A stretch of DNA of 64,000 nucleotides from Natronococcus amylolyticus DSM 10524. GTDB taxonomy: Archaea > Halobacteriota > Halobacteria > Halobacteriales > Natrialbaceae. The notes beneath the pieces were generated by a model, which worked only from the letters and a program-made list of their open reading frames with translations, ran no database searches and was not told the origin of the DNA. The stretch spans positions 1-64,000 of the forward strand of contig NZ_AOIB01000013.1 of the NCBI RefSeq assembly GCF_000337675.1, given 5' to 3'. Both the position numbers and the translations under genes were made by a program. Shown here piece after piece: positions 1 to 64,000 of this stretch (its first letter is position 1; the number at the start of each line of letters is the position of its first letter).

Positions 1-14
1 TGTATAAGAGACAG
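1..14 (+). other. Residual Tn5/Nextera mosaic-end adapter
   Basis: The first 14 bases, TGTATAAGAGACAG, are identical to the 3' end of the 19-bp Tn5 mosaic end used in tagmentation libraries. The sequence sits exactly at the window edge and runs straight into coding sequence. It is therefore almost certainly untrimmed adapter, and the window edge is a contig edge. Genome sequence proper starts at about base 15. Confidence 0.93.
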
Positions 15-204
15 GGTGATCACCGACGCGGCCGCACAGCGACTCTCCGACGTCAGTCTCGAGCGTGACACTCCCGTAACGCTCGGCGTCACCGGCCCCG
101 GCATGTCCGCCGCGGAGGCCCGGGAACGCGTCGACAACGCGGCGAAGGCCGTCGACGGCGCGCTCGACCTCGTCGCCGAGCTACCCGACCCAGATCAACG
201 ATGA
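15..204 (+). CDS. 3' end of an unrecognised gene, truncated at the contig edge
   Basis: The reading frame is open from base 1 through the adapter to a TGA at 202-204, so the true start is missing. The GTG at 16 is not evidence of a start. The visible 62 residues contain a small-residue segment (VTLGVTGPGMSAAEA) followed by a helix rich in Ala, Asp and Arg. I do not recognise the family. The stop codon overlaps the ATG of the aminotransferase (ATGA, 201-204), so the two genes are translationally coupled and probably share a transcript. Confidence 0.6.
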
Positions 205-1349
205 CAATGGAATTCACCGACCGCCTGACCCGAGTCGAACCGTCCGCAACGCTCGCCATCTCCGCGCTCGCGACCGAACTCGAGAACGATGGCGAAGACG
301 TCGTCGACCTCTCGGTCGGCGAGCCCGACTTCCCTACGCCCGAGAACGTCGTCGAGGCCGGCAAGGATGCGATGGACGCCGGCCACACCGGCTACACGAC
401 CTCGGCGGGGATCCTCGAGCTACGCGAGGCGATCTCCGAGAAGCTCGCCGAGGACGGCCTCGACCACGGCACCGACGAGATCATCGTCACGCCCGGAGCG
501 AAGCAAGCGCTGTACGAGATCGTCCAGGCGCTGATCGCCGAGGGCGACGAGGTCGTATTGCTCGATCCCGCCTGGGTCTCCTACGAGGCGATGGTCAAGA
601 TGGCCGGCGGCTCGCTCTCGCGAGTCGACCTCTCCGAACACGAGTTCCAGCTCGACCCCGCCCTCGAGGACCTCGAGGCCGCGGTGTCGGACGACACCGA
701 GCTGCTAATCGTCAACTCCCCGTCGAACCCCACGGGCGCCGTCTACTCCGACGAGGCGCTCAAGGGCGTCCGCGACCTCGCCGTCGAGCACGACGTGACG
801 GTGATCTCCGACGAGATCTACAAGGAGATTACCTACGGCGTCGAGCCCACGAGCCTGGGGACGCTCGAGGGGATGGCCGACCGCACCGTCACGGTCAACG
901 GCTTCTCGAAGGCCTACTCGATGACCGGCTGGCGGCTGGGCTACTTCGCCGGCCCCGAGGAGCTGATCGACCAGGCCGGCAAACTGCACAGCCACTCCGT
1001 CTCCTCGGCGGTGAACTTCGTCCAGCACGCCGGGATCGAAGCGCTCGAGAACACCGACGAGGCCGTCGACGACATGGTCGCCGCCTTCGCCGAGCGACGG
1101 GACCTGGTCGTCGACCTGCTCGAGGGCCACGGCGTCGACGTCGCCGTTCCAAAGGGAGCATTCTACATGATGCTTCCCGTCGCGGAGGACGATCAGGCGT
1201 GGTGTGAGGGCGCGCTCGAGGATGCCCACGTCGCCACCGTCCCCGGCAGCGCGTTCGGCACGCCGGGGTACGCCCGCATCTCCTACGCCGCGAGCGAGCA
1301 GCGCCTGCAGGAGGGTATCGAGCGACTGGCCGACGAAGACTACCTGTAA
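201..1349 (+). CDS. Class I/II pyridoxal-phosphate aminotransferase (aspartate aminotransferase type)
   Basis: This is a 382-residue fold-type I PLP enzyme that transfers amino groups between amino acids and 2-oxo acids in the cytoplasm. Visible landmarks are NSPSNPTG near residue 175, SDEIY near 205 for the cofactor ring, and the PLP lysine in NGFSKAYSMTGWRLGY near residue 236. The length matches archaeal AspC/AspB-type enzymes. The start is the ATG that overlaps the stop of the preceding gene by four bases; a second in-frame ATG follows two codons later. Substrate preference (aspartate, aromatic or alanine) cannot be read from the sequence. Confidence 0.93.
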   Translation: MTMEFTDRLTRVEPSATLAISALATELENDGEDVVDLSVGEPDFPTPENVVEAGKDAMDAGHTGYTTSAGILELREAISEKLAEDGLDHGTDEIIVTPGAKQALYEIVQALIAEGDEVVLLDPAWVSYEAMVKMAGGSLSRVDLSEHEFQLDPALEDLEAAVSDDTELLIVNSPSNPTGAVYSDEALKGVRDLAVEHDVTVISDEIYKEITYGVEPTSLGTLEGMADRTVTVNGFSKAYSMTGWRLGYFAGPEELIDQAGKLHSHSVSSAVNFVQHAGIEALENTDEAVDDMVAAFAERRDLVVDLLEGHGVDVAVPKGAFYMMLPVAEDDQAWCEGALEDAHVATVPGSAFGTPGYARISYAASEQRLQEGIERLADEDYL

Positions 1350-1436
1350 CGTCGTCACCGATCCCGATTTTCGCGGATCCCAGTCGATTTTGTCTATTGA
1401 CCTAGCTTTACGTACGATAGCGGGGTCAACGACCGT

Positions 1437-2186
1437 ATGGACTGTCCCACGTGTGGCAAGTCCCTCCAGTCGGAACGGGGAATGCGACAGCATCATACGA
1501 AAGTACACGGGGATCCGCTTCCGAACCGGACCTGCAGCGGCTGTGAGACGGAGTTCTACGATCCGAAGGCGCGCCGCGAGTTCTGTGACGACTGTAACCC
1601 GAACGCGGGAGAACATAACGGAAACTGGAAGGATGCAACCGAGACCACGTCGTGTGCATCCTGCGGAACGACGTTCTCGTACTACCCGTCCAACAAGCAG
1701 GGACGGTACTGTCCGGACTGTGTCGATGCCGCAGATGGATTGCTTCCGGAGAACCCGTCGGAGAAGGGCGAACGAATCGAGACAGCGTGCCCGTCGTGCG
1801 GCGCGACTCTCGAGGTACGTCCCGCTCGTCTCGAACGGCGAAAGCGGGGCGTCTTCTGTACGCTCGAGTGCTACGGAGAGTGGCTTTCCGAGAACGTGGT
1901 CGGCTCGGAGCACCACCAGTGGGAGGGTGGACCGATCGAATACGGCGGAGAATGGTGGCGCGTACGGCGACGGGCGCTTGAGCGAGACGAGTACGAGTGT
2001 CAGCACTGCGGCGCGAACGCCGACGAACTCGATCGCAACCCGGACGTACATCATCTCCGACCGGTCCGGTCGTTCGAGGACGTCGAGGACGCACACTCCC
2101 TGGACAACGTCGTCACGCTGTGTCGGAGCTGTCACCGTCGCGTGGAAGCGGGCTCGATAGCGGTACCCCCTCGCCGTGAAAAGTAA
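1437..2186 (+). CDS. HNH endonuclease with multiple zinc-ribbon motifs
   Basis: The protein has 249 residues. The N-terminus has a C2H2-like finger (CPTCGKSL...HHTKVH), followed by CxxC pairs near residues 34, 51, 76, 95 and 119. The C-terminal 70 residues form a standard HNH nuclease: an Arg-rich helix, CQHCG, a catalytic DVHHL, NVVTLC and SCHR. HNH proteins of this type cut or nick DNA; the target is unknown. The gene stands alone between an aminotransferase and tRNA-Gln and may be a selfish or defence nuclease, but there is no partner methylase. The ATG lies about 25 bases after a TATA-like stretch. Confidence 0.85.
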   Translation: MDCPTCGKSLQSERGMRQHHTKVHGDPLPNRTCSGCETEFYDPKARREFCDDCNPNAGEHNGNWKDATETTSCASCGTTFSYYPSNKQGRYCPDCVDAADGLLPENPSEKGERIETACPSCGATLEVRPARLERRKRGVFCTLECYGEWLSENVVGSEHHQWEGGPIEYGGEWWRVRRRALERDEYECQHCGANADELDRNPDVHHLRPVRSFEDVEDAHSLDNVVTLCRSCHRRVEAGSIAVPPRREK

Positions 2187-2198
2187 CACTATTGTGCA

Positions 2199-2215
2199 GC
2201 GGGAGTCTATCCCGC
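2199..2215 (+). terminator. Hairpin after the HNH gene
   Basis: GCGGGA (2199-2204), a five-base loop and TCCCGC (2210-2215) form a perfect six-pair stem 13 bases after the HNH stop codon. It lies between that gene and the tRNA. A transcription-end or processing role is inferred. Archaeal termination usually depends on T-tracts, and none follows here. Confidence 0.35.
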
Positions 2216-2220
2216 GAGTG

Positions 2221-2233
2221 AAGTCCCGTGGTG
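2221..2233 (+). repeat. Upstream copy of the tRNA-Gln 5' end
   Basis: The 13 bases AAGTCCCGTGGTG occur here and again at 2286-2298, where they form the leading base, the 5' acceptor strand and the first D-arm bases of tRNA-Gln. The spacing is 65 bases. The rest of the tRNA is not duplicated. It may be a remnant of a duplication or of an integration event at the tRNA gene. Confidence 0.6.
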
Positions 2234-2286
2234 GTGAGCGATTCCGAAGAATCGCGAGGTACGCGGGAGCTTCGAACGACGTGAGA

Positions 2287-2389
2287 AGTCCCGTGGTGTA
2301 GTGGCCAATCATATGGGCCTTTGGACGTGCTCGGTTCGATCCGTCACGGAAGACAGCCCATGACGGCGGTTCGAATCCGCCCGGGACTA
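2287..2389 (+). tRNA. tRNA-Gln (anticodon TTG) with a 30-nt intron
   Basis: The full cloverleaf can be drawn. The acceptor stem is AGTCCCG (2287-2293) with CGGGACT (2382-2388) and discriminator A2389. The D stem is GTG/CAT. The anticodon stem is TGGGC (2314-2318) with GCCCA (2356-2360). The T arm is GGCGG-TTCGAAT-CCGCC (2365-2381). The anticodon is TTG at 2321-2323. The loop is interrupted after position 37 by bases 2325-2354, the canonical archaeal intron site cut by the splicing endonuclease at a bulge-helix-bulge. Exons are 2287-2324 and 2355-2389. Introns in tRNA-Gln(UUG) are known in other haloarchaea. Confidence 0.92.
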
Positions 2390-2499
2390 TATTTCACTGT
2401 TTTTCGTTTGAAATAAACTCGAGCAGGCCGATAGCTATCGTTCGGAAAATCCCTCAGCGGAAGCAACCTCGAGCGACCCGACCCCAACTTCCGAACAGC

Positions 2500-3543
2500 T
2501 TACGACGGTAGTTCCTCGAAGGTCGCCGACGCGTGGACCCGGTTTTCCTCGAGGCTGATCTCGTGGGGCACGTCCTCGTCGACGAGGTGGTCCCGGACCA
2601 TGCTCTCGGCAGGGACCGAATCCTCGGGATAGAGCCCCGAGAATCGGGCTTCCGTCTCGAGGAGGTCGCCGTCCTCGGCATCGACCACGAGAGTAGTGAC
2701 AAACTCATCGACGTCGTTGAGGACGGGGTTGCCGCCCACATCCAGGTCGGCTCGCGGCTCGTCGCCGGCGCCGAGCTCCTCGACCGGCTCGAGCGCGTCG
2801 TCGAAGCTCTCGACGTTCCAGACGCCGAACGCCATCGCGGCGTCGCCCGTCGTCTCGAAGAGCCAGCGACCGTCGTCGGTGTCGACGGTTCGGTCGACCT
2901 CGTCGAGGCGGCGCTCGAGCGCGTCCTCGACGACGGCTTTGGGCCGATACCCGTCGTCGTCGCCGGGCTGGGTGGCGACGACTACCGCGTCCTCCGAGAC
3001 GGCGTAGGCCAGCTCCTCGGGGGTGACGTAGACGGTGTACCCGTCCCGTTCGTCCGCCTGCTCGAACTCCTCGGAGTACTGCGCGACGAAGAGTTCGGGG
3101 TCGTACGTTCCGTGGAACACGAGCACGTTCTCGGTCCAGGTCACCGAGTCGGTCGCGATCCCGTCGATATCCTGGCCGTCTTCGGGGAGGATGTCGTCGG
3201 AGAAGGGGTAGAACATGATCCCGAACGCCGCAAACGGAGCGATCAGCCCGCCGTACATCGGGAGTCCGAGGATCGGAGCCTCCTCGAGGAGCGCCTCGGT
3301 TTCGTCGTCGGTTCTCGGAACGCCGGCCTCGAGTTCCTCGAGGGCCGTCCAGTCGAGGTGGGCGAAAAACGTGCCCGTCTCCGTTCCTCGGCTCGCCTCG
3401 GGGACCCACCCGGCGTAGCCGGGAACGTCGCGGGAGGGGAACTGGCCGTCGTCACCGTCGAGGTCGCCGGTGCCGGAACACCCGGCGATCGTCGCGAGGC
3501 CCGTCGCGGCGAGAGTCGTCGAGAGCAACTGACGGCGTTTCAT
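2500..3543 (-). CDS. Conserved haloarchaeal secreted lipoprotein, function unknown
   Basis: The protein has 347 residues. The N-terminus MKRRQLLSTTLAATGLATIAGC carries a twin-arginine pair, a hydrophobic core and a lipobox ending in Cys22, so it should be exported (probably by Tat) and anchored by a lipid. The rest is acidic and soluble, with mixed helix and strand character and no catalytic motif I can name. The start at 3543 was chosen because the frame is open for another 53 codons upstream but only this Met gives a signal peptide. It stands alone, convergent with the tRNA. Confidence 0.8.
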   Translation of the reverse strand: MKRRQLLSTTLAATGLATIAGCSGTGDLDGDDGQFPSRDVPGYAGWVPEASRGTETGTFFAHLDWTALEELEAGVPRTDDETEALLEEAPILGLPMYGGLIAPFAAFGIMFYPFSDDILPEDGQDIDGIATDSVTWTENVLVFHGTYDPELFVAQYSEEFEQADERDGYTVYVTPEELAYAVSEDAVVVATQPGDDDGYRPKAVVEDALERRLDEVDRTVDTDDGRWLFETTGDAAMAFGVWNVESFDDALEPVEELGAGDEPRADLDVGGNPVLNDVDEFVTTLVVDAEDGDLLETEARFSGLYPEDSVPAESMVRDHLVDEDVPHEISLEENRVHASATFEELPS

Positions 3544-3700
3544 ACGGAGGCGCTTCGGCCCGAACGGGGAAAACCGTGACGCGCTCGTCCCGCAGAGAGT
3601 ACGGTACCGAGTCTCTCGACCGAAACGACGGATGCTCGCTCGCTCCCAGTCGCTGGGAACCCGGGACAGGCTTAGGAACGTCCGCCACCGAGTACACCTC

Positions 3701-4207
3701 ATGACCCTCCCGTCCGATCAGCGATCGCGGTTCCCGCGTCCGCCGACGACGGCCGACGATCACGAGGGCCGGACGATAACCGTCGTCGAGTACGACGACG
3801 GGACCGATCCCCTCGTCGAGATGTACGGCCACTTCGACGAGGAGTCGCGGTCACAGGGGCTCCCGCCCAGATCGGACGATCGAACCCGCGAGTGGCTCGA
3901 GGGGCTGCTCGAGGACGGGTACAACACCGTCGCCTACCACGGGGACGACGCGGTCGGCCACGCGGTATTGGTCCCCTCCGGCGAGCTGTTCGAGCTCGCG
4001 ATCTTCGTTCGACCGGAGTACCAGGCAGCAGGGATCGGGACACAGCTCATCCGCGGGCTGCTCGGCCAGGGACAGGACCGCGGTGTCGAGCACGTCTGGC
4101 TCACCGTCTCCCGCTCGAACCGGATCGCGATGAACCTCTACTGGTCGGCCGGCTTCGAGACGACGGCGAGCGGGCGGGGAGAGCACGAGATGGAACTCCG
4201 CCTGTAG
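3701..4207 (+). CDS. GNAT-family N-acetyltransferase
   Basis: This 168-residue protein has a C-terminal GNAT fold. The acetyl-CoA pyrophosphate-binding loop reads QAAGIGTQLI (about residues 108-117), preceded by the strand LAIFVRPEY and followed by the conserved N-x-x-A-x-x-x-Y pattern (NRIAMNLYWSAGF). It transfers an acetyl group from acetyl-CoA to an amine; the acceptor is unknown. The frame extends upstream to 3632, but the ATG at 3701 begins the conserved part. Confidence 0.85.
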   Translation: MTLPSDQRSRFPRPPTTADDHEGRTITVVEYDDGTDPLVEMYGHFDEESRSQGLPPRSDDRTREWLEGLLEDGYNTVAYHGDDAVGHAVLVPSGELFELAIFVRPEYQAAGIGTQLIRGLLGQGQDRGVEHVWLTVSRSNRIAMNLYWSAGFETTASGRGEHEMELRL

Positions 4208-4305
4208 TCTTGTGACCCTGTTTTGGAAGTCGATTCGAAGAAAAGGGGACGTATCCGTGTATCCGTCGCTCGGTCATCGGCGGGAGCATCGTAGAAACGT
4301 AGACG

Positions 4306-4683
4306 TTAGTCCGAGAGCGCACTCGAGCCCTGCCCCGGGGCGTCGATCGAAATGCCGTCGGTGCCGGTCACGGAGACCGTGATCTCGTCGAAGCACTGGC
4401 AGTACTCGCTGGCATGTTTGCCGCCGATCTGAATTCGGATCCGTTCCTCGAGCAGTCCCGCGTCGGTCAGTAACTCGAGTTTGCGGTACACCGTCGAGGA
4501 GGGGATCTCGCACCGATCGGCGACCTCGGCGGCGGTCAGCGCCTCGTCGGTCGTCGCCTCGAGGATCGTTCGGCAGTCGCCGTCCTCGAGAGCGGTGAGA
4601 ACGGTGTCGACGTCGACGTCGTCTTCGGTCGAGAGGGGCGATACGGAGTCGGCGGGATCGCGGTCGTAGTTCGTCACGGACAT
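4306..4683 (-). CDS. Winged-helix DNA-binding regulator (ArsR/HTH-20-like)
   Basis: The protein has 125 residues. A winged helix spans roughly residues 25-90: VLTALEDGDCRTIL, then the helix-turn-helix AAEVADRCEIPSSTVYRKLE and a wing. The tail ends in beta strands (EITVSVTGTDGISI). It lies downstream of, and on the same strand as, the molybdoenzyme operon but 219 bases away, so it probably has its own promoter in the AT-rich stretch near 4735-4765. It is clearly paralogous to the protein at 58284-58652, sharing DCRTILE, TxYRKLELL and HASEY. The start at 4683 is preferred over an in-frame Met at 4722. Confidence 0.82.
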   Translation of the reverse strand: MSVTNYDRDPADSVSPLSTEDDVDVDTVLTALEDGDCRTILEATTDEALTAAEVADRCEIPSSTVYRKLELLTDAGLLEERIRIQIGGKHASEYCQCFDEITVSVTGTDGISIDAPGQGSSALSD

Positions 4684-4902
4684 CGTCGTTCTACTCCCTT
4701 CTTTCCGTGGGATCCGTACCAACTAACGCCCAAAATATACGGGGCCGTTTATCAGGGGGTAGTTATGTGGGGCAGGGTCGGAGATGCAGCGAAACACGAG
4801 TCCGCTCGAGATCGAATCGAGCAGCGCCGAATCGGATCGGAGAAGGACGACTGCGGATCGGACGCGGGATCGAACGGGATACGGCCGAAATCGAACGGGA
4901 GC

Positions 4903-5691
4903 TCAGTAGGGACCTTTGCGGTTGCCCATCGGCATCTCGGCGGTCGGTCCCGAGGACGTCGCGCTGCAGGTTCCACAGCGGAAGTCACCCTCACCGTCGT
5001 TGAGCCCCTCGAGTGGCGACGCCGGCGTCTCCTCGAACTGCTTAGGCTCGACGCCAAACCGGTCGGTGTCATCGGCCACGAGGCTATCGACCAGCACCGC
5101 GAGCGCGCGGTAGAACTCGACGTCGGCCTCGTCCTCGAGCGTCTCGCGGAACCGACCCGTCCAGCGCCCGAGGTGATCCTCGAGGAAGCTCCCCTGTGCG
5201 TCGGTCAGGACCTCGATACCGGTTTCGTCGCCCTCGTTCTCGAGGTAGGCCGTCTGCAGGGCCAGGTGCGAGAGGAACTCGAGCTGGATACAGAGGTGGT
5301 CGACGCGCTCGCGGTTGCCCTCGTCCATCGAGAGGCCGAAGGCGCCGTAGAACCCCGAGATGTCGGCCAGTACGTCCGTGCTGGTGACGAGTGTGCCCGG
5401 GCTGTACTCGATCTGGTACTGGGAGATGTTGCCACCTTCCTCGAAGCCGAACAGCGCAGCCCAGTCCGAGTAGCAGTCGTCGAACTCGTCCTCGTTGGTC
5501 GGAGCCGCCTCGGCGACCGCTTCGGCGTGTTCCTCGAGGGGTTCGTCGTCGAGGGCGGCGGCGGACTCGAGCAGTTGCTCCTCGAACGTTCCAGAGAGCA
5601 ACGCCTCCTCGAACTCCTCGCCGGGACGGTCGAACGCCATCGAGGCGAGCTTGTACAGTCGTGCGCGGTGAACGTGGATGGTTGCGGTCAT
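4903..5691 (-). CDS. TorD/NarJ-family molybdoenzyme chaperone
   Basis: This 262-residue, mostly helical acidic protein fits the TorD/DmsD/NarJ family. These chaperones bind the Tat signal and the apo-form of molybdopterin oxidoreductases until the cofactor is in. The family-like core around residues 85-165 includes YSPGTLVTSTDVLADISGFY and HLCIQLEFLSHLA. The C-terminal tail carries a CGTC motif near residue 245, possibly a small metal site. It is the third gene of the operon, two bases after the iron-sulfur subunit, and this fixes its role better than the sequence alone. Confidence 0.8.
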   Translation of the reverse strand: MTATIHVHRARLYKLASMAFDRPGEEFEEALLSGTFEEQLLESAAALDDEPLEEHAEAVAEAAPTNEDEFDDCYSDWAALFGFEEGGNISQYQIEYSPGTLVTSTDVLADISGFYGAFGLSMDEGNRERVDHLCIQLEFLSHLALQTAYLENEGDETGIEVLTDAQGSFLEDHLGRWTGRFRETLEDEADVEFYRALAVLVDSLVADDTDRFGVEPKQFEETPASPLEGLNDGEGDFRCGTCSATSSGPTAEMPMGNRKGPY

Positions 5692-5693
5692 GG

Positions 5694-6902
<1,209 letters not shown>

Positions 6903-6918
6903 TGGTAATCACCTTGTG

Positions 6919-9900
6919 TTAGTCGTCGGAAGTCGTCACGAAGTTGCCGCTCAGGTACTCCTCCATCGATTCGTCCTCGTTGCTCGGGCGGAGGCCCTTC
7001 CGGTCGGGCATCCACTGCTCCTCGTCCTCCTCGTGAGCCGCGTCCTCGGCCTTCTCGATCTTGACGAACGACTCCTTGGGCGCGCCGTTGGCGACGTGGA
7101 CGTCCATCTCGAAGCCGACGTCGATGTTCTGCCCGCCGTAGTTCTTGCGGGCCATGTCGTCGGTCAGCAGGGTCGGCCGGAACCAGGTCCGGGTCGCGCT
7201 CTGGTGGCTTCCCTGCCGGTACAGCGACGCGTAGTCGGTCTGTTCGTTGACCGCCATCCCGTCGCCGTCCTCGTCGTTGTGCGCCTCGACGGTGCCGTGG
7301 GAGGCACCGTTTAAGTTCATCCAGCTACGGGTGACGCCCCGTGGCATCGCCGGCTGGCTCCGGGCGCGCATCTTCGCGCGGGCGTAGTTATCCTCGTCCT
7401 CGGAATCGGCGCCGCGGTACGGCCGGTCCTCGGGGTCGGCGTCGACCCAGACGTAGTCGCCGTCGTTCAGCCCCTCCGCTTCCATGTCTTCGGGGCTCAT
7501 CTCGATGTACCCCTCACCGTAGTAGGGTTTGCGCTCGTCGTGGCGCTCCATGTCACCGAAGGGACCCCACCAGACCGCGATGTTCGGCAGCGCGTTCGCG
7601 AAGGTATGGGTGCCGTGGCGGTACTTCGGCGTCATGTAGCTGTAGTCGTACCCCTCGTCGAGCTCCTTGAGCGGGTGTTCGGTGTCGGTGAGCTCCTCGG
7701 GCGTGTAGATCCGGTTGCGGATCTGTCGAGCGTCACCGTCGCGGCGATCGCCGACACCGAGGTCCTCCGGGGTATCGGGCTCGATGATCGGGTGATCGTC
7801 ACCGGAGACGATGGCGTTGGGCTCGTAGAACGTGCCGTCCATCGGCTCGCGGTGCAGCGGGATGTTCTCGCCGGCCTCGGTGAACAGCTCCTCCTCGCGG
7901 AAGAACTCCATCCGACCGGTCTTCGTGTACCAGGGGTCGCCGTCGACGGCCTGGCGCCCACCCATCTTCTTCGGGTAGGTACTGGTCTGGATCAGCTTCG
8001 GCGTCCCCTCCTGGGCCTCCTCGAGCATCTCGTCGATGTCGTACCCCTTGACGGTGTTCGAGTGGTCGATGATCCGCTGGAGGTACGGCCGGGCCGTATG
8101 CTCCTCGTCGATGAACGTCCAGTAGTCCTCGAACCGATCGTCCTCTAACAGCTCGCCGAGCTTCTCGGCGACGCCCGCGTAGATCTCCGCGTCGTTGCGG
8201 GTGTCGTAGATCCGGTCGATATCGGTCGTGGGGATCGCCATCACGAACGGGTTCGTCACGGCGGCCGTGAGATCGTTCATGTTGTGTTCGGCCCACGAAT
8301 CGGCCGGGAAGACGATATCGGAGTACTCGCAGGTTCCCGTCCACCACCACTCGTTGGTGAAGAAGGCCTCGATCCGGCCGTTGCGAAGCATGTTCTCGAT
8401 GATGTCGTAGGAACCCTTCGCGTTGCCCAGGATCGAGTTCGAGCCCGACACCCACAGCAGCTTCGTCGGCGTCGGCATGTGGGAGTCGCCCATGTGGTAC
8501 TCGCCTTCGATTTCCAGGGGACGGTCGCCGTTGGAGTACCAGTGGGCCGACTGTGCCGTCGTCGTGTTCCGGATGTCGACGTCGGTCACGTCCGGATCGG
8601 TCTCGGGATCGAACGGATCCTCGTAGATCCACTGATCGCGGCCGTTGAAGTACGCCCCGCGGTAGTTGCCCGCGTAGCTGCCGACGTTGCCGGCGTGGCG
8701 GCCGACGTTCTTCGTCAGCGACGCCAGCAGGAAGGCGGCGCGGTCCTTCTGGTCCTGATTCGTGTAGTGGTTCGGCCCCATCCCGGTGAGGATGAGCGTC
8801 TTCTCGTGGTTGTCCGCGAGGTCCGCGGCCAGGTTCTCGACGGCCTCCGGCGAGCTTCCGGTGACCTCGGCGACCGCTTCGGCGTCCCAGGTGTCGGTCA
8901 GGTGCTGTCTGATCAGATCGAAGACGGTGCGGACCTCGACGGTCTCACCGTCGACGGTCTCGACCTCGAAGCTTCCCTCGAGGCTGGCGGGGACATCGAA
9001 GTCGTCGCCGATCTCGTCACGGGTGACCGGCTCGAGCTCGCCGCTTTCCTCGTCGCGGACGACGAAGTCGCCCCACTCGTTGCGAAGGTCCTCGGTGAGG
9101 ACGTTCTCCCAGACGCCGGTCGTCCCTTCGTTGGGTCGGTCCTCGTCGTCCTCGACGACCATCGTCTTCTCGAGGTCGGCGGGCTCGTAGCCCTCGATAA
9201 CGTCGCTGGCGCGCAGGAGCGACTTGTCGTCCATGCGAACCAGCATCGGTAGGTCCGTAAAGCGGCGGACGTAGTCCTCGTCGTACTGCTCTTCCTCGAT
9301 GATGATCTTGGCCGCACCGAGGAACAGCGCGGAGTCGGTCCCCGGCCGGAGCACGACGAGCTCGTCGCACTTCGAGGCCGTCGCGTTGTAGTCGGTGAAG
9401 ACGCCGGTGACCTTCGTGCCCTTGAGCCTGGCCTCGGTCAGCCAGTGGCAGTCGGCCATCTTCGTCGTCAGGAAGTTGATTCCGGCGAGGATGACGTGGT
9501 CGGCGTACTCAACGTTCACGAGGTCGAAGTCGACGGTCTGCTGGCCGGTGACCATCGTGTGTCCCGGCGGCAGGTCCGTGTGCCAGGAGTAGTTGTCGAG
9601 GCCGACGCCGCCGACGGCCTCCTCGGCGTCGACGTCGCGAATGTGCTGGTCGACCAGCGCCATCTGGTTCGCGACGCGGTACATGCCCATCAGTCGGATC
9701 ATTCCGAGCAGGGGCATCCCGCCGCGGAACTTCAGCACCTGCGTCCCGATCGAGTCGGTCTCCTCGACGACGCGCTCGTCGTAGTCCTGCTCGAGGAGCC
9801 GCTGTGCGCCGGCGTCACCGTTGTAGTTTTCGGCGATGTTGTAGATCGCCTCCGCGGCGAGTTCGTACGCCTCGTCGAACTCCATCTCGACCCAGTTGTC

Positions 9901-10434
9901 CTCGCCGCGGTTGGCGTACTCCTCGGGCATCGAGCCGTCGTCATTGCGCGGGAAGCCCTCCTCGACCCACTCCGCGAAACCCTCGCGGACCATCGGTGCC
10001 TGGACGCGCTTGTCGCTGTAGAAGCGCTCGACCATCGCAAGCCCCTTGTTACAGACACGGGGATCCCACCGCTGGGTTGCCTGGTTTCCGTCGAGGTCGG
10101 TCGCCTCGCCGTAGTTCATCGAGGGGCCCAGACGGGTGACCTGGCCGTTTTTGACGCTGGCCTCGAGGTAGCAGTTGTGGGTGTCGTTGGGCGTACACGT
10201 CAGCATGTACGACGAGTCGGGCTCCCAGACGTCGCGGTAGTGTTCCTCCCACTCGCGGTCCGGATACTCCTCGAGGGGGTTCATCGGTCCCTCCTCGGCC
10301 GTTTCGTCGGCGTCGCCCGAGAGCCGGCGGTAGCCCAGCAGGCTGAGTCCGGAGGCACCGGCGACCCCGGCTGCCGCGGCACCGAGCTCGCGGCGGGTCA
10401 TCTCGATGCCGGCGTCGTCCTCGGATTCAGACAT
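6919..10434 (-). CDS. Type II DMSO-reductase-family molybdopterin catalytic subunit (NarG-like), Tat-exported
   Basis: This 1171-residue oxidoreductase should carry a bis-MGD molybdenum cofactor. The Tat signal is [18 protein letters not shown] (residues 13-30). The predicted FS0 ligand run is C80-x3-D84-x3-C88-x39-C128, with Asp where NarG-like enzymes have Cys. The stretch HTDLPPG near residue 287 matches the NarG segment that supplies the Asp ligand to molybdenum, which places it in type II with nitrate, selenate, (per)chlorate, dimethylsulfide and ethylbenzene enzymes. Electron acceptor or donor cannot be read. First gene of the operon with beta and chaperone; no membrane cytochrome gene is adjacent. 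Confidence 0.88.
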
Positions 10435-10712
10435 CGTCCCACCCCGCGGACGTCGCTCGGAGCGAGCCGACGGACGGTGCGGTCGTTGCCCGGCACGGAT
10501 GCCGTTCCGTGGGTTCCGATTGTCCGTATTTCATACAGGCTATCGTTGGGAGGCCTCTCTTTAACCAGACGCGGCTGTTCCCAGCGAATGGGGACGAGCG
10601 GCCCGGAAACCACGGTATAGCGGGTCGTTTATAACGGGGTGCGAAAGAAGGAACGAGACACGGATTCTGATCGCTCGAAAACGGGTTCCGGACGGTCGCC
10701 CGGGGAGTCGGC

Positions 10713-12008
10713 TCAGGCCAGTGGTTCGGACCGCGCGAGCGGCTCGGTCTCGAACTCGACGAGCCATCCCTCCTGTCCGAGATCCTCGACGTCGGCTCGC
10801 TCGAGGCGTTTGCCGTCGGACTCGAGGGTTTCCGCGACGGACTCGCGGAGTCGCTCGGGGTCGTGGCGACAGAGCAGCGACAGGTGGCCGTCCTCGGTGA
10901 CCCCGAGTTCGGTGATCGCCTGTCGATTACAGGTCTCGGGCGGGAGCCCGCGCAGGTCGATCGCGTCCTCGGGCGCCCGCGTTCCGCCCTTCCCGGCGAC
11001 GAACGACTCGACGGTTTCGGCGAGGTCGGCGATCGCCCGCTCCCCTGCAGAGGTGCCGTCGGCGAACGATCGCTCCGTCGGGGTCCGGAGCGCGGGATCG
11101 AACGGAACGGGTTCGATCGAGGCGACCGCGTCCTCGTTGATTGCGTCCTCGAGATTGCGGCCGTCGCCGTCGTACGGCGACTCGTTCGTTTCGGTCGCGG
11201 TCATGTTCGGAACGACGCCGATCGTCTCGACGTCGTTGGCGGTGAACAGCGCGCCGGTCCGCTCGGTCGCGCTCGCCCCGGCGTCGGTCGGCGTACTGAC
11301 GAGCAGGGCGCCGTCGAGGGGGGCCTGCTGGACGAGAGTGTAGACGGCGTCGCCGATCCCTGGCGGGAGGTCGACCAGGAGCACGTCCCGGTCGTCCCAG
11401 GTCGCGTCCCCGAGGAGGTCCTTGAGGACGTCGTGGACCATCGCGCCGCGCCAGGCGACGGGGCCGTCCTCGGCGATCAGGTCGAGACTGACGACCTCGA
11501 TCCCGTCGGCGTCGATCGGCTGCGGTCGGCCCGAGGGCGTGTTCTGGATTGGTCCCTCCGCGCCCAGCAGGCCGGGGATATCGGGGGCGTAGACGTTCGC
11601 GTCGAAAACGGCCACGTCGAGCCCGGCCTCGTCGAGGGCCCGCGCGAGCGCGGCGGTGACAGTCGTCTTGCCGACGCCGCCCTTCGCGCTGCCGATCGCG
11701 ATCAGCGAGTCGACGCCCGTGACGGGAAGACCGCTCTCGGGTGCCTCGGCGTCGGTCGCCTTGAGGCGAACGTGATCGATCCCCTCGGTCGCGAGCCCGG
11801 CGCCCCGGAGCTGATCCGAGAGGCGCTCGCTCAACTGCCGGTTGAGCCGATCGAAGACGACCGTGAACGTGACGACCCCGTTCTCGACGGAAACGTCCTC
11901 GAGCAGTTGCTCGCTGACCGGGTCGCCGTCCGCCAGTTGTACCTCTCGTGTTCGGTCGATAACCGCGCGCTTGATCTCGTCGTCCGTCCGCGGTGTCTCG
12001 TCTTCCAT
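10713..12008 (-). CDS. Mrp/ApbC-like P-loop ATPase with a C-terminal DUF2249-like domain
   Basis: The 431-residue protein has three parts. Residues 1-100 look like the MIP18/DUF59 domain. About 105-350 is a deviant Walker ATPase (GSAKGGVGKTT, VLLVDLPPGIGDA). About 365-425 resembles DUF2249 (IDLRGLPPETC, RHDPERL). Mrp/NBP35 proteins carry Fe-S clusters to apoproteins. The usual ENMSxFxCPxC cluster motif is replaced here by PNMTATETNE with no CxxC, so direct cluster binding is doubtful. It lies 278 bases upstream of the molybdoenzyme operon on the same strand and borders the replication origin. A maturation role for that enzyme is inferred. Confidence 0.83.
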   Translation of the reverse strand: MEDETPRTDDEIKRAVIDRTREVQLADGDPVSEQLLEDVSVENGVVTFTVVFDRLNRQLSERLSDQLRGAGLATEGIDHVRLKATDAEAPESGLPVTGVDSLIAIGSAKGGVGKTTVTAALARALDEAGLDVAVFDANVYAPDIPGLLGAEGPIQNTPSGRPQPIDADGIEVVSLDLIAEDGPVAWRGAMVHDVLKDLLGDATWDDRDVLLVDLPPGIGDAVYTLVQQAPLDGALLVSTPTDAGASATERTGALFTANDVETIGVVPNMTATETNESPYDGDGRNLEDAINEDAVASIEPVPFDPALRTPTERSFADGTSAGERAIADLAETVESFVAGKGGTRAPEDAIDLRGLPPETCNRQAITELGVTEDGHLSLLCRHDPERLRESVAETLESDGKRLERADVEDLGQEGWLVEFETEPLARSEPLA

Positions 12009-12143
12009 GGACGTGTGTTCGGAACGGACGGTATTTCACCCAGCGTCTCTTCCCAGGGGCTGGGAAGACGTCGTCGGACGGCGCTCGACTACGTTGTCGT
12101 TGAACGATCGGTGTGGCGTCACTGTCGCCATCCCCGTCCCCCG

Positions 12144-12165
12144 GTCCCCTTGTTCAGAGTGTAAC
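12144..12165 (-). repeat. oriC: ORB-type origin repeat 1
   Basis: Read on the minus strand it is GTTACACTCTGAAC followed by AAGGGG. It shares GTTACACTCTGAAC with the copy at 12845-12870. Orc1/Cdc6 binding is inferred from family knowledge. Confidence 0.7.
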
Positions 12166-12209
12166 GACTCGAGCGGGAAGCCGGGGGAAGCGGCGATTAC
12201 GAGCCACAG

Positions 12210-12230
12210 CTTTTCACTCTGAGTTGGGTG
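12210..12230 (+). repeat. oriC: ORB-type origin repeat 2 (plus-strand arm of an inverted pair)
   Basis: CTTTTCACTCTGAGTTGGGTG. It forms the left arm of an imperfect palindrome with the minus-strand repeat at 12241-12264. The conserved second half is weaker than in the other copies (GAGTTGGG in place of GAACGAGGGG). Confidence 0.65.
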
Positions 12231-12240
12231 TGTGCCCACC

Positions 12241-12264
12241 CCCACCCCTCGTTCAGAGTGAAAA
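12241..12264 (-). repeat. oriC: ORB-type origin repeat 3 (minus-strand arm of the inverted pair)
   Basis: On the minus strand it reads TTTTCACTCTGAACGAGGGG and continues TGGG. It faces repeat 2 across a short C-rich spacer, so two initiator molecules could bind head to head here. Confidence 0.75.
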
Positions 12265-12373
12265 GGGCTTCGAAGGTGTCCCCCTACCTGTGAGGGACGA
12301 CGGTGGGAAGGATATTCAGTAGGAGACCAGCGTATCGATCGGTATCACCACAGTTGAGTCGTCTCGCGGTAAT

Positions 12374-12427
12374 TCTACACGAGAGCTCGATCAAAGCGGA
12401 ACAGGGAAGCAAACTCTGTCGTGTAGA
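12374..12427. repeat. 9-bp perfect inverted repeat inside the origin
   Basis: TCTACACGA at 12374-12382 is the exact inverse of TCGTGTAGA at 12419-12427, with a 36-base spacer. It lies between the ORB pair and the AT-rich core. It could extrude as a cruciform or bind a dimeric protein; neither is shown. Confidence 0.5.
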
Positions 12428-12513
12428 TACGAAATACTACCAGCATCCTTATCCTGAGTCGACGTAGGCGTCGATTCGCATAGTACGCTGCCTTGGAGTG
12501 TGGTATCTTTAAT

Positions 12514-12699
12514 CTAGTTGGCAGCTAGCATATTGTGGTGGACTCTCTCTGAATGTCTACGTCTAGATACTAGATAGATATCTAGAAAGACATAGTAACT
12601 AACTAGAGATGGTCTAGAAATCGTTCTCTTACCAGCAGCAACAACCTATACCAAAAAATATAATACTAACTAGTAGATCTCGGCTACAGTGGATGCTAG
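12514..12699. repeat. oriC: CTAG-rich AT-rich core of the origin
   Basis: CTAG occurs nine times in 186 bases, starting at 12514, 12525, 12563, 12570, 12582, 12603, 12614, 12670 and 12696. By eye I find only about fifteen to twenty more in the rest of the 64 kb. CTAG is rare in haloarchaeal genomes and is the target of a conserved orphan m4C methyltransferase in this group. The cluster coincides with the likely unwinding element. Confidence 0.8.
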
Positions 12700-12844
12700 A
12701 CAGACTCACGCTATGCTCGAGATGGGAGTACAGTGAGAGAACTGTCACGTCCTCACAGCAGTTACCGTCTCAATCCCGTGGTTACCCACCGCCATTTCTT
12801 ACCACCCCTCCCCCACCACCCCTCCCCACCCCCTCTCTCGAGCC

Positions 12845-12870
12845 GTTACACTCTGAACGAGGGGTGGGGG
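12845..12870 (+). repeat. oriC: ORB-type origin repeat 4, with G-tract
   Basis: GTTACACTCTGAACGAGGGG followed by TGGGGG, directed toward orc1, and preceded by CTCTCTCGAGCC. A run of C-rich sequence (12803-12834) lies just upstream. The orientation is opposite to repeats 1 and 3, so the AT-rich core is flanked by inward- and outward-facing boxes. Confidence 0.8.
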
Positions 12871-13049
12871 TGGGGTCGAAGAGAGGCCGAAAACACCGGT
12901 GGAGTCTCCCCGTCGTTCAGTCTGCATGCGGCCTCCGGCCCGCTCGCGCCGATTCTCTCGAAATACATCGGTTCAACGCCGCTCGAGATACCTTATCAGT
13001 CTGAGCTACCTTCCATAGTTTTATTATACAACTCTCCAAGGACAGCAAC

Positions 13050-14333
13050 ATGACCGAACAGGCCGGTGGGGATCCCCTCTTCCAGTCGCAGGATCCGATC
13101 TTCAATCGGAAGGAACTCCTGCACGTCGGCCACGTCCCCGATGAGGACCGGATCGTCGGCCGGGACGACGAGATCCAGTCCGTCGCCGCCGAAGTCGGGG
13201 CGATCACGCGGGGCGACCCACCGAACAACGTGATGATCTACGGCAAGACCGGGACCGGGAAGAGTCTCATCTCCCGCCATGTCGCGACGCGGGCCCGGGA
13301 CGCCGCCGATGACAACGAGATCGGCTGTGGCGTGCTCTACGTCGACTGCTCCGAAGCCAACACGGAGACGCGGGCGACCCGCCAGCTCGCCCTCAGTCTC
13401 GCCGACCAGACCGGCTACGACCAGCACATTCCGGTCCGTGGTGTCGGCACGATGGAGTACTACCAGCACATCTGGTCGATCCTCGAGGAGTTCTTCGACT
13501 CGGTGATCGTGATCCTCGACGAGATCGACAAGCTCGACAACAGCAACATCCTGATGCAGCTCTCGCGGGCCCGCGAGGCGCGAAAGACCGACGCCTACAT
13601 CGGTGTCATCGGCATCTCGAACAAGGTCCAGTACCGCGAGACCCTCGATGAACGGATCGACAGCAGCTTCGGCCACCGGGAGCTGTTCTTTCACCCCTAC
13701 GACGCCGCACAGCTCCGAGAGATTATGCGAAATCGCCAGGACGCCTTCCAGCCCGACGTGCTCGAGGACGGCACGATCGAGCTCTGTGCCGCCCTCGCGG
13801 CGAAGAAACACGGCGACGCGCGCAAGGCGATCGAGATCCTCAAGGAAGCCGGCGAACTCGCGCGCCGCACGGCCTCCGAGAGCGTCTCCGAGCGCCACAT
13901 CAAGCAGGCTCAGGAGGTCGCCGAGATCAACCGGATCGAGGAACTCACCAGCGGGGCGACCGCCCACGCGAAACTGGCACTGTACGCGCTGGCGAGCTGT
14001 ATCGTCACCGGCGACCGCGAGACCTACAAGACCCGCGAGATCTACGAGCGCTACGCCGACATCTGCGAGCTGGTCGCGACGGACCCGATCACCGAGAACG
14101 GGCTCTACCGCCAGCTCAAGGAACAGGCCTTCTTGGGCGTTATCGAGTCCGAGAAGACCGGCGGGGGTCGCTCCCAGGGAAGCTACCTCCTTCACCGCCT
14201 CGTCACCGATCCGAAACACATCGTCAAGGCCGTCCGTCGCGACGACTCGCTCGAAGAGCTGCCGCCCTACGACAAACTCGCCGACAGTACCGACTCGACG
14301 CGCGGACGCGTCGACCTGTCCTCGTTCTCGTAG
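13050..14333 (+). CDS. orc1: Orc1/Cdc6-family replication initiator
   Basis: This 427-residue AAA+ protein binds origin recognition boxes and opens the origin. The Walker A motif is GKTGTGKS near residue 65, Walker B is VIVILDEIDKLDN near 155, and sensor residues follow in the IGISNK segment near 190. The C-terminal third (from about residue 310) is the winged helix that contacts ORB DNA. ATG 13050 lies 24 bases after the TATA-like TTTTATTATA. The adjacent ORB-rich upstream region makes this an origin-linked initiator and not one of the dispersed plasmid-type paralogues. Confidence 0.95.
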   Translation: MTEQAGGDPLFQSQDPIFNRKELLHVGHVPDEDRIVGRDDEIQSVAAEVGAITRGDPPNNVMIYGKTGTGKSLISRHVATRARDAADDNEIGCGVLYVDCSEANTETRATRQLALSLADQTGYDQHIPVRGVGTMEYYQHIWSILEEFFDSVIVILDEIDKLDNSNILMQLSRAREARKTDAYIGVIGISNKVQYRETLDERIDSSFGHRELFFHPYDAAQLREIMRNRQDAFQPDVLEDGTIELCAALAAKKHGDARKAIEILKEAGELARRTASESVSERHIKQAQEVAEINRIEELTSGATAHAKLALYALASCIVTGDRETYKTREIYERYADICELVATDPITENGLYRQLKEQAFLGVIESEKTGGGRSQGSYLLHRLVTDPKHIVKAVRRDDSLEELPPYDKLADSTDSTRGRVDLSSFS

Positions 14334-14463
14334 CTCTCCGTTCCACCCTTCGCTTCTGCAACTCCCTCGCGTCGCTCTCCTACGTCGCTCCCCGTCGCAG
14401 TCGCTCTCCGTTCCAGTAGTCTCGGCACCACGCCTCGTTTCCGTCGCCCCCCGCTCTCTCGAG

Positions 14464-14490
14464 CCGTTTCACTCTGAACGAGGGGTGGGA
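14464..14490 (+). repeat. ORB-type repeat 5, downstream of orc1
   Basis: CCGTTTCACTCTGAACGAGG continues as GGTGGGA. It shares the leader CTCTCTCGAGCCGTT with the copy at 12845, so about 37 bases are nearly identical between the two. It lies in the 204-base gap between orc1 and the glutamate dehydrogenase gene, so boxes flank the whole initiator gene. Confidence 0.75.
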
Positions 14491-14537
14491 CCCCGGCCCA
14501 ACGGTCGCGATTATCGACGGGAAACGATACCCCCTTA

Positions 14538-15812
14538 CTACGGCCACAGGCCGCGGGCGTCGTGTGCGTCCGCGATCCGCGAGAGCGCGACGAGGTAGGT
14601 CGCGTCGCGCCAGGTGACGTCCCGCGCGTCGTACTCCTCTCGAACGGCGTTCCACGCCTGGAGCATCTCCGACTCGAGCTCCTTGTGGACCCGCTCCAAG
14701 CTCCAGGCGCGGCGGTTGATGTCCTGAAGCCACTCGAAGTAGCTCACCGTTACCCCGCCGGCGTTAGCGAGGATGTCAGGGATCACGTGAACGCCCTGAT
14801 CCTCGAAGACCTGGTCGGCGGCCGACGTCGTCGGTCCGTTCGCGCCCTCGACGATCATCTCGGCCTGGACGTTGCGGGCGTTCTCGACGGTCAACACGTT
14901 CCCGACCGCCGCGGGAATCAGCACGTCGACGTCGAGCTCGAGCAGCTCCGCGTTCGAGAGCGTCTCGGGGGCGTCGTACGTCGAGACCATCCCCGGTGCC
15001 TCGTCGTGGTCCTCGACGTCGTTCGTGTCGAACCCGTCCGGATCGTAGATCGCCCCGTCGACGTCCGAAACCGCGACGATCGTCGCACCGCGTTCGTCCA
15101 GATAGCGGGCCGCGTTCGCGCCGACGCTGCCGAACCCCTGGACCGCGACCGTCGTCTCCTCGAGCTCCCAGTCGTAGTAGTCGATCGCCTCTCGCGTGAC
15201 GATCCCGACGCTTCGACCGGGGGCCTTCTCGCGGCCCTTGGAACCGCCGATAACGGGCGGCTTCCCCGTGACGACGCCGGGCGTCGTCTCGCCGGCCTGC
15301 ATCGAGTAGGAGTCCATAAACCACGCCATCGTCTGTGGATCGGTTCCCATGTCCGGAGCCGGGATATCCTTCATCGGGCCGATGACGGGTCGGAGCTCCT
15401 CGGCGAACCGGCGGGTGAGCCGTTCCTTCTCGTCGTTGCTCAGCTCCTTCGGGTTGACGACGACGCCACCCTTCGCGCCGCCGAAGGGGAGATCCATCAC
15501 GGCGCACTTCCAGGTCATCCACATCGAGAGCCCGACGCACTCGTCTTCGCTGACGCCGGGGTGGTAGCGCAGCCCACCCTTGTACGGGCCACGAACGCTG
15601 TCGTGGTGGGCGCGGTAGCCGGTGAACATCTCGGTCGTCCCGTCGTCGCGCTCGAGCGGGATCGACACCCGGTAGACGCTGGTCGGGTGCCGGAGCCGTT
15701 CGACGACGCCCTCGTCGACCTTGAGGTGTGCCGCGGCGCGCTCGAGCTGGCGGCGGGCGGTTTCGACGGCGCTCTCGGATTCGGGTTCCGCTGTGGATTC
15801 GGCTGTAGTCAT
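14538..15812 (-). CDS. gdhB: Glutamate dehydrogenase (Glu/Leu/Phe/Val family)
   Basis: The 424-residue enzyme interconverts glutamate and 2-oxoglutarate plus ammonia. The substrate-lysine region reads [13 protein letters not shown] (about residues 115-127) and the dinucleotide fold begins at [15 protein letters not shown] near 225. The C-terminus keeps the family's [15 protein letters not shown] long frame continues upstream, but the Met at 15812 starts the conserved protein after an acidic Ser/Glu leader. A TATA-like ATTATTATT on the minus strand near 15910-15920 suggests a leader of about 70 bases. The window has a second copy at 62253-63509. Confidence 0.93.
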
Positions 15813-16070
15813 TGTGAAACGGTGGTGCACGATCGGAGTAGTGCTCGAACGGATCGGCGACTCGTCGTCGATCCGGGCTCCGGAGTGCAGGTCTGATCGA
15901 TGTCCGCGCCAAATAATAATCCTTGTCACTCCGGGCGAATTACGACAATACTTGCGACCACGAGGCCAACACCTGACAGCCGTCCGATCGCAGCTGGGCC
16001 ACCCTCGAGCGCGCGAAAGACGCCTCGGGATCCCGACGCGTTTTTGTGCGGTCTCGTGGAGGTCGAACGC

Positions 16071-16532
16071 ATGACGGGACTGTACTACGAGGAGTTCGAG
16101 GTCGGCGAGACGATCGAACACGAGCGCCGACGGACGATCTCCGAGAGCGACAACCAGCGCTTCTGTGACATGACGATGAACCAGCAGCCGCTCCACCTCG
16201 ACGAGGAGTTCGCTGGCGACACCCAGTTCGGGGAGCGGCTGGTCAACGGACTCTACACGATGTCGCTGGCGGTCGGGGTCTCGATCCCGGAGACGACCGA
16301 CGGGACGATCGTCGCGAACCTCTCCTACGACGACGTCGAACACCCCCAGCCGGTGTTTCACGGCGACACGATCCGGGTTCAGTCGACGGTAACCGACAAG
16401 CGCGAGACCAGCGACGGCGAGCGCGGGATCGTCACCATGCGCGTCGAGGCGTTCAACCAGGACGACGAACTCGTCTGTGAGTTCGAGCGCACCGTCCTCT
16501 CGCTGAAACGCGAGCGCGCGGAGGCGGAGTGA
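16071..16532 (+). CDS. MaoC-family (R)-specific enoyl-CoA hydratase-like protein
   Basis: The 153-residue protein has a hot-dog fold. The N-terminus [20 protein letters not shown], the motif [19 protein letters not shown] and the later VFHGDTIRV are typical of MaoC dehydratases, which hydrate trans-2-enoyl-CoA or related thioesters. A ribosome site GGAGGT (16058-16063) seven bases before ATG 16071 decides the start, although the frame is open much further upstream. Exact substrate is unknown. The stop overlaps the next gene region, suggesting cotranscription with the PH-domain genes. Confidence 0.85.
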
Positions 16533-16534
16533 CG

Positions 16535-17401
16535 ATGTCGGCCTCCGGTGATCCCGCCCTCGAGCGCGACCTCGAGTGGCTCTCGCTGGAGGACGACGAG
16601 GAGATCGTCTGGGTCGGCGGCCCCGACCGTCGGACGCTGCTGCCGACGCTGGCGATCGGGATCCCGCTCTCGATCGTGCTGATCGGGATCCTAATCATCG
16701 TCGGCGAGTACCTTCGGATCAGTAACACCGTCTACGTGATCACCGACAGCGCCGTCTACCGGAAGACGGGCGTGCTCTCTCGGGACGTCAAACGGATCGA
16801 CCACGAGAAGGTCCAGGACATCTCCTACAGCCAGTCCGCACTCGGCTCGACCTTCGGATACGGAACGGTCGAACTCACGACAGCCGGCGGCGCAGGTGTC
16901 GAGATGGCGTTCCGGTCCGTTCCGGAACCCCGAATGGTCCAACAGCGGATCAGCGAACAGGTCGGCCGCCACCGTGATCCGGGTCAGGGAGAGGGCGACG
17001 TCCTCGAGGAGATCCTCGCCGAGCTACGGGCGATCCGTGCGGCCGTCGAGGGGTCGGATGACCGCGGCGAGATACCGGATATCGACGACGAAATATCGGA
17101 TATCGACGGCGAAGGGTTGCTCGAGCCCGACTCGGACACCGGACGTGAAGCCGAGTCGAGGCCTGAATTCGACTCGAGGACCGAACCCGAGTCGAGGACC
17201 GAATCCAAACCGGATCGTCGAGAGCCCGTTCGCAGGCGACAGCCGCCGACGGACGACGCAAGCCCGGCGGATGGGAGCCCGCCCGACGGCGATCCGTCCG
17301 ACGACCGACTCCTCGACGGCGACGATCCGTCGCTCGATGACCGTCCGCTCGAGGACGACTCGAGGAACGGATCCGACGACGACGATCGGAACCGACGATG
17401 A
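16535..17401 (+). CDS. PH-domain (DUF304/bPH2) membrane protein with long acidic tail
   Basis: The 288-residue protein starts with an acidic segment and a hydrophobic membrane helix ([20 protein letters not shown], about 36-55). A bacterial PH domain follows: [40 protein letters not shown] and MAFRSVPEP. The last 130 residues are disordered and repetitive, with SR[TP]E-type repeats and Asp/Ser/Pro runs. A GTG at 16529 that overlaps the MaoC stop is an alternative start. It overlaps the next PH-domain gene by four bases. YdbS/YdbT-like pairs sit in membranes of many prokaryotes; their function is not established. Confidence 0.82.
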
Positions 17402-18018
17402 CGGCCGCGACGAGTCGTTCTCGGACCGATTCGGGCGATCAGGCAGACCGAGAGAGGGTCGCATCCTGGCTGGCCCTCAAGTCCGACGAGCGACTACAGT
17501 GGCGAGGCCGACCTCGGGTCCAGACCATCTACCCGTGGCTGGCCGGAACGGTCCTCGCCATGGCCGCGGTCGCCGTCGGCGTCATCCTCGAGTTCCTTAC
17601 GATCCTGGCACTAGGCTGGATCCCGATACTCGCGGCGATCCCGGTGTGGCCCTACGTTCGGCTCGCGAGAACGGAGTTCGTGATCACCGACCACCGGCTG
17701 GCGATCAGACGTGGCGTCGTCGGCGTCTCGGTGCGAACGGTCGGCCTCGAGCGGGTCCAGAACACGACCGTCACGCAGGGCGCCCTCGAGACGGTGATCG
17801 ACGCCGGAACGGTCTCGATCGAAACCGCGAGCGGGTCGACGCTCGCGTTTCGCTCCGTCGACGCTCCGCTCGAGGTTCGCGCCGAGCTCGAGCGCGCGGC
17901 GGAGGGATCCGAAAGGGCTGGAGTTCCCGGCACGCGGGCACAGTGGACCGCGATCAGGGACGCGGTTCGGGGCTGGCGGCTGGCGCTCGAGGAGCGGAAC
18001 GGCGACGAGCGTCGATAG
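17398..18018 (+). CDS. Second PH-domain (DUF304/bPH2) membrane protein
   Basis: The 206-residue partner of the preceding gene, coupled by ATGA (17398-17401). Two hydrophobic segments (about 48-90: TVLAMAAVAVGVILEFLTIL, then IPILAAIPVWPY) precede a PH domain with FVITDHRLAIRRGVVGVSV, GLERVQNTTV, GTVSIETASG and LAFRSVDAP. Two PH-domain proteins in tandem suggest that they work as a heteromeric membrane complex. No enzymatic motif is visible. Confidence 0.82.
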   Translation: MTAATSRSRTDSGDQADRERVASWLALKSDERLQWRGRPRVQTIYPWLAGTVLAMAAVAVGVILEFLTILALGWIPILAAIPVWPYVRLARTEFVITDHRLAIRRGVVGVSVRTVGLERVQNTTVTQGALETVIDAGTVSIETASGSTLAFRSVDAPLEVRAELERAAEGSERAGVPGTRAQWTAIRDAVRGWRLALEERNGDERR

Positions 18019-18031
18019 CACCCTTAGGCAC

Positions 18032-18382
18032 TCAGACAACTCGCGAGATCATGTAGAGGTTGATCCCGACCGCGACGGTCCAGGGGATTGCGAGCCCGGC
18101 GGGAACGATTACCCGATACACCTGTGGAAGGAGCGGTCGACAGGCCAGGCCGACGCCGACGGCGGCCCCCTTCATCACGAGCATTCCCGCGAGCCCGTAG
18201 CTGTAGATCACGTTCCTGGCGATCGGGTTCGACTCGGCCAGCCCGAGCTGGAGACCGACGAACGTCGTGACGACGTCGCCGACCAGCGAGAGGCCGACGA
18301 GGATCCAGAGCGCGCGCTCGAGCGTTTGGGGCGTCAGTTCGCCGGGAAGCCGTCTCGAGGCGTACCCCTCGTCGAAACCCAT
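18032..18382 (-). CDS. Small DUF5658-like integral membrane protein
   Basis: The 116-residue protein has three to four hydrophobic helices. LVGDVVTTFVGLQLGLAESN followed by PIAR is the recognisable family pattern (D-x2-T-T, G-L-x-E-x-N-P). Its role is unknown. The reading direction is opposite to the PH-domain genes and the two transcription units converge 13 bases apart. A G-rich GGGGAG lies a few bases before the ATG at 18382 and could be the ribosome site. Confidence 0.75.
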   Translation of the reverse strand: MGFDEGYASRRLPGELTPQTLERALWILVGLSLVGDVVTTFVGLQLGLAESNPIARNVIYSYGLAGMLVMKGAAVGVGLACRPLLPQVYRVIVPAGLAIPWTVAVGINLYMISRVV

Positions 18383-18384
18383 GA

Positions 18385-18412
18385 GTCTCCCCGCCGGAGT
18401 CGAACCGGCGGC
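18385..18412 (-). other. tRNA T-arm-like hairpin
   Basis: On the minus strand GCCGG-TTCGACT-CCGGC is a perfect 5/7/5 T-arm with the invariant TTCGA loop, followed by GGGGAGAC, which resembles a 3' acceptor strand. No matching 5' half (TCTCCCC) or anticodon arm lies upstream. It is either a tRNA 3' remnant, as left by integrative elements, or a chance hairpin in the leader of the DUF5658-like gene. Confidence 0.3.
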
Positions 18413-18511
18413 CGCCCTCGGGAGCGTATAGCTCTCCTCGACGAGAAGCGGTTTTGTTATGGGAGCGATAGCGACGGGATAGGTGGCTGCTAAACGGTTC
18501 CCGACGGCGAA

Positions 18512-20290
18512 CTAGAGGATCGTGCCGTGTTTCTTGTCCGGCAGCTCCTTCTCGAGGCCCTCGTAGAACGCGAATCGGGCCGACAGCTCCTCGCGAAGCG
18601 TGCTCGGGGGAACGATCTCGTCGATGACGACCTCGCTGGCCATCCGGTGGACGTCGATGTCCTCGCGGTACTCCTCGCGGAGTTCCTGCTCGCGGCGTTC
18701 GCGCTCATCGGGGTCGTCGATCTCGGAGAGCTTGCGCGCGTAGACGGCGTTGATCGCGGCCTCGGGGCCCATGATGGCGATCTCGCCGGAGGGGAGGCCG
18801 ATGACGCTCTCGGGGTCGTAGGCGGGGCCGCCCATCGCGTAGATCCCGGCGCCGTAGGCCTTGCGGACAACGACCGTCTGCTTGGGCACCGTCGCCGAAG
18901 AGGTCGCGTAGATCATCTTCTTGCCCTGTTCGAGGATACCGTCCTTCTCGACCTGCGAGCCGGCCATGAAACCAGGCGTGTCACAGAGGTAGAGCAGGGG
19001 GATGTCGAAGGCGTCTGACTTCCAGATGAACTCCGCGGCCTTCTCGGCCGCGTCGGGGAAGATCGCACCCGCACGGTGAGCCGGCTGGTTCGCGACGATC
19101 CCGACGGGTCGGCCGTCGATCCGAGCGTAGGCGGTGATGATCTCCTCGCCGTAGTCGGGCCGTAACTCGAAGTAGGTGCCGTCGTCGACGACCCGATCGA
19201 TGACGTCGGTCATGTCGTACCCCTTGTTCGGCTCCTGGGGAACGATCGCGTCGATCCCCTCCGGCGAGGCGGCCGGCGGCTTCGGCTCCTGTTTCGGCGG
19301 TTTCTCATCGGCGCTGTCGGGGAGGTAGGTGATCAGCTGGGCGACGAGTTCGCGGGCGTGTTCCTCGTCGCGCGCAACGAGGTCCGCGGAGCCGGATTCG
19401 GCGGCGTGGACCTGCGGGCCGCCGAGGTCCTGCATGCTGATGTCCTCGCCGGTCACCATCTGGACCATCCGGGGGGAGGCGATCGCCATCGCGGACATCT
19501 CCTCGACCATGACCGTGAAGTCGGCGAAGACGGGCGTGTAGGCGGCCCCGGCGATACAGGGGCCGTAGAGCACGCAGATCTGGGGCACTCGGCCCGAGAG
19601 CATCGAGTGGTTGTAGTAGTACTTCCCGATACCCTCGCGGTTGGCGAAAAAGCCCGTCTGCTGGTCGATCCGACCGCCCGAGGAGTCCATCAGGTACAGT
19701 ACCGGCTTGCCCGTCTTCAGCGCCCGCTGTTGCATCCGGAGGAACTTCTCGACGCCCTTGGCCGCCATGCTGCCGCGCTTGACAGTGTAGTCGTTGGCCA
19801 TGAAGTGGACGTCCCGCTCCTCGAACTCCGCGGCGCCGGTGATGAGCCCGTCGGCCGGAAGTCGGTCGTCGGTCTCCTCGTCCGTGTCGGCCCCGCGGGG
19901 GTGCCAGTCGTCGAACGCCGCGAACTTCCCGTCCTCGAACAGCAGGTCACCGTCGTCCCCGCCGAACCAGAGGTCGAGGCGGTCCCGGACGAACAGCTTC
20001 TCGCCGTCCTCGAGCTGCTCGCGGTACTTCTTCGGGCCGCCCTCGAGGATGTCCTCGATCTCCTCCCACAGCAGCGCCTCGCGGTTGGTCGGTCCGAGCG
20101 ACTCCGCGGACCGGTCGGCCGCGGATCGATCCGCCGTCTGCTCGGGCTCGGTCGGCTCCTCGCGGGTCGCCGCTGGCTCGTCTCCGTCGCCGACGTACAC
20201 CTCGACGTCGCTCCCGACGTGTTCGGCCAGCGCGGCCGCGATCGCGGCCGCCTCGTCGTCGGACGCGGTCGCAGCGATACGAACTTTCAT
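18512..20290 (-). CDS. Acyl-CoA carboxylase carboxyltransferase (beta) subunit with a fused N-terminal PccX-like segment
   Basis: The 592-residue protein matches the PccB/MmdA carboxyltransferase, which moves CO2 from carboxybiotin to acetyl- or propionyl-CoA. Typical motifs are DSSGGRIDQQTGFF, GPCIAGAAYTPVF, ASPRMVQMVTGEDIS, PAHRAGAIFPDAAEKAAEF, CDTPGFMAGSQVEKDG and YGAGIYAMGGPAYDP. The first 35 residues (MKVRIAATASDDEAAAIAAA and on) resemble the small acc-operon protein PccX, joined by a Glu/Pro/Ala linker to about residue 65. Haloarchaea usually encode PccX separately. No biotin carboxylase gene lies nearby, so the alpha subunit must come from elsewhere. Confidence 0.88.
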   Translation of the reverse strand: MKVRIAATASDDEAAAIAAALAEHVGSDVEVYVGDGDEPAATREEPTEPEQTADRSAADRSAESLGPTNREALLWEEIEDILEGGPKKYREQLEDGEKLFVRDRLDLWFGGDDGDLLFEDGKFAAFDDWHPRGADTDEETDDRLPADGLITGAAEFEERDVHFMANDYTVKRGSMAAKGVEKFLRMQQRALKTGKPVLYLMDSSGGRIDQQTGFFANREGIGKYYYNHSMLSGRVPQICVLYGPCIAGAAYTPVFADFTVMVEEMSAMAIASPRMVQMVTGEDISMQDLGGPQVHAAESGSADLVARDEEHARELVAQLITYLPDSADEKPPKQEPKPPAASPEGIDAIVPQEPNKGYDMTDVIDRVVDDGTYFELRPDYGEEIITAYARIDGRPVGIVANQPAHRAGAIFPDAAEKAAEFIWKSDAFDIPLLYLCDTPGFMAGSQVEKDGILEQGKKMIYATSSATVPKQTVVVRKAYGAGIYAMGGPAYDPESVIGLPSGEIAIMGPEAAINAVYARKLSEIDDPDERERREQELREEYREDIDVHRMASEVVIDEIVPPSTLREELSARFAFYEGLEKELPDKKHGTIL

Positions 20291-20540
20291 GACAAAAATT
20301 GCGACGGGGGGTCCCAAAACCGTTTTCACTCGCCGGCGCCGAGGTTCGACTGACTGTCCCGTCGAAACGCCGGTTTCGGTGACTGTCAGGTCTCGGAACG
20401 GAAACAGCACCTGCAGGCAGAATCGGTATCTTCTAAATCGCCCAAACCCGTAGTAGCTTCCGATCCCACGGGTGTACGTGACGATTAGCTATGACAGCCC
20501 GTGGCGTACGCCGTAGAGCCAGACTCGAGAGATCAGTAGA

Positions 20541-21713
20541 ATGTCCGATGCGACCGCTTCCCGCTCCGCAGATCGACTCGCGAGGATTCGCGACCACGTA
20601 CGGGAGGGAATGAGCCGCCGCGAGTTCTTCCGAACCCTCGCTACCGGCGGGTACGCCCTCGGTATGGCCCACTTTCTCGGCGTCGAGGACTTCCTCGCGG
20701 CCGACGACGGCGAGGTTCCAGTCGTCACTGCGCTCGTCCGGAGCGACCCCGACGACCCCTGGTCGCTCGAGGAGCGCACGGAGTACGTTCCCGCCGACTG
20801 GTACGCCGCCGTCGAGAGTGCGATCGAGCTGAACGATCGCCTCTCCCGGGCCGCCTTCACCGGATACCTCGGCAGCGCGGTCGTCCCCGAGCACTACGAC
20901 GACGGCGGTGCGGCGGTCTCGGTCGGCGTCTCCGGCGACCTCGATTCGATCCGAGACGCGGTCGGCGACCTCTCGGAGGGTGTCTCCCTGAACGTCCGGG
21001 AGATCGTCGATGTCGAGGCGGTCGAGGACGACTCCGACCGCTACGAGCCGCGGATGGCCGAATCGCTCACCTCGAGTCAGATCCCCGCCGGGATCGCCTG
21101 CGAGACACCCTCGAGCCTCGCGACGCTCGGGCCGGCCATGTTCGACCCCGAAAGCCAGCAGCGGTACTTCGTCACGGCCGAACACGCCTTCGAGGAACAG
21201 GACGAGGTCGACGGCGCGTTGCTCTCGCTTCCGATCTCGGCGGAGGAACCCGTCGAGCTCGGGCCGGTCAGACACGCCTATCCCGTCGAGGACGTCGCCG
21301 CTATCGAACCCAACGGCAGCCTCGCACCGTCGATGTGGATCGACGCCCCGGAGCCGGTCCGCGTGCGCGGCCAGCTGACGCGCTGGGGCCTCGCCGACCT
21401 CATCGCGCGGGACGAACGCCTCGAGAAGGTCGGCGCGCTGACGGGCCACACGACCGGTCGGGTCCAGGGGTTCGATGCGGTAACCTGTTTCACGGACGAC
21501 TTCTGTCGGCGAGGCCAGATCCGCTGGGGCGGCGAGATGGACCTGACCGACGGCGACAGCGGCTCGGCCAGCTACTACGACGACCCCGACGGTAACGAGG
21601 AAGACGTCCTCGTCGCGGGGTTCAACAACGCCCGGACCTGGTGGCCCGGCCAGAGCTACGTCTGGGGGGTCGCGGCCTATCGCGTCACCGAGCAGTACGG
21701 TTATCACTTCTGA
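20541..21713 (+). CDS. Tat-exported trypsin-like serine protease homologue
   Basis: The protein has 390 residues. A Tat signal starts inside a 25-residue leader (SRREFFRTLATGGYALGMA, residues 25-43). A putative catalytic triad can be placed: His215 in VTAEHAF, Asp251 in EDVAAIEP and Ser340 in LTDGDSGSAS. The order and local motifs match chymotrypsin-fold peptidases, although AEH replaces the usual AAH. It would act outside the membrane; substrates are unknown. It is followed one base later by a small membrane-protein gene. Confidence 0.7.
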   Translation: MSDATASRSADRLARIRDHVREGMSRREFFRTLATGGYALGMAHFLGVEDFLAADDGEVPVVTALVRSDPDDPWSLEERTEYVPADWYAAVESAIELNDRLSRAAFTGYLGSAVVPEHYDDGGAAVSVGVSGDLDSIRDAVGDLSEGVSLNVREIVDVEAVEDDSDRYEPRMAESLTSSQIPAGIACETPSSLATLGPAMFDPESQQRYFVTAEHAFEEQDEVDGALLSLPISAEEPVELGPVRHAYPVEDVAAIEPNGSLAPSMWIDAPEPVRVRGQLTRWGLADLIARDERLEKVGALTGHTTGRVQGFDAVTCFTDDFCRRGQIRWGGEMDLTDGDSGSASYYDDPDGNEEDVLVAGFNNARTWWPGQSYVWGVAAYRVTEQYGYHF

Positions 21714-21714
21714 G

Positions 21715-21981
21715 ATGGAACCCGACACCACGCACGCAGCGATGTCCGACGATCACCGCTCCCGGCCGCGACGCGCGCTCGCCAGCCTCGCAGCGGCCGT
21801 CGGCGTCGGAACCCGCATCGTCCTCGACGCGCTCGTCATCGGCCTCTGGGTCCTGTTTCTGACGCTGCTGTTTCTCTCGACGAACTGGCCCCGGTGGCTA
21901 TTCTACCTCCTCCTGCTGCTCGGGGTCGGACTGTACGTCTCCATCACGGCCGGCTGGGGCGGCTCGTCGAACCGCGACTGA
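21715..21981 (+). CDS. Small two-helix membrane protein, unrecognised haloarchaeal family
   Basis: The 88-residue protein has two predicted transmembrane segments: IVLDALVIGLWVLFLTLLFL (about 35-54) and a second one from about 59 to 77. The N-terminus is basic and the tail short. The start at 21715 is one base after the protease-like gene's stop; a Met nine codons later is an alternative. The spacing suggests one transcript with the protease homologue. Function unknown. Confidence 0.65.
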   Translation: MEPDTTHAAMSDDHRSRPRRALASLAAAVGVGTRIVLDALVIGLWVLFLTLLFLSTNWPRWLFYLLLLLGVGLYVSITAGWGGSSNRD

Positions 21982-21993
21982 TCGGGACCACGA

Positions 21994-23376
21994 TCACCCC
22001 TCACTCTCGTCCCTGGTGACGGCGAGTTCGAGGACGAAACTCGAGGCCGAGACGATGTCGCCGATCCCGACCGTCCCCGCGGGATCGGCGACGACGCGGT
22101 TGGGGCAGGCGGCGACCGTCGGCTCACAGAGGGTACCGTCCTCGGCCTGCCCGTCGACGCGTGCCGCCAGCAGTTCGATCGCTTCCAGTCCCTTCCTCGA
22201 GGGGGCGTGCTCGAGGCCAGTCTCGAGGTCGTCGGGCGCCGAGATGTGACCGCGGGCGGCCTTGGCCGCGGCGTTGATCGCGGCGAACTCGAGTCCCCGC
22301 AGCAGGGCTTCCGGCGAGTGGGACGCCTCCATGACGGCGAGGTGGTACTCCATCGCGTGCAACTGGAGACAGCCGACGCCGAGTTCCTCGCGTATCGCCT
22401 CGAGCATTCGGTAGTGGTCGATGATCTCTGTCGGTTCGAACGGCGTCGCCTCTGAGGGTGGTTCCTCGACGACGCCGACGCCCGCGTCGTCGTGGAGCAT
22501 GGTCAGTTCGTGCGTGTCCACGCCCACGACGTTCGCCACCGGCAGGACCACGTCGTACATACTCGCTCTGAGGTCGTCGTCGTGGGTGACGGCGTACTCG
22601 ACGTGGACGTCGACGTCGCTAGTTGATCGAAGCCGATGGATAACGTCCCGTGCATGACGATGCGTCTCCTCGTACCCCGCCTCGACGTGATCCGGGGTGA
22701 GGTTGTGATACCCCGCAAGGAGGGCGCCGTCGACGACGTCGCCGACCTGGTCGATCGTTCCGTCGAGATCGCCGGCCGTCAGGTCGAACTCCGGCGGTCT
22801 CGAGGCGGCGATGAACCGGGAGCCACCTGTTGCCTGCACCCCGAAGAACTCGTCTCCCTCCCTGAACTCGAATACCCAGTTGATCTTCGTTCGCTCGGCG
22901 GTTTCGGCCTCTGGAAGGGGAACGTAGCTCACCGTATCGTCCTCGACGACGGGGTAGCGCACCGCCTCAGGGTGGTCGAACATCGACAGCTGTCGCTCGG
23001 AGAGCAGGTACGTGTACGTGATCGGCGCCACCCCCAGCGCAGTGAGCAGGTTCGTCATGATGCCCGCCTGGCCGCCCATCTGCTGGCCGTCGGGCTTTAG
23101 CTCCGACTCGAGCGCGGCGGCGAACGCATCGGTCATGGCGATCTCGTCGCCGTGTCCGGCCGCCATCGTTCGGGCGATCGCCGCCGCGAGATCCCGTTTC
23201 GACTCGAGCGGTTTCGCCGGTCCCGTCTTCCCGGGATCCGACGGTCGATCGAGAACCGACGCCAGCTCTTCGTCGGCTCGAACGATCGCATCGACGTTCG
23301 CGTTGTAAGCGACGAACACCGACAACTCCTCGAGGGCGGCGAGATCCCGCTCCAGTCGGGCGTGGGCGTCGCTCAT
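21994..23376 (-). CDS. ADP-dependent phosphofructokinase/glucokinase-family sugar kinase
   Basis: The 460-residue protein belongs to the ADP-dependent kinase family (ribokinase fold). It has the N-terminal sugar-binding motif VAYNANVDAIV near residue 24, GGQAGIMTNLL near 100, and the catalytic TVGIGDIVSASSF near 435 with the general-base Asp. Known relatives phosphorylate fructose-6-phosphate or glucose with ADP as donor. It follows fbp by 169 bases on the same strand as fba and fbp, so a glycolytic role in fructose-6-phosphate phosphorylation is likely. Which substrate is used is not decidable by eye. Confidence 0.85.
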   Translation of the reverse strand: MSDAHARLERDLAALEELSVFVAYNANVDAIVRADEELASVLDRPSDPGKTGPAKPLESKRDLAAAIARTMAAGHGDEIAMTDAFAAALESELKPDGQQMGGQAGIMTNLLTALGVAPITYTYLLSERQLSMFDHPEAVRYPVVEDDTVSYVPLPEAETAERTKINWVFEFREGDEFFGVQATGGSRFIAASRPPEFDLTAGDLDGTIDQVGDVVDGALLAGYHNLTPDHVEAGYEETHRHARDVIHRLRSTSDVDVHVEYAVTHDDDLRASMYDVVLPVANVVGVDTHELTMLHDDAGVGVVEEPPSEATPFEPTEIIDHYRMLEAIREELGVGCLQLHAMEYHLAVMEASHSPEALLRGLEFAAINAAAKAARGHISAPDDLETGLEHAPSRKGLEAIELLAARVDGQAEDGTLCEPTVAACPNRVVADPAGTVGIGDIVSASSFVLELAVTRDESEG

Positions 23377-23545
23377 TGCACGGGCTCCCTCCCAGACGCA
23401 GCGGGATAACCCTGTGCGTGTCGGACTCTCGATTTGGCACTCGCCGTCTCCCCGGGGACGCGGCGATTCCGGCCGCCATGGAAACGGTGGACCTGGTTCC
23501 TACGCGCGAAAAAGGAGGGGCGTCTGGGACGTCCGCCTCGAGTGG

Positions 23546-24415
23546 CTACTCGAGCGCGTCCTCGAGACGCTCGATCAGCTCGTCGTTGCCGACGTGCAGC
23601 GGCACGCGGTCGTGGAGCTCGTCCGGTTCGACCTCGAGGATCGACTGGCTTCCGTCCGTGGAGCTGCCGCCGGCAGTCTCGACGAGGTGTGCGATCGGGT
23701 TCCCCTCGAACTGCAAGCGGAGCTTGCCTCGGGGGTTGCCCTCGAGGGCGGGGTAGGCGAAGATCCCGCCGTAGGTGAGCACCTGGTTGACGTCGCCGAT
23801 CATCGCGCCGCCGTAGCGCAGCTTGTGGTCCGGATCGGACTCGATCTCGCGGACGTAGGCCTCGAACTCGTCCGACCAGTGGGGGACGCGGCCGCCGAAG
23901 CCGTAGACGAGGGGATCGTCGGGGAGGGAAACGTCGTCGTCGACGAGGTTGCGGTCGTCGCCCGTGAGCTCGTACTTCTCGACGACTCCGTCGCGGGCGA
24001 GGGCCATCGTCGTGATCGGCCCGTAGAGGACCCAGCCCGAGGCGACGAGCGAGGTGCCCGGTGCGGGGAGGGGATCGTCGTAGATCCCGAACACCGTCCC
24101 CATCGTGTTGTTCGACTTGAGGTTCGAGGAGCCGTCGAGGGGGTCGACGCCGACCGAGAGGCCGCCCTCGTCCCCGCAGTCGATCGTCTCGAGGCGCTCC
24201 TCGCTCGCGTACTGGCAAACCCCGTCGATCGACGAGAGGCGGTCGGCGAGCAGCTCGTCGGCCCAGACGTCGGCCTCGGCCTGGGTCTCACCGCTTGGGT
24301 TCTCCGCGTCGGCGTCTTCGCGTCGGCCGACGAGGCCCTGCCTGATCTCCGGTGCCGATTCCGCGATCGTCTCGACTACCTCGTCGACCACGCGACCGGC
24401 ATCGCGTCCGGTCAT
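23546..24415 (-). CDS. fbp: Fructose-1,6-bisphosphatase, class I
   Basis: The 289-residue enzyme removes the 1-phosphate of fructose-1,6-bisphosphate in gluconeogenesis. The metal-binding signature VDPLDGSSNLKSNNTMGT (about 92-109) and the ASEER motif upstream of it are clear, and the tail keeps the substrate-binding TYGGIFAYP. Its ATG overlaps the aldolase stop by four bases (24412-24415), so the pair is translationally coupled. The type is the bacterial/eukaryotic class and not the bifunctional archaeal FBPA/P. Confidence 0.93.
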   Translation of the reverse strand: MTGRDAGRVVDEVVETIAESAPEIRQGLVGRREDADAENPSGETQAEADVWADELLADRLSSIDGVCQYASEERLETIDCGDEGGLSVGVDPLDGSSNLKSNNTMGTVFGIYDDPLPAPGTSLVASGWVLYGPITTMALARDGVVEKYELTGDDRNLVDDDVSLPDDPLVYGFGGRVPHWSDEFEAYVREIESDPDHKLRYGGAMIGDVNQVLTYGGIFAYPALEGNPRGKLRLQFEGNPIAHLVETAGGSSTDGSQSILEVEPDELHDRVPLHVGNDELIERLEDALE

Positions 24416-25200
24416 TCCTCGAGTGCGGCGTCGGCCGTCTCCTCCTCGAAGATCACCTTCTCGAGGGCGTCGAGGATTCGGGTCGGGTTCTCGCGCTGCC
24501 AGACGTTGCGGCCGACGGCCAGTCCCTTCGCGCCGGCGCTGACGGCGGACTCGACCGTCGAGAGGAACTCGTAGTCCGAGGTCTTCGACCCGCCGCTCAT
24601 GACGACCTTCATGTCGCCGGCGGACTTGCAGGCGTGTTCCATCGCTTCGGAACTGCCGGGGTACTTGACCTTCGCGATGTCGGCGCCCAGCTCGAGCCCG
24701 AGGCGGGTCGCGTAGGAGATGGTGCTCGGCTTGGTGTCGTTTTTCAGCCCCTGGCCGCGGGGGTACGACCACATGACGACGGGCAGGTCGTGTTCGCGAG
24801 CGTCCTCCTGGACGTCCCGGAACTCCTCGGCCATCTCGACCTCGTGGTTCGAACCGCCGTAGAGGGTGAAACCGATGGCGTCGGCGCCGATATCGGCCGC
24901 GTAGTCGACCGAGCAGTTCACCGCGGAGTCGTACTCGCCCATCCAGAGGTTCGAGGTGCCGTTTACCTTCAACAGGAGGTTCACGTCGTCCTCGTAGCTG
25001 GGGTAGTAGCCCTCGGCGATCCCCTTCTGGACGGCCATGCAGGTGACGGCGTCGTGGGTCGCCGTCTCGAACACCGTCGACGGGTCGAGCTTCTCCGGGA
25101 CGTCCTCGAAGTCGACCGGACCGTGCTCGAGGCCGTGGTCCATCGCGAGAATCAGTGACTTACCGTCGCGAACGATCGGAGAGTCGTCGATCGGAATCAT
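24412..25200 (-). CDS. fba: Class I (DhnA-type archaeal) fructose-bisphosphate aldolase
   Basis: The 262-residue Schiff-base aldolase splits or forms fructose-1,6-bisphosphate. The Schiff-base lysine lies in ADIAKVKYPGS near residue 175. LILAMDHGLEHGP at residues 16-28 and VMSGGSKTSD, with GLAVGRNVWQ later, match the archaeal DhnA/FbaB family. It leads the fba-fbp operon. A TATA box 25 bases before the ATG suggests a leaderless mRNA. Confidence 0.93.
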   Translation of the reverse strand: MIPIDDSPIVRDGKSLILAMDHGLEHGPVDFEDVPEKLDPSTVFETATHDAVTCMAVQKGIAEGYYPSYEDDVNLLLKVNGTSNLWMGEYDSAVNCSVDYAADIGADAIGFTLYGGSNHEVEMAEEFRDVQEDAREHDLPVVMWSYPRGQGLKNDTKPSTISYATRLGLELGADIAKVKYPGSSEAMEHACKSAGDMKVVMSGGSKTSDYEFLSTVESAVSAGAKGLAVGRNVWQRENPTRILDALEKVIFEEETADAALEE

Positions 25201-25224
25201 CTGTTAGACGGTCCACCGTGTCGC

Positions 25225-25231
25225 TATATAT
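25225..25231 (-). promoter_or_regulatory. TATA box of the fba-fbp operon
   Basis: The sequence TATATAT is centred about 28 bases upstream of the aldolase ATG, the distance expected for a leaderless haloarchaeal transcript. A further AT-rich stretch (25250-25260) lies upstream. Confidence 0.55.
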
Positions 25232-25412
25232 CTCTGGTGGTCTGCCTGATATAAATTACTTACAGTCGTAGTAAGCGACTCCGTCGGTCGTCCACTGTCC
25301 GGAAATATCCCTCTGTACAACCCCTCTCGAAAGCAACAGTTCGTCTCCCTCGAGCAGCGGATCCACACGATCGATCGGCACGTTTACGAGCCCGATGGGT
25401 GAAGGCCGGCGT

Positions 25413-26267
25413 ATGGTACGCGACCAGATCGACCGGATCGGCGTCGTCGGCGCGGGAACGATGGGCAGCGGGATCGCACAGGTCGCCGCGACGACCGGCT
25501 ACGACGTCGTGCTCCGGGACATCGAACGGGAGTTCGTCGAGAACGGCTTCGAGACGATCGAGGACAGCCTCGGCCGCCTCGAGGGACGTGACGCCCTCGA
25601 GGAGGACCCCGAGACGATTCGCGGCCGAATCGAGGGGACGACCGCCATCGACGAACTCGGCGACTGCGACCTCGTCGTCGAGGCCGCCCTCGAGGAGATG
25701 GACGTCAAACAGGAGATCTTCGCGGAGCTGGAGCGAGTCTGCGACGAGGACGTCCTGCTTGCGACGAACACGAGCACCCTCTCGATCACGACGATCGCCT
25801 CCGAACTCGACCGCCCGGAGCGCGTGATCGGGCTGCACTTCATGAACCCCGTGCCGATCATGGAGGGCGTCGAGGTCGTCGTCGGCGAGAAGACGACCGA
25901 CGACGCGACCGAACTGGCCCACGACCTCGCCGAGGAACTGGACAAGACGACCTGGGAGTCCGACGACAAGCCCGGCTTCGTCACGAACCGGATCCTGATG
26001 CCCTGGATCAACGAGGGGATCCGGGCCTACGACGAGGGCGTCGCGACGAAGGAGGACATCGATGCGGGAATGGAACTCGGCACGAACGTCCCGATGGGGC
26101 CGCTCACGCTCGCCGATCACATTGGTCTCGACATCTGTCTGCACGCCTCAGAGACCCTCCACGAGGAGCTCGGCGATCGATACAAACCGGCGTACCTGCT
26201 CAAGCGGAAGGTCGAGGCCGGCGACCTCGGGAAGAAGACGGGCGAAGGGTTCTACGAACACGACTGA
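25413..26267 (+). CDS. 3-hydroxyacyl-CoA dehydrogenase
   Basis: The 284-residue NAD-dependent enzyme oxidises (S)-3-hydroxyacyl-CoA in beta-oxidation. The Rossmann start is IGVVGAGTMGSGIAQ (residues 8-22). VEAALEEMDVKQEIF, NTSTLSI and the catalytic-His motif GLHFMNPVPIME are standard, and the C-terminal domain has PGFVTNRILMPW and GKKTGEGFY. An in-frame ATG at 25395 is possible, but 25413 gives the usual short N-terminus. It is divergent from the fba operon. Confidence 0.92.
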   Translation: MVRDQIDRIGVVGAGTMGSGIAQVAATTGYDVVLRDIEREFVENGFETIEDSLGRLEGRDALEEDPETIRGRIEGTTAIDELGDCDLVVEAALEEMDVKQEIFAELERVCDEDVLLATNTSTLSITTIASELDRPERVIGLHFMNPVPIMEGVEVVVGEKTTDDATELAHDLAEELDKTTWESDDKPGFVTNRILMPWINEGIRAYDEGVATKEDIDAGMELGTNVPMGPLTLADHIGLDICLHASETLHEELGDRYKPAYLLKRKVEAGDLGKKTGEGFYEHD

Positions 26268-26301
26268 CGACCCCCTCGCCGACCCGCGGCGCGCGGCAAG
26301 C

Positions 26302-26308
26302 TTTTTAT
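26302..26308 (+). promoter_or_regulatory. TATA box upstream of the Tat-signal protein
   Basis: TTTTTAT ends 23 bases before the ATG at 26332, which fits a leaderless transcript. Confidence 0.45.
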
Positions 26309-26331
26309 CAGACCGCGAGAACGGTCCTCCG

Positions 26332-26763
26332 ATGCCCGGGTACAGTCGCCGCCAGCTCGTCGGCGCAGGCGCGACCGGCACCGCGTCGGTTCTCGCGGGC
26401 GGATACGCGTGGAACCGATACGCGACGCGCCACCACCTTCGGCTTCAACCGCTCGAGGCCGTCAACGAGACGGCCGACTCCCTCACGCTCGAGTTCGCCG
26501 TCGAGGGGAACGGAATCGAAGCCCAGCGGACGGTCCGGCTGGCGCCAGCGGACGAGGAGGGGGCGACGCATCTTTCAGGTCGGTGGATAAAAAACACGGC
26601 CGAGTGGACCGTCAGCGCCGAGTACGAGGGTGAGACGCTCGAGATCCGGGCCAGCGAGATCACCGAGCGACTCGAGGGAACGGGTTGGGGGCCGGACTGT
26701 GCGCGCGTCGCGCTGGTCGTGACGGCGACCGGCGAACTGGAGGCGCGGGTCGGGCCCTGTTAA
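26332..26763 (+). CDS. Tat-signal hypothetical secreted protein
   Basis: The protein has 143 residues. The N-terminus SRRQLVGAGATGTASVLAGG (residues 5-24) is a Tat signal, with no lipobox Cys. The mature part is a small, mainly beta domain with segments such as LTLEFAVEGN, QRTVRLAPADE and VALVVTATGELEARV. No family recognised. Its stop codon overlaps the stop of the convergent squalene/phytoene synthase gene by four bases. Confidence 0.7.
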   Translation: MPGYSRRQLVGAGATGTASVLAGGYAWNRYATRHHLRLQPLEAVNETADSLTLEFAVEGNGIEAQRTVRLAPADEEGATHLSGRWIKNTAEWTVSAEYEGETLEIRASEITERLEGTGWGPDCARVALVVTATGELEARVGPC

Positions 26764-27806
26764 CGGTGCAGCGGTTTCTCGGCCATCTCCTGGCGGAGAT
26801 CGCGCAGCTGAGCGCGGGAGACGTCGTCCTCGAACTGCTGGATGACGGCGAACACCTCCGCACGGCAGATCTTCACGTCACCCTCGCGGACGACGTCTTC
26901 GGGTCGTTCCTGGAGTTCCCGCAGGGTGCCGACCGCGAGCAGGTAGGGGATCGCCCACGCCGAGAGCCGGTTGCCGTGGCGCTCGGGGACGACCTCAAGG
27001 TAGCGGTGGGCGTCGTCGAGGTAGTTCTCCGCGCGGCCGGTCACCCGCTGGATGACGTTGGTGACGCCGCGCTGGTTGTCGGGTTCGGTGACGGCATCGG
27101 CGTCGACGTTCTCCTCGGCGAGCCACTCCTCGGGGAGGTAGACGTTGTTCTCCTCGTGGTAGTCGCTCTCGACGTCCTTGGCGATGTTGACGAGCTGCAG
27201 GAGGAGGGCGAACGAACGGGCGTTCTTGCGCATCTCCTCGGCCCGGTCGGGCGAGGCGCTGCGGGCGACCAGCCCCGTGATCAGGGTGCCGACGGTGCCG
27301 GCGGCGTACCAGCAGTACTCCTCGAGCTCTTCGAGGGTCTGCAATCGGAGTCCGCCCTCCTCGGCGTACCGATCGGTGAACATCGCCATCCCGTCGACGA
27401 GCTCTCGAACCGGGTCGCGCATGATCTCGCGGGGCTCCTCGTCGAGCGCCTCGAAGGTCCGCAGGACGCGAGGCGTCTCGGCGACGACCTCCCAGTCGGC
27501 GTTTGCTTCTTCCGGGATCCAGGGTTCGATGTCGGCCATGAACTGCTCGACCTCGAGCGGGTCGGCCGGATCGAGCAGCCGGTCGTAGGCGCTCAACAGT
27601 TCCGTCTGGGTCTCGGGCGGAATGTGACCCGCATCCTCGATCGTGTCGGCGACGCGACAGAGGAGATAACCGAGGCAGATATGTCTCGCCATCGGTTCGT
27701 CGAGGCGATCGATCGTGATCGAGAAGGTCCGAGAGACCCCGTGTACGGCCTCGTAGCACCACTCGAGGTCGGTATCGAGGTTTGTTTCAGGCTGGCCCGT
27801 TGTCAT
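26760..27806 (-). CDS. Squalene/phytoene synthase family (trans-isoprenyl diphosphate synthase, head-to-head)
   Basis: The 348-residue enzyme condenses two prenyl diphosphates. The first Asp-rich motif is DTIED near residue 54; the second region is LVNIAKDVESDYHEEN near 212, followed by VYLP. The N-terminal VSRTFSITI is typical. The products in haloarchaea are squalene (respiratory membrane lipids) or phytoene (bacterioruberin). The eukaryote-like length and motifs slightly favour squalene synthase. No carotenoid genes are adjacent. Confidence 0.85.
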   Translation of the reverse strand: MTTGQPETNLDTDLEWCYEAVHGVSRTFSITIDRLDEPMARHICLGYLLCRVADTIEDAGHIPPETQTELLSAYDRLLDPADPLEVEQFMADIEPWIPEEANADWEVVAETPRVLRTFEALDEEPREIMRDPVRELVDGMAMFTDRYAEEGGLRLQTLEELEEYCWYAAGTVGTLITGLVARSASPDRAEEMRKNARSFALLLQLVNIAKDVESDYHEENNVYLPEEWLAEENVDADAVTEPDNQRGVTNVIQRVTGRAENYLDDAHRYLEVVPERHGNRLSAWAIPYLLAVGTLRELQERPEDVVREGDVKICRAEVFAVIQQFEDDVSRAQLRDLRQEMAEKPLHR

Positions 27807-27979
27807 CTACTCGATACGGTTTGGTTCCCATCCCGGAAAAGCGCCGCGGTCGCGGCGCGTCGTTCCGTTACGGACACTCGCAATGCCGACTGGTCATCGA
27901 ATCCGACCGAAGCGCTCGTCTCGCCGGCCGGAAACGCCGAACGACGGGCCCGAAGTTGACGTCCCGGGGGAGAGACAGT

Positions 27980-27988
27980 AATAAATAA
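27980..27988 (+). promoter_or_regulatory. TATA box of the acyl-CoA dehydrogenase gene
   Basis: AATAAATAA lies about 26 bases before the ATG at 28010, which suggests a leaderless transcript. The 203-base gap before the gene shows nothing else. Confidence 0.5.
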
Positions 27989-28009
27989 TCAACCTCGCAA
28001 TATCTGCGT

Positions 28010-29155
28010 ATGGAGTTTGCACTCTCGGCCGAGCAGCGCCAGATTCGGGATATGGTCTCGGAGTTCGTCGACGAGGAGGTCGTCCCCGTCGCGAGCGAGA
28101 TCGATCACGACGACGAGTTTCCCGCCGACCTTGTCGACGAGATGGCCGAGCTGGGGCTGATGGGGATGCCGTTCCCCGAGGAGTACGGCGGCGCCGGACT
28201 CGACTACCACTCCTACGCGATCGGCCTCGAGGAGATCTCGCGAGGCTCGGGCGGTCTGGGAACCGTCGTCGCCGCCCACATCTCGCTCGCCGGAAACATG
28301 CTCTACGAGTTCGGCGACGAGAGCCAGAAGGAGGAGTACCTCACGCCGCTGGCGGAGGGCGCCGACGTCGGCGCGTTCGCGCTCTCGGAGGCCGGCGCAG
28401 GCAGCGACGTGCCGGCGATGGAGACGACCGCGGAGAAGGACGGCGACGAGTACGTCCTCGAGGGCGGCAAGCTCTGGATCTCGAACGGCTCGGTCGCAGA
28501 CACCGTCACCGTCTTCGCCAAGACCGATCCCGACGCGGGCAACAAGGGGATCTCGTCGTTCGTCGTCCGCCCCGAGGAGGACGACGGCTTCCACGTCGAG
28601 GGCACCGAGGAGAAGCTCGGCGACAAGGGGTGTCCGACCGCGGAGCTTCGCTTCGACGACCTCCGGATTCCCGAGGACCGCCTGCTCGGCGAGGAGGGCG
28701 AGGGATTCGTCCAGGCGCTGAAGACCCTCAACGGGGGGCGGATCACCATCGCGGCCCGCGGGGTCGGCATCGCCCGCGCAGCCCTGGACGAGGCTCGCGA
28801 CTACGCCAATGAGCGCGAACAGTTCGACCAGCCGATCGGTGAGTTCCAGGCGATCAAACACAAGCTCGCCGACATGGACACGAAGATCCAGGCTGCGAAG
28901 CTGCTCATGCACAAGGCCGCGGACAGGAAGATCCGCGGCGAGGACTACATCAAAGCGTCCGCCCAGGCCAAGCTGTACGCCTCCGAGGTGAGCCGCGAGG
29001 TCGCGAACGAAGGAATCCAGATCCACGGCGGCTACGGCTACACCAAAGATTTCCCCGCCGAGCGGTTCTACCGCGACGCCAAGCTCAACGAGATCTACGA
29101 GGGCACGAGCGAGGTGCTGCGGAACACGATCGGCGACCAGGTCCTCGAGGAGTAG
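28010..29155 (+). CDS. Acyl-CoA dehydrogenase
   Basis: The 381-residue flavoenzyme introduces the 2,3-double bond in acyl-CoA. Signatures include GAFALSEAGAGSDVPAMET (about 123-141) and the C-terminal IQIHGGYGYTKDFPAERFYR and DAKLNEIYEGTSEVLR. In the latter segment the Glu of YEGTSE is the family's catalytic base position in medium/short-chain types. Length and motifs are standard. Chain-length preference is unknown. It lies near other beta-oxidation genes (25413, 16071) without forming an operon with them. Confidence 0.95.
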   Translation: MEFALSAEQRQIRDMVSEFVDEEVVPVASEIDHDDEFPADLVDEMAELGLMGMPFPEEYGGAGLDYHSYAIGLEEISRGSGGLGTVVAAHISLAGNMLYEFGDESQKEEYLTPLAEGADVGAFALSEAGAGSDVPAMETTAEKDGDEYVLEGGKLWISNGSVADTVTVFAKTDPDAGNKGISSFVVRPEEDDGFHVEGTEEKLGDKGCPTAELRFDDLRIPEDRLLGEEGEGFVQALKTLNGGRITIAARGVGIARAALDEARDYANEREQFDQPIGEFQAIKHKLADMDTKIQAAKLLMHKAADRKIRGEDYIKASAQAKLYASEVSREVANEGIQIHGGYGYTKDFPAERFYRDAKLNEIYEGTSEVLRNTIGDQVLEE

Positions 29156-29159
29156 GGGA

Positions 29160-29375
29160 TCAGTCGGCCGTTCGCTCCTCGTCCCGCTCGGCGGCCGCGT
29201 CGGATCCCCCCATCGCGTAGGGGATCGTCACGGCGGCCAGGACCGCCGCGCCGAACACCGATCCGAAGATCGCGTCCGAACCGAGCGCGGTCGCCAGACC
29301 CAGCGCGGCGCCCACGAGAATCACGAGCAGCAGGATGATCGCGTTTAACTGTCGCTTCAACCGAGTGTCAACCAT
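29160..29375 (-). CDS. Small two-helix membrane protein
   Basis: The 71-residue protein begins with a basic stretch (MVDTRLKRQLN), has two hydrophobic helices (AIILLLVILVGAALGLATAL, then VFGAAVLAAVTIPYAM) and ends in an acidic/basic tail. Position 29375 is the best Met. It ends five bases after the convergent acyl-CoA dehydrogenase and starts 29 bases after the PadR-like gene's stop, so it may be cotranscribed with that regulator. Confidence 0.65.
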   Translation of the reverse strand: MVDTRLKRQLNAIILLLVILVGAALGLATALGSDAIFGSVFGAAVLAAVTIPYAMGGSDAAAERDEERTAD

Positions 29376-29404
29376 ACTTACTACTGTGCGATCGAGCACA
29401 TATG

Positions 29405-29692
29405 CTATTCGGCCGTCGCCTCGAGACACGCCCGAACCCACTCGCCGTGTTCGCGGACCCGCCGCTCGCCGGCCTCGGTTAGCGCGTAGACGTCGTGAAG
29501 CCCCTCCGTTCGCTTCTCGACGAACCCCGTCTCGACCAGCGCCGATAGCGAGCCGTAGAACGACTTCGGCTCGAGGCGCTCGTCGTAGTGGGACTCGAGG
29601 CGGGACTTGAGTTGCTGGCCGCGCAGTTCGCCCTCGGCCGCGAGCAGGAAGCAGAGATCCCGCCGCCGGCCGCTCTGGAGCCACTTGCTCAT
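29405..29692 (-). CDS. PadR-family winged-helix transcriptional regulator
   Basis: The 95-residue protein has a PadR-type N-terminal winged helix: RDLCFLLAAEGELRGQQLKS, RLEPKSFYGSLSALVETGFV, then the wing EKRTEGLHDVYALTEAGER. The dimerisation helix is short. It probably controls the small membrane protein downstream and perhaps itself. The ligand is not known. Confidence 0.82.
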   Translation of the reverse strand: MSKWLQSGRRRDLCFLLAAEGELRGQQLKSRLESHYDERLEPKSFYGSLSALVETGFVEKRTEGLHDVYALTEAGERRVREHGEWVRACLEATAE

Positions 29693-29723
29693 ACCGGGCG
29701 ATCGATCCGCGCTCGCTCGAGCG

Positions 29724-30734
29724 TTACGGTTTCGCGAGTCCGTTTCGGACGGCGTCGGCGAGCGCCCAGGCGAGTCCCCCGCCGACGGTTACCGCGGCGA
29801 GGTATCGGGCGCCGATCTCGAGGACGACGACCCCCGTGTACATCTCGTGGCGAAGCAGCGTCCACCCGCCGAGGTCGACGACGACGGTCCCCGTGCCGAC
29901 CGCGAGCGATCGAAAGACCAGTCCGGCCAGGATCGACGCGAGCGCGACCGCCGTTGCCGCAGCGCCGACGACGGTCCGCGAGAGGAACTCGCGTCCGGGG
30001 AGCCGTTTGACGGGAACCCGTTCGGACTCGCCCGGGCCTGCGGGAGGGTAGATGGCAAACCCTCGAGCGTCCGCTCGCGGGTGGTCCCCGACGCGAACGT
30101 CGGACGGATACCGCCAGAGCGCGAGCGCCATCCAGAGGTCGCCGACCGAACCCGCCGCGTTGACCGCCAGCGGGACGAGCCAGATCGGGGACGGGTGGAT
30201 CGCCATCACGACCAGCCCCGCCGTGGTACCGATCACGAGCGGTGCAAGGAGGACGACGAGGAGTTGGTTCCGGCCGTAGCTGGCGGCGCCGCCTCGAGCG
30301 TAGGCGTAGGGAAAGACGACCGAGACGCCGATCCCGTAGGACGGCGAGTCGCCGTAGCGAGCCATGAAGAGCCCGTGGACGAGTTCGTGGGCGGCGACCG
30401 AGAGCACGCCGAGCCCGATCGCGGCGAGCAGGGCCGGCCCGCCGTAGGATAGCATCCCGATCGAGAGGACGATCGGCTCGAGGGTGGCTCCGTGGATCGC
30501 GGCGAGGACGACGCCGAACGCGTACGCCGACGCGAAGAAGCCGACAACCGAGACGAGAACCAGTCCGACGGCGACCGACCGAGTGAGCCGAACCGTCTCG
30601 ATCGGCTCGAGGGAGGCGCCGTCGATTGCGGTTCCGTTCGGCGTCGCAGCTGACACGCTCTTTCCTCTCGTGAGCGAGGCGAAAGGGGTGTCGGTCGCCG
30701 ACGAAACCGACAGCTTCCCGGTTATCGACTCCAC
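29724..30734 (-). CDS. DUF3267-type membrane zinc metalloprotease homologue
   Basis: The protein has 336 residues and about six hydrophobic segments. The zinc-binding HExxH is HELVHGLFM near residue 116, preceded by a membrane helix (IGLGVLSVAAHELVHG). A second site-2-protease-like acidic residue may lie in VNAAGSVGDLWMA near 200. It resembles haloarchaeal DUF3267 proteins, thought to be intramembrane or membrane-bound proteases. The first 45 residues are poorly conserved, and the true start may lie inside. Confidence 0.72.
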   Translation of the reverse strand: MESITGKLSVSSATDTPFASLTRGKSVSAATPNGTAIDGASLEPIETVRLTRSVAVGLVLVSVVGFFASAYAFGVVLAAIHGATLEPIVLSIGMLSYGGPALLAAIGLGVLSVAAHELVHGLFMARYGDSPSYGIGVSVVFPYAYARGGAASYGRNQLLVVLLAPLVIGTTAGLVVMAIHPSPIWLVPLAVNAAGSVGDLWMALALWRYPSDVRVGDHPRADARGFAIYPPAGPGESERVPVKRLPGREFLSRTVVGAAATAVALASILAGLVFRSLAVGTGTVVVDLGGWTLLRHEMYTGVVVLEIGARYLAAVTVGGGLAWALADAVRNGLAKP

Positions 30735-30744
30735 AGGTGGAGGT

Positions 30745-31050
30745 ATGACCGACGACGACCGAACTGCCGAGGCGAACGGAATCAGGGCCAGCTACGAGGT
30801 AGCCGACGGCGAGCGACGGCTCTCATTCGAGGCGACCGACGCCAGCGAAGGGGCCCGGGCCGGTTCGACCGCGGCGATCGCCCAGAACCTCGAGGGGTAC
30901 GCCATGCTGAAGGTGCGCCCGACGGCGGCGGGTGACGAGCTCGAGCGCTACTACGGGTTCGACATGGCGCTCGATCACGTCGGCGAGCTGCTCGGCGTCT
31001 CGCCCCGCGAGCTCCCGGTGCCAGAGGCCGCCGCTGACATGGGAATGTGA
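30745..31050 (+). CDS. Conserved small haloarchaeal protein, function unknown
   Basis: The 101-residue acidic soluble protein opens with the strand pattern GIRASYEVADGERRLSFEA and continues with a helix and TAAIAQNLEGYAMLKVRP. There is no Cys or His cluster and no membrane segment. ATG 30745 follows a G-rich GGTGGAGGT. It is divergent from the metalloprotease by ten bases, so the promoters overlap the neighbouring genes. I do not assign a function. Confidence 0.7.
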   Translation: MTDDDRTAEANGIRASYEVADGERRLSFEATDASEGARAGSTAAIAQNLEGYAMLKVRPTAAGDELERYYGFDMALDHVGELLGVSPRELPVPEAAADMGM

Positions 31051-31166
31051 GCGGAAGACCGGAGTTGTTCGGTCGGCGACCGAACCGACCCGGGCGAGCG
31101 GGGTCGCCGGCGAAAAAAGCGGGAACCCTAAATACGCAGAGTCGAACGGTGTAGACGAGAATAGCC

Positions 31167-32606
31167 GTGGCAACCGACCCGTTTCCCCGTCCGATTCGGA
31201 CGCGTCGTCGTTTCTCCGCACTGCTCGCAGCGACCGCCCTCGGCGTCTACCTGCTGTTGATCATCGGAGCCACGACGTCGATTACGAACGCGGCGACGGC
31301 GTGTTCGACGTGGCCGGCCTGTCACACCCCCGTCGATCCCCTGAGCCAGACCGATCTGGCGATCGCCTGGGGCCACCGCCTCGCCGCCGTCCTCGTCGGA
31401 GCGCTCGTCGCTGCATCCGTGGTCACCGCAGTGCTCGGTGCGGTCTCGAGCCGTGTTACGGTCGCCCTGCTTGTCGGCGCCGTCCTCTACGTCGTGCAGG
31501 TCGGCGTCGGCGCCGCGACCGCGACGCTCGGTCCCGCCGCGATCGTTCCCGGGCTCCACCTCACACTGGGCGTCGTGATCTTTACGGCCATCGTCCTGGC
31601 GCTCGCCTGGGACCTCGAGCTCGCGACCGGCAGCGAGGACGACGTCATGGAGACACCGGAGCCGATCGATCCCGAGCCGTCCGCGACGGCCGGGGGAGGC
31701 CGAACGCTTCCCTCGAGCCGGCTCGCTCGCGCCCGGCTGACCGCCTTCGCCTACTTCAAGATGATGAAGCCCCGTCTGATGTGGCTGCTCTGTCTCGTCG
31801 CCGCCGCGGGGATGGCCCTGGCCGCGGGCCCGGCGCTCGACCGCTACACGATTGTCGCCACGCTCGGCGGCGGCGTCCTCGCGATCGGCGCCTCGGGGAC
31901 GTTCAACCACGTTCTCGAGCGCGACGTCGACCAGCGGATGTCCCGCACGGCCGATCGGCCGCTGGCGACCGACCTGATCCCGGTTCGAAACGCCCTGCTG
32001 TTCGGGCTGTTCCTGACCGCGGCCTCGCTGACGGTCTTCCTGACGATCAACGCGCTCGCGGCCGCGCTCGGCCTCGCCGCGATCATCTTCTACAGCGTCG
32101 TCTACACGCTGTTGCTCAAACCCAACACCGTCCAGAACACGGTGATCGGCGGCGCCGCGGGCGCGCTCCCGGCGCTGATCGGCTGGGCCGCGGTCACGAA
32201 CGAGATCGGCCTCCCGGGGCTCGCGCTGGCGGGCGTCATCTTCCTCTGGACGCCGGCGCACTTCTACAACCTCGCGCTGGCGTACAAGGATGACTACGCC
32301 CGCGGCGGATTCCCGATGATGCCCGTCGTTCGGGGCGAGACCGAGACCCGAAAACACATCGTTTACTACATCGCCGCGACGCTCGCAGGGACGGTCGCGC
32401 TCGCCTGGATTGCCAACCTGGGCGCGCTGTACGCGGCGACGGTCCTCGTCTTCGGCGGGATCTTCCTCTGGAGCGCCGTCGGCCTCCACTTCGAGCAGAC
32501 CGAGGCCGCGGCGTTCCGGTCGTTCCACGCCTCGAACGCGTTCCTCGGCGCGGTGCTGGTCGCGATCCTCGTCGACGCGCTCGTGCTGACGACGCCGGTG
32601 TTCTGA
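31167..32606 (+). CDS. ctaB: Heme A synthase half (CtaA-like) fused to protoheme IX farnesyltransferase (CtaB)
   Basis: The 479-residue membrane protein has two parts. Residues 20-150 have four helices, an extracellular Cys pair (ACSTWPACH), and heme-binding His candidates in AWGHRLAAV and GLHLTLGV, like the half-size archaeal CtaA. Residues about 180-479 are CtaB (UbiA superfamily) with the prenyl-diphosphate motif NHVLERDVDQRMSRTADRPL. CtaB makes heme O and CtaA oxidises it to heme A for terminal oxidases. The start is a GTG at 31167. A DsbA-like lipoprotein follows 58 bases later. Confidence 0.9.
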   Translation: MATDPFPRPIRTRRRFSALLAATALGVYLLLIIGATTSITNAATACSTWPACHTPVDPLSQTDLAIAWGHRLAAVLVGALVAASVVTAVLGAVSSRVTVALLVGAVLYVVQVGVGAATATLGPAAIVPGLHLTLGVVIFTAIVLALAWDLELATGSEDDVMETPEPIDPEPSATAGGGRTLPSSRLARARLTAFAYFKMMKPRLMWLLCLVAAAGMALAAGPALDRYTIVATLGGGVLAIGASGTFNHVLERDVDQRMSRTADRPLATDLIPVRNALLFGLFLTAASLTVFLTINALAAALGLAAIIFYSVVYTLLLKPNTVQNTVIGGAAGALPALIGWAAVTNEIGLPGLALAGVIFLWTPAHFYNLALAYKDDYARGGFPMMPVVRGETETRKHIVYYIAATLAGTVALAWIANLGALYAATVLVFGGIFLWSAVGLHFEQTEAAAFRSFHASNAFLGAVLVAILVDALVLTTPVF

Positions 32607-32664
32607 GGATCGCTCGAGCGAGAAGCGTCACCGATAACAGGCCCGACTCCCTACGCTCGGCCGA

Positions 32665-33309
32665 ATGAACCGCCGCTCGTTTCTCACCGTCACCGCCGCG
32701 ACTGGATCGGTCGCACTCGCCGGCTGTTCGGCGCTGTTCGGCGCGTCGCTCCCCGACGAACTCGACGGCGTCGACTCCGACCCCGATCAGCTCCCAACGC
32801 CGACGGTCGGCTCGGGGACCGTTTCGATCGACGTCTACGAGGACCTCGCCTGCCCGAGCTGTCAGGAGTTCCAGGCCGCCGTTTTCCCCGAACTCGAGGC
32901 TCGCCTCCTCGAGGACGACGGGGCGACCTACCGTCACCACGACTTCCCGCTGCCGGCCGACGAGGAGCGGTCGATCCCGATGGCCAACGCCGCGCGGGCG
33001 GTCCAGTCGGCGTCCGGGACCGAGGACGACCCCGGGGAGTTCTTCGGGTACAAGCGATTCGCGATGGACGCGGGGACGCCGAGCGACGAGGAGCTGGTCG
33101 AGATCGCAGATGCCGAGACCGACGTCGACCCCTCGGTCGTCGAGAACGCCCTCGAGGAGAATACCTACTACCCGACGCTGGCCGCCGGGTGGGTGGATGC
33201 CGACGACCGGGGCGTCGACCGCACGCCGACGGTGTTCGTCGACGACGAGGAGGTCGAGGATCCGCTCGACGCCGACGAGATCATCACGATGGTCGAAGAT
33301 ACCGTGTAG
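32665..33309 (+). CDS. DsbA/thioredoxin-fold lipoprotein
   Basis: The 214-residue protein has a Tat-type lipoprotein signal, NRRSFLTVTAATGSVALAGC, with lipobox Cys21. A thioredoxin fold carries the active motif DLACPSCQEF (CPSC near residues 72-75), and RTPTVFVDDEE supplies the cis-Pro loop. It would act on the outer membrane face as a disulfide oxidase/isomerase or copper-insertion helper. Next to heme A/O synthesis, a role in cytochrome oxidase maturation is plausible but inferred. Confidence 0.85.
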   Translation: MNRRSFLTVTAATGSVALAGCSALFGASLPDELDGVDSDPDQLPTPTVGSGTVSIDVYEDLACPSCQEFQAAVFPELEARLLEDDGATYRHHDFPLPADEERSIPMANAARAVQSASGTEDDPGEFFGYKRFAMDAGTPSDEELVEIADAETDVDPSVVENALEENTYYPTLAAGWVDADDRGVDRTPTVFVDDEEVEDPLDADEIITMVEDTV

Positions 33310-33365
33310 GTCGAGCTCCGAGTTCGAGCCTGTGACTCTCGCCCGATCCGTGGCACGTTCGTTCC

Positions 33366-33411
33366 CGTTTCTCCCCTGGCGTCTCCGTTTCTCCCCTGGC
33401 GTCTCCGTTTC
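33366..33411 (+). repeat. 20-bp tandem repeat, 2.3 copies
   Basis: The unit CGTTTCTCCCCTGGCGTCTC occurs at 33366-33385 and 33386-33405, then CGTTTC begins again. It lies between the DsbA-like gene and the OsmC-like gene, just before the TATA-like TTAATA at 33423. Slippage or a regulatory site are both possible. Confidence 0.7.
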
Positions 33412-33463
33412 GCGAGGCGCGGTTAATACCAGGCCCCGTCTAGAGTCGCTCGAGAGATCACTG

Positions 33464-34078
33464 ATGTCGACAGCACGACGAGACCGACGAGCCGGTGAGA
33501 TCGAACACGGCGCGGATGCCGAGACACACCTCGAGTTCATCGACTGGGTCGAGGCCAACCCCGAGGACGCCATGCTCGAGTTTCGGGCGGCCGGCGCCAC
33601 GGAGGCGGTCGCGAACCGGACGACCGCGACGATCGGCGACTGGGCGCTCGGCGGCGATGAGATGGGCGCCGAACGCGAACACACCCTCGAGTTCGGACTG
33701 CCCCCCGAACTGGAGGAGGCGATGGGCTACGTCGAGGCGACCGACCGCCACGAGGCGATCGAGGGCGCCCTCGCGGGGCTGACCGCCTGCATCAACGGGA
33801 CGATCGTCTACAACGCGATCCGCGAGGGGATCGACCTCGAGGGCGTGACGACGACCGTTCGCGCACCCGTGGACCTCCGGATGCTGTTCGGCATCCACGA
33901 CGTCGACCGCGCCCACGAGATGTACGGCGAACTCGAGATCGACGTCGAGGTGACGGGCGATCTCACGGCCGAGGAGAAGATGGTCGTCCGCGACTACCCG
34001 AAACGGTCACCGGTGTACACGCTCGTGACGCTCGAGCATCCGAACAGGCCGACCGTCGAGTTCGAGCCGACGGCCTAA
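33464..34078 (+). CDS. OsmC/Ohr-family thiol peroxidase-like protein
   Basis: The 204-residue protein has the OsmC fold. The middle segment ALAGLTACINGTIVYNAIREG contains the conserved Cys (near residue 110), and the later helix-strand GELEIDVEVTGDLT fits. The second family Cys is not evident, so it may belong to the one-Cys OsmC branch or be a non-peroxidase relative. The frame is open far upstream; ATG 33464 is chosen because a TATA-like TTAATA lies about 36-41 bases before it. Confidence 0.8.
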   Translation: MSTARRDRRAGEIEHGADAETHLEFIDWVEANPEDAMLEFRAAGATEAVANRTTATIGDWALGGDEMGAEREHTLEFGLPPELEEAMGYVEATDRHEAIEGALAGLTACINGTIVYNAIREGIDLEGVTTTVRAPVDLRMLFGIHDVDRAHEMYGELEIDVEVTGDLTAEEKMVVRDYPKRSPVYTLVTLEHPNRPTVEFEPTA

Positions 34079-34378
34079 CGGTATCTGGCAATACGTCTTT
34101 CCAAAATCGGGTGGAAGACTTGTGGTACGTACAGGTCAAGCAGGTAGCGGAGAGACAATCAATCCCTCCGATAGCTGCCAAAAACCGCCTGCTGAATAGA
34201 GAGCATAGATGTAGCACTCAACTTACGTGAACACCGAGCCAGTAATGGCATCCCTGACATCGTAAAGCCCGTTACCCATCGCGAGTCACGGCTCGGCGAG
34301 CCATTTCGAATATTCGTTGACTGTACGATATCCTCCAACGGTGGAGGCTTTATCGGTCCGGGGTACAATTACGGGGCA
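34079..34378. other. Gene-free region at the left edge of the AT-rich island
   Basis: No supported gene. It contains copy A of the dispersed island repeat (34189-34217, minus orientation) and a palindromic TCCTCCAACGGTGGAGGC (34332-34349) about 30 bases before the sensor kinase start. That palindrome could be an operator or part of its promoter. Confidence 0.5.
34189..34217 (-). repeat. Dispersed island repeat, copy A
   Basis: On the minus strand the 29-base motif begins GTGCTACAT and ends CTATTCAGCAG. It matches the plus-strand copies at 36441, 38628 and 39370, with divergence in the centre. Confidence 0.65.
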
Positions 34379-36392
34379 ATGAGTTCGACACCGCTGACGG
34401 ACACCCTCCGAGAAACCCTCGCAATCTTCGAGGAAGGCGGGGCGCCTCGGACGACGACCGAGGTCGCCGAACAGTTCGACCTTGGCCGCCGGAGCGCCTA
34501 CGAGCGACTGGAGCGTCTCGTCGACCACGACCAACTCGAAACCAAGAAAGTAGGGGGAAACGGGCGCGTCTGGTGGCGGCCAGTTACGGAGGAAGGAGCG
34601 ATTACACGAGATTCCGCCGATCGCGACCTTGGTGCGGTATTCGATCGAATCTCGGACAGTTTCTACGCCCTCGATGAAGAACTCCGCTTTCGCTATCTGA
34701 ACGACACCGCAGCAGACCTTTTTGGACTAGATGAGGATGCAATTGGTTCGGACATTCGCAACGTGAATCTCACGGAGACGTTCGAGAGCGCGCTGTACGA
34801 GGCTCTCGAAACAAAAGAGCCTGTTACCTTCGAAGACTACTATCCGCCGTGGGACAAGTGGTTCCACAACGCCATCTCTCCCTCAGAATCAGGCCTGTCG
34901 GTGCTCTCCCGCGACATCACCGACCGGAAGCAACGCGAACGGGAACTGGCCCGCTACGAAACGATCGTCGAAACGAGTCCGATCGGCATCACGATCGTTG
35001 GCAACGACGGCGATGTTGCAGTTCGCGAGCGACCGCGCTGAGGAGATATACGATCGGAGCAAAGACCAGATCAATTCCCTCAGCTTTGACGATTCCGAAT
35101 GGAAGGAAGTCGACGCTGACGGCGAGCCGCTCTCGCGCGACGAGAAGCCCTTCTCGCGGATCATGGAGTCCGAAGAACCGCTGTTCGACCAGGTCCACGG
35201 CGTATCAAGACCGGGAGGGGAGCGCGTCTGGATCTCCATCAACGGGGCACCGGTCTACGACGATTGTGGAGAGATCGAGAGCGTCGTGTTCAGTACCGAA
35301 GACATCACTGACCGACGGGAACAACAACGCGCGGTCGAGGAGAGCGAACGTCGCTACCGGACGCTCGCTGAAAACTTCCCAAACGGTGCAGTCGGCCTAT
35401 TCGACGATAACATGCGGTACACAGCCGTCGGCGGGGAGTTACTGGACGCGACCGGGGTCTCTCCAGAAGATCGGATTGGATGCAGCGTCTACGACATTTG
35501 CCCGGACGATCTCCTCGAAGAAATCGAACCACACTTTGAGGCCGCCCTGGAGGGCAAGGCGAACTCGTTCGAACTCGAGTATCACGATCGAGACCTGTTC
35601 GTCTACACTTTGCCCGTCAGAAACGCCAACGACGAGGTCTACGCGGGGATGGTCGTCTCACAAGACATTACCGAACGGCGGGAGTACCAGCGCAAACTTG
35701 AGGAGTCGAACGAACGCCTCGAACAGTTCGCCTACGCCGCGTCTCACGACCTCCAAGAGCCGTTGCGAATGGTCACGAGCTACCTCGAGCTGGTCGACAA
35801 CCGGTACGGTGACGAACTTGACGAAGACGGTGAAGAGTTCCTCGAGTTCGCCATCGACGGCGCCGAGCGGATGCGCCAGATGATAGACGGACTGCTCGAG
35901 TACTCGCGCGTCGACACGCATGGTGATCCGTTCGAACCGGTCGACCTTGACGATATCCTCGAGGACGTGCTCGAAGATCTCCAAATACGGATCGACGAGA
36001 GGAACGCCGAGATCACAACCGACGATCTCCCGTGTATAGATGGCGACGACAGCCAGTTGCGCCAAGTCTTCCAGAACCTGTTGAGTAATGCGATCAAGTA
36101 CAGCGAGGACGAACCGCCACAGGTCGACATTTCCGCCACGCGTGATGACGAACAATGGATCATTTCAGTGCAGGACAACGGTATTGGGATTGATCCAGAT
36201 GAACAGGAGCGTATCTTCGAGGTATTCCAACGACTGCATACACACGAAGAACATTCGGGGACGGGTATCGGCCTCGCGCTCTGCCGGCGAATCGTCGAAC
36301 GTCACGGCGGCAACATCTGGGTCGAGTCAGGGCTAGACGAAGGTTCCACGCTCTCGTTTACCGTTCCTGCCGTAAGTGGGAACAAGACGTAA
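34379..36392 (+). pseudogene. HTH-PAS-PAS-PAS sensor histidine kinase interrupted by a frameshift
   Basis: The first frame (34379-35041) encodes an N-terminal winged helix (about 1-70) and a first PAS domain with a second beginning at VETSPIGITIVGNDG. The continuing frame (to 36392) resumes at FASDRAEEIYDRSKDQI and holds the rest of PAS2, PAS3, a HisKA-like helix with AASHDLQEPLRMV (phospho-His), and an HATPase domain with NAIKYS, DNGIGI and GTGIGLALCRRIVERHGG. One extra base near 35015-35018 breaks the frame. Whether it is a true mutation or a sequencing error is unresolved. A DNA-binding domain fused to a kinase is a known haloarchaeal architecture. Confidence 0.85.
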
Positions 36393-36440
36393 ATTCTCTG
36401 TATTGAGCGATCACCGCTTTCGCAACTCAAGCCATCTCTC

Positions 36441-36580
36441 GTGCAGCATTCGCGCCCTCTATTCAGCAGATCGTGATCGAACTACCGAGTCACTGTCAAA
36501 GTGGAATGGTAAAGAGAGAGGAGATATTCAGCACTGCAGCTTCGTTCATTTCAAGCTAGTTCTGATGACTTACCCGCTCA
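36441..36580 (+). repeat. Dispersed island repeat, copy B (long form)
   Basis: Starts GTGCAGCATTCGCGCC, continues to TATTCAGCAG, then matches copy C at CAGCAC..CAGCTTCGTT (36529-36546) and CCGCTCA (36574-36580). The offsets agree within one base, so B and C are two diverged copies of the same roughly 140-bp element. It lies in the gap after the sensor kinase, where I see no gene. Confidence 0.65.
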
Positions 36581-36669
36581 ATAGCGGTACGGACATATTG
36601 TGTTAGCGTGAGATAGGACTCAACTGGATCTGTCCATCGATGGTCACAGTTCGGCTTTCAGTCCACTCG

Positions 36670-37025
36670 TCAGTCTCCAGAACCCTTGACTGACGATTGT
36701 TCGTCTACCAGAATGACATTTGTACTAGTGACTGTCACTTTGTATCCGGCGTATGGGAACGTGACCTGCCAGTTGGCGTCCTCGTCGGTTGCGGCAGGTG
36801 ACAGACTGGTGAGCGCGTCAGGGTCTACGACCTTGTAAAGTGATGGAAGTGATTCACTACACACCTCATCCGAAACAGGGCCATCCGACGGTAACAGTGG
36901 AATGTTAGTGATGGCACTGACTGCGTTGAGAACGGCTTCGGCTACCGTCTCGTTGCCGTTCAGACTGTATTCAAATGCTTGTAGCTCCGTCGCAGGTGAG
37001 TCCCCTCATCGGCGTCACTGCTCAT
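36670..37025 (-). pseudogene. HalOD1 output-domain protein with a frameshift near its start
   Basis: HalOD1 is a haloarchaeal domain found as a stand-alone output module in signalling. From about 36999 downward the frame reads ELQAFEYSLNGNETVAEAVL, later LPSLYKVVDPDALTSL and VTFPYAGYKVTVTSTNVILV, which covers the domain. The only suitable start, ATG at 37025 (MSSDADEG), is in another frame; one more base in the four-G run at 37002-37005 would join them. If the shift is real, a shorter protein from the Met at 36864 would lack half the domain. Promoter sequence upstream is shared with the zinc-ribbon gene. Confidence 0.7.
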
Positions 37026-37054
37026 TCTTGTATAGTTGTTGGTTAAGTGCCGTC

Positions 37055-37088
37055 TTGCCGCTTGCCTGAAATTATGGAGGTCTTTTAA
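37055..37088 (-). promoter_or_regulatory. Duplicated promoter region, copy 1 (before the HalOD1 gene)
   Basis: These 34 bases match 37325-37358 with four mismatches. The shared parts are TTGCCGCTT, ATTATGGAGG and CTTTTAA on the plus strand. On the coding (minus) strand the element reads TTAAAAG..CCTCCATAAT and lies 30 bases before the HalOD1 ATG. Confidence 0.6.
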
Positions 37089-37112
37089 AAGTAGGAGTCA
37101 CTCAGCACTGCA

Positions 37113-37298
37113 TCAGTCTTCATGGAAATCGATAGCGCTCGTGTCTTCGATAACCTGGAATTCTGTCGATCCACAGCCGGGACATCCGTTTTTCGCCCCG
37201 ATTGGTTGAATCGCTCCGCCCGACCACTCCTCGGCCGCATAGGTATTACCGCAGTTGGAACATTCAGCGATTGTCCGTTCGCTATCTCCTTTTGGCAT
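37113..37298 (-). CDS. Small zinc-ribbon protein
   Basis: The 61-residue protein has two CxxC knuckles, CSNCG at 13-17 and CPGCG at 39-43, forming a treble-clef or rubredoxin-like zinc site. The tail is acidic. Such small zinc proteins are abundant in haloarchaea and mostly unstudied. It starts 27 bases downstream of the second copy of the duplicated promoter, so it is probably coregulated with the HalOD1 gene. Confidence 0.78.
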   Translation of the reverse strand: MPKGDSERTIAECSNCGNTYAAEEWSGGAIQPIGAKNGCPGCGSTEFQVIEDTSAIDFHED

Positions 37299-37324
37299 CT
37301 TCTATACTGTTGGCCGAGTATCGT

Positions 37325-37358
37325 TTGCCGCTTACCTACAATTATGGAGGGCTTTTAA
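37325..37358 (-). promoter_or_regulatory. Duplicated promoter region, copy 2 (before the zinc-ribbon gene)
   Basis: See copy 1. The element lies 27 bases before the ATG at 37298, nearly the same distance as copy 1 from its gene. The flanking 25-30 bases toward each start codon are also similar (TATA.TGTTGG..), so the whole 5' region was duplicated. Confidence 0.6.
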
Positions 37359-37368
37359 GATGCGAGCG

Positions 37369-38040
37369 TCAATCATCACTGTCATTAGCCGTGGTGTCAC
37401 GGTGCGCGATTGTGCTTCTGAGAAGGTTGTGGTATCCTCGATGGAGACGATCGGCGAACGAGGGACGCGAAATACCGAGTTGATCGGCAAGTGTTTGGAG
37501 ATCGGTCTCACGAGGTTGGTTATAATAGCCTTCATTGAACGCGAGAAGCAACGCCTCGTGTTGGTTAGCGGTGAGGCCGTACTCGTCCCCTGCCTGTAAC
37601 TCTGCTAGCGATTGCAACCGGGTGAGTTGGGTATTAATCTCGTGGTCGGCACAGTATTGCTGAAACGCCGAGATTTGGTCTGAATCTTCAGCGCGGAACT
37701 CGAACGTCCATTGTTTGTTCGTGCCGATCGCCGATAGTAGCGTGAGATCTTTGTCGAGAATAGCTGTGAGGACGCCTTTTACCTCGGGGTTCCACTGGGC
37801 ACGATACAATCCCTGATTCTCGTAGTAGTCGATACGCGTCACCGACTCAAATGCCGCTTCAGTTGTCAGAACGTCTTGAATAGTGTCGTCAGGAGCGTCA
37901 GCTATCCAGAAGTACGGGAGTTGACCTTGGTCGGTGGGAATGACACGCTCTATTTCGACCGTTGCGGTCGGCAGATCATCGAAAACCCGACCTAATGGGA
38001 AGCTCTCTACTGGTATAATGAACTCTGCGATGATCGCCAT
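37369..38040 (-). CDS. HTH-10 (Bat-type) transcriptional regulator
   Basis: The 223-residue protein has an N-terminal GAF-like/bacterioopsin-activator sensor part (residues 1-150) and a C-terminal HTH-10 domain: LTANQHEALLLAFNEGYYNQ, then TDLQTLADQLGISRPSFADRL. The arrangement is that of haloarchaeal Bat-family activators. The target genes may be the neighbouring small genes or remote ones. Its upstream region contains two CTAG sites (38082 and 38091) but no clear palindrome. Confidence 0.87.
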   Translation of the reverse strand: MAIIAEFIIPVESFPLGRVFDDLPTATVEIERVIPTDQGQLPYFWIADAPDDTIQDVLTTEAAFESVTRIDYYENQGLYRAQWNPEVKGVLTAILDKDLTLLSAIGTNKQWTFEFRAEDSDQISAFQQYCADHEINTQLTRLQSLAELQAGDEYGLTANQHEALLLAFNEGYYNQPRETDLQTLADQLGISRPSFADRLHRGYHNLLRSTIAHRDTTANDSDD

Positions 38041-38158
38041 ATTAGTAGCTACAACTGCGAAACAGAAAGTAGCCTATTCACGCTAGACTGACTAGACACG
38101 TAAGGCAATGGTTGCTCTTCCGCAGCGAAAATCATGTTAGGGTGTTCAGTCCACGGAC

Positions 38159-38350
38159 TTACTTATCGTCACCAAGTTCTTCAGCAGTGAGTTTATGGCC
38201 CGTTTCCTGTCCATGTTCAATGATCACCTTTGATGACTTGTTCCCTTCTTTCGTCACCAGCTTCGAAAAGGCGCATTCAGTACACACGATGCGAACTTTT
38301 TGTGAGGTTTGTACGGCTTCGCCTGTCAGGGTGTCCTTATCTTTGGTCAT
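38159..38350 (-). CDS. Small zinc-finger-like protein
   Basis: The 63-residue protein (from the Met at 38350) has CTECAFSKLV followed by IIEHGQETGHKLTA, giving C-x2-C-x18-H-x5-H, a plausible zinc site. The frame extends to a Met at 38467 (102 residues), but that extension looks non-domain-like. The zinc-binding core argues for the short form. Function unknown; DNA- or protein-binding are possible. Confidence 0.6.
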   Translation of the reverse strand: MTKDKDTLTGEAVQTSQKVRIVCTECAFSKLVTKEGNKSSKVIIEHGQETGHKLTAEELGDDK

Positions 38351-38842
38351 ATAGATCAGGTGTGGTGAAATACGCTTCCGGTACAATGTGCCACACGTGA
38401 CAGCGACGCGAAGGGAAAAAGGAGCGTTCCGCGACAGAACGACCTCTAGTTCAAGTGGCCCCTCCATCGTAGGGGCGCTAACACACGATATGAATCGCTA
38501 TTTCAGACAAATATAGACGCCTCAGACGTATAAAGGTGCGTATGTGAATATACAATTTCTTTCTCTCTTCGGATGATATGTTCGTCCTATACCCGGTGTT
38601 CAACGCCCTTGGTGATTGGCTTCCTTTGTGCCTCATTCGCGCTGTGTATGCAGCAGCGACTGAGCGTTCTACCCAGCCTCTGTCAGAATCGGCGTGAAAG
38701 ACTTGGAGGATGAGTGCAGCACGACAGCTTCGTTTGGTTTACGTTGGAATCGGTGAACCATCCGCTCACTACACCTACTTACTGAACGCTGTGGCGGAAT
38801 ATTAATGGAGCAGTGGAATTTCTCACTTTAGAGATAGTTGAT
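38351..38842. other. AT-rich gap with repeat copy C
   Basis: The 492-base gap has no gene I can support. A 33-codon frame at 38712-38810 (MSAARQLRLVYVGIGE...) overlaps repeat copy C but has no other support. AT-rich stretches near 38510-38560 are probably promoter sequence. Confidence 0.45.
38628..38768 (+). repeat. Dispersed island repeat, copy C (long form)
   Basis: Begins GTGCCTCATTCGCGC and TATGCAGCAG, then has CAGCACGACAGCTTCGTT (38717-38734) and CCGCTCA (38762-38768), in register with copy B. The middle also aligns partially (CTACCCAGCCTCTGTCA against CTACCGAGTCACTGTCA). Confidence 0.65.
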
Positions 38843-39283
38843 ATGGTCAAAGAGTGGCTGCAGATGGAGAATATGTGGGGTAGACACTCCAATCCGAAGA
38901 GCGGGTGGAGTCGAATGGCAGCAGGGTTCGTGGCCGTGGGCGCACTCTACCATCGGAAATGGAATTTGTTGGGGCTCACTCTTCTGTTCTTGATCATCAA
39001 TCCGGTGCTATTCCCCGAACCGAGTGAGGAGTTGGATGACTGGATGTACAAAGTCGTACGAGCTGAAGAACGCTGGAGTAACGACGGTCACCGCTTTATC
39101 GGTCTCGGCTACCCGCAGATCCTAAACACCGTGAGTATCCCAATCGGGCTCTATGGCCTCTACGCGGCGTACAAACGCAAGCCTGTCTCAGCTGTGGTTT
39201 TCACTCTCGCATCACAAGGACTCAACCAGTGGTGTATGAAGGAGATTATCGAGTACTACGAAGAAGTCGATTCGAAGAAATAG
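38843..39283 (+). CDS. DUF6653-like membrane protein
   Basis: The 146-residue protein (from ATG 38843) has the family pattern RHSNPKSGWSRMAAGF near the N-terminus, a pair of hydrophobic helices (AAGFVAVGALYHRKWN, LLGLTLLFLIINPVLFP), then W-rich EELDDWMYKVVRAEERW and a third helix. A GTG at 38813 is in frame upstream but less likely. It is an integral membrane protein of unknown role, common in haloarchaea. Confidence 0.72.
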   Translation: MVKEWLQMENMWGRHSNPKSGWSRMAAGFVAVGALYHRKWNLLGLTLLFLIINPVLFPEPSEELDDWMYKVVRAEERWSNDGHRFIGLGYPQILNTVSIPIGLYGLYAAYKRKPVSAVVFTLASQGLNQWCMKEIIEYYEEVDSKK

Positions 39284-39369
39284 TTGATCCCACATTGATC
39301 CTTTGTCCAAAGCGAGACGTGAACCACCAATATTGACCAGTATTACCGTCGCAGACCGAGTCAAATTTC

Positions 39370-39398
39370 GTGGTACATTCGCGCTGTGTATTCAGCAT
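39370..39398 (+). repeat. Dispersed island repeat, copy D (short form)
   Basis: GTGGTACATTCGCGCTGTG followed by TATTCAGCAT. It is 25 of 29 identical to copy C in the same orientation. The downstream half of the element is not recognisable here. It marks the right end of the island, before the aldo/keto reductase. Confidence 0.65.
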
Positions 39399-39525
39399 GG
39401 CTCTCCCAACACCCCTATTAGTTGATGGAAGAGACGGCGTTACGTTCGCATGCTCTACGTAACGAATTAGGGGAGTCGGATTCGACACTACGGCCGAACG
39501 AAGAAAATCACTCTCTACTACTGAG

Positions 39526-40527
39526 CTACTGCTCGCTCGAGCGGGCCGCGTCGATCCGCTCGAGCTGCTCGCCGCTGAGTTCGACGTCGACGGCACCGAC
39601 GTTCTCCTCGAGTTGGTCGGGCGAGCGCGCGCCGACGATCGGCACGCAGGTAAAGCGGTCCTGGTCCATGAGCCAGCGCAGCGAGACCTGCGCGGGGGAG
39701 GCATCGACCTCGTCGGCGACCGACTCGACAGCCTCGAGGACGTCCCACGCCCGGTCGGTCGCGTAGCGGTCCTCGAAGAGGTCGTCCAGGCTGCCCCGCG
39801 AGCCGTCGGGGGCCTCGACGCCGCCGTCGTCGGTGCGCTCGTACTTGCCCGTCAGGAACCCACCGGCCAGCGGCGAGTACGGGCAGACGGCGAGCTCCCG
39901 GTCGGCACAGACGTCGAGGTAGTCGCCGACGGCGTCGTAGTGGGCGGCGTTGACCATCGGCTGGGTGACGTCGAAGCGCTCGAGTCCCTCGACGTCGCTG
40001 GTCCACAGCGCCTTCGTGAGCTGCCAGGCGGCCATCGTCGACGCGCCGAGGTGGTTGACCTTCCCCTCGCGGACGAGGTCGGTGAGGACGGACATCGTCT
40101 CCTCGATCGGGGTCTCGTCGTCCCAGCGGTGGATGTAGTACAGGTCGAGGTAGTCGGTGCCGAGTCGCTCGAGCGTGCCCTCGATCTGGGCGCGGATGTG
40201 TTTGCGACCGAGCCCCGAGTCGTTCGGTCCGGGGTCGCCCCAGCCGTCGAACTCGAAGTACACCTTCGAGGCGATGACCAGATCCTCGCGATCCTGTCCC
40301 TCGAGCCACTCGCCGATCCACTCCTCGCTGGTGCCGTCGGGGGTGCCGTAGACGTTGGCGGTGTCGATGAAGTTGATCCCGTGGTCAACGCAGGCGTCGA
40401 GCAGTTCGTGGGCCTCTTCGCGGGTCGTCTCGTTCTCGAGGTCGCCCGTCGAGCGACCGAACCGCCAGGTGCCGAAACACAGCTGCGAGACGGTCGTGCC
40501 CGTGTTGCCGAGCGTGGTGTACTCCAT
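39526..40527 (-). CDS. Aldo/keto reductase
   Basis: The 333-residue TIM-barrel oxidoreductase uses NADPH. It has the N-terminal TVSQLCFGTWRFG, the catalytic region NFIDTANVYG (Asp, Tyr) and SKVYFEF (Lys), with YIHRWDDETP (His at the active-site position). Near the C-terminus VPIVGARSPDQLEENV binds the cofactor phosphate. It resembles the YakC/YhdN-type reductases. Substrate unknown. Confidence 0.92.
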   Translation of the reverse strand: MEYTTLGNTGTTVSQLCFGTWRFGRSTGDLENETTREEAHELLDACVDHGINFIDTANVYGTPDGTSEEWIGEWLEGQDREDLVIASKVYFEFDGWGDPGPNDSGLGRKHIRAQIEGTLERLGTDYLDLYYIHRWDDETPIEETMSVLTDLVREGKVNHLGASTMAAWQLTKALWTSDVEGLERFDVTQPMVNAAHYDAVGDYLDVCADRELAVCPYSPLAGGFLTGKYERTDDGGVEAPDGSRGSLDDLFEDRYATDRAWDVLEAVESVADEVDASPAQVSLRWLMDQDRFTCVPIVGARSPDQLEENVGAVDVELSGEQLERIDAARSSEQ

Positions 40528-40703
40528 GCTCGAGCGTTTCGCTGCGAGCGGTAAAACGGATTGGGCTGCGGAAAGGGGGGTCGGAAACTCGAGACGCCGA
40601 CCGTCGCGGTTACTCCCTCCGTCAGGACGGGCCCGTTGTGGGCTGCCAACTCGTCCCCTCCACCACCGCAAGAGCAAGAGTTACGTTCCGTATTTCCCAA
40701 GGC

Positions 40704-42206
40704 ATGAATAGTAACCCAATGGTGGACAGCCAACACGACGTGATCGTCGTCGGGGGTGGGATAGCGGGCTGTTTTGCGGCGGCGACAGCAGCAGCCGAGG
40801 GAGTCGACGTCGTCCAACTGGAACGAAAACCCCGCGAAGAGGGCGGGTTTATCGCCTGTGGCGACGCAATAAAGAGTCCTCGAAATCCGACCAACTATCC
40901 GGGGCCGATCGACATGGACGCGGTTGCGAACGACGAATCGGTCCTGATCGACAACAACATCGACCAGATCGAGTGGTGGGACGAGGACCTCGGCGTGCGG
41001 AAGGTGTTGCCCTACCAGAACGGGAGCAACGTTATCGACCGATACGAGTTCGGCCAGCGCCTGCTCGAGCAGGCCGCTGATCACGGCGTCGAACAGCACT
41101 ACGACACAGTGGTCAACGAGGTCGTTCAGGACGGTCGCGTCACCGGCGTCAAGGCGATCCGCGACGGCGAGCCGGTCACCTACGAGTGTGACGTGTTGAT
41201 CGACACCGCGGGCGCACAGTCGATCCTGCAGGACATGGTCGACTTCGAGGCGCTCGACACGCCCGCCGAGCCGACGTTCGAGGTGCCCCACTACACCCAC
41301 TTCGGGTCGGCTTACCGCGAGATCATCGAGACCGAGGAGCCGGTCGACTACCACAACGCCATCGTCGGCAAGCCGCTCGAGGAGATGGGCTACATCTGGT
41401 ACTTCCCGCGCACGCCGACGCAGATCAACGTCGGCCTCGGGTTCCAGATGAACAAGGAGCCCATCCCGCTCGCGGATCGCCTGCGCCGCGACGTCGAGAA
41501 CCGGCCCGAGTTCCGCGGCGCGAACGTCGCCGAGCGCTTCGACAGGAAGAACAAGCTCGGCTCGGCGATCGCCCTCCGACGACCGCTGGATTCGATGGTC
41601 GCCCCCGGCTACCTGACCGCGGGCGGCGCAGCAGGGACGACCCACCCGATCACCGGCAAGGGGATCCGCGGGGCGGCATACTCCGGCTACTCCGCCGGGC
41701 GCGCCGCCGCCCTCGCGGTCGAAGACGGCGACGTCTCCGAGGCCGGCCTCTGGGAGCACAACCGCTGGCTGTACCGCGAGCACGGCGAGGCCGCGAAGCT
41801 CGCCTCGTGGGACGCGTACAACGTCGCCGCGAGCTCCATCGACGTGAGCGTCCTCCGGGCCGTCACCGCATTGCTCCCCGAGAAGGAGCTCCGGGAGATC
41901 GTCGGCACGTCGACGGAGGTGGACGGACTCAAGAGCAAGCTGCTGGTGGGTGCTGGCGTCCTCAGGAACTTCGCGACGGAGACCCGCAAGGGGACCTTCG
42001 ACGAGCTCGGCGTGGACAGGACCGAACTGTACGAGGCGGTCCTCGGCCTCAAGCGAACGCGGGACTACGTCTCCGAGTACGAACGGCGGTACGAGGCCTA
42101 TCCGGCGGAGCGTTCGTCGTTCGAACGCTGGCGCTCCGAGCGCGACCGTCTCGACCGGGAGTTCTACGACGCCCTCGAGCTCTCCCCCGACGAGCGCAAG
42201 TACTGA
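40704..42206 (+). CDS. Geranylgeranyl reductase-family flavoprotein
   Basis: The 500-residue protein binds FAD: VIVVGGGIAGCFAAATAAAE with a downstream Glu (QLERKPREEGG). The C-terminal half has the family's GGAAGTTHPITGKGIRGAAY and a long helical tail. The family saturates the isoprenoid chains of archaeal lipids or related quinones; this divergent member may have another alkene substrate. Start at 40704 (MNSNPMVDSQHD) or at 40719; the latter is closer to family N-termini. Confidence 0.83.
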   Translation: MNSNPMVDSQHDVIVVGGGIAGCFAAATAAAEGVDVVQLERKPREEGGFIACGDAIKSPRNPTNYPGPIDMDAVANDESVLIDNNIDQIEWWDEDLGVRKVLPYQNGSNVIDRYEFGQRLLEQAADHGVEQHYDTVVNEVVQDGRVTGVKAIRDGEPVTYECDVLIDTAGAQSILQDMVDFEALDTPAEPTFEVPHYTHFGSAYREIIETEEPVDYHNAIVGKPLEEMGYIWYFPRTPTQINVGLGFQMNKEPIPLADRLRRDVENRPEFRGANVAERFDRKNKLGSAIALRRPLDSMVAPGYLTAGGAAGTTHPITGKGIRGAAYSGYSAGRAAALAVEDGDVSEAGLWEHNRWLYREHGEAAKLASWDAYNVAASSIDVSVLRAVTALLPEKELREIVGTSTEVDGLKSKLLVGAGVLRNFATETRKGTFDELGVDRTELYEAVLGLKRTRDYVSEYERRYEAYPAERSSFERWRSERDRLDREFYDALELSPDERKY

Positions 42207-42272
42207 GACGCCGGCTCGAGCTGGGTGCGCGGTTTTCGCCCCGATAGGACGTCGGCGGTGGACTCGAGCGTT

Positions 42273-43226
42273 TCAGAACGACGGCAACACTTCTTTCTCG
42301 TAGAGCTCGATCGCCGACTCCTGGTCCGGACCGACCTGGTGGTAGTGGACGTGGTCGTAGCCGGCGTCGACCGCCTGCTCGATGCTGTCGATGTGATCCT
42401 GCGGGTCCGGACTGGTCGTCGTCCCCGACTCGGCGATGTCCTCCTTCTCGACCATCTGGGCGGCCTGATCGAAGTGAGCCGGCATCGGCAGCTCCTGGCC
42501 GAGTTCGCCCGGGACCGAACCGTTCGGCCAGTACTCGTAGATCGTCTCGACGGCCTCCTCCTCGCTGTCGGCGTAACAGCCGTGCAGCTGGGTGTACTTC
42601 GGTCCGTCGCCGCCGGCGTCCTCGTAGGCCTCGACTGGCTCCTCCTTCGGCCCCGAACACCAGAGCCCGTCAGTGTTGTCGGCGACCCACTGGGCGGTCT
42701 GGGGCCCGAACGCGCTCCCGATCGTCGTCGGCTGCTCGTCGGGGCAGGTGTACAGGCGGGCGTTCTCGACCGTGTAGTGTTCGCCGTGGTGGCTCGTGGT
42801 CTCGCCGGTCCAGAGCTGCTCCATCACGTCCATCGCCTCGTCGAGCTTCTCGAGACGAACGTCGTGTTCGGGCCACCGTTCGCCCGTGACGTGTTCGTTC
42901 AGGTTCTCGCCCGTACCGACCCCGAACGTAAAGCGGTCGCCGAACATCTCGTCGACGGTCGCGACCGCGTGGGCGACGTTGAGCGGGTGAATCCGGGTCG
43001 TCGGACAGGTGACGCCGACGCCGACCTCGATGTCGTCCGTCGCGGTCGCGATCCCGCCCAGCGTCGACCAGACGAACGGGGACTCCCCCTGAGCCGGAAC
43101 CCACGGGTGGAAGTGATCCGAGATCGAGAGGAAGTCGAAGCCGGCCGCTTCGGCCCGCTGTGCGATAGAAACGAGTTCGTTGGGCTCGTGTTCCTCGCTC
43201 GAGAGCGTGTATCCGAGTTGTACCAT
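42273..43226 (-). CDS. F420-dependent LLM-class oxidoreductase (TIGR03557 type)
   Basis: The 317-residue TIM-barrel enzyme is of the luciferase-like class. Landmarks are QLGYTLSSEEHEP at the start, DFLSISDHFHPW near residue 30, GVGVTCPTTRIHP, then FGVGTGENLNEHV near 103. These match the G6PD-like F420 enzymes common in haloarchaea. The tail KEEPVEAYEDAG and VGPDQESAIELYEKEVLPSF fits too. The substrate is unknown. It uses coenzyme F420, which haloarchaea make. Confidence 0.87.
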   Translation of the reverse strand: MVQLGYTLSSEEHEPNELVSIAQRAEAAGFDFLSISDHFHPWVPAQGESPFVWSTLGGIATATDDIEVGVGVTCPTTRIHPLNVAHAVATVDEMFGDRFTFGVGTGENLNEHVTGERWPEHDVRLEKLDEAMDVMEQLWTGETTSHHGEHYTVENARLYTCPDEQPTTIGSAFGPQTAQWVADNTDGLWCSGPKEEPVEAYEDAGGDGPKYTQLHGCYADSEEEAVETIYEYWPNGSVPGELGQELPMPAHFDQAAQMVEKEDIAESGTTTSPDPQDHIDSIEQAVDAGYDHVHYHQVGPDQESAIELYEKEVLPSF

Positions 43227-43304
43227 CGACTCGGGATAGCACGAACGCGCGTCTAACGGTTGGCCCTGCGAAAGCAACAAGCGAACCCTACTCGAGGGGT
43301 CCCG

Positions 43305-45041
43305 CTACTCGAGCCGGTAGACGACCGCCTCGTAGGGCCGAAACTCGGCACCGGTCGGATCCACGGGCGACTCGCCGTAGTTCCCGATCAGAACCTCGAA
43401 CCCGGCGGCCTCGAGTGCTGCCGGCTCGAACGTCGCGGGTTCGGCCGACCAGTTGAGGACGACCAGTACCCGCTCGTCCTCGAGCGTTCGGGTGTAGGCG
43501 AACAGCTGCTCGTCCTCCGGAAGCAGGAGGTCGTACTTCCCGTAGACGAGCACGTCCTCGGCGTCCCGCAGCTCGATCAGCCGATGGTAGTAGTGCCAGA
43601 TCGAATCCTCGTCGGCGAGGGCGGCCTCGACGTTGACCCTCGAGCGGTTCTCGTTTACCTTGAGCCAGGGTTCGCCGTCGGTGAAGCCGGCGCCCGCCGA
43701 GCCGTCCCACTGCATTGGCGTCCGCGCGTGGTCCCGGCTCCGGTAGTTGACGAACTCCCGGACGTCCTCGTAGGCGTCGATGGCGCCCGCCTCGAGCAGC
43801 TCGTCGATCGTCCCCAGCGTCTGGGGGTCGTCGATCTCCTCGCGGCTGCGGAAGTCGGCGTTGGTCATCCCGAGTTCGTCGCCCTGATAGACGTACGGCG
43901 TGCCCCGCATCGTCAGCAGGAAGGTCGCGATCAGCGTCGCGCTCTCCTCGCGGTAGCGTTCGTCGTCGCCGAACCGCGAGACGAGCCGCGGGACGTCGTG
44001 ATTGCTCAGAAACAGCGCGTCCCACTCGAGGGTCGCCTGCTTGCGGGTAACGATCTCCTTGAGCTCCGTCAGCTCCCAGTCGCCGGGCTCGGCTCGGCCC
44101 CAGGGCCCGTTCTCGTCCGCGTCGACGTTCATGTGATCGAACTGGAACACCATGTCGAGGCCGTCGCCGTCCTCGCCGAGCGAAGCAGCGGCCTCCTCGA
44201 CAGAGGCCATCCCCATCTCGCCGACGGTCATCGCGTCGTAGTTCGAGAGCGTGTCGTCGTAGATCTCCCGCAGGTACTCGTGGAGGCGCGGCCCGTGGCT
44301 GTAGTGTTCCGAGCCGACGAGCGCGCCGTCGGGATTGCCGTCCGGCAGTCCCTCGGCCTTCGAGAGCAGGTCGATAGCGTCCATCCGGAAGCCGTCGATC
44401 CCCTTCTCGAGCCACCACTCGATTTCGCCCTTGACGTCCTCGCGGACGTCGGGGTTGCGCCAGTTCAGGTCGGGCTGGTGTGGATCGAAGATGTGGAGGT
44501 ACCACTGGCCGCGCTCCTCGTCGTAGCTCCAGGCGGGCCCGCCGAAGATCGAGTCCCAGTTGTTCGGCGCGACCTCGTCCGCGGGGCCGTCGGCCGTCTC
44601 GTAGTCGGCTGCCGCGGCCGGCCGGCCCTCCTTCCAGTGGTAGTACTCCTCGTACTTCCCGTCGCGCTGTCTGGAGCGCCGGAACCACTCGTGTTCGCTC
44701 GAGGTGTGGTTGACCACCAGATCCATGATCAGGCGCATGCCCCGTGAGTGGAGTTCCTCGAGCAGGCGCTCCCAGTCGGCCATCGTCCCGAACGCGTCCA
44801 GGATCGATCGGTAGTCCGCGATATCGTAGCCGTTGTCGTGGTTCGGGGAGTCGTAGACCGGACAGAGCCAGATCACGTCGACGCCGAGTCGATCGAGGTA
44901 GTCGACCTTCTCGACGATTCCGGGAATGTCGCCGACGCCGTCGCCGTCGCTGTCGTTGAAGCTTCGCGGGTAGATCTGGTAGACGACCGCTTCCTTCCAC
45001 CAGGCCCTGTCGGCTCGCTCGAGGGGGTCGCTCCGACTCAT
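43305..45041 (-). CDS. GH13 alpha-glucosidase (oligo-1,6-/maltase type)
   Basis: The 578-residue cytoplasmic glycoside hydrolase has the nucleophile in GFRMDAIDLLS (near residue 205), the acid/base in TVGEMGM (near 262) and the transition-state Asp in FLSNHDVPRL (near 335). The N-terminal YPRSFNDSDGDGVGDIPGI contains the calcium-like loop. It would split maltose or isomaltose units taken up by the adjacent transporter. A longer frame starts at 45083; the Met at 45041 matches family N-termini. Confidence 0.93.
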   Translation of the reverse strand: MSRSDPLERADRAWWKEAVVYQIYPRSFNDSDGDGVGDIPGIVEKVDYLDRLGVDVIWLCPVYDSPNHDNGYDIADYRSILDAFGTMADWERLLEELHSRGMRLIMDLVVNHTSSEHEWFRRSRQRDGKYEEYYHWKEGRPAAAADYETADGPADEVAPNNWDSIFGGPAWSYDEERGQWYLHIFDPHQPDLNWRNPDVREDVKGEIEWWLEKGIDGFRMDAIDLLSKAEGLPDGNPDGALVGSEHYSHGPRLHEYLREIYDDTLSNYDAMTVGEMGMASVEEAAASLGEDGDGLDMVFQFDHMNVDADENGPWGRAEPGDWELTELKEIVTRKQATLEWDALFLSNHDVPRLVSRFGDDERYREESATLIATFLLTMRGTPYVYQGDELGMTNADFRSREEIDDPQTLGTIDELLEAGAIDAYEDVREFVNYRSRDHARTPMQWDGSAGAGFTDGEPWLKVNENRSRVNVEAALADEDSIWHYYHRLIELRDAEDVLVYGKYDLLLPEDEQLFAYTRTLEDERVLVVLNWSAEPATFEPAALEAAGFEVLIGNYGESPVDPTGAEFRPYEAVVYRLE

Positions 45042-45164
45042 CGCCTCATAGATCTCTCGAGCGTTCCAACAGTGTTTCGACACCGGCTCGCGTCAGACTG
45101 ACGGCTTCGTTGGCTCTCGCTCTCCGTTCGGTCCTCGAGCGGACGACGCGCGGTCGTCGGCTGG

Positions 45165-45188
45165 AAACGTAAACGTAAACGTAAACGT
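45165..45188 (+). repeat. Four tandem AAACGT hexamers
   Basis: AAACGT is repeated four times without error, then AGACGG. It lies in the 246-base gap between the malG-like stop and the alpha-glucosidase start, upstream of the glucosidase on the coding strand (where it reads ACGTTT). Confidence 0.8.
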
Positions 45189-45287
45189 AGACGGACTGTC
45201 GCCGAATTCAGTCGCGAGAAGCGGCGGGACGAAATGCGTCCGGAACGGGTCTACGACGAGGCGATCGCCGAGCGGAGTCGAGTGGGG

Positions 45288-46367
45288 TTATCCCTTCGTG
45301 CCGCCGAAGGAGAACCCGTCCTCGATGTAGCGCTGGGCGAACATGTAGATGAAGACGACCGGTGACGCGTAGACGAGTGCGAACGCCGAGAACTGCCCCC
45401 ACGGGACGTTGTGTTCGTCGATGAGGGAGAACAACCCGACCGGCAGGGTGTAGTGTTCCGGCGAGAGGATCAGCTGGGCGATAATGAACTCCATCCAGCC
45501 CACGAGGAAGATGAAGATGAAGATCGTGGCGATGCCGGGCTTTGCCAGCGGCAACACGACCTCCCAGGCGACCCGGAACGGCGACGCACCGTCCATGATC
45601 GCCGCCTCCTCCAGCGAGGTGGGGATCGAGTCCATATAGGTCTTGAGCAGCCACGTGTTGAACGGGACGGCCATCGCCGCGTAGTAGAACGCCAACACGA
45701 GTCGGTTGTTCGTCACGCCCATACTCGAGAAGATGGTGTACAGCGCGATCACCGAGGCGATTCCCAGTCCGGCGCCGACCTGGGTGAACAGGATGTAGCC
45801 GTACAGGAGCTTCATTCGACCTGCGAACTCTCGCCGCGAGAACGCGTACGCGGCCGGGACGATCATCAGCATCGCGAACACGACCGTCCAGAAGCTGATG
45901 AACATGCTGTTCCGGAAGTACCGGGGGAAGTCCGACGTCGAATCGACGTAGTTACTCGCGTCCAGGAAGACGATTCGTGGCCACGAGATGTAGAACTCGA
46001 TGTCAGTAAACGGGATGGTGATTCCGACGATTGCGCCGGGGATGGCGATATCGCCGATCACCCAGACGAACGCCGCGGGATCGAACTGGCTGGGAATGAG
46101 CCCGGCGCTGTCGGTCGAGTATAGGGTCGCACCTTCTCCCTGGAGTGCGATGATGAAGATCCAGTAGACCGGGATCAACAGCACGAACACGAACACGATC
46201 GTCGCCAGCGTGGCGAGGACCGTCTTCGCGACGTCCAGCGGATCAATCGTTCCCCGCCGCATCCCGTCAACGGTGTAGGCGACGTCCTCGCGCCACTCCG
46301 CGGGCTTCTGGACGACGGTCCGGACGTCGTTACGGATCTTGTTCGAGAACCATTCGCGCACCGTCAT
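45288..46367 (-). CDS. Maltose/maltodextrin-type ABC transporter permease (MalG-like)
   Basis: The 359-residue integral membrane protein has six or more hydrophobic segments. The EAA loop that docks the ATPase is SLEEAAIMDGASPFRVAWEV near residue 260. A long periplasm-facing region follows the first helix. It overlaps the MalF-like gene by four bases (46364-46367). The C-terminus GFSFGGTKG is typical of MalG-type permeases in CUT1 sugar importers. Confidence 0.9.
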   Translation of the reverse strand: MTVREWFSNKIRNDVRTVVQKPAEWREDVAYTVDGMRRGTIDPLDVAKTVLATLATIVFVFVLLIPVYWIFIIALQGEGATLYSTDSAGLIPSQFDPAAFVWVIGDIAIPGAIVGITIPFTDIEFYISWPRIVFLDASNYVDSTSDFPRYFRNSMFISFWTVVFAMLMIVPAAYAFSRREFAGRMKLLYGYILFTQVGAGLGIASVIALYTIFSSMGVTNNRLVLAFYYAAMAVPFNTWLLKTYMDSIPTSLEEAAIMDGASPFRVAWEVVLPLAKPGIATIFIFIFLVGWMEFIIAQLILSPEHYTLPVGLFSLIDEHNVPWGQFSAFALVYASPVVFIYMFAQRYIEDGFSFGGTKG

Positions 46368-47362
46368 GGACCGTCTACCCCCTCGGCGAGACGGCCTTTC
46401 CAGACTGCAACTATCATGAACGCTCCGATAAAGGCAACTGCCGACATCATGATCGCCGCACCGGCTCCGTAGGCGTTGAAGTTGAACGCCTCCTGGTAGC
46501 CGTGAAGGACGATCAGTTCGTTCGCACGGTTCGGTCCGCCCCGGTTGAACACGTAGGGGATGAGAAACTGGGTAAACGAAGCTGCGGCTGTGAGGATCGC
46601 TGCGAACATCACCGGCCGTTTGATCGACGGCACGGTCACGTGCCAGAACCGGTGGAAGTAGCCCGCTCCGTCGACCTTCGCCGCGTCCATGAGCTCATCC
46701 GAAACCGCTTGTAGGGCACTGACGGTGATGATCACCATGAACGGGTACGCCAGCCACATCTCCGTCAGGAGGTAGCTCGCGAAGGCCATCCACCGATCGT
46801 TGAGCCAGGCCTGCTCACTGAATCCCAGGAAGATGACGGCCTGATTGGCCAGCCCGAACTGCGCGGAACTGAAGATGCCGCTCCAGATCGTGATGGTGAA
46901 AATCGGTGGTAGCGCCCACGGGATGATGATGATCGAGCGCATGTACCGTCTCCCCTTCACCCGGTCGCTCGTCATGATCATCGCGATGCCGACGCCGAAC
47001 AGCACCTTCAGCGCCACGCTGCAGATGACGAACAGCCAGGTTACACCCAGCGAGTTCCAGAACGTCGGATCGGAGAACACCGCGATGTAGTTCTCGAGAC
47101 CGACGAACGACTCTTCACCTCGAAGCCCGAAAAAGCCGGTCAGGCCGCCCGGTCCGTCCTGAAAGACGGTTGCCGGTTCCGCGTCCGTAAACGAGAGGTA
47201 GATCGTGTACGCGAGCGGGAAAAACATGAACAGGGAGAACGCTATCAGCCCCGGTAGGACGAGCAACAGCGGCCGGTGCTCCTCGAGACGATCCCTGACG
47301 TGTTCCGGAACGGTCGCCTGATAGCGCTCGCGTGTCCGATCTCCGACTGAAGAAAGACTCAT
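46364..47362 (-). CDS. Maltose/maltodextrin-type ABC transporter permease (MalF-like)
   Basis: The 332-residue CUT1 permease has helices starting at LLLVLPGLIAFSLFMFFPLA and an EAA motif at DELMDAAKVDGAGYFHRFWH near residue 225. It lacks the large extra domain of the E. coli MalF, as do most archaeal and Gram-positive relatives. It starts nine bases after the binding-protein stop and overlaps MalG, so the three genes are one operon. Confidence 0.9.
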   Translation of the reverse strand: MSLSSVGDRTRERYQATVPEHVRDRLEEHRPLLLVLPGLIAFSLFMFFPLAYTIYLSFTDAEPATVFQDGPGGLTGFFGLRGEESFVGLENYIAVFSDPTFWNSLGVTWLFVICSVALKVLFGVGIAMIMTSDRVKGRRYMRSIIIIPWALPPIFTITIWSGIFSSAQFGLANQAVIFLGFSEQAWLNDRWMAFASYLLTEMWLAYPFMVIITVSALQAVSDELMDAAKVDGAGYFHRFWHVTVPSIKRPVMFAAILTAAASFTQFLIPYVFNRGGPNRANELIVLHGYQEAFNFNAYGAGAAIMMSAVAFIGAFMIVAVWKGRLAEGVDGP

Positions 47363-47371
47363 GTGTCGAGT

Positions 47372-48673
47372 TCAGTCCCAGGCGTCCTCGATTCGGCTCT
47401 CGGCGTCGGCCATTGCGTCCGCGACCGACTTGTTCCCGTTCAGCGCCTCCCACCACTCGTCCTCGAGTGGCTCCCAGACCGTCTGGAAATCCGGGTCGGT
47501 CGGCATCGGCTCGCCCTGGTCGACCGCCGCTGCAAAGCCCTGGAGATCATCGGTGAGTTCGTCCTCCTCTTCGCCGTCGTCGGCGAACGCGTTGTGGACC
47601 GGGATAAATCCGTGTTCGTCGGCCATCTGGGCGATAGCCGCGGTGTTCGTCGTGTACCACTCGGCGAACGCGCGGGCGGCCCCCGCACGCTCGTCGTCCT
47701 CGTCCATCGCGGCCGCGAAATAAATGAGCTGCACGCCGGTAAACGGGCTCGGCGTGTTGCCTTCGACGTCGGGCCACGGGGCAACGCCCCACTCGAACTC
47801 GTCTTCGTCGAGCTGCCCGAGCTGCCAGGGACCGCTGAAGAGAAACGGTGCGTTCCCTTCGAGGAAGACGGCTTCCTGTGCTTCGCCCTCGGGATCGTTT
47901 GGCATATACTCCCAGACCTCCTCGAGGACGTACTCGAAGCTCTCGACCGTCTCGTCGTTCGTGAGGCCGAGTTCGCCCGAGTCGTCGTCGTAGTAGTAGC
48001 CGCCGAAGCCGTGTGGGAGCGCGCTTACGTGGTAGGCGTCCATCGGCCAGCCCAGGCCGTAGGTTCCGCCGTCAGGGTCGTGGTGTTCCTCGGCGATCTC
48101 GAGCAGTTCGTCGAACGTCTCGGGCGGTTCGTCGACGTACTCCGTGTTGTAGATGAGTCCGACCGTCTCCGCAGCGTGAGGGAGGCCGTGAAGTTCGCCG
48201 TTGAACATTCCGGATTCGGCGTTCTCACCGAAGTATTCCTCGAGGTCGAAGCTCACTTCGTCCGACTGGTCGCTCAAAAAGCCGTTCTGGTGGTAGTCGC
48301 CGATCCAGTCGTGGGCCCAGACGAACAGTTCGGGACCGTCGCCGGCCGGAATCGCGGCCATCGTCTGCTCCTCGAGGTCCGAGATGTGATCGGGCGCGAC
48401 GTCGGCATCGAACTGGTCGTTGAACGACTCGAGGTGCGACTCGAAGTCGTCCTGCTCGCCGCCGGAGAGCGAGTGCCAGAGCGACGCATCGCCGGAGACG
48501 TCGTCCGGCTCGACCGTCTCCCAGTCGTCGTGTTCCTCGTAGTCTCCGGCGTCGTCACCGCCATTGCCGTCGTCGTCGGACTCGGGCTCTTCGGTGCTGA
48601 TACATCCCGCAAGGACGCCGACGGCGGAAGCGCCCGCGAGGTACTTCATCGTCGTTCTCCGATCCATAGTCAT
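47372..48673 (-). CDS. Extracellular maltose/maltodextrin-binding lipoprotein (MalE-like)
   Basis: The 433-residue solute-binding protein has an N-terminal RR and lipobox signal (RRTTMKYLAGASAVGVLAGC). An Asp/Gly-rich linker follows, then the periplasmic-binding fold with segments such as SLWHSLSGGEQDDFESHLES and GNAPFLFSGPWQLGQ. It captures the sugar outside and passes it to the permeases. The start is 48673 or an ATG two codons later at 48667; a TATA-like TTATAA at 48690-48695 puts the transcript start close to both. Confidence 0.9.
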   Translation of the reverse strand: MTMDRRTTMKYLAGASAVGVLAGCISTEEPESDDDGNGGDDAGDYEEHDDWETVEPDDVSGDASLWHSLSGGEQDDFESHLESFNDQFDADVAPDHISDLEEQTMAAIPAGDGPELFVWAHDWIGDYHQNGFLSDQSDEVSFDLEEYFGENAESGMFNGELHGLPHAAETVGLIYNTEYVDEPPETFDELLEIAEEHHDPDGGTYGLGWPMDAYHVSALPHGFGGYYYDDDSGELGLTNDETVESFEYVLEEVWEYMPNDPEGEAQEAVFLEGNAPFLFSGPWQLGQLDEDEFEWGVAPWPDVEGNTPSPFTGVQLIYFAAAMDEDDERAGAARAFAEWYTTNTAAIAQMADEHGFIPVHNAFADDGEEEDELTDDLQGFAAAVDQGEPMPTDPDFQTVWEPLEDEWWEALNGNKSVADAMADAESRIEDAWD

Positions 48674-48884
48674 GGCGATACATGATGAATTATAACTTCA
48701 TATATTTAGTAGTTGTGGGTATCGGTGCCACCTCACGAGAGCCGAACGCGGAGTAAAACCTCTCAGTCGGCGGATTACCGAATCTCAGCGTACGGCTGGC
48801 GATCTCGAGAGAAGATGAAATAGTGCATCAGCTATTGAAAAATGGGGAAAAGAATTATGTACGATATCACCAGACAGTACACAA
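48674..48884. promoter_or_regulatory. Divergent mal control region
   Basis: This 211-base region separates malE from the ATPase gene. It contains the inverted repeat ATGAA-N7-TTCAT (48685-48701) centred on the malE TATA-like TTATAA, and TGTAC-N14-GTACA (48858-48881) just before the malK start and overlapping its TATA-like TTATGT (48855-48860). Both are at places where a repressor or TrmB-type activator would act. I do not see the TACT-N3-AGTA TrmB site. Confidence 0.5.
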
Positions 48885-50009
48885 ATGGCGCGTTTGCACG
48901 TAGAGGATCTCCGGAAGGAGTTCGATAGAGGGTCGATCGTGGCCGTCGACGACCTCGATCTCGAGGTTGAGGACGGCGAGTTCGTCACCGTCGTCGGTCC
49001 CTCGGGCTGTGGAAAAACGACGACGCTGCGGATGATCGCTGGACTCGAGGAGCCGACCTCCGGCTCGATTACCCTTGGAGGCGAGGATGTCACAGATCAG
49101 AGTGCGCGAACGCGTGATATCGCGATGGTGTTCCAGAACTACGCACTGTACCCACACAAGACGGTGTTCAAGAATATGGAGTTCGGGCTTCGGATGAGCA
49201 CCGACCTCTCGAAGGCCGAACGCCGGGAGAAAGTCGAGTGGGCAGCTCGGATGATGGACATCGAGGAGTTGCTGGACGATACACCCGACGAGCTCTCGGG
49301 TGGCCAGCAACAGCGGGTCGCGCTCGGTCGGGCGATCGTTCGCGAGCCCAAGCTCTTCCTGTTCGACGAACCGCTCTCGAACCTCGACGCCAAACTTCGA
49401 ACGACGATGCGTGCGGAGATCCAGCGCCTGCAGGAGGAACTCGGTATCACATCGGTCTACGTCACACACGACCAGGAGGAGGCGATGACGATGGGTGACA
49501 AGATCGTCATCCTCAACGACGGTAACCTCCAGCAGGTCGGCCCGCCGAAGGACGTTTACGACGAACCGGCAAACCGGTTTGTCGGCGGCTTCATTGGCTC
49601 GCCGTCGATGAACTTCGTCGACGTCGTCGCCCGGCGATCGGACGATCGAATCGTTCTGGACGGCGGCGAGGCGTTCCAGTACTCGCTTTCGTCTGCCTAT
49701 TCGCAGGAGATGGAAGTCCAAAACGGCGAAGAGGCGGTTCTCGGCATCCGCCCGGAAGACATCTATCCGGCGGACGGACCGAACGGAATCCGAACGACAG
49801 TCGACGTCGTTGAGCCGATCGGCAGCGATAACTACCTCTATCTCGACATCGGCGAGCAGTTCATGGCGCGGGTTAGCGCTGACTTCGAGCCGGCGGTCGG
49901 CGATGTCGTCGACGTCACGTTTGACGAATCGAAGATTCGGCTCTTCGACGACTCGACCGGCGAATCACTGTTACACTCGAGCAAGGTGGTGCCGACGCCC
50001 GAACCCTGA
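48885..50009 (+). CDS. malK: MalK-like ABC transporter ATP-binding protein
   Basis: The 374-residue CUT1 ATPase has Walker A GPSGCGKTTTLRM (about 36-48), the signature LSGGQQQRVALGRAIVREP near 135, Walker B FLFDEPLSNLD near 157 and H-loop YVTHDQEEAMTM near 190. A C-terminal TOBE domain (about 240-374) binds regulators or cargo. Family members serve several sugar transporters. It is divergent from the binding-protein operon that it presumably powers. Confidence 0.95.
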   Translation: MARLHVEDLRKEFDRGSIVAVDDLDLEVEDGEFVTVVGPSGCGKTTTLRMIAGLEEPTSGSITLGGEDVTDQSARTRDIAMVFQNYALYPHKTVFKNMEFGLRMSTDLSKAERREKVEWAARMMDIEELLDDTPDELSGGQQQRVALGRAIVREPKLFLFDEPLSNLDAKLRTTMRAEIQRLQEELGITSVYVTHDQEEAMTMGDKIVILNDGNLQQVGPPKDVYDEPANRFVGGFIGSPSMNFVDVVARRSDDRIVLDGGEAFQYSLSSAYSQEMEVQNGEEAVLGIRPEDIYPADGPNGIRTTVDVVEPIGSDNYLYLDIGEQFMARVSADFEPAVGDVVDVTFDESKIRLFDDSTGESLLHSSKVVPTPEP

Positions 50010-50145
50010 GCGGCCATCGTTCAGTTTCGTCGCCACACTGCGGCCGGGCCAGTACTCGTCAGCGACGGTCGACCTCGATCTAGAGAGATGTTGTAATAGT
50101 AGTTCACTGCTAACAGTGAAGTGAATGGGGGGTGTCTGGCATCGC

Positions 50146-52245
50146 ATGCACCACCCAGGGCCGCCGCGGTTCTGTGCCGTTGGCGAAACCGTCGAACTCG
50201 CACCGCGAGCGCCGGATCCCGACGCCGATTACGAGTGGACGCTCGTGGAGAAACCGGCCGAGAGCGAACTGTCGGCTCCCGAGGCAGCGGTCGCGGAGAT
50301 CGAACCAGATTTGCCCGGTAGCTATCGATTCGAACTCGAGTCGCCTGCCGGCACGCACGAACAACGCGTTCGCGTCTTTCCCGACGTTCGTCGGGAGACG
50401 AGTTTCGACCTCGACCGAACGGAGCTCCCCGACCACGACCCCGACGAGGTCTCGATCATGGGGCCGTTCAACGAACACCGGTTCGCGCGGGAGTGGCCGA
50501 CTCTCGAGGGCGACACCTACCGCTACGAGATCGAGGTCCAGCCGGGAACGCACCGCTACGGCTACGTGCCGGGCGAGGACTTCGAGAACGCCGTCTGGAC
50601 GAACGTCGAGATCCCCGGGCCGGGTCGGCCGCGAGTTCGTCTCGAGGGGAAGATTGAGGAAAGCGATGAGGCGGTTACCGTTACGGCCGAGGCGACACCC
50701 GGTACGGACAGCGAGTACGCCGCGGCGGACCTCGAGGTCGAGTTCTACGCCGACGACCGGGATCCGCTCTCGGACGACGACCTCGAGATCGACGGCCGCG
50801 AGGTCCGGATCGACCTCGCGGACCTCGAGGAGGCCACTCGCGTTCACGCCGTCGCCGTCGGCGAGCGCCACAGCGTCGCTGACGTCGTCGTCGTCCACCC
50901 CGACGGGCGGGTCGACCGGGCGAACGATCCGCCGGAGTGGGCCGAGGACGCGGTCGTCTACGAGATCTTCGTCCGCTCGTTTACCGACCCCGCGAGCTTC
51001 GAGGCGCTCGAACGGCGGGTGCCCTATCTCGAGTCGCTGGGGATCGACTGTCTCTGGCTGACGCCGGTCCTCGAGAGCCCGACCGAACACGGCTACCACA
51101 CGACCGACTACTTCGACACCGCTGCGGATCTCGGCACGCGCGAGGAGTTCGCGTCGTTCGTCGACCGCTGTCACGAGGCGGGAATCAGGGTCGTCTTCGA
51201 CCTCGTCATCAACCACACCGCCCGCGAGCACGCAGCCTTCGACATGAGCGCGGCCCAGGTGCCCGAGTACGACGACTGGTACGTTTGGGAACCGCTCGAG
51301 GACGTCGGGATCGGCGCGGCGGACCTCGAGGGTGGGCGGGACGCCGACTCGCCGCCGTCGCGGGTCACGACCGAGGAACGGATCGAGGTCGCCGACTACT
51401 ACTTCAACTGGCACGGCATCCCGAACGTCAACTACGATTCGCTCGCGGTGCGGTCGTTCTTCCGTGCGGTCGTCGAAGAGTGGGTCGACGTCGTCGACGG
51501 CTTCCGCTGTGACGTCGCCTGGGGCGTTCCCCATGGCTTCTGGAAGGAGGTCGCCGACCTCGCTCGAGACCACAACGACGAGTTCCTGCTGCTGGACGAG
51601 ACCATTCCCAGGGAACCTGGGTACGCCGAGGGCGAGTTCGACGTCCACTACGACACGACCCTGTACTACGCGCTCCGGGAGATCGGCAACGGTCAGCGGG
51701 CGGCTGACGACCTGCTCGAGGCCGCACGGGCTCCCGAGCGGGAAGGGTTTCCCGACTGGTCGCTGCAGATGCGCTACGTCGAGAACCACGACGAAACGCG
51801 GTACCTGACCGACTGTGGCGAGGCCGCACAGCGTGCGGCCGTCGCGGCTGTACTCACGCTTCCGGGGATGCCGATGATCTACTACGGCCAGGAGCGGGGT
51901 GCGACCGAGTACCGCCAGCGGATGCCCTGGGAGGGCGACAGCCGGGCGACGACGTACCACCGGCGGCTCGTCGCAGCCAGGCGCGACTCCGAGGCGCTCT
52001 CCCGGGGCACCCTCGCGGATCTCGAGTACGAAGCCGACTCCGAGCGCGTCGTTGCGTTCACCCGCGAGGCCGACGCCGAGCGCGTCGCCGTCGCGCTGAA
52101 CTTCGGGAGCGATCCCGTCGAGGTGACCCCCGACGTCCTCGTCGACTCCGTCGATCTCGTCACCGGCGACGAACTCGCCGTCGAGGACGGAACCGAGAGC
52201 CCGACCCTCGAGGTCGAAGACGTCGTCGTCGTTCGCCTCGAGTAA
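50146..52245 (+). CDS. GH13 alpha-amylase/cyclomaltodextrinase-like enzyme with N-terminal beta domains
   Basis: The 699-residue enzyme lacks a signal peptide and so works in the cytoplasm. Residues 1-270 form beta-rich modules: a first Ig-like domain, then a CBM48-like one around EVSIMGPFNEHRFAREWP. The catalytic barrel has the conserved FDLVINHTAREH, nucleophile GFRCDVAWG, acid/base LLLDETIPRE and ENHDETRYL. It ends in a C-terminal beta domain. It should open maltodextrins for the alpha-glucosidase. The Met at 50146 is chosen because MHHPGPPRF matches haloarchaeal relatives; the in-frame ATG at 50125 is an alternative. Confidence 0.88.
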   Translation: MHHPGPPRFCAVGETVELAPRAPDPDADYEWTLVEKPAESELSAPEAAVAEIEPDLPGSYRFELESPAGTHEQRVRVFPDVRRETSFDLDRTELPDHDPDEVSIMGPFNEHRFAREWPTLEGDTYRYEIEVQPGTHRYGYVPGEDFENAVWTNVEIPGPGRPRVRLEGKIEESDEAVTVTAEATPGTDSEYAAADLEVEFYADDRDPLSDDDLEIDGREVRIDLADLEEATRVHAVAVGERHSVADVVVVHPDGRVDRANDPPEWAEDAVVYEIFVRSFTDPASFEALERRVPYLESLGIDCLWLTPVLESPTEHGYHTTDYFDTAADLGTREEFASFVDRCHEAGIRVVFDLVINHTAREHAAFDMSAAQVPEYDDWYVWEPLEDVGIGAADLEGGRDADSPPSRVTTEERIEVADYYFNWHGIPNVNYDSLAVRSFFRAVVEEWVDVVDGFRCDVAWGVPHGFWKEVADLARDHNDEFLLLDETIPREPGYAEGEFDVHYDTTLYYALREIGNGQRAADDLLEAARAPEREGFPDWSLQMRYVENHDETRYLTDCGEAAQRAAVAAVLTLPGMPMIYYGQERGATEYRQRMPWEGDSRATTYHRRLVAARRDSEALSRGTLADLEYEADSERVVAFTREADAERVAVALNFGSDPVEVTPDVLVDSVDLVTGDELAVEDGTESPTLEVEDVVVVRLE

Positions 52246-52311
52246 CACGTCCCATTGATCCGAAAGCGGGGAATCGAACCCCTTACGCCGGACGCGCCGA
52301 TAGCGACCCGT

Positions 52312-53247
52312 ATGGATACCGCGGTCGTCGCCGAGGGACTCGAGAAGCGATACGACGGGACCACGGCGCTGGCGGGCGTGACGCTGTCGGTCGAGCGCGG
52401 CGAGGTGTTCGCGCTCATCGGCCCCAACGGCGCGGGCAAGACGACGCTCGTTCGCGCGCTCACCGGGACGACCGAGCCCGATTCGGGCAGCGCGCGCGTC
52501 CTCGAGGCGGCGCCCTCGGCCGTCGACCGCGACCGGCTGGGCGTGCTCCCGCAGTCGTTCTCGCCCCCGGATCGGCTCACTGCCCGGGAGCTGGTGGCCT
52601 ACTACGCGGGGTTGTACGACGACCACCGCGACCCCGAGGCCGTGCTGGCCGACGTCGGTCTCGCCAACGCCGACGACACCTGGTACGAGAACCTCTCGGG
52701 AGGCCAGCAGCGACGGGTCTGCGTCGGCACCGCGCTGGTCAACGACCCCGACGTGCTCTTTCTGGACGAGCCGACCACGGGCATCGACCCCGCGGGTCGG
52801 CGAACCGTCTGGCGGCTGATCGAGGACCTCGCCGACTCGGGAACCACGGTCTTCCTGACGACCCACGACATGGCAGAGGCGGAACGCCTCGCCGACCGCG
52901 TCGGACTGCTCGCCGACGGCGAACTCGTCGCCCGAGGGACGCCCGCGGGACTGGTCGCCGACCACGCCGGCTCGAGCCGGCTGACGATCGAGACGCCTGC
53001 CGACCAGACCGCGTTCGAGGATCTGCCGTTCCCGACGGCGACGCGGGGAAGCGAGGTCGTCGTCCGCGAGGTCTCGCCCGCCGACATTGGACGCGTCGTC
53101 GACTACCTCGAGCAGCGCGGGATCGACTACTCCGGGCTCTCCTGGGCCGAGCCCGATCTGGAGGACGTCTACCTCGAGCTGGCAGACGAAACCGAACTCG
53201 AGCGAACCGACGGGACGGCTCTCGCTCGCGCGGGTGAGACGGCGTGA
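52312..53247 (+). CDS. ABC transporter ATP-binding protein (drug/export type)
   Basis: The 311-residue ATPase has Walker A GPNGAGKTTLVRAL, the signature LSGGQQRRVCVGTALVNDP, and Walker B LFLDEPTTGIDP with H-loop TTHDMAEAERL. A C-terminal extension of about 80 residues is typical of DrrA/CcmA-like exporters. It overlaps the permease by the GTGA at 53244-53247, so the two form an exporter pair. Cargo unknown. Confidence 0.93.
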   Translation: MDTAVVAEGLEKRYDGTTALAGVTLSVERGEVFALIGPNGAGKTTLVRALTGTTEPDSGSARVLEAAPSAVDRDRLGVLPQSFSPPDRLTARELVAYYAGLYDDHRDPEAVLADVGLANADDTWYENLSGGQQRRVCVGTALVNDPDVLFLDEPTTGIDPAGRRTVWRLIEDLADSGTTVFLTTHDMAEAERLADRVGLLADGELVARGTPAGLVADHAGSSRLTIETPADQTAFEDLPFPTATRGSEVVVREVSPADIGRVVDYLEQRGIDYSGLSWAEPDLEDVYLELADETELERTDGTALARAGETA

Positions 53248-54017
53248 GCCGGCTCGGTCGCGTCCGCGCCGAGACCGCGGCCGGCTGGCGGGCGTTCGTC
53301 CGTCGCCGGACCGCGGTCTTCTTCACGTTCTTCTTCCCGGTGATCCTGATCGTCATCTTCGGCGCGCTGATCCGAACCGACCCCGGCGGGGGCGGACTGT
53401 TCGCCGAGCACCCGGCGTACTACGTCCCGGGCTACCTGGCGGTGGTCGTCCTCTTTACCCCGCTGTCGCGGCTGGGCAGCGAGGTCGCGCGCCACCGCGA
53501 GGGGAGTCGCTTCGAGAAGCTCGCGACGACCCCTCAGACGCGAGCCGAGTGGCTGCTCGCCCAGACGGTCGTCAACGCCGTCATCATCGGGCTGGCGAGC
53601 CTGCTGATCCTCGCGCTCGTCGTCGTCCTGACGGGCGCCGAGATCGTCTTCTCGCCGCTGCTGGTCCCCTACGTTCTCGTCGGCGTCGTCTGCTTCTGCG
53701 GCGTCGGCGCAATGCTCGGCAGCTACACCGACTCCCAGGACGGCGCCGTCGCCGCCAGCAACGCGATCGGGCTCCCGCTGCTCTTTCTCTCCGAGACGTT
53801 CGTCTCGCTCGAGCAACTACCTGGCTGGTTCGAACCGCTCGTGAACCTCTCGCCGCTGACCTACTTCGCCCGCGGCGTGCGGGCGGCGACCGATCCCAAC
53901 GCCGCCACATCCGCAATCGCGGGGGTCGATCCCGCGCTGGCGAACCTGGGGATCCTCGCGGTCCTCGCGGTGGTCTTCTTCGCGCTCGGTGCCCGTTCGA
54001 TTCCGACGACCGACTGA
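53244..54017 (+). CDS. ABC-2-type transporter permease
   Basis: The 257-residue protein has six predicted helices, the first in AVFFTFFFPVILIVIFGALI (about 30-49). The segment RLGSEVARHREGSRFEKLAT is the ATPase-contact region of ABC-2 permeases. GTG 53244 overlaps the stop of the ATPase gene. The pair would export a lipid, drug or polysaccharide; the sequence does not say which. Confidence 0.9.
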   Translation: MSRLGRVRAETAAGWRAFVRRRTAVFFTFFFPVILIVIFGALIRTDPGGGGLFAEHPAYYVPGYLAVVVLFTPLSRLGSEVARHREGSRFEKLATTPQTRAEWLLAQTVVNAVIIGLASLLILALVVVLTGAEIVFSPLLVPYVLVGVVCFCGVGAMLGSYTDSQDGAVAASNAIGLPLLFLSETFVSLEQLPGWFEPLVNLSPLTYFARGVRAATDPNAATSAIAGVDPALANLGILAVLAVVFFALGARSIPTTD

Positions 54018-54063
54018 GCGAATCGTCCCCGAACGTTTTGTTCGTTCCTCTCGTCTACGGGCT

Positions 54064-55305
54064 ATGAGTAGTGCAGACCCACAGGGATTGCAGGCGTTCC
54101 CCGACGAGCTCTCCTCCCGGGAGGCGTGGCTCGAGCCGTTCGACTGGTACCGTGAGATGCGCGAAAGCGCCCCCGTCCGGTACGACCCGTCTCGGGGGTG
54201 CTGGGACGTCTTCCGGTACGCCGACGTCAAACGGATCCTCGGCGACGACGGAACGTTCTCGGTGAATCCGCGGCTGGCCGACGACTTCCAGGAACCGGAG
54301 CGGCCCGAGGAGGGGCTGCTTTTCGAGACGATGCTCTTCAAGGATCCGCCCCGACACGACGAGCTCCGCGGCGTCGTCGACGACGCGTTCGAGCCGCGGG
54401 CGATCCGGGCGCTCGAGCCGGAGATCCGCGAGCTGGCGACCGACCTCCTCTCGGACGCGCTTGCCGACGATCGGGGCGAGCTGGACGTCGTCGACGACTT
54501 CGCGTACCCGCTTCCCGTGGTCGTCATCGCCGAGCTGCTCGGCGTTCCCGCCGAGGACCGCGAGCAGTTCAAGCGGTGGTCGGACACGCTCGTCGAGTCC
54601 TCGAGTGCGGACGACGAGACCGAGGCGTTCCTCGAACGCCAGCAGCAAGCCCAGATGGAGATGGCGAGCTACTTCTTCGAGATGATCGCCGACCGACGCG
54701 AGTCGCCCCGGGACGATCTCATGAGTCAGATCGTCACGCGGGAGCTCGAGGACGGGTCGCGGCTCTCGGAGGAGGGGGCGCTCGGGACCTGTATCCTGTT
54801 GCTCATCGCCGGCAACATCACCACGACGAACCTCGTCACGAACGCCGTCCGCTGTTTCGACGCCCACGACCTGTTCGACGAGCTCCGCGCGGAGCCGGAC
54901 GCGATCGGGCGGGCGATCGAAGAGGTGTTGCGCTACCGCTCCCCGGTTCAGGCGATGTCCCGGGTTGCGACGGAAGACGTGACGCTCCGAGACGCCGAGA
55001 TCGAATCGGGCGACCGCGTCGTCGCCTGGCTCGGCTCCGCGAACCGGGACGAACGGCAGTTCGAGGACGCCGACGCGTTCGTTCCCGACCGATCGCCCAA
55101 CCAGCACCTCGGCTTTGGCCACGGGACCCACTACTGTCTCGGCGCCCCGCTGGCTCGCCTCGAGGCGTCGGTCGCCCTCGAGGAGCTGTGTACCCGAACG
55201 GCGACGATCGAGACGGTCGACGCCGACCTGCAGCCGGTTCGCAGTTCGCTGATCTACGGCGTCGAGTCGCTGCCGATCCGGTACGAGCGATCGTCGGCGA
55301 ACTGA
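54064..55305 (+). CDS. Cytochrome P450
   Basis: The 413-residue soluble P450 has the heme-ligand loop FGHGTHYCLGAPLARLEA with Cys358, the ExxR pair E287/R290, and PERF-like VPDRSPNQH. The I-helix reads LLIAGNITTTNL (residues 246-257): Ile252 stands where most P450s have an acidic residue of the acid-alcohol pair (AGxET/AGxDT). Oxygen activation may use another residue or a peroxide shunt. No ferredoxin or reductase gene lies beside it. A TATA-like stretch precedes ATG 54064. Confidence 0.92.
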   Translation: MSSADPQGLQAFPDELSSREAWLEPFDWYREMRESAPVRYDPSRGCWDVFRYADVKRILGDDGTFSVNPRLADDFQEPERPEEGLLFETMLFKDPPRHDELRGVVDDAFEPRAIRALEPEIRELATDLLSDALADDRGELDVVDDFAYPLPVVVIAELLGVPAEDREQFKRWSDTLVESSSADDETEAFLERQQQAQMEMASYFFEMIADRRESPRDDLMSQIVTRELEDGSRLSEEGALGTCILLLIAGNITTTNLVTNAVRCFDAHDLFDELRAEPDAIGRAIEEVLRYRSPVQAMSRVATEDVTLRDAEIESGDRVVAWLGSANRDERQFEDADAFVPDRSPNQHLGFGHGTHYCLGAPLARLEASVALEELCTRTATIETVDADLQPVRSSLIYGVESLPIRYERSSAN

Positions 55306-55339
55306 AACCGATCCCCTGAATTCTCCTTCGTGGCGGTTC

Positions 55340-55852
55340 CTACATCCGACCGGAGTAGTCCCAGCCGTAGACGACCGCCGGTTCGATGGTGATCGTCACT
55401 TCCTCGCGGTCCTCGTCCAGCAACGTCCGCGCGAGCTCCGACTCCGTTCCGCCGAGGTAGCGCTCGAGCAGGTCCTGGAGCACCTCCTTCTCGGGATCGG
55501 GCTCGAGCGACGCCGTACCCCGTCCGCGGACTCCGGCGTAGGGCGGGTCGTTCGTCGAGACCTCGAACGATACCTCAGGGGTCTCCCGGAGGTAAGCGAC
55601 GACGTCCGCCGAGGCGGCGGTCGCACACTCGAGGATCCAGCGGTCGCTCCCGTCGGCTTCGTCGCCGCTCTCTCGCTCAGCCCCGTCGTCTCCGCCGTCC
55701 GTCGGTCCCGCCTCGGGGAGCCGTCGGCGGTACCACAGCGACACCATCCAGGGGTGACCCGCGGGAGTCCGACAGCCGAGTCGGATCGGAATCGTCTCCG
55801 CCTCGAGAAACGCCGCGATGTCCTCGCGCGAGCGAGAGCCTCGAACCTTCAT
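55340..55852 (-). CDS. Pyridoxamine-5'-phosphate-oxidase-fold (split-barrel flavin) protein
   Basis: The 170-residue protein starts at Met 55852. Conserved parts are IPIRLGCRTPAGHPWMVSLW, then an acidic Asp/Gly/Glu insertion of about 25 residues, then WILECATAASADVVAYLRET and YAGVRGRGTASLEPDP. It is likely to bind FMN, heme or F420. It is distinct from the second PPOX protein at 59752. Confidence 0.75.
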   Translation of the reverse strand: MKVRGSRSREDIAAFLEAETIPIRLGCRTPAGHPWMVSLWYRRRLPEAGPTDGGDDGAERESGDEADGSDRWILECATAASADVVAYLRETPEVSFEVSTNDPPYAGVRGRGTASLEPDPEKEVLQDLLERYLGGTESELARTLLDEDREEVTITIEPAVVYGWDYSGRM

Positions 55853-55909
55853 ACTCGACGGACGGGGCCCTCCCATACCAATCCCAGGGGCCGGGTTCCC
55901 GAGCCCAGC

Positions 55910-56932
55910 TTACCGCGCTTCCTCGATCAACGCCTGCACATCGACCCGACGCTCTCGATCGTCGGCCCGGTAGGCCGCCTCCGTCAGCGCGACCACGCGG
56001 AGTCCGTCCGCCCCCGGAACGGCCGGGTCGGCGGTTCCCGCGATCGATTCGAGGAAGTTCTCGAGTTTCGCAGTCGTCAGCGTTGTGAAATCCGTTCGGG
56101 CGTCGATCGTACTCTCGTAGACCGTCGCGCCGCGTTCGGCGAGGCGAATCCGCTCGCCGTCGAAGGTGACCCGACCGTCCGTTCCCCAGATCGTGTACCC
56201 CTCCGCCGGCGTGAGTTCGACGCCGTCTCCGCTGATCGTGACACCCGCGAGGATCGATCGGTCGTCGCGTTCGAATTCGACCGAGAGCGCGCTGTTGACG
56301 TCGACCTCGGCCTTCGCGTACGTTACGTCCGCGGAGACGCGAGTCGGCACGCCGCCGACGATCCAGCAGAGTACGTCGAGCAGGTGCGATCCCGTATCGT
56401 ACAGCTGCCCGCCGCCTGAGAGCGTCGGATCGACGCGCCAGGTTCCCTCGTGGAGCCCGAGCCAGTTCTGGCCGAGGAACGCGTTCGCGGCGTGGATCTC
56501 GCCGACACGACCGTCGTCGACGAGCCGTTTGACCTCGGCGAACCCCGGATGAAAGCGTCGCTGGTACCCCACCTGTACGACGAGCCCCCGATCGTCGGCC
56601 AGTTCGAGCAGTTCGACCGCGTCGCCGACGTCGGTCACCATCGGCTTCTCCAGGTAGACGTGGACGTCGGCCTCGAGACACGCTCGAGCCTGTTCGAAGT
56701 GGAGGGTGTGGGGGGTGACGATCAATGCTATATCGATCTCGTCCCCGTGGTCGGCGAGCACCGCGTCGTGGTCGGCGTACGCCGGCGCACCGAACTCCCG
56801 TTCGAAAACGTCCTGTGCGTCGCCGGAGACGTCGGCCCCCGCGACCAGCTCGACGCCCTCGAGCCCGACCAACACCTCGAGCTCGAGTTGCCCGAGTCCC
56901 CCGAGTCCGATCGCCGCTGCGCGGAACTGCAT
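55910..56932 (-). CDS. Gfo/Idh/MocA-family NAD(P)-dependent oxidoreductase
   Basis: The 340-residue protein has a Rossmann N-terminus (AAAIGLGGLGQLELEVL). The conserved VYLEKPMVTDVGDAVELLE carries the catalytic Lys of the EKP motif near residue 95. Then come YQRRFHPGFAEVKRLV, SGGGQLYDTGSHLLD (the H of the DxxxH motif) and a C-terminal beta sheet. Members oxidise sugars or inositols. The exact substrate is not predictable; no sugar cluster adjoins. Confidence 0.9.
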   Translation of the reverse strand: MQFRAAAIGLGGLGQLELEVLVGLEGVELVAGADVSGDAQDVFEREFGAPAYADHDAVLADHGDEIDIALIVTPHTLHFEQARACLEADVHVYLEKPMVTDVGDAVELLELADDRGLVVQVGYQRRFHPGFAEVKRLVDDGRVGEIHAANAFLGQNWLGLHEGTWRVDPTLSGGGQLYDTGSHLLDVLCWIVGGVPTRVSADVTYAKAEVDVNSALSVEFERDDRSILAGVTISGDGVELTPAEGYTIWGTDGRVTFDGERIRLAERGATVYESTIDARTDFTTLTTAKLENFLESIAGTADPAVPGADGLRVVALTEAAYRADDRERRVDVQALIEEAR

Positions 56933-57079
56933 ACCGCTACCGCGCTCTCCACGACGAAAAACACTGGCTAACACACAACATGATGGGACTCTCGGATCGT
57001 TCCGGTAATCTTTGTTGTCGACCAGTCGGGAGCGAGGGTCACCGGAAGCTACTCTCCCTTCGGACGCGTTTCGACGGAT

Positions 57080-57232
57080 ATGCCGACCTGTCCCGGCTGT
57101 AAGAGTCAGCTCACTCACGAGGAGTGTCTCGCGCACCTGCGGTACTGCAAGTGGCTCTGGAGCAGCGCTCCCGAGCGGGAGTCACGATGGGGGGAGCAAC
57201 TCCTCCGGGAACTCCGCGATCGGGAGCAATAA
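57080..57232 (+). CDS. 50-residue zinc-finger microprotein
   Basis: The sequence from ATG 57080 encodes CPGCKSQLTHEECLAHLRYC (residues 4-23), a C-x2-C...H-x3-C zinc-finger pattern. A Trp/Arg/Glu-rich helix (WGEQLLRELRDREQ) ends at TAA 57230-57232. Its size excludes it from most gene finders. It lies between the divergent oxidoreductase gene and the DUF420 gene on the other strand. Function unknown. Confidence 0.6.
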   Translation: MPTCPGCKSQLTHEECLAHLRYCKWLWSSAPERESRWGEQLLRELRDREQ

Positions 57233-57262
57233 CCCGCGGCCGACGACGAGGGACGATCCCGT

Positions 57263-57862
57263 TCAGAGGAGAGGAACGAGCATCGCGAACTCGTAGCCGT
57301 AGATGTGGTTGAGCATGAGGTAGGTGACGATTCCGAGGACGAGGCTCAGGATCCACGAGCCGGCGGCGATGCGGCCGATCCGAGCGTGGATGGTCTCCCG
57401 AAGCTCGGACGGAGAGTGGGTGAGACCCAGGATCAGCGCGTACAGCACGACCGGGACCGCGACGATCGAGAGCACGATGTGGACCGCGAGCATCACGAGG
57501 TAGAGCTCGTACTCCGGGGAGGGGCCGACGAACTCCTTCGTTCCGCCGCCGCCGACCCGGATCAGGTAGACGACCAGAAACAGGAGGATCGTCGCGAACG
57601 CGCCCGTCATCGCCGCGCGGTGTTTGTCGACGTCGCCGGCTCGGATCCAGTACCAGCCCGCGACGAGCAACACGGTCGTCACGGCGTTGATCACCGCGAT
57701 CGCGTGGGTAAACAGGTTGACCTGTGCGTTCGTCAGATCCGGATAGATCGGGACGTCCGCGACGAAGGTTCCGATGACGAGCACGTAGCCGACGATCGTC
57801 AACAGGATCGTTGCGCCGATCGGTCGTTCCCGAAGTCGCTCTCTCGCGTCGGCGGTTGCCAT
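57263..57862 (-). CDS. DUF420 integral membrane protein
   Basis: The 199-residue protein has five or so hydrophobic helices and conserved His residues in NLFTHAIAVINAVTTV, AGDVDKHRAAM and LAVHIVLSIVAVP, the pattern of DUF420 proteins related to the cytochrome c oxidase assembly protein CtaG/YozB. It may take part in heme or copper insertion in terminal oxidases; this is inference from the family. Start 57862. Confidence 0.82.
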   Translation of the reverse strand: MATADARERLRERPIGATILLTIVGYVLVIGTFVADVPIYPDLTNAQVNLFTHAIAVINAVTTVLLVAGWYWIRAGDVDKHRAAMTGAFATILLFLVVYLIRVGGGGTKEFVGPSPEYELYLVMLAVHIVLSIVAVPVVLYALILGLTHSPSELRETIHARIGRIAAGSWILSLVLGIVTYLMLNHIYGYEFAMLVPLL

Positions 57863-57950
57863 CGGCCGACGGTTAGGAGGGGGCGCCTATCTGTCTTGCC
57901 GTTTCGGAACCCGTCCCGATTGCACGTGTTCGAGGCGGAAGCCCACGACT

Positions 57951-58220
57951 TTAGTCGAGCGAGACCGTCCCGCGGTGATCAACGGTGACGTCGTACCCAC
58001 AGTAGGAAAACGAGACTGAGCCGACACGTGGTCGTCCGTCCCGAAGCGGGGCGAACAGTTCGTCGAGCGCGGTCGGATCGACGACCGAGTGGAGGGGGTC
58101 GTACGCCGGCATCGTGAGCCGGTCGTACCGAACACCCTCCGCGTCGGCGACGGCCTCGACGACCGCCAGGCTCGGCGGTTTCGATTCCGTTCCGTCGGTC
58201 CCGTCGTAACTGCGACTCAC
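57951..58220 (-). CDS. HalOD1 output-domain protein
   Basis: The 89-residue protein has a complete HalOD1 domain: AVVEAVADAEGVRYDRL, PLHSVVDPTALDELFAPL and VSFSYCGYDVTVDHRGTVSL. It starts with GTG (58218-58220). HalOD1 proteins are haloarchaeal and are found as stand-alone response outputs. It is 63 bases downstream of the winged-helix gene on the same strand, so they may be cotranscribed. It is an intact relative of the frameshifted gene at 36670. Confidence 0.8.
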   Translation of the reverse strand: MSRSYDGTDGTESKPPSLAVVEAVADAEGVRYDRLTMPAYDPLHSVVDPTALDELFAPLRDGRPRVGSVSFSYCGYDVTVDHRGTVSLD

Positions 58221-58283
58221 GGTGGACCTACCCTCCGAGAGCCGATAACGGTATCCCTCGTCGCGACCGATCGAGCCGAGCGC

Positions 58284-58652
58284 TCACGAGAGCTCGAGCG
58301 CGATCCCGCCGTCGTCGACCGAAATCGTGACGTCGTCGACGCGCTGGTCGTACTCGCTCGCGTGACGCCCGGACTGGCGGATCCGTAGCTTCTCCTCGAG
58401 CAGGTCGGCCTCCTCGAGGAGCTCGAGCTTCCGGTAGGTCGTCGAGAGGGGGACCCCACAGCGTTCGGAGAGCTCCGCTGCCGAGAGGTAGGGCTCGCTG
58501 TCGCCGAGCTCCTCGAGAATAGTGCGACAGTCGGTGTCGTTGAGCGCGGTGAGAACCGTTTTGATCTCGTCCTCGCCCGAAACGGTCTGTGGCTCGTCCG
58601 TCAGTTGGTCGCGACCGTACGTCCCCGGGGCTCCAGTCAGCGATTGGCTCAT
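58284..58652 (-). CDS. Winged-helix DNA-binding regulator (ArsR/HTH-20-like)
   Basis: The 122-residue paralogue of the protein at 4306-4683. Shared features are VLTALNDTDCRTILEELGD, AELSERCGVPLSTTYRKLEL, then LEEKLRIRQSGRHASEYDQ and a beta tail. A TATA-like ATATAAAG on the minus strand near 58711 gives it a leader of about 30 bases. It lies directly upstream of the HalOD1 gene. Confidence 0.83.
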   Translation of the reverse strand: MSQSLTGAPGTYGRDQLTDEPQTVSGEDEIKTVLTALNDTDCRTILEELGDSEPYLSAAELSERCGVPLSTTYRKLELLEEADLLEEKLRIRQSGRHASEYDQRVDDVTISVDDGGIALELS

Positions 58653-58764
58653 ACTCCACCGTGGGGCCCGGAGGAGCACCAGTGTTGACCACCGATATCG
58701 GGGACCCTTTATATCTCGGTGTTACACATAGTCACGCACAGAGGGGCTCGAAACTCGTCGTTCG

Positions 58765-58920
58765 TCACGCGGTTTCCGCGGCGTCGAAGGCGCCGAGATC
58801 CACGTCGGCGCCACAGACGGCGCATCCGTTCTCGACGAGCGCGTCGCGAACGGCGTCGGTGACGGCGATCGACCGGGTGCAGGCCGGACAGACGAACCGT
58901 GCGTTCTCACGGGTGCTCAT
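58765..58920 (-). CDS. DUF7560-type zinc-ribbon microprotein
   Basis: The 51-residue protein has two CxxC pairs in RFVCPACTRSIAV and NGCAVCGADVDL, with the family helix VRDALVENGC between them. Such proteins bind zinc; their partners are unknown. It is divergent from the Cys-rich HTH-10 gene at 59038, the same arrangement as the pair at 60286/60591. Confidence 0.8.
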   Translation of the reverse strand: MSTRENARFVCPACTRSIAVTDAVRDALVENGCAVCGADVDLGAFDAAETA

Positions 58921-58998
58921 AGCTCGGAGTACGCTCCCCACCCATAAGGTACCGATTCTCGTTCCGAGGGTGTGAGAATATCGGCGTTCGGCTACCCA

Positions 58999-59007
58999 CT
59001 TTAAATA
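58999..59007 (+). promoter_or_regulatory. TATA box before the first Cys-rich HTH-10 gene
   Basis: CTTTAAATA lies 31-39 bases before the ATG at 59038, which gives a leader of a few bases. Confidence 0.5.
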
Positions 59008-59037
59008 CGACGGAGGCCGAACCCGCCTGTAGTACCT

Positions 59038-59685
59038 ATGTCGTCGGGAATTCGCGCTACGGTAAAAGTAGACTCCCCTGAAGCCTGCCCGATCGCACGG
59101 TTTTCGCGGGAGACGGGAACGACGATCGATCAGGTGTCGACGAGCGTCTCCTGTGGCTCGGAGGGATCGACGACCGAGTTTCTCGCGGACGTCGACGTCG
59201 AGTTCGACGAGTCGATCTCGGGGCCGGTGTTCTCCTACGGGACGACGAACCTCTACCGCTGTTCCCACGACGGCGAGGCGGCGTGTCCCTGCGAGTGTCT
59301 GGGATCGTACGACTGTCCGGTTCACCGCTACCGGGCGGCCGACGGCGACGTAACGGTCGTCTTCCACGCGGCCGACTTCGACCAGCTCCAGGCGGTGATG
59401 AACGAGTTTCGCGAGCGGTACCCCGGCGTCGACGTTCAGAGCCTGCTCCAGCCACCCCTCAGCGGAACGCCGGAAGAACGGATCTTTGTCAACCGCGGAA
59501 AGTTGACGGATCGCCAGTACGAGGTGCTCGAGACGGCCTACGAGATGGGCTACTTCGAGCGGCCGAAGGAGGCCAACGCGACGGAGGTCGCGGAGTCCCT
59601 CGGCATCACCCAGTCGACGTTCACCGAACACCTCGGCGCAGCACAGCGGAAACTTCTCGGCGACGTCTTAGAAACCGGGACGTAA
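59038..59685 (+). CDS. Cys-rich HTH-10 (Bat/DmsR-like) transcriptional activator
   Basis: The 215-residue protein has a sensor part with several cysteines: EACPIARFS near residue 17, SVSCGSEGS, YRCSHDGEAACPCECLGSYD (residues 73-92) and CPVH. The C-terminal HTH-10 domain reads LTDRQYEVLETAYEMGYFER, with TEVAESLGITQSTFTEHLGA. The Cys/His cluster suggests a metal, Fe-S or redox sensor, which is inference. It shares its architecture and motifs with 60591-61250. Confidence 0.87.
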   Translation: MSSGIRATVKVDSPEACPIARFSRETGTTIDQVSTSVSCGSEGSTTEFLADVDVEFDESISGPVFSYGTTNLYRCSHDGEAACPCECLGSYDCPVHRYRAADGDVTVVFHAADFDQLQAVMNEFRERYPGVDVQSLLQPPLSGTPEERIFVNRGKLTDRQYEVLETAYEMGYFERPKEANATEVAESLGITQSTFTEHLGAAQRKLLGDVLETGT

Positions 59686-59751
59686 CGTCGCGACCCGGCC
59701 TCCAAAGACAACGAAAGTAGTTTTAGTGCTACGCGCACTCGAGGTACGATA

Positions 59752-60219
59752 ATGGCACTTGCCGAGGAGACCGAGATGACCGACGACGAGATCGATGCGT
59801 TTCTCAGCCGCCACGAAACGGGCGTACTGGCGCTCGCCGACGAGCGGACGCCGTACGCGATTCCGATCTCCTACGGGTACGACACCGACGCTCGAAGCTT
59901 CTATCTGCGACTGGTTTCGACGCCCGAAAGCGAGAAGCGCCAGTTTCTGGCCTCCTCGCCGGAGTCCCGACTCGTGGTCTACGAGGAGGGAAATTCTGAC
60001 GAGACCTATCGGAGCGTCGTCGCCGTCGGTTCGCTCGAGGAGATCGATCCGTCGGAGCTGACCGTCTCCCACATCGAGCAGTACGGCGAGGCCAAGCGGC
60101 CGCTGTTCGAGATCTGGGGAAGTTCGAAGGAGAACCTCGACATCCAGCTCTACGAGTTCGAACCGACGGAGCTGAGCGGTCGGCGGACCGAGATCGACCG
60201 CGACGCCGAAAGCAAGTAG
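59752..60219 (+). CDS. Pyridoxamine-5'-phosphate-oxidase-family flavin protein
   Basis: The 155-residue split-barrel protein opens with EIDAFLSRHETGVLALADER, then PYAIPISYGYDTDARSFYLR, LVSTPESEKRQFLASSPESR and the final strand LDIQLYEFEPTELSGRRTE. This is the common haloarchaeal PPOX/nitroimidazole-resistance-like type that binds FMN or heme. It lies between the two HTH-10 regulator units and may be a target of either. The start ATG 59752 follows a TATA-like TTTTAG. Confidence 0.85.
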   Translation: MALAEETEMTDDEIDAFLSRHETGVLALADERTPYAIPISYGYDTDARSFYLRLVSTPESEKRQFLASSPESRLVVYEEGNSDETYRSVVAVGSLEEIDPSELTVSHIEQYGEAKRPLFEIWGSSKENLDIQLYEFEPTELSGRRTEIDRDAESK

Positions 60220-60285
60220 CCGACCCCTCGGGCGAAACAGTTGGCGATACGTCTCGGTGTTCCCTCGAGCGGAGTCGGGTTCGGC

Positions 60286-60423
60286 CTACTGCCTCGAGAA
60301 GTGTTCCTGCGAGACCGACGCGCCACAGACGGGACAGCCGTGTGAAAGCGTCGCCTCGCGAACCGGCGTGTTGACGTCGATCTGTTGCCCGCAATCCGGG
60401 CAGGTAAACTCGTATTCGGACAT
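60286..60423 (-). CDS. DUF7560-type zinc-ribbon microprotein
   Basis: The 45-residue protein has CPDCGQQIDVNTPVREATL and HGCPVCGASVSQEHFSRQ, two CxxC knuckles separated by a helix. Translation starts at ATG 60423 (MSEYEF) and stops at TAG 60286-60288. The gene is too short for most gene finders. It is divergent from the HTH-10 gene at 60591 and similar to the protein at 58765. Confidence 0.78.
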   Translation of the reverse strand: MSEYEFTCPDCGQQIDVNTPVREATLSHGCPVCGASVSQEHFSRQ

Positions 60424-60590
60424 CCCTCGTGTGCTCCTCTGTAGAGAGTGACGCGCCCTACTGAAGTCGTCGACTCCAACATATCCGGGTGGGTTTAAGA
60501 GAATGTCGGGATCGGCTCGATTCCGTCCTTTTTTCCACGCGCTGGGAACTGGCGGCCGAAGTAATCGTGGTCCGTCTCGAAGCGGGGTGT

Positions 60591-61250
60591 ATGAGTGGAT
60601 TGTCAGCGACGGTCGTGCTTCGCGATCCGGATAGTTGCCCGGTCGCCCGCGCGACGAGCGCGACCGGGGAATCGGTCGAGACGGTCTCCCGGTCGTCGCC
60701 CTCGAGTCCGGAGACGCCGGTTGTCGAGGAGTTCTCGATCGAGAGTGAGGGCGAGTGCGAGCCCCCCGAGTCGGCCGACGTCGGGGTCGAGCTGTCGACG
60801 GTCTCCGCGAACGAACACGGGGAGGTGTACCGGTTCACGCGAGATCTCGACGGCCCCTGTGCCTGCGAGGTCGTCGAGACCGAGGGGACGCCGGTATCGT
60901 CGATCCGGGCCGAGGAGGGCGCGCTGTATCTGACCGTCCGGGCGACCGACGTCGAGGCGCTGTCGGACATCGTCGGCGCGCTTCGCGAACAGTTCGAGGC
61001 CGTCGAACTCCAGCAGCTGCTCCGGACCGGCGAACGGGAGTCGACGGATCTCGCCGTCGTCGACCGGAGTCGGCTGACCGACCGCCAGCGAGAGGTCCTC
61101 GAGACCGCCCACGAGATGGGCTACTTCGAGTACCCGAAACGGGCGAACGCCGGCGACGTCGCCGAGGCCATCGGTATCTCGCGGTCGACGTTCTCCGAAC
61201 ATCTCGGCGCCGCACAAACCAAACTCCTCGATGCGATCCTCGAGGCCTGA
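60591..61250 (+). CDS. Cys-bearing HTH-10 (Bat/DmsR-like) transcriptional activator
   Basis: The 219-residue paralogue of 59038-59685. The sensor part has DSCPVARATS (residues 15-24), later GECEPP and DGPCACEVVE near 90, and fewer cysteines than the paralogue. The HTH-10 domain is LTDRQREVLETAHEMGYFEY followed by GDVAEAIGISRSTFSEHLGA. ATG 60591 is used; no good ribosome site precedes it. The target is not known. Confidence 0.86.
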   Translation: MSGLSATVVLRDPDSCPVARATSATGESVETVSRSSPSSPETPVVEEFSIESEGECEPPESADVGVELSTVSANEHGEVYRFTRDLDGPCACEVVETEGTPVSSIRAEEGALYLTVRATDVEALSDIVGALREQFEAVELQQLLRTGERESTDLAVVDRSRLTDRQREVLETAHEMGYFEYPKRANAGDVAEAIGISRSTFSEHLGAAQTKLLDAILEA

Positions 61251-61300
61251 GTCCCGCCCTGACCCGTACATTGACGGTGACGGTCCGCACACACGGAGGT

Positions 61301-62155
61301 ATGGTACGTCGAAGTCTGCTATTTACGCCCGGCGATCGCCCGGAGATGCTCCGCAAGGCGCCCGATTCCGGCGCCGACGCGATCGTGTTCGACCTCGAGG
61401 ACGCCGTCTCACCCCGCCACAAGGACGAGGCCCGCGAGGTCGTCCGCGACCTCCTTTCAGATCCCGGGTTCGATCCCGACCTCGAGGTCTGCGTCCGGGT
61501 CAACGCTACGTCCGATGCGATCGAGCGCGATCTCGACGCGCTCGCGGGCGCTGACGCCGAGGCGATCCGCCTCGACAGCGTCATGCTCCCGAAGGCGACG
61601 GCGGGCGCCGACGTTCGCGAACTGTCGGGGGAGCTCGAGGAACGCGGGCTCGGCTGCCCCGTCCTGGCGCTGATCGAGAACGCCGCGGGCGTGCTCGCGG
61701 CGCCCGAGATCGCGGGCGCGGACGCCACCGACGCACTCGTCTTCGGCGCCGAGGACCTCTCGGCGGATCTCGGCGCGACCCGGACGAGGGAGGGGACCGA
61801 GGTGCTCTACGCGCGAGAGCGGGTCGTCCTCGCGGCGGCGGCTCGGGACTGCGGGGCGATCGACACGCTAGTCACCGACTTCGGCGATAGGGAGCGCCTG
61901 CGCGAGGACGCCGCGTTCTCGGTTCAGCTCGGCTATGACGGGAAACTGGCGATCCACCCCGCCCAGGTCGAGCCGATCAACGAGGCGTTCTCCCCCGACC
62001 CCGACGAGATCGAGTGGGCCGAGCGCGTCCTCGAGGCCGAGCGGGAAGCCGAGGAGGCGAATCGAGGGGTGTTCGAGGTCGACGGCGAGATGATCGACGC
62101 GCCGCTGATCGCGCAGGCCGAACGAATTCTCGAGCGAGCTCGTGTGGTCGACTGA
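61301..62155 (+). CDS. HpcH/HpaI aldolase, CitE/malyl-CoA-lyase-like
   Basis: The 284-residue TIM-barrel lyase has RRSLLFTPGDRPEMLRKAP at the start, the metal/CoA motifs VFDLEDAVSPRHKDEAR and ALIENAAGVLAAPEIA, then FGAEDLSADLGATRT and the C-terminal GKLAIHPAQVEPINEAF. Relatives split malyl-CoA, citramalyl-CoA or citryl-CoA. No CitD/CitF genes are near, so a stand-alone malyl- or citramalyl-CoA role is more likely. A GGAGGT directly abuts the ATG. Confidence 0.87.
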   Translation: MVRRSLLFTPGDRPEMLRKAPDSGADAIVFDLEDAVSPRHKDEAREVVRDLLSDPGFDPDLEVCVRVNATSDAIERDLDALAGADAEAIRLDSVMLPKATAGADVRELSGELEERGLGCPVLALIENAAGVLAAPEIAGADATDALVFGAEDLSADLGATRTREGTEVLYARERVVLAAAARDCGAIDTLVTDFGDRERLREDAAFSVQLGYDGKLAIHPAQVEPINEAFSPDPDEIEWAERVLEAEREAEEANRGVFEVDGEMIDAPLIAQAERILERARVVD

Positions 62156-62252
62156 CGAAGAAGGGACCTAGAACGTCCTATTATATCTGCGGGTTATTCG
62201 ATTGTAACTGATATTCGCTACGCTTATCCACCAGTCCGAGAAACGCCTCCGT

Positions 62253-63509
62253 ATGACAGGGCAGGCGAACCCATTCGAGAGTCTCCAGTCACAGATCGAC
62301 GAGGCCGCCGCCTACCTCGACGTCGAGGACGACGTCATCGAGCGGCTCAAACACCCCGAGCGGGTCCTCGAGACGAACCTGACGATCGAACTCGACGACG
62401 GCTCGCTCGAGCGGTTCAAGGCCTTCCGCTCGCAGTTCAACGGCGACCGCGGCCCGTACAAAGGTGGCATTCGCTACCACCCCGACGTCAACCGCGACGA
62501 GGTGAAGGCGCTGTCGGGCTGGATGGTCTACAAGTGCGCGACCGTCGACATCCCCTACGGCGGCGGAAAGGGCGGGATCGTCATCGATCCGAAGGAGTAC
62601 TCGGAAGCCGAACTCGAGCGTCTCACTCGCGCGTTCGCGAAGGAGCTTCGGCCGATGGTCGGCGAGGACCGCGACATCCCCGCCCCCGACGTGAACACGG
62701 GCCAGCGGGAGATGAACTGGATCAAGGACACCTACGAGACCCTGGAGAACACCACCAAGCCGGGGGTCGTCACGGGCAAGAACCTCGCCAGCGGCGGCAG
62801 CGAGGGCCGCGTCGAGGCGACCGGGCGTTCGACGGTGCTCGCCGCCCGCGAAGCCTTCGACTACCTCGGGAAGGACCTCGAGGGCGCGACCGTCGCGGTC
62901 CAGGGGTACGGCAACGCCGGCTGGATCGCCGCCAAGCTGATCGAGGAGATGGGCGCGACCGTCGTCGCCGCCAGCGACTCGAGCGGCGGGATCTACAACG
63001 CCGACGGCTTCGACCCCGTCGCCGCGAAGGAACACAAGAACGAGACCGGCAGCATCGTCGGCTACGAGGAGGGCGACGAGGAGCTCACCAACGAGGACGT
63101 CCTGACGATGGACGTCGACCTGCTGATCCCCGCGGCCCTCGAGAACGCGATCGACGCCGACCTCGCCGAGGACGTCTCGGCCGACGTCATCTCGGAGGCC
63201 GCCAACGGGCCGCTCACCCCGGAGGCCGACGCGATCCTCGCCGAGGGGGACGCCTTCGTTATCCCGGACATCCTCGCCAACGCCGGCGGGGTCACCGTCT
63301 CGTACTTCGAGTGGGTCCAGAACCGCCAGCGCTTCTACTGGGACGAACAGAAGGTCAACGAGGAACTCGAGGAGCACATCGTCGACGCCTTCGATGCCCT
63401 GGTCGAGACGATCGAGGAGAACGACCTCGAGAACCCCCGCACCGCGGCCTACGTGGTCGCGATCGAGCGCGTCGCGAACGCCTTCGAGGAAGCCGGCAGC
63501 TTCCCGTAG
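62253..63509 (+). CDS. gdhB: Glutamate dehydrogenase (second paralogue)
   Basis: The 418-residue enzyme has [20 protein letters not shown] with the substrate-binding Lys (about residues 106-125), [19 protein letters not shown] and [20 protein letters not shown] for NAD(P). It is about half identical by eye to the copy at 14538-15812 ([21 protein letters not shown] shared). The two may differ in coenzyme or direction. It has its own AT-rich upstream region (62175-62215). Confidence 0.93.
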
Positions 63510-63590
63510 TCTCCGGGATGTCGGACCGGCGACACGACCGCGAACACGTCGACATGTTTTTGCCGACCCGGACGGACCGATCGACAGAGC

Positions 63591-64000
63591 GTGATCCGAG
63601 ACCGGCTCTCCCGGTACCGCGAGCGCGTCCGCCGGGAGCTGACGACCGCCCTCCGCGAGGAACACACCCCCCATGAGGTGGGACTGAGCTTCGCGATCGG
63701 AATCTTCGTGACGGCCATGCCGACCGGGGGGCTCGGGATCGGCCTGCTCGCCGGGCTCGCGGCGTGGTGGTCGTGGGTCAGCAAGCCCGCGATCATCGCG
63801 TCGATCGCCGTACTCAACCCGCTGGTCAAACCCGCCGTCTACGTCGGCAGCTACCAGGTCGGCGGGCTCATTTTCGGCGAGCGGCCGCTTCGCTCGAGCA
63901 CAACGGACACCTCGCTGCTCGAGACCGCGGGGATCGTCGTCCGACAGCTCCTGGTCGGCAACCTCCTGATCGCCGCGGCGCTGTCGGCCTCGAGTTACGT
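63591..64000 (+). CDS. DUF2062 membrane protein, truncated at the window end
   Basis: The frame from GTG 63591 runs off the window, giving 136 residues so far. It begins VIRDRLSRYRERVRRELTTA, then EEHTPHEVGLSFAIGIFVTA and MPTGGLGIGLLAGLAAWW, the DUF2062 pattern (H-x2-x-x-x-x-F-x-G-x-F). At least three helices follow. The family is membrane-embedded and uncharacterised. No in-frame ATG gives a better start. Confidence 0.78.
   Translation, partial: MIRDRLSRYRERVRRELTTALREEHTPHEVGLSFAIGIFVTAMPTGGLGIGLLAGLAAWWSWVSKPAIIASIAVLNPLVKPAVYVGSYQVGGLIFGERPLRSSTTDTSLLETAGIVVRQLLVGNLLIAAALSASSY

Follow-up and report, generated by a model that had tools for sequence, protein, structure and literature searches.

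Clusters of CTAG upstream of haloarchaeal orc1/cdc6 genes, several per genome, were described by Blow et al. 2016 (PMC4752239, Fig 6D), who reported that the clusters correlate with an orphan methyltransferase and proposed a role in replication control. In the relevant passages of that paper the motif is printed as m4CATG in the text and as CTAG in the Fig 6D legend; the text version appears to be a misprint, because a later paper cites CTAG. In H. volcanii, high CTAG density is found only at oriC2, and a deletion strain lacking CTAG methylation grows normally (Ouellette et al. 2018, PMC5867850). The role of CTAG methylation has been called an open question (Fullmer et al. 2019, PMC6471742). 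In the literature, the haloarchaeal methyltransferase gene is regarded as an orphan. Little is understood about how archaea stop an origin from firing a second time.

The locus analyzed here lies in a 64-kb stretch of Natronococcus amylolyticus DNA (the window). It shares with the system of Blow et al. the motif, its place in a dense cluster upstream of orc1/cdc6, its occurrence at several origins per genome and the correlation with the methyltransferase, and is an instance of that system. The window cluster is not new in kind; it is a strong instance of the 2016 pattern. New relative to the relevant passages of Blow et al. are the position of the sites between inverted ORBs, a control for AT content, the contrast between oriC1 cores of genomes with and without the enzyme, and an origin whose cluster is separated from its orc gene.

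The first-pass annotation had reported nine CTAG sites within 186 bp, a further fifteen to twenty in the rest of the 64 kb, and avoidance of the tetramer outside the cluster. These observations were reproduced. CTAG starts at positions 12514, 12525, 12563, 12570, 12582, 12603, 12614, 12670 and 12696, and the whole window holds 25 CTAG, whereas shuffling it with dinucleotides preserved predicts 115. With 16 sites in the other 63.8 kb, the background rate predicts 0.05 CTAG in a 186-bp stretch (Poisson P ~3e-18). The annotation had also placed the cluster at the AT-rich core of an origin, which agrees with an orc1/cdc6 gene at 13050 and inverted ORB-like repeats on either side of the core (Table 1); the cluster is the window's highest-AT 186-bp stretch. 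Seven of the 16 remaining sites lie at 36.3-38.5 kb, in an AT-rich segment (36300-39500, ~50% GC) that adjoins a PAS/histidine-kinase-like gene, contains an HTH-regulator-like gene, and looks like foreign or less constrained DNA.

Table 1. Features of the predicted origin in the window, and the separated oriC1 origin of a complete Natrialbaceae genome (G065).
Feature	Position	Strand	Details
CTAG cluster	12514..12699	.	nine sites, AT-rich core of predicted origin, 39% GC
orc1/cdc6 initiator gene of predicted origin	13050..14333	+	TIGR02928, 392 bits
Divergent Mrp/ParA-type ATPase gene, left boundary of intergenic origin	10713..12008	-	ORF list; putative name, from sequence features (SAKGGVGKTT)
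Left outer ORB-like repeat GTTCAGAGTGTAACG...	12146..12186	+	inverted relative to 12824-12864; 80% complementarity across 41 nt
Left inner ORB pair with G-string, TTTCACTCTGA ... CCCACCCCCACCCCTCGTTCAGAGTGAAAAGG	12210..12266	.	inverted-repeat pairs
Right ORB-like repeat with G-string, CCGTTACACTCTGAACGAGGGGTGGGGGTGGG	12843..12874	-	94% complementary to 12235-12266
Conserved core element CTATACCAAAAAATATAATACTAACTAG	12646..12673	+	last bases are one of the CTAG sites
G065 oriC1 origin	L369:2500-3150 = G065:C1 ~1885.5-1886.1 kb		ORBs, GTPase neighbour, CTAG cluster

The cluster lies within a 1.04-kb intergenic region between the ATPase gene and the orc1/cdc6 gene, whose best-matching Orc homologs are from Natronococcus (95-99% identity). 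Repeats of the GTTCAGAGTGnAA type with G-rich strings occupy 12146-12266 and recur as inverted copies at 12824-12874, flanking the core. In the alignment of Natronococcus-type loci, the left outer repeat is kept in 4/5 other loci and the right repeat (12843-12874) is mostly invariant. At least two inverted G-string ORBs surround an AT-rich element beside orc1/cdc6, which is the architecture of haloarchaeal origins (PMC3528665), and judged by this architecture the locus is a replication origin with the CTAG cluster in its unwinding core. The conserved core element occurs once, at the origin, in the query genome and in several related genomes, and its form, CTATACCA(A/T)AAAATATAATACTAACTAG, is near-constant while the rest of the Natronococcus origin core diverges fast. 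Candidate roles for this element are initiator contact, a fixed unwinding site or a promoter. A plasmid DNA similarity search with the intergenic region returned a single match of 51 bp.

As the annotation had supposed, a conserved CTAG methyltransferase accompanies the cluster. The query genome encodes one methyltransferase gene (G000:C40; protein P0001, 352 aa, N6_N4_Mtase), with orthologs in 266/293 sampled members of the order, and nearly all listed genomes without the enzyme belong to one family (f3). Across 93% of its length, the query protein shares 50% identity with an enzyme of plasmid pFZ1, whose gene adjoins an MjaI-family endonuclease gene. We take the pFZ1 enzyme to be M.MthZI, specific for CTAG, and from this similarity we infer the same specificity for the query enzyme. 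The ORFs beside the methyltransferase gene in the query genome gave no sign of an endonuclease or of a hemimethylation reader. CTAG avoidance as an outcome of methylation was considered and is unsupported, the flanks in enzyme-negative genomes being equally CTAG-poor.

The origin oriC1 is conserved across all haloarchaea (PMC3528665). Its Orc was located in 80/80 chosen genomes, the upstream DNA was taken, and the interval bounded by the inverted oriC1 ORBs was treated as the core, giving 75 scored cores (55 from genomes with the enzyme and 20 from genomes without). The mean number of CTAG per core was 2.65 with the enzyme (n = 55) compared to 0.35 without it (n = 20), and the density was 11.8 compared to 1.8 CTAG/kb, at mean GC of 0.488 and 0.475, respectively. 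This difference gave P = 1.7e-6 by genome and P = 0.002 by genus (44 versus 5 genus groups), neither value being corrected for phylogeny, and CTAG was the tetramer most different between enzyme-positive and enzyme-negative cores. Natrialbaceae oriC1 cores hold 5-7 CTAG each; several enzyme-positive genomes hold just 0-1.

Cluster and methyltransferase are thus correlated, without phylogenetic correction, except in five enzyme-positive Halorubrum-like genomes (g25; name inferred), where the oriC1 core has 0 CTAG in 5/5. The enzymes of these genomes form a separate, divergent and shallow clade on a long stem, and this branching is compatible with a late acquisition. The correlation rests on few independent events, since enzyme losses are few and mostly fall in one f3 clade. 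When all orc-upstream regions of Haloferacaceae (f3) were compared, there was no difference between genomes with the enzyme (1.15 CTAG/kb) and without it (1.29 CTAG/kb). Those sets pool different orc families and include both plasmid copies and ORB-less regions; the analysis therefore turned to oriC1, which is single-copy, a choice made after the null f3 result.

Clusters are also found at other orc genes. In the query genome, 6/17 orc genes have 3-9 CTAG within 200 bp upstream, and the 4.4 Mb genome has seven triple-CTAG loci (3 sites within ~70 bp), of which four lie upstream of orc genes. Across five enzyme-negative genomes, 3 of ~8 triple-CTAG loci are still near orc genes. Such loci, near secondary or plasmid orc genes, are at G070:C3:770, G086:C1:1504311 and G140:C3:99104, and are perhaps origins acquired from enzyme-bearing lineages. 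Short dispersed three-CTAG repeats, probably mobile element ends, occur in G119:C1 (583581, 732727, 1194852, 1235992, 3004975 and 3703654) and G142:C1 (928593, 2807565 and 3084967), and these raise the counts of clusters away from orc genes. GATC, considered as a stand-in motif, is not enriched in enzyme-negative genomes.

The best explanation, to which we give slightly better than an even chance, is that initiation is controlled by hemimethylation of a selected CTAG cluster. The core CTAGs would be methylated on both strands during most of the cycle, and a passing fork would leave them hemimethylated together. During this interval the unmethylated new strand, or a putative protein reading it, would lower firing by Orc1/Cdc6 and MCM. 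The block would end when the enzyme restored full methylation, such that one origin would not fire twice at once. Methylation-dependent control of initiation, which the first-pass annotation put forward by analogy with Dam/SeqA and which had already been proposed by Blow et al. 2016, is favored because clusters are lost in lineages without the enzyme. It is weakened because the Halorubrum-like genomes have the enzyme and no cluster, and because the H. volcanii mutant has no growth defect, although this species is able to live without origins. More tentatively, and at somewhat less than even chances, m4C CTAG clusters in the unwinding cores of several origins may constitute a hemimethylation checkpoint of the haloarchaea's own, gating initiation by Orc1/Cdc6-MCM, with an evolutionary origin independent of Dam/SeqA, and lost with the enzyme in Halorubrum and its allies.

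The main alternative is that an origin-binding, nucleoid or regulatory protein binds unmethylated or kinked CTAG, with methylation being secondary or protective. Consistent with such a protein, repressor complexes are reported to contain kinked CTAG (cited in PMC6471742), one conserved core element includes a CTAG, and some near-orc clusters remain in enzyme-negative genomes. The CTAG spacings at oriC1 show a weak 10-bp tendency (p ~0.007, post hoc), but this is absent at window-type and other origins, and we make no claim of helical phasing. Against a binding protein, the bases flanking CTAG are unconstrained. Among 33 Natrialbaceae loci with orthologous Orc, in which the region upstream of the gene was scored, the bases around the sites show an A/T preference alone and no longer common motif, so CTAG itself is the unit. 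As oriC1 clusters are also absent where the enzyme is absent, we consider a binding protein of this kind unlikely, if still the strongest competitor.

The cluster could also reflect relief from avoidance, with CTAG purged elsewhere and at chance level in AT-rich non-coding DNA. CTAG is scarce across all genomes compared, and the 9 sites observed are not far above the second-order Markov expectation of 6.5 within the 186 bp, as such relief would predict. A dinucleotide-preserving shuffle of the 186 bp alone gave a mean of 3.1 CTAG (P = 3e-4), a conservative test because the shuffled letters already include the sites. Enrichment at homologous origins, on which the first-pass annotation had made its proposal depend, is present: over the 33 loci, GC-matched 100-bp windows outside origins predict 13.2 CTAG compared to 96 observed, so AT-richness fails to account for the cluster. 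Relative to a second-order Markov model, observed/expected CTAG is 96/65.6 = 1.46 upstream of Orc compared to 0.29 elsewhere, and CTAG has the largest enrichment shift of 136 tetramers (z 17.6; next best 9.2). Pooled oriC1 cores of equal GC tell against relief as well, with observed/expected CTAG of 146/80 in enzyme-positive and 7/9 in enzyme-negative genomes. Furthermore, sites are preferentially retained between Natronococcus species, in 18/33 aligned cases compared to 50/238 for other 4-mers with two G/C (Fisher P 1e-4, with overlapping words not independent), and each of these species has 3-9 sites despite a strongly diverging core. Some of the 33 loci, notably in the Natrinema group, have only 0-3 CTAG. 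The cluster is under selection beyond base composition, and relief from avoidance, largely refuted, is improbable.

A reader-free effect, in which m4C would directly alter the ease of core melting, fits the central position of the sites in the unwinding core (position histogram), but studies reviewed in PMC4477647 report that m4C destabilises duplexes little or not at all, and we regard such an effect as very improbable.

The genome G065 allows origin and initiator gene to be considered apart. Its oriC1-type orc gene (C1:1726265-1727257) has no CTAG cluster upstream; seven CTAG lie between oriC1-type ORBs 158 kb from that gene, beside a GTPase gene that also adjoins oriC1 in the query genome. 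The separation probably arose by rearrangement. Since the cluster is found with the ORBs and none is found at orc, it belongs to the origin and not to the orc gene or its promoter. Least probable of all the alternatives is a role for the cluster in transcribing the genes beside it: in a Haloferax strain, CTAG is reportedly enriched in the 75 bp preceding start sites (PMC11001535), but in the window 350 bp separate the cluster from orc and ~500 bp separate it from the divergent gene, and the G065 cluster stays with the ORBs.

If a CTAG mark does gate initiation, archaea would regulate it by m4C methylation, in a system separate from the bacterial one. The comparison presented here yields natural controls in the form of enzyme-free lineages and an origin that lies apart from its orc gene. 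Deletion of the methyltransferase would be informative in hosts whose oriC1 cores carry 5-7 sites; H. volcanii is not such a host.

Several known systems resemble parts of this arrangement. The query methyltransferase is similar to M.MthZI of pFZ1 (Methanothermobacter), but pFZ1 carries a restriction-modification system with its endonuclease adjacent, whereas the haloarchaeal gene is treated as an orphan. Clusters of orphan methyltransferase motifs at origins are also described for TTAA in Arthrobacter and CTCGAG in Nocardia (Blow et al. 2016, PMC4752239, Fig 6B, C); as presented there, these differ in being at bacterial dnaA origins and in involving other motifs and enzymes. The likeness to GATC, Dam and SeqA at E. 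coli oriC lies in palindromic targets of an orphan methyltransferase that cluster at the origin, with the hemimethylation logic being proposed in the haloarchaeal case. We know of no SeqA-like reader for the CTAG system. The two further differ in that the mark is m4C and not m6A, the initiator is Orc1/Cdc6, which is unrelated to DnaA, and CTAG is avoided genome-wide, whereas GATC is common.
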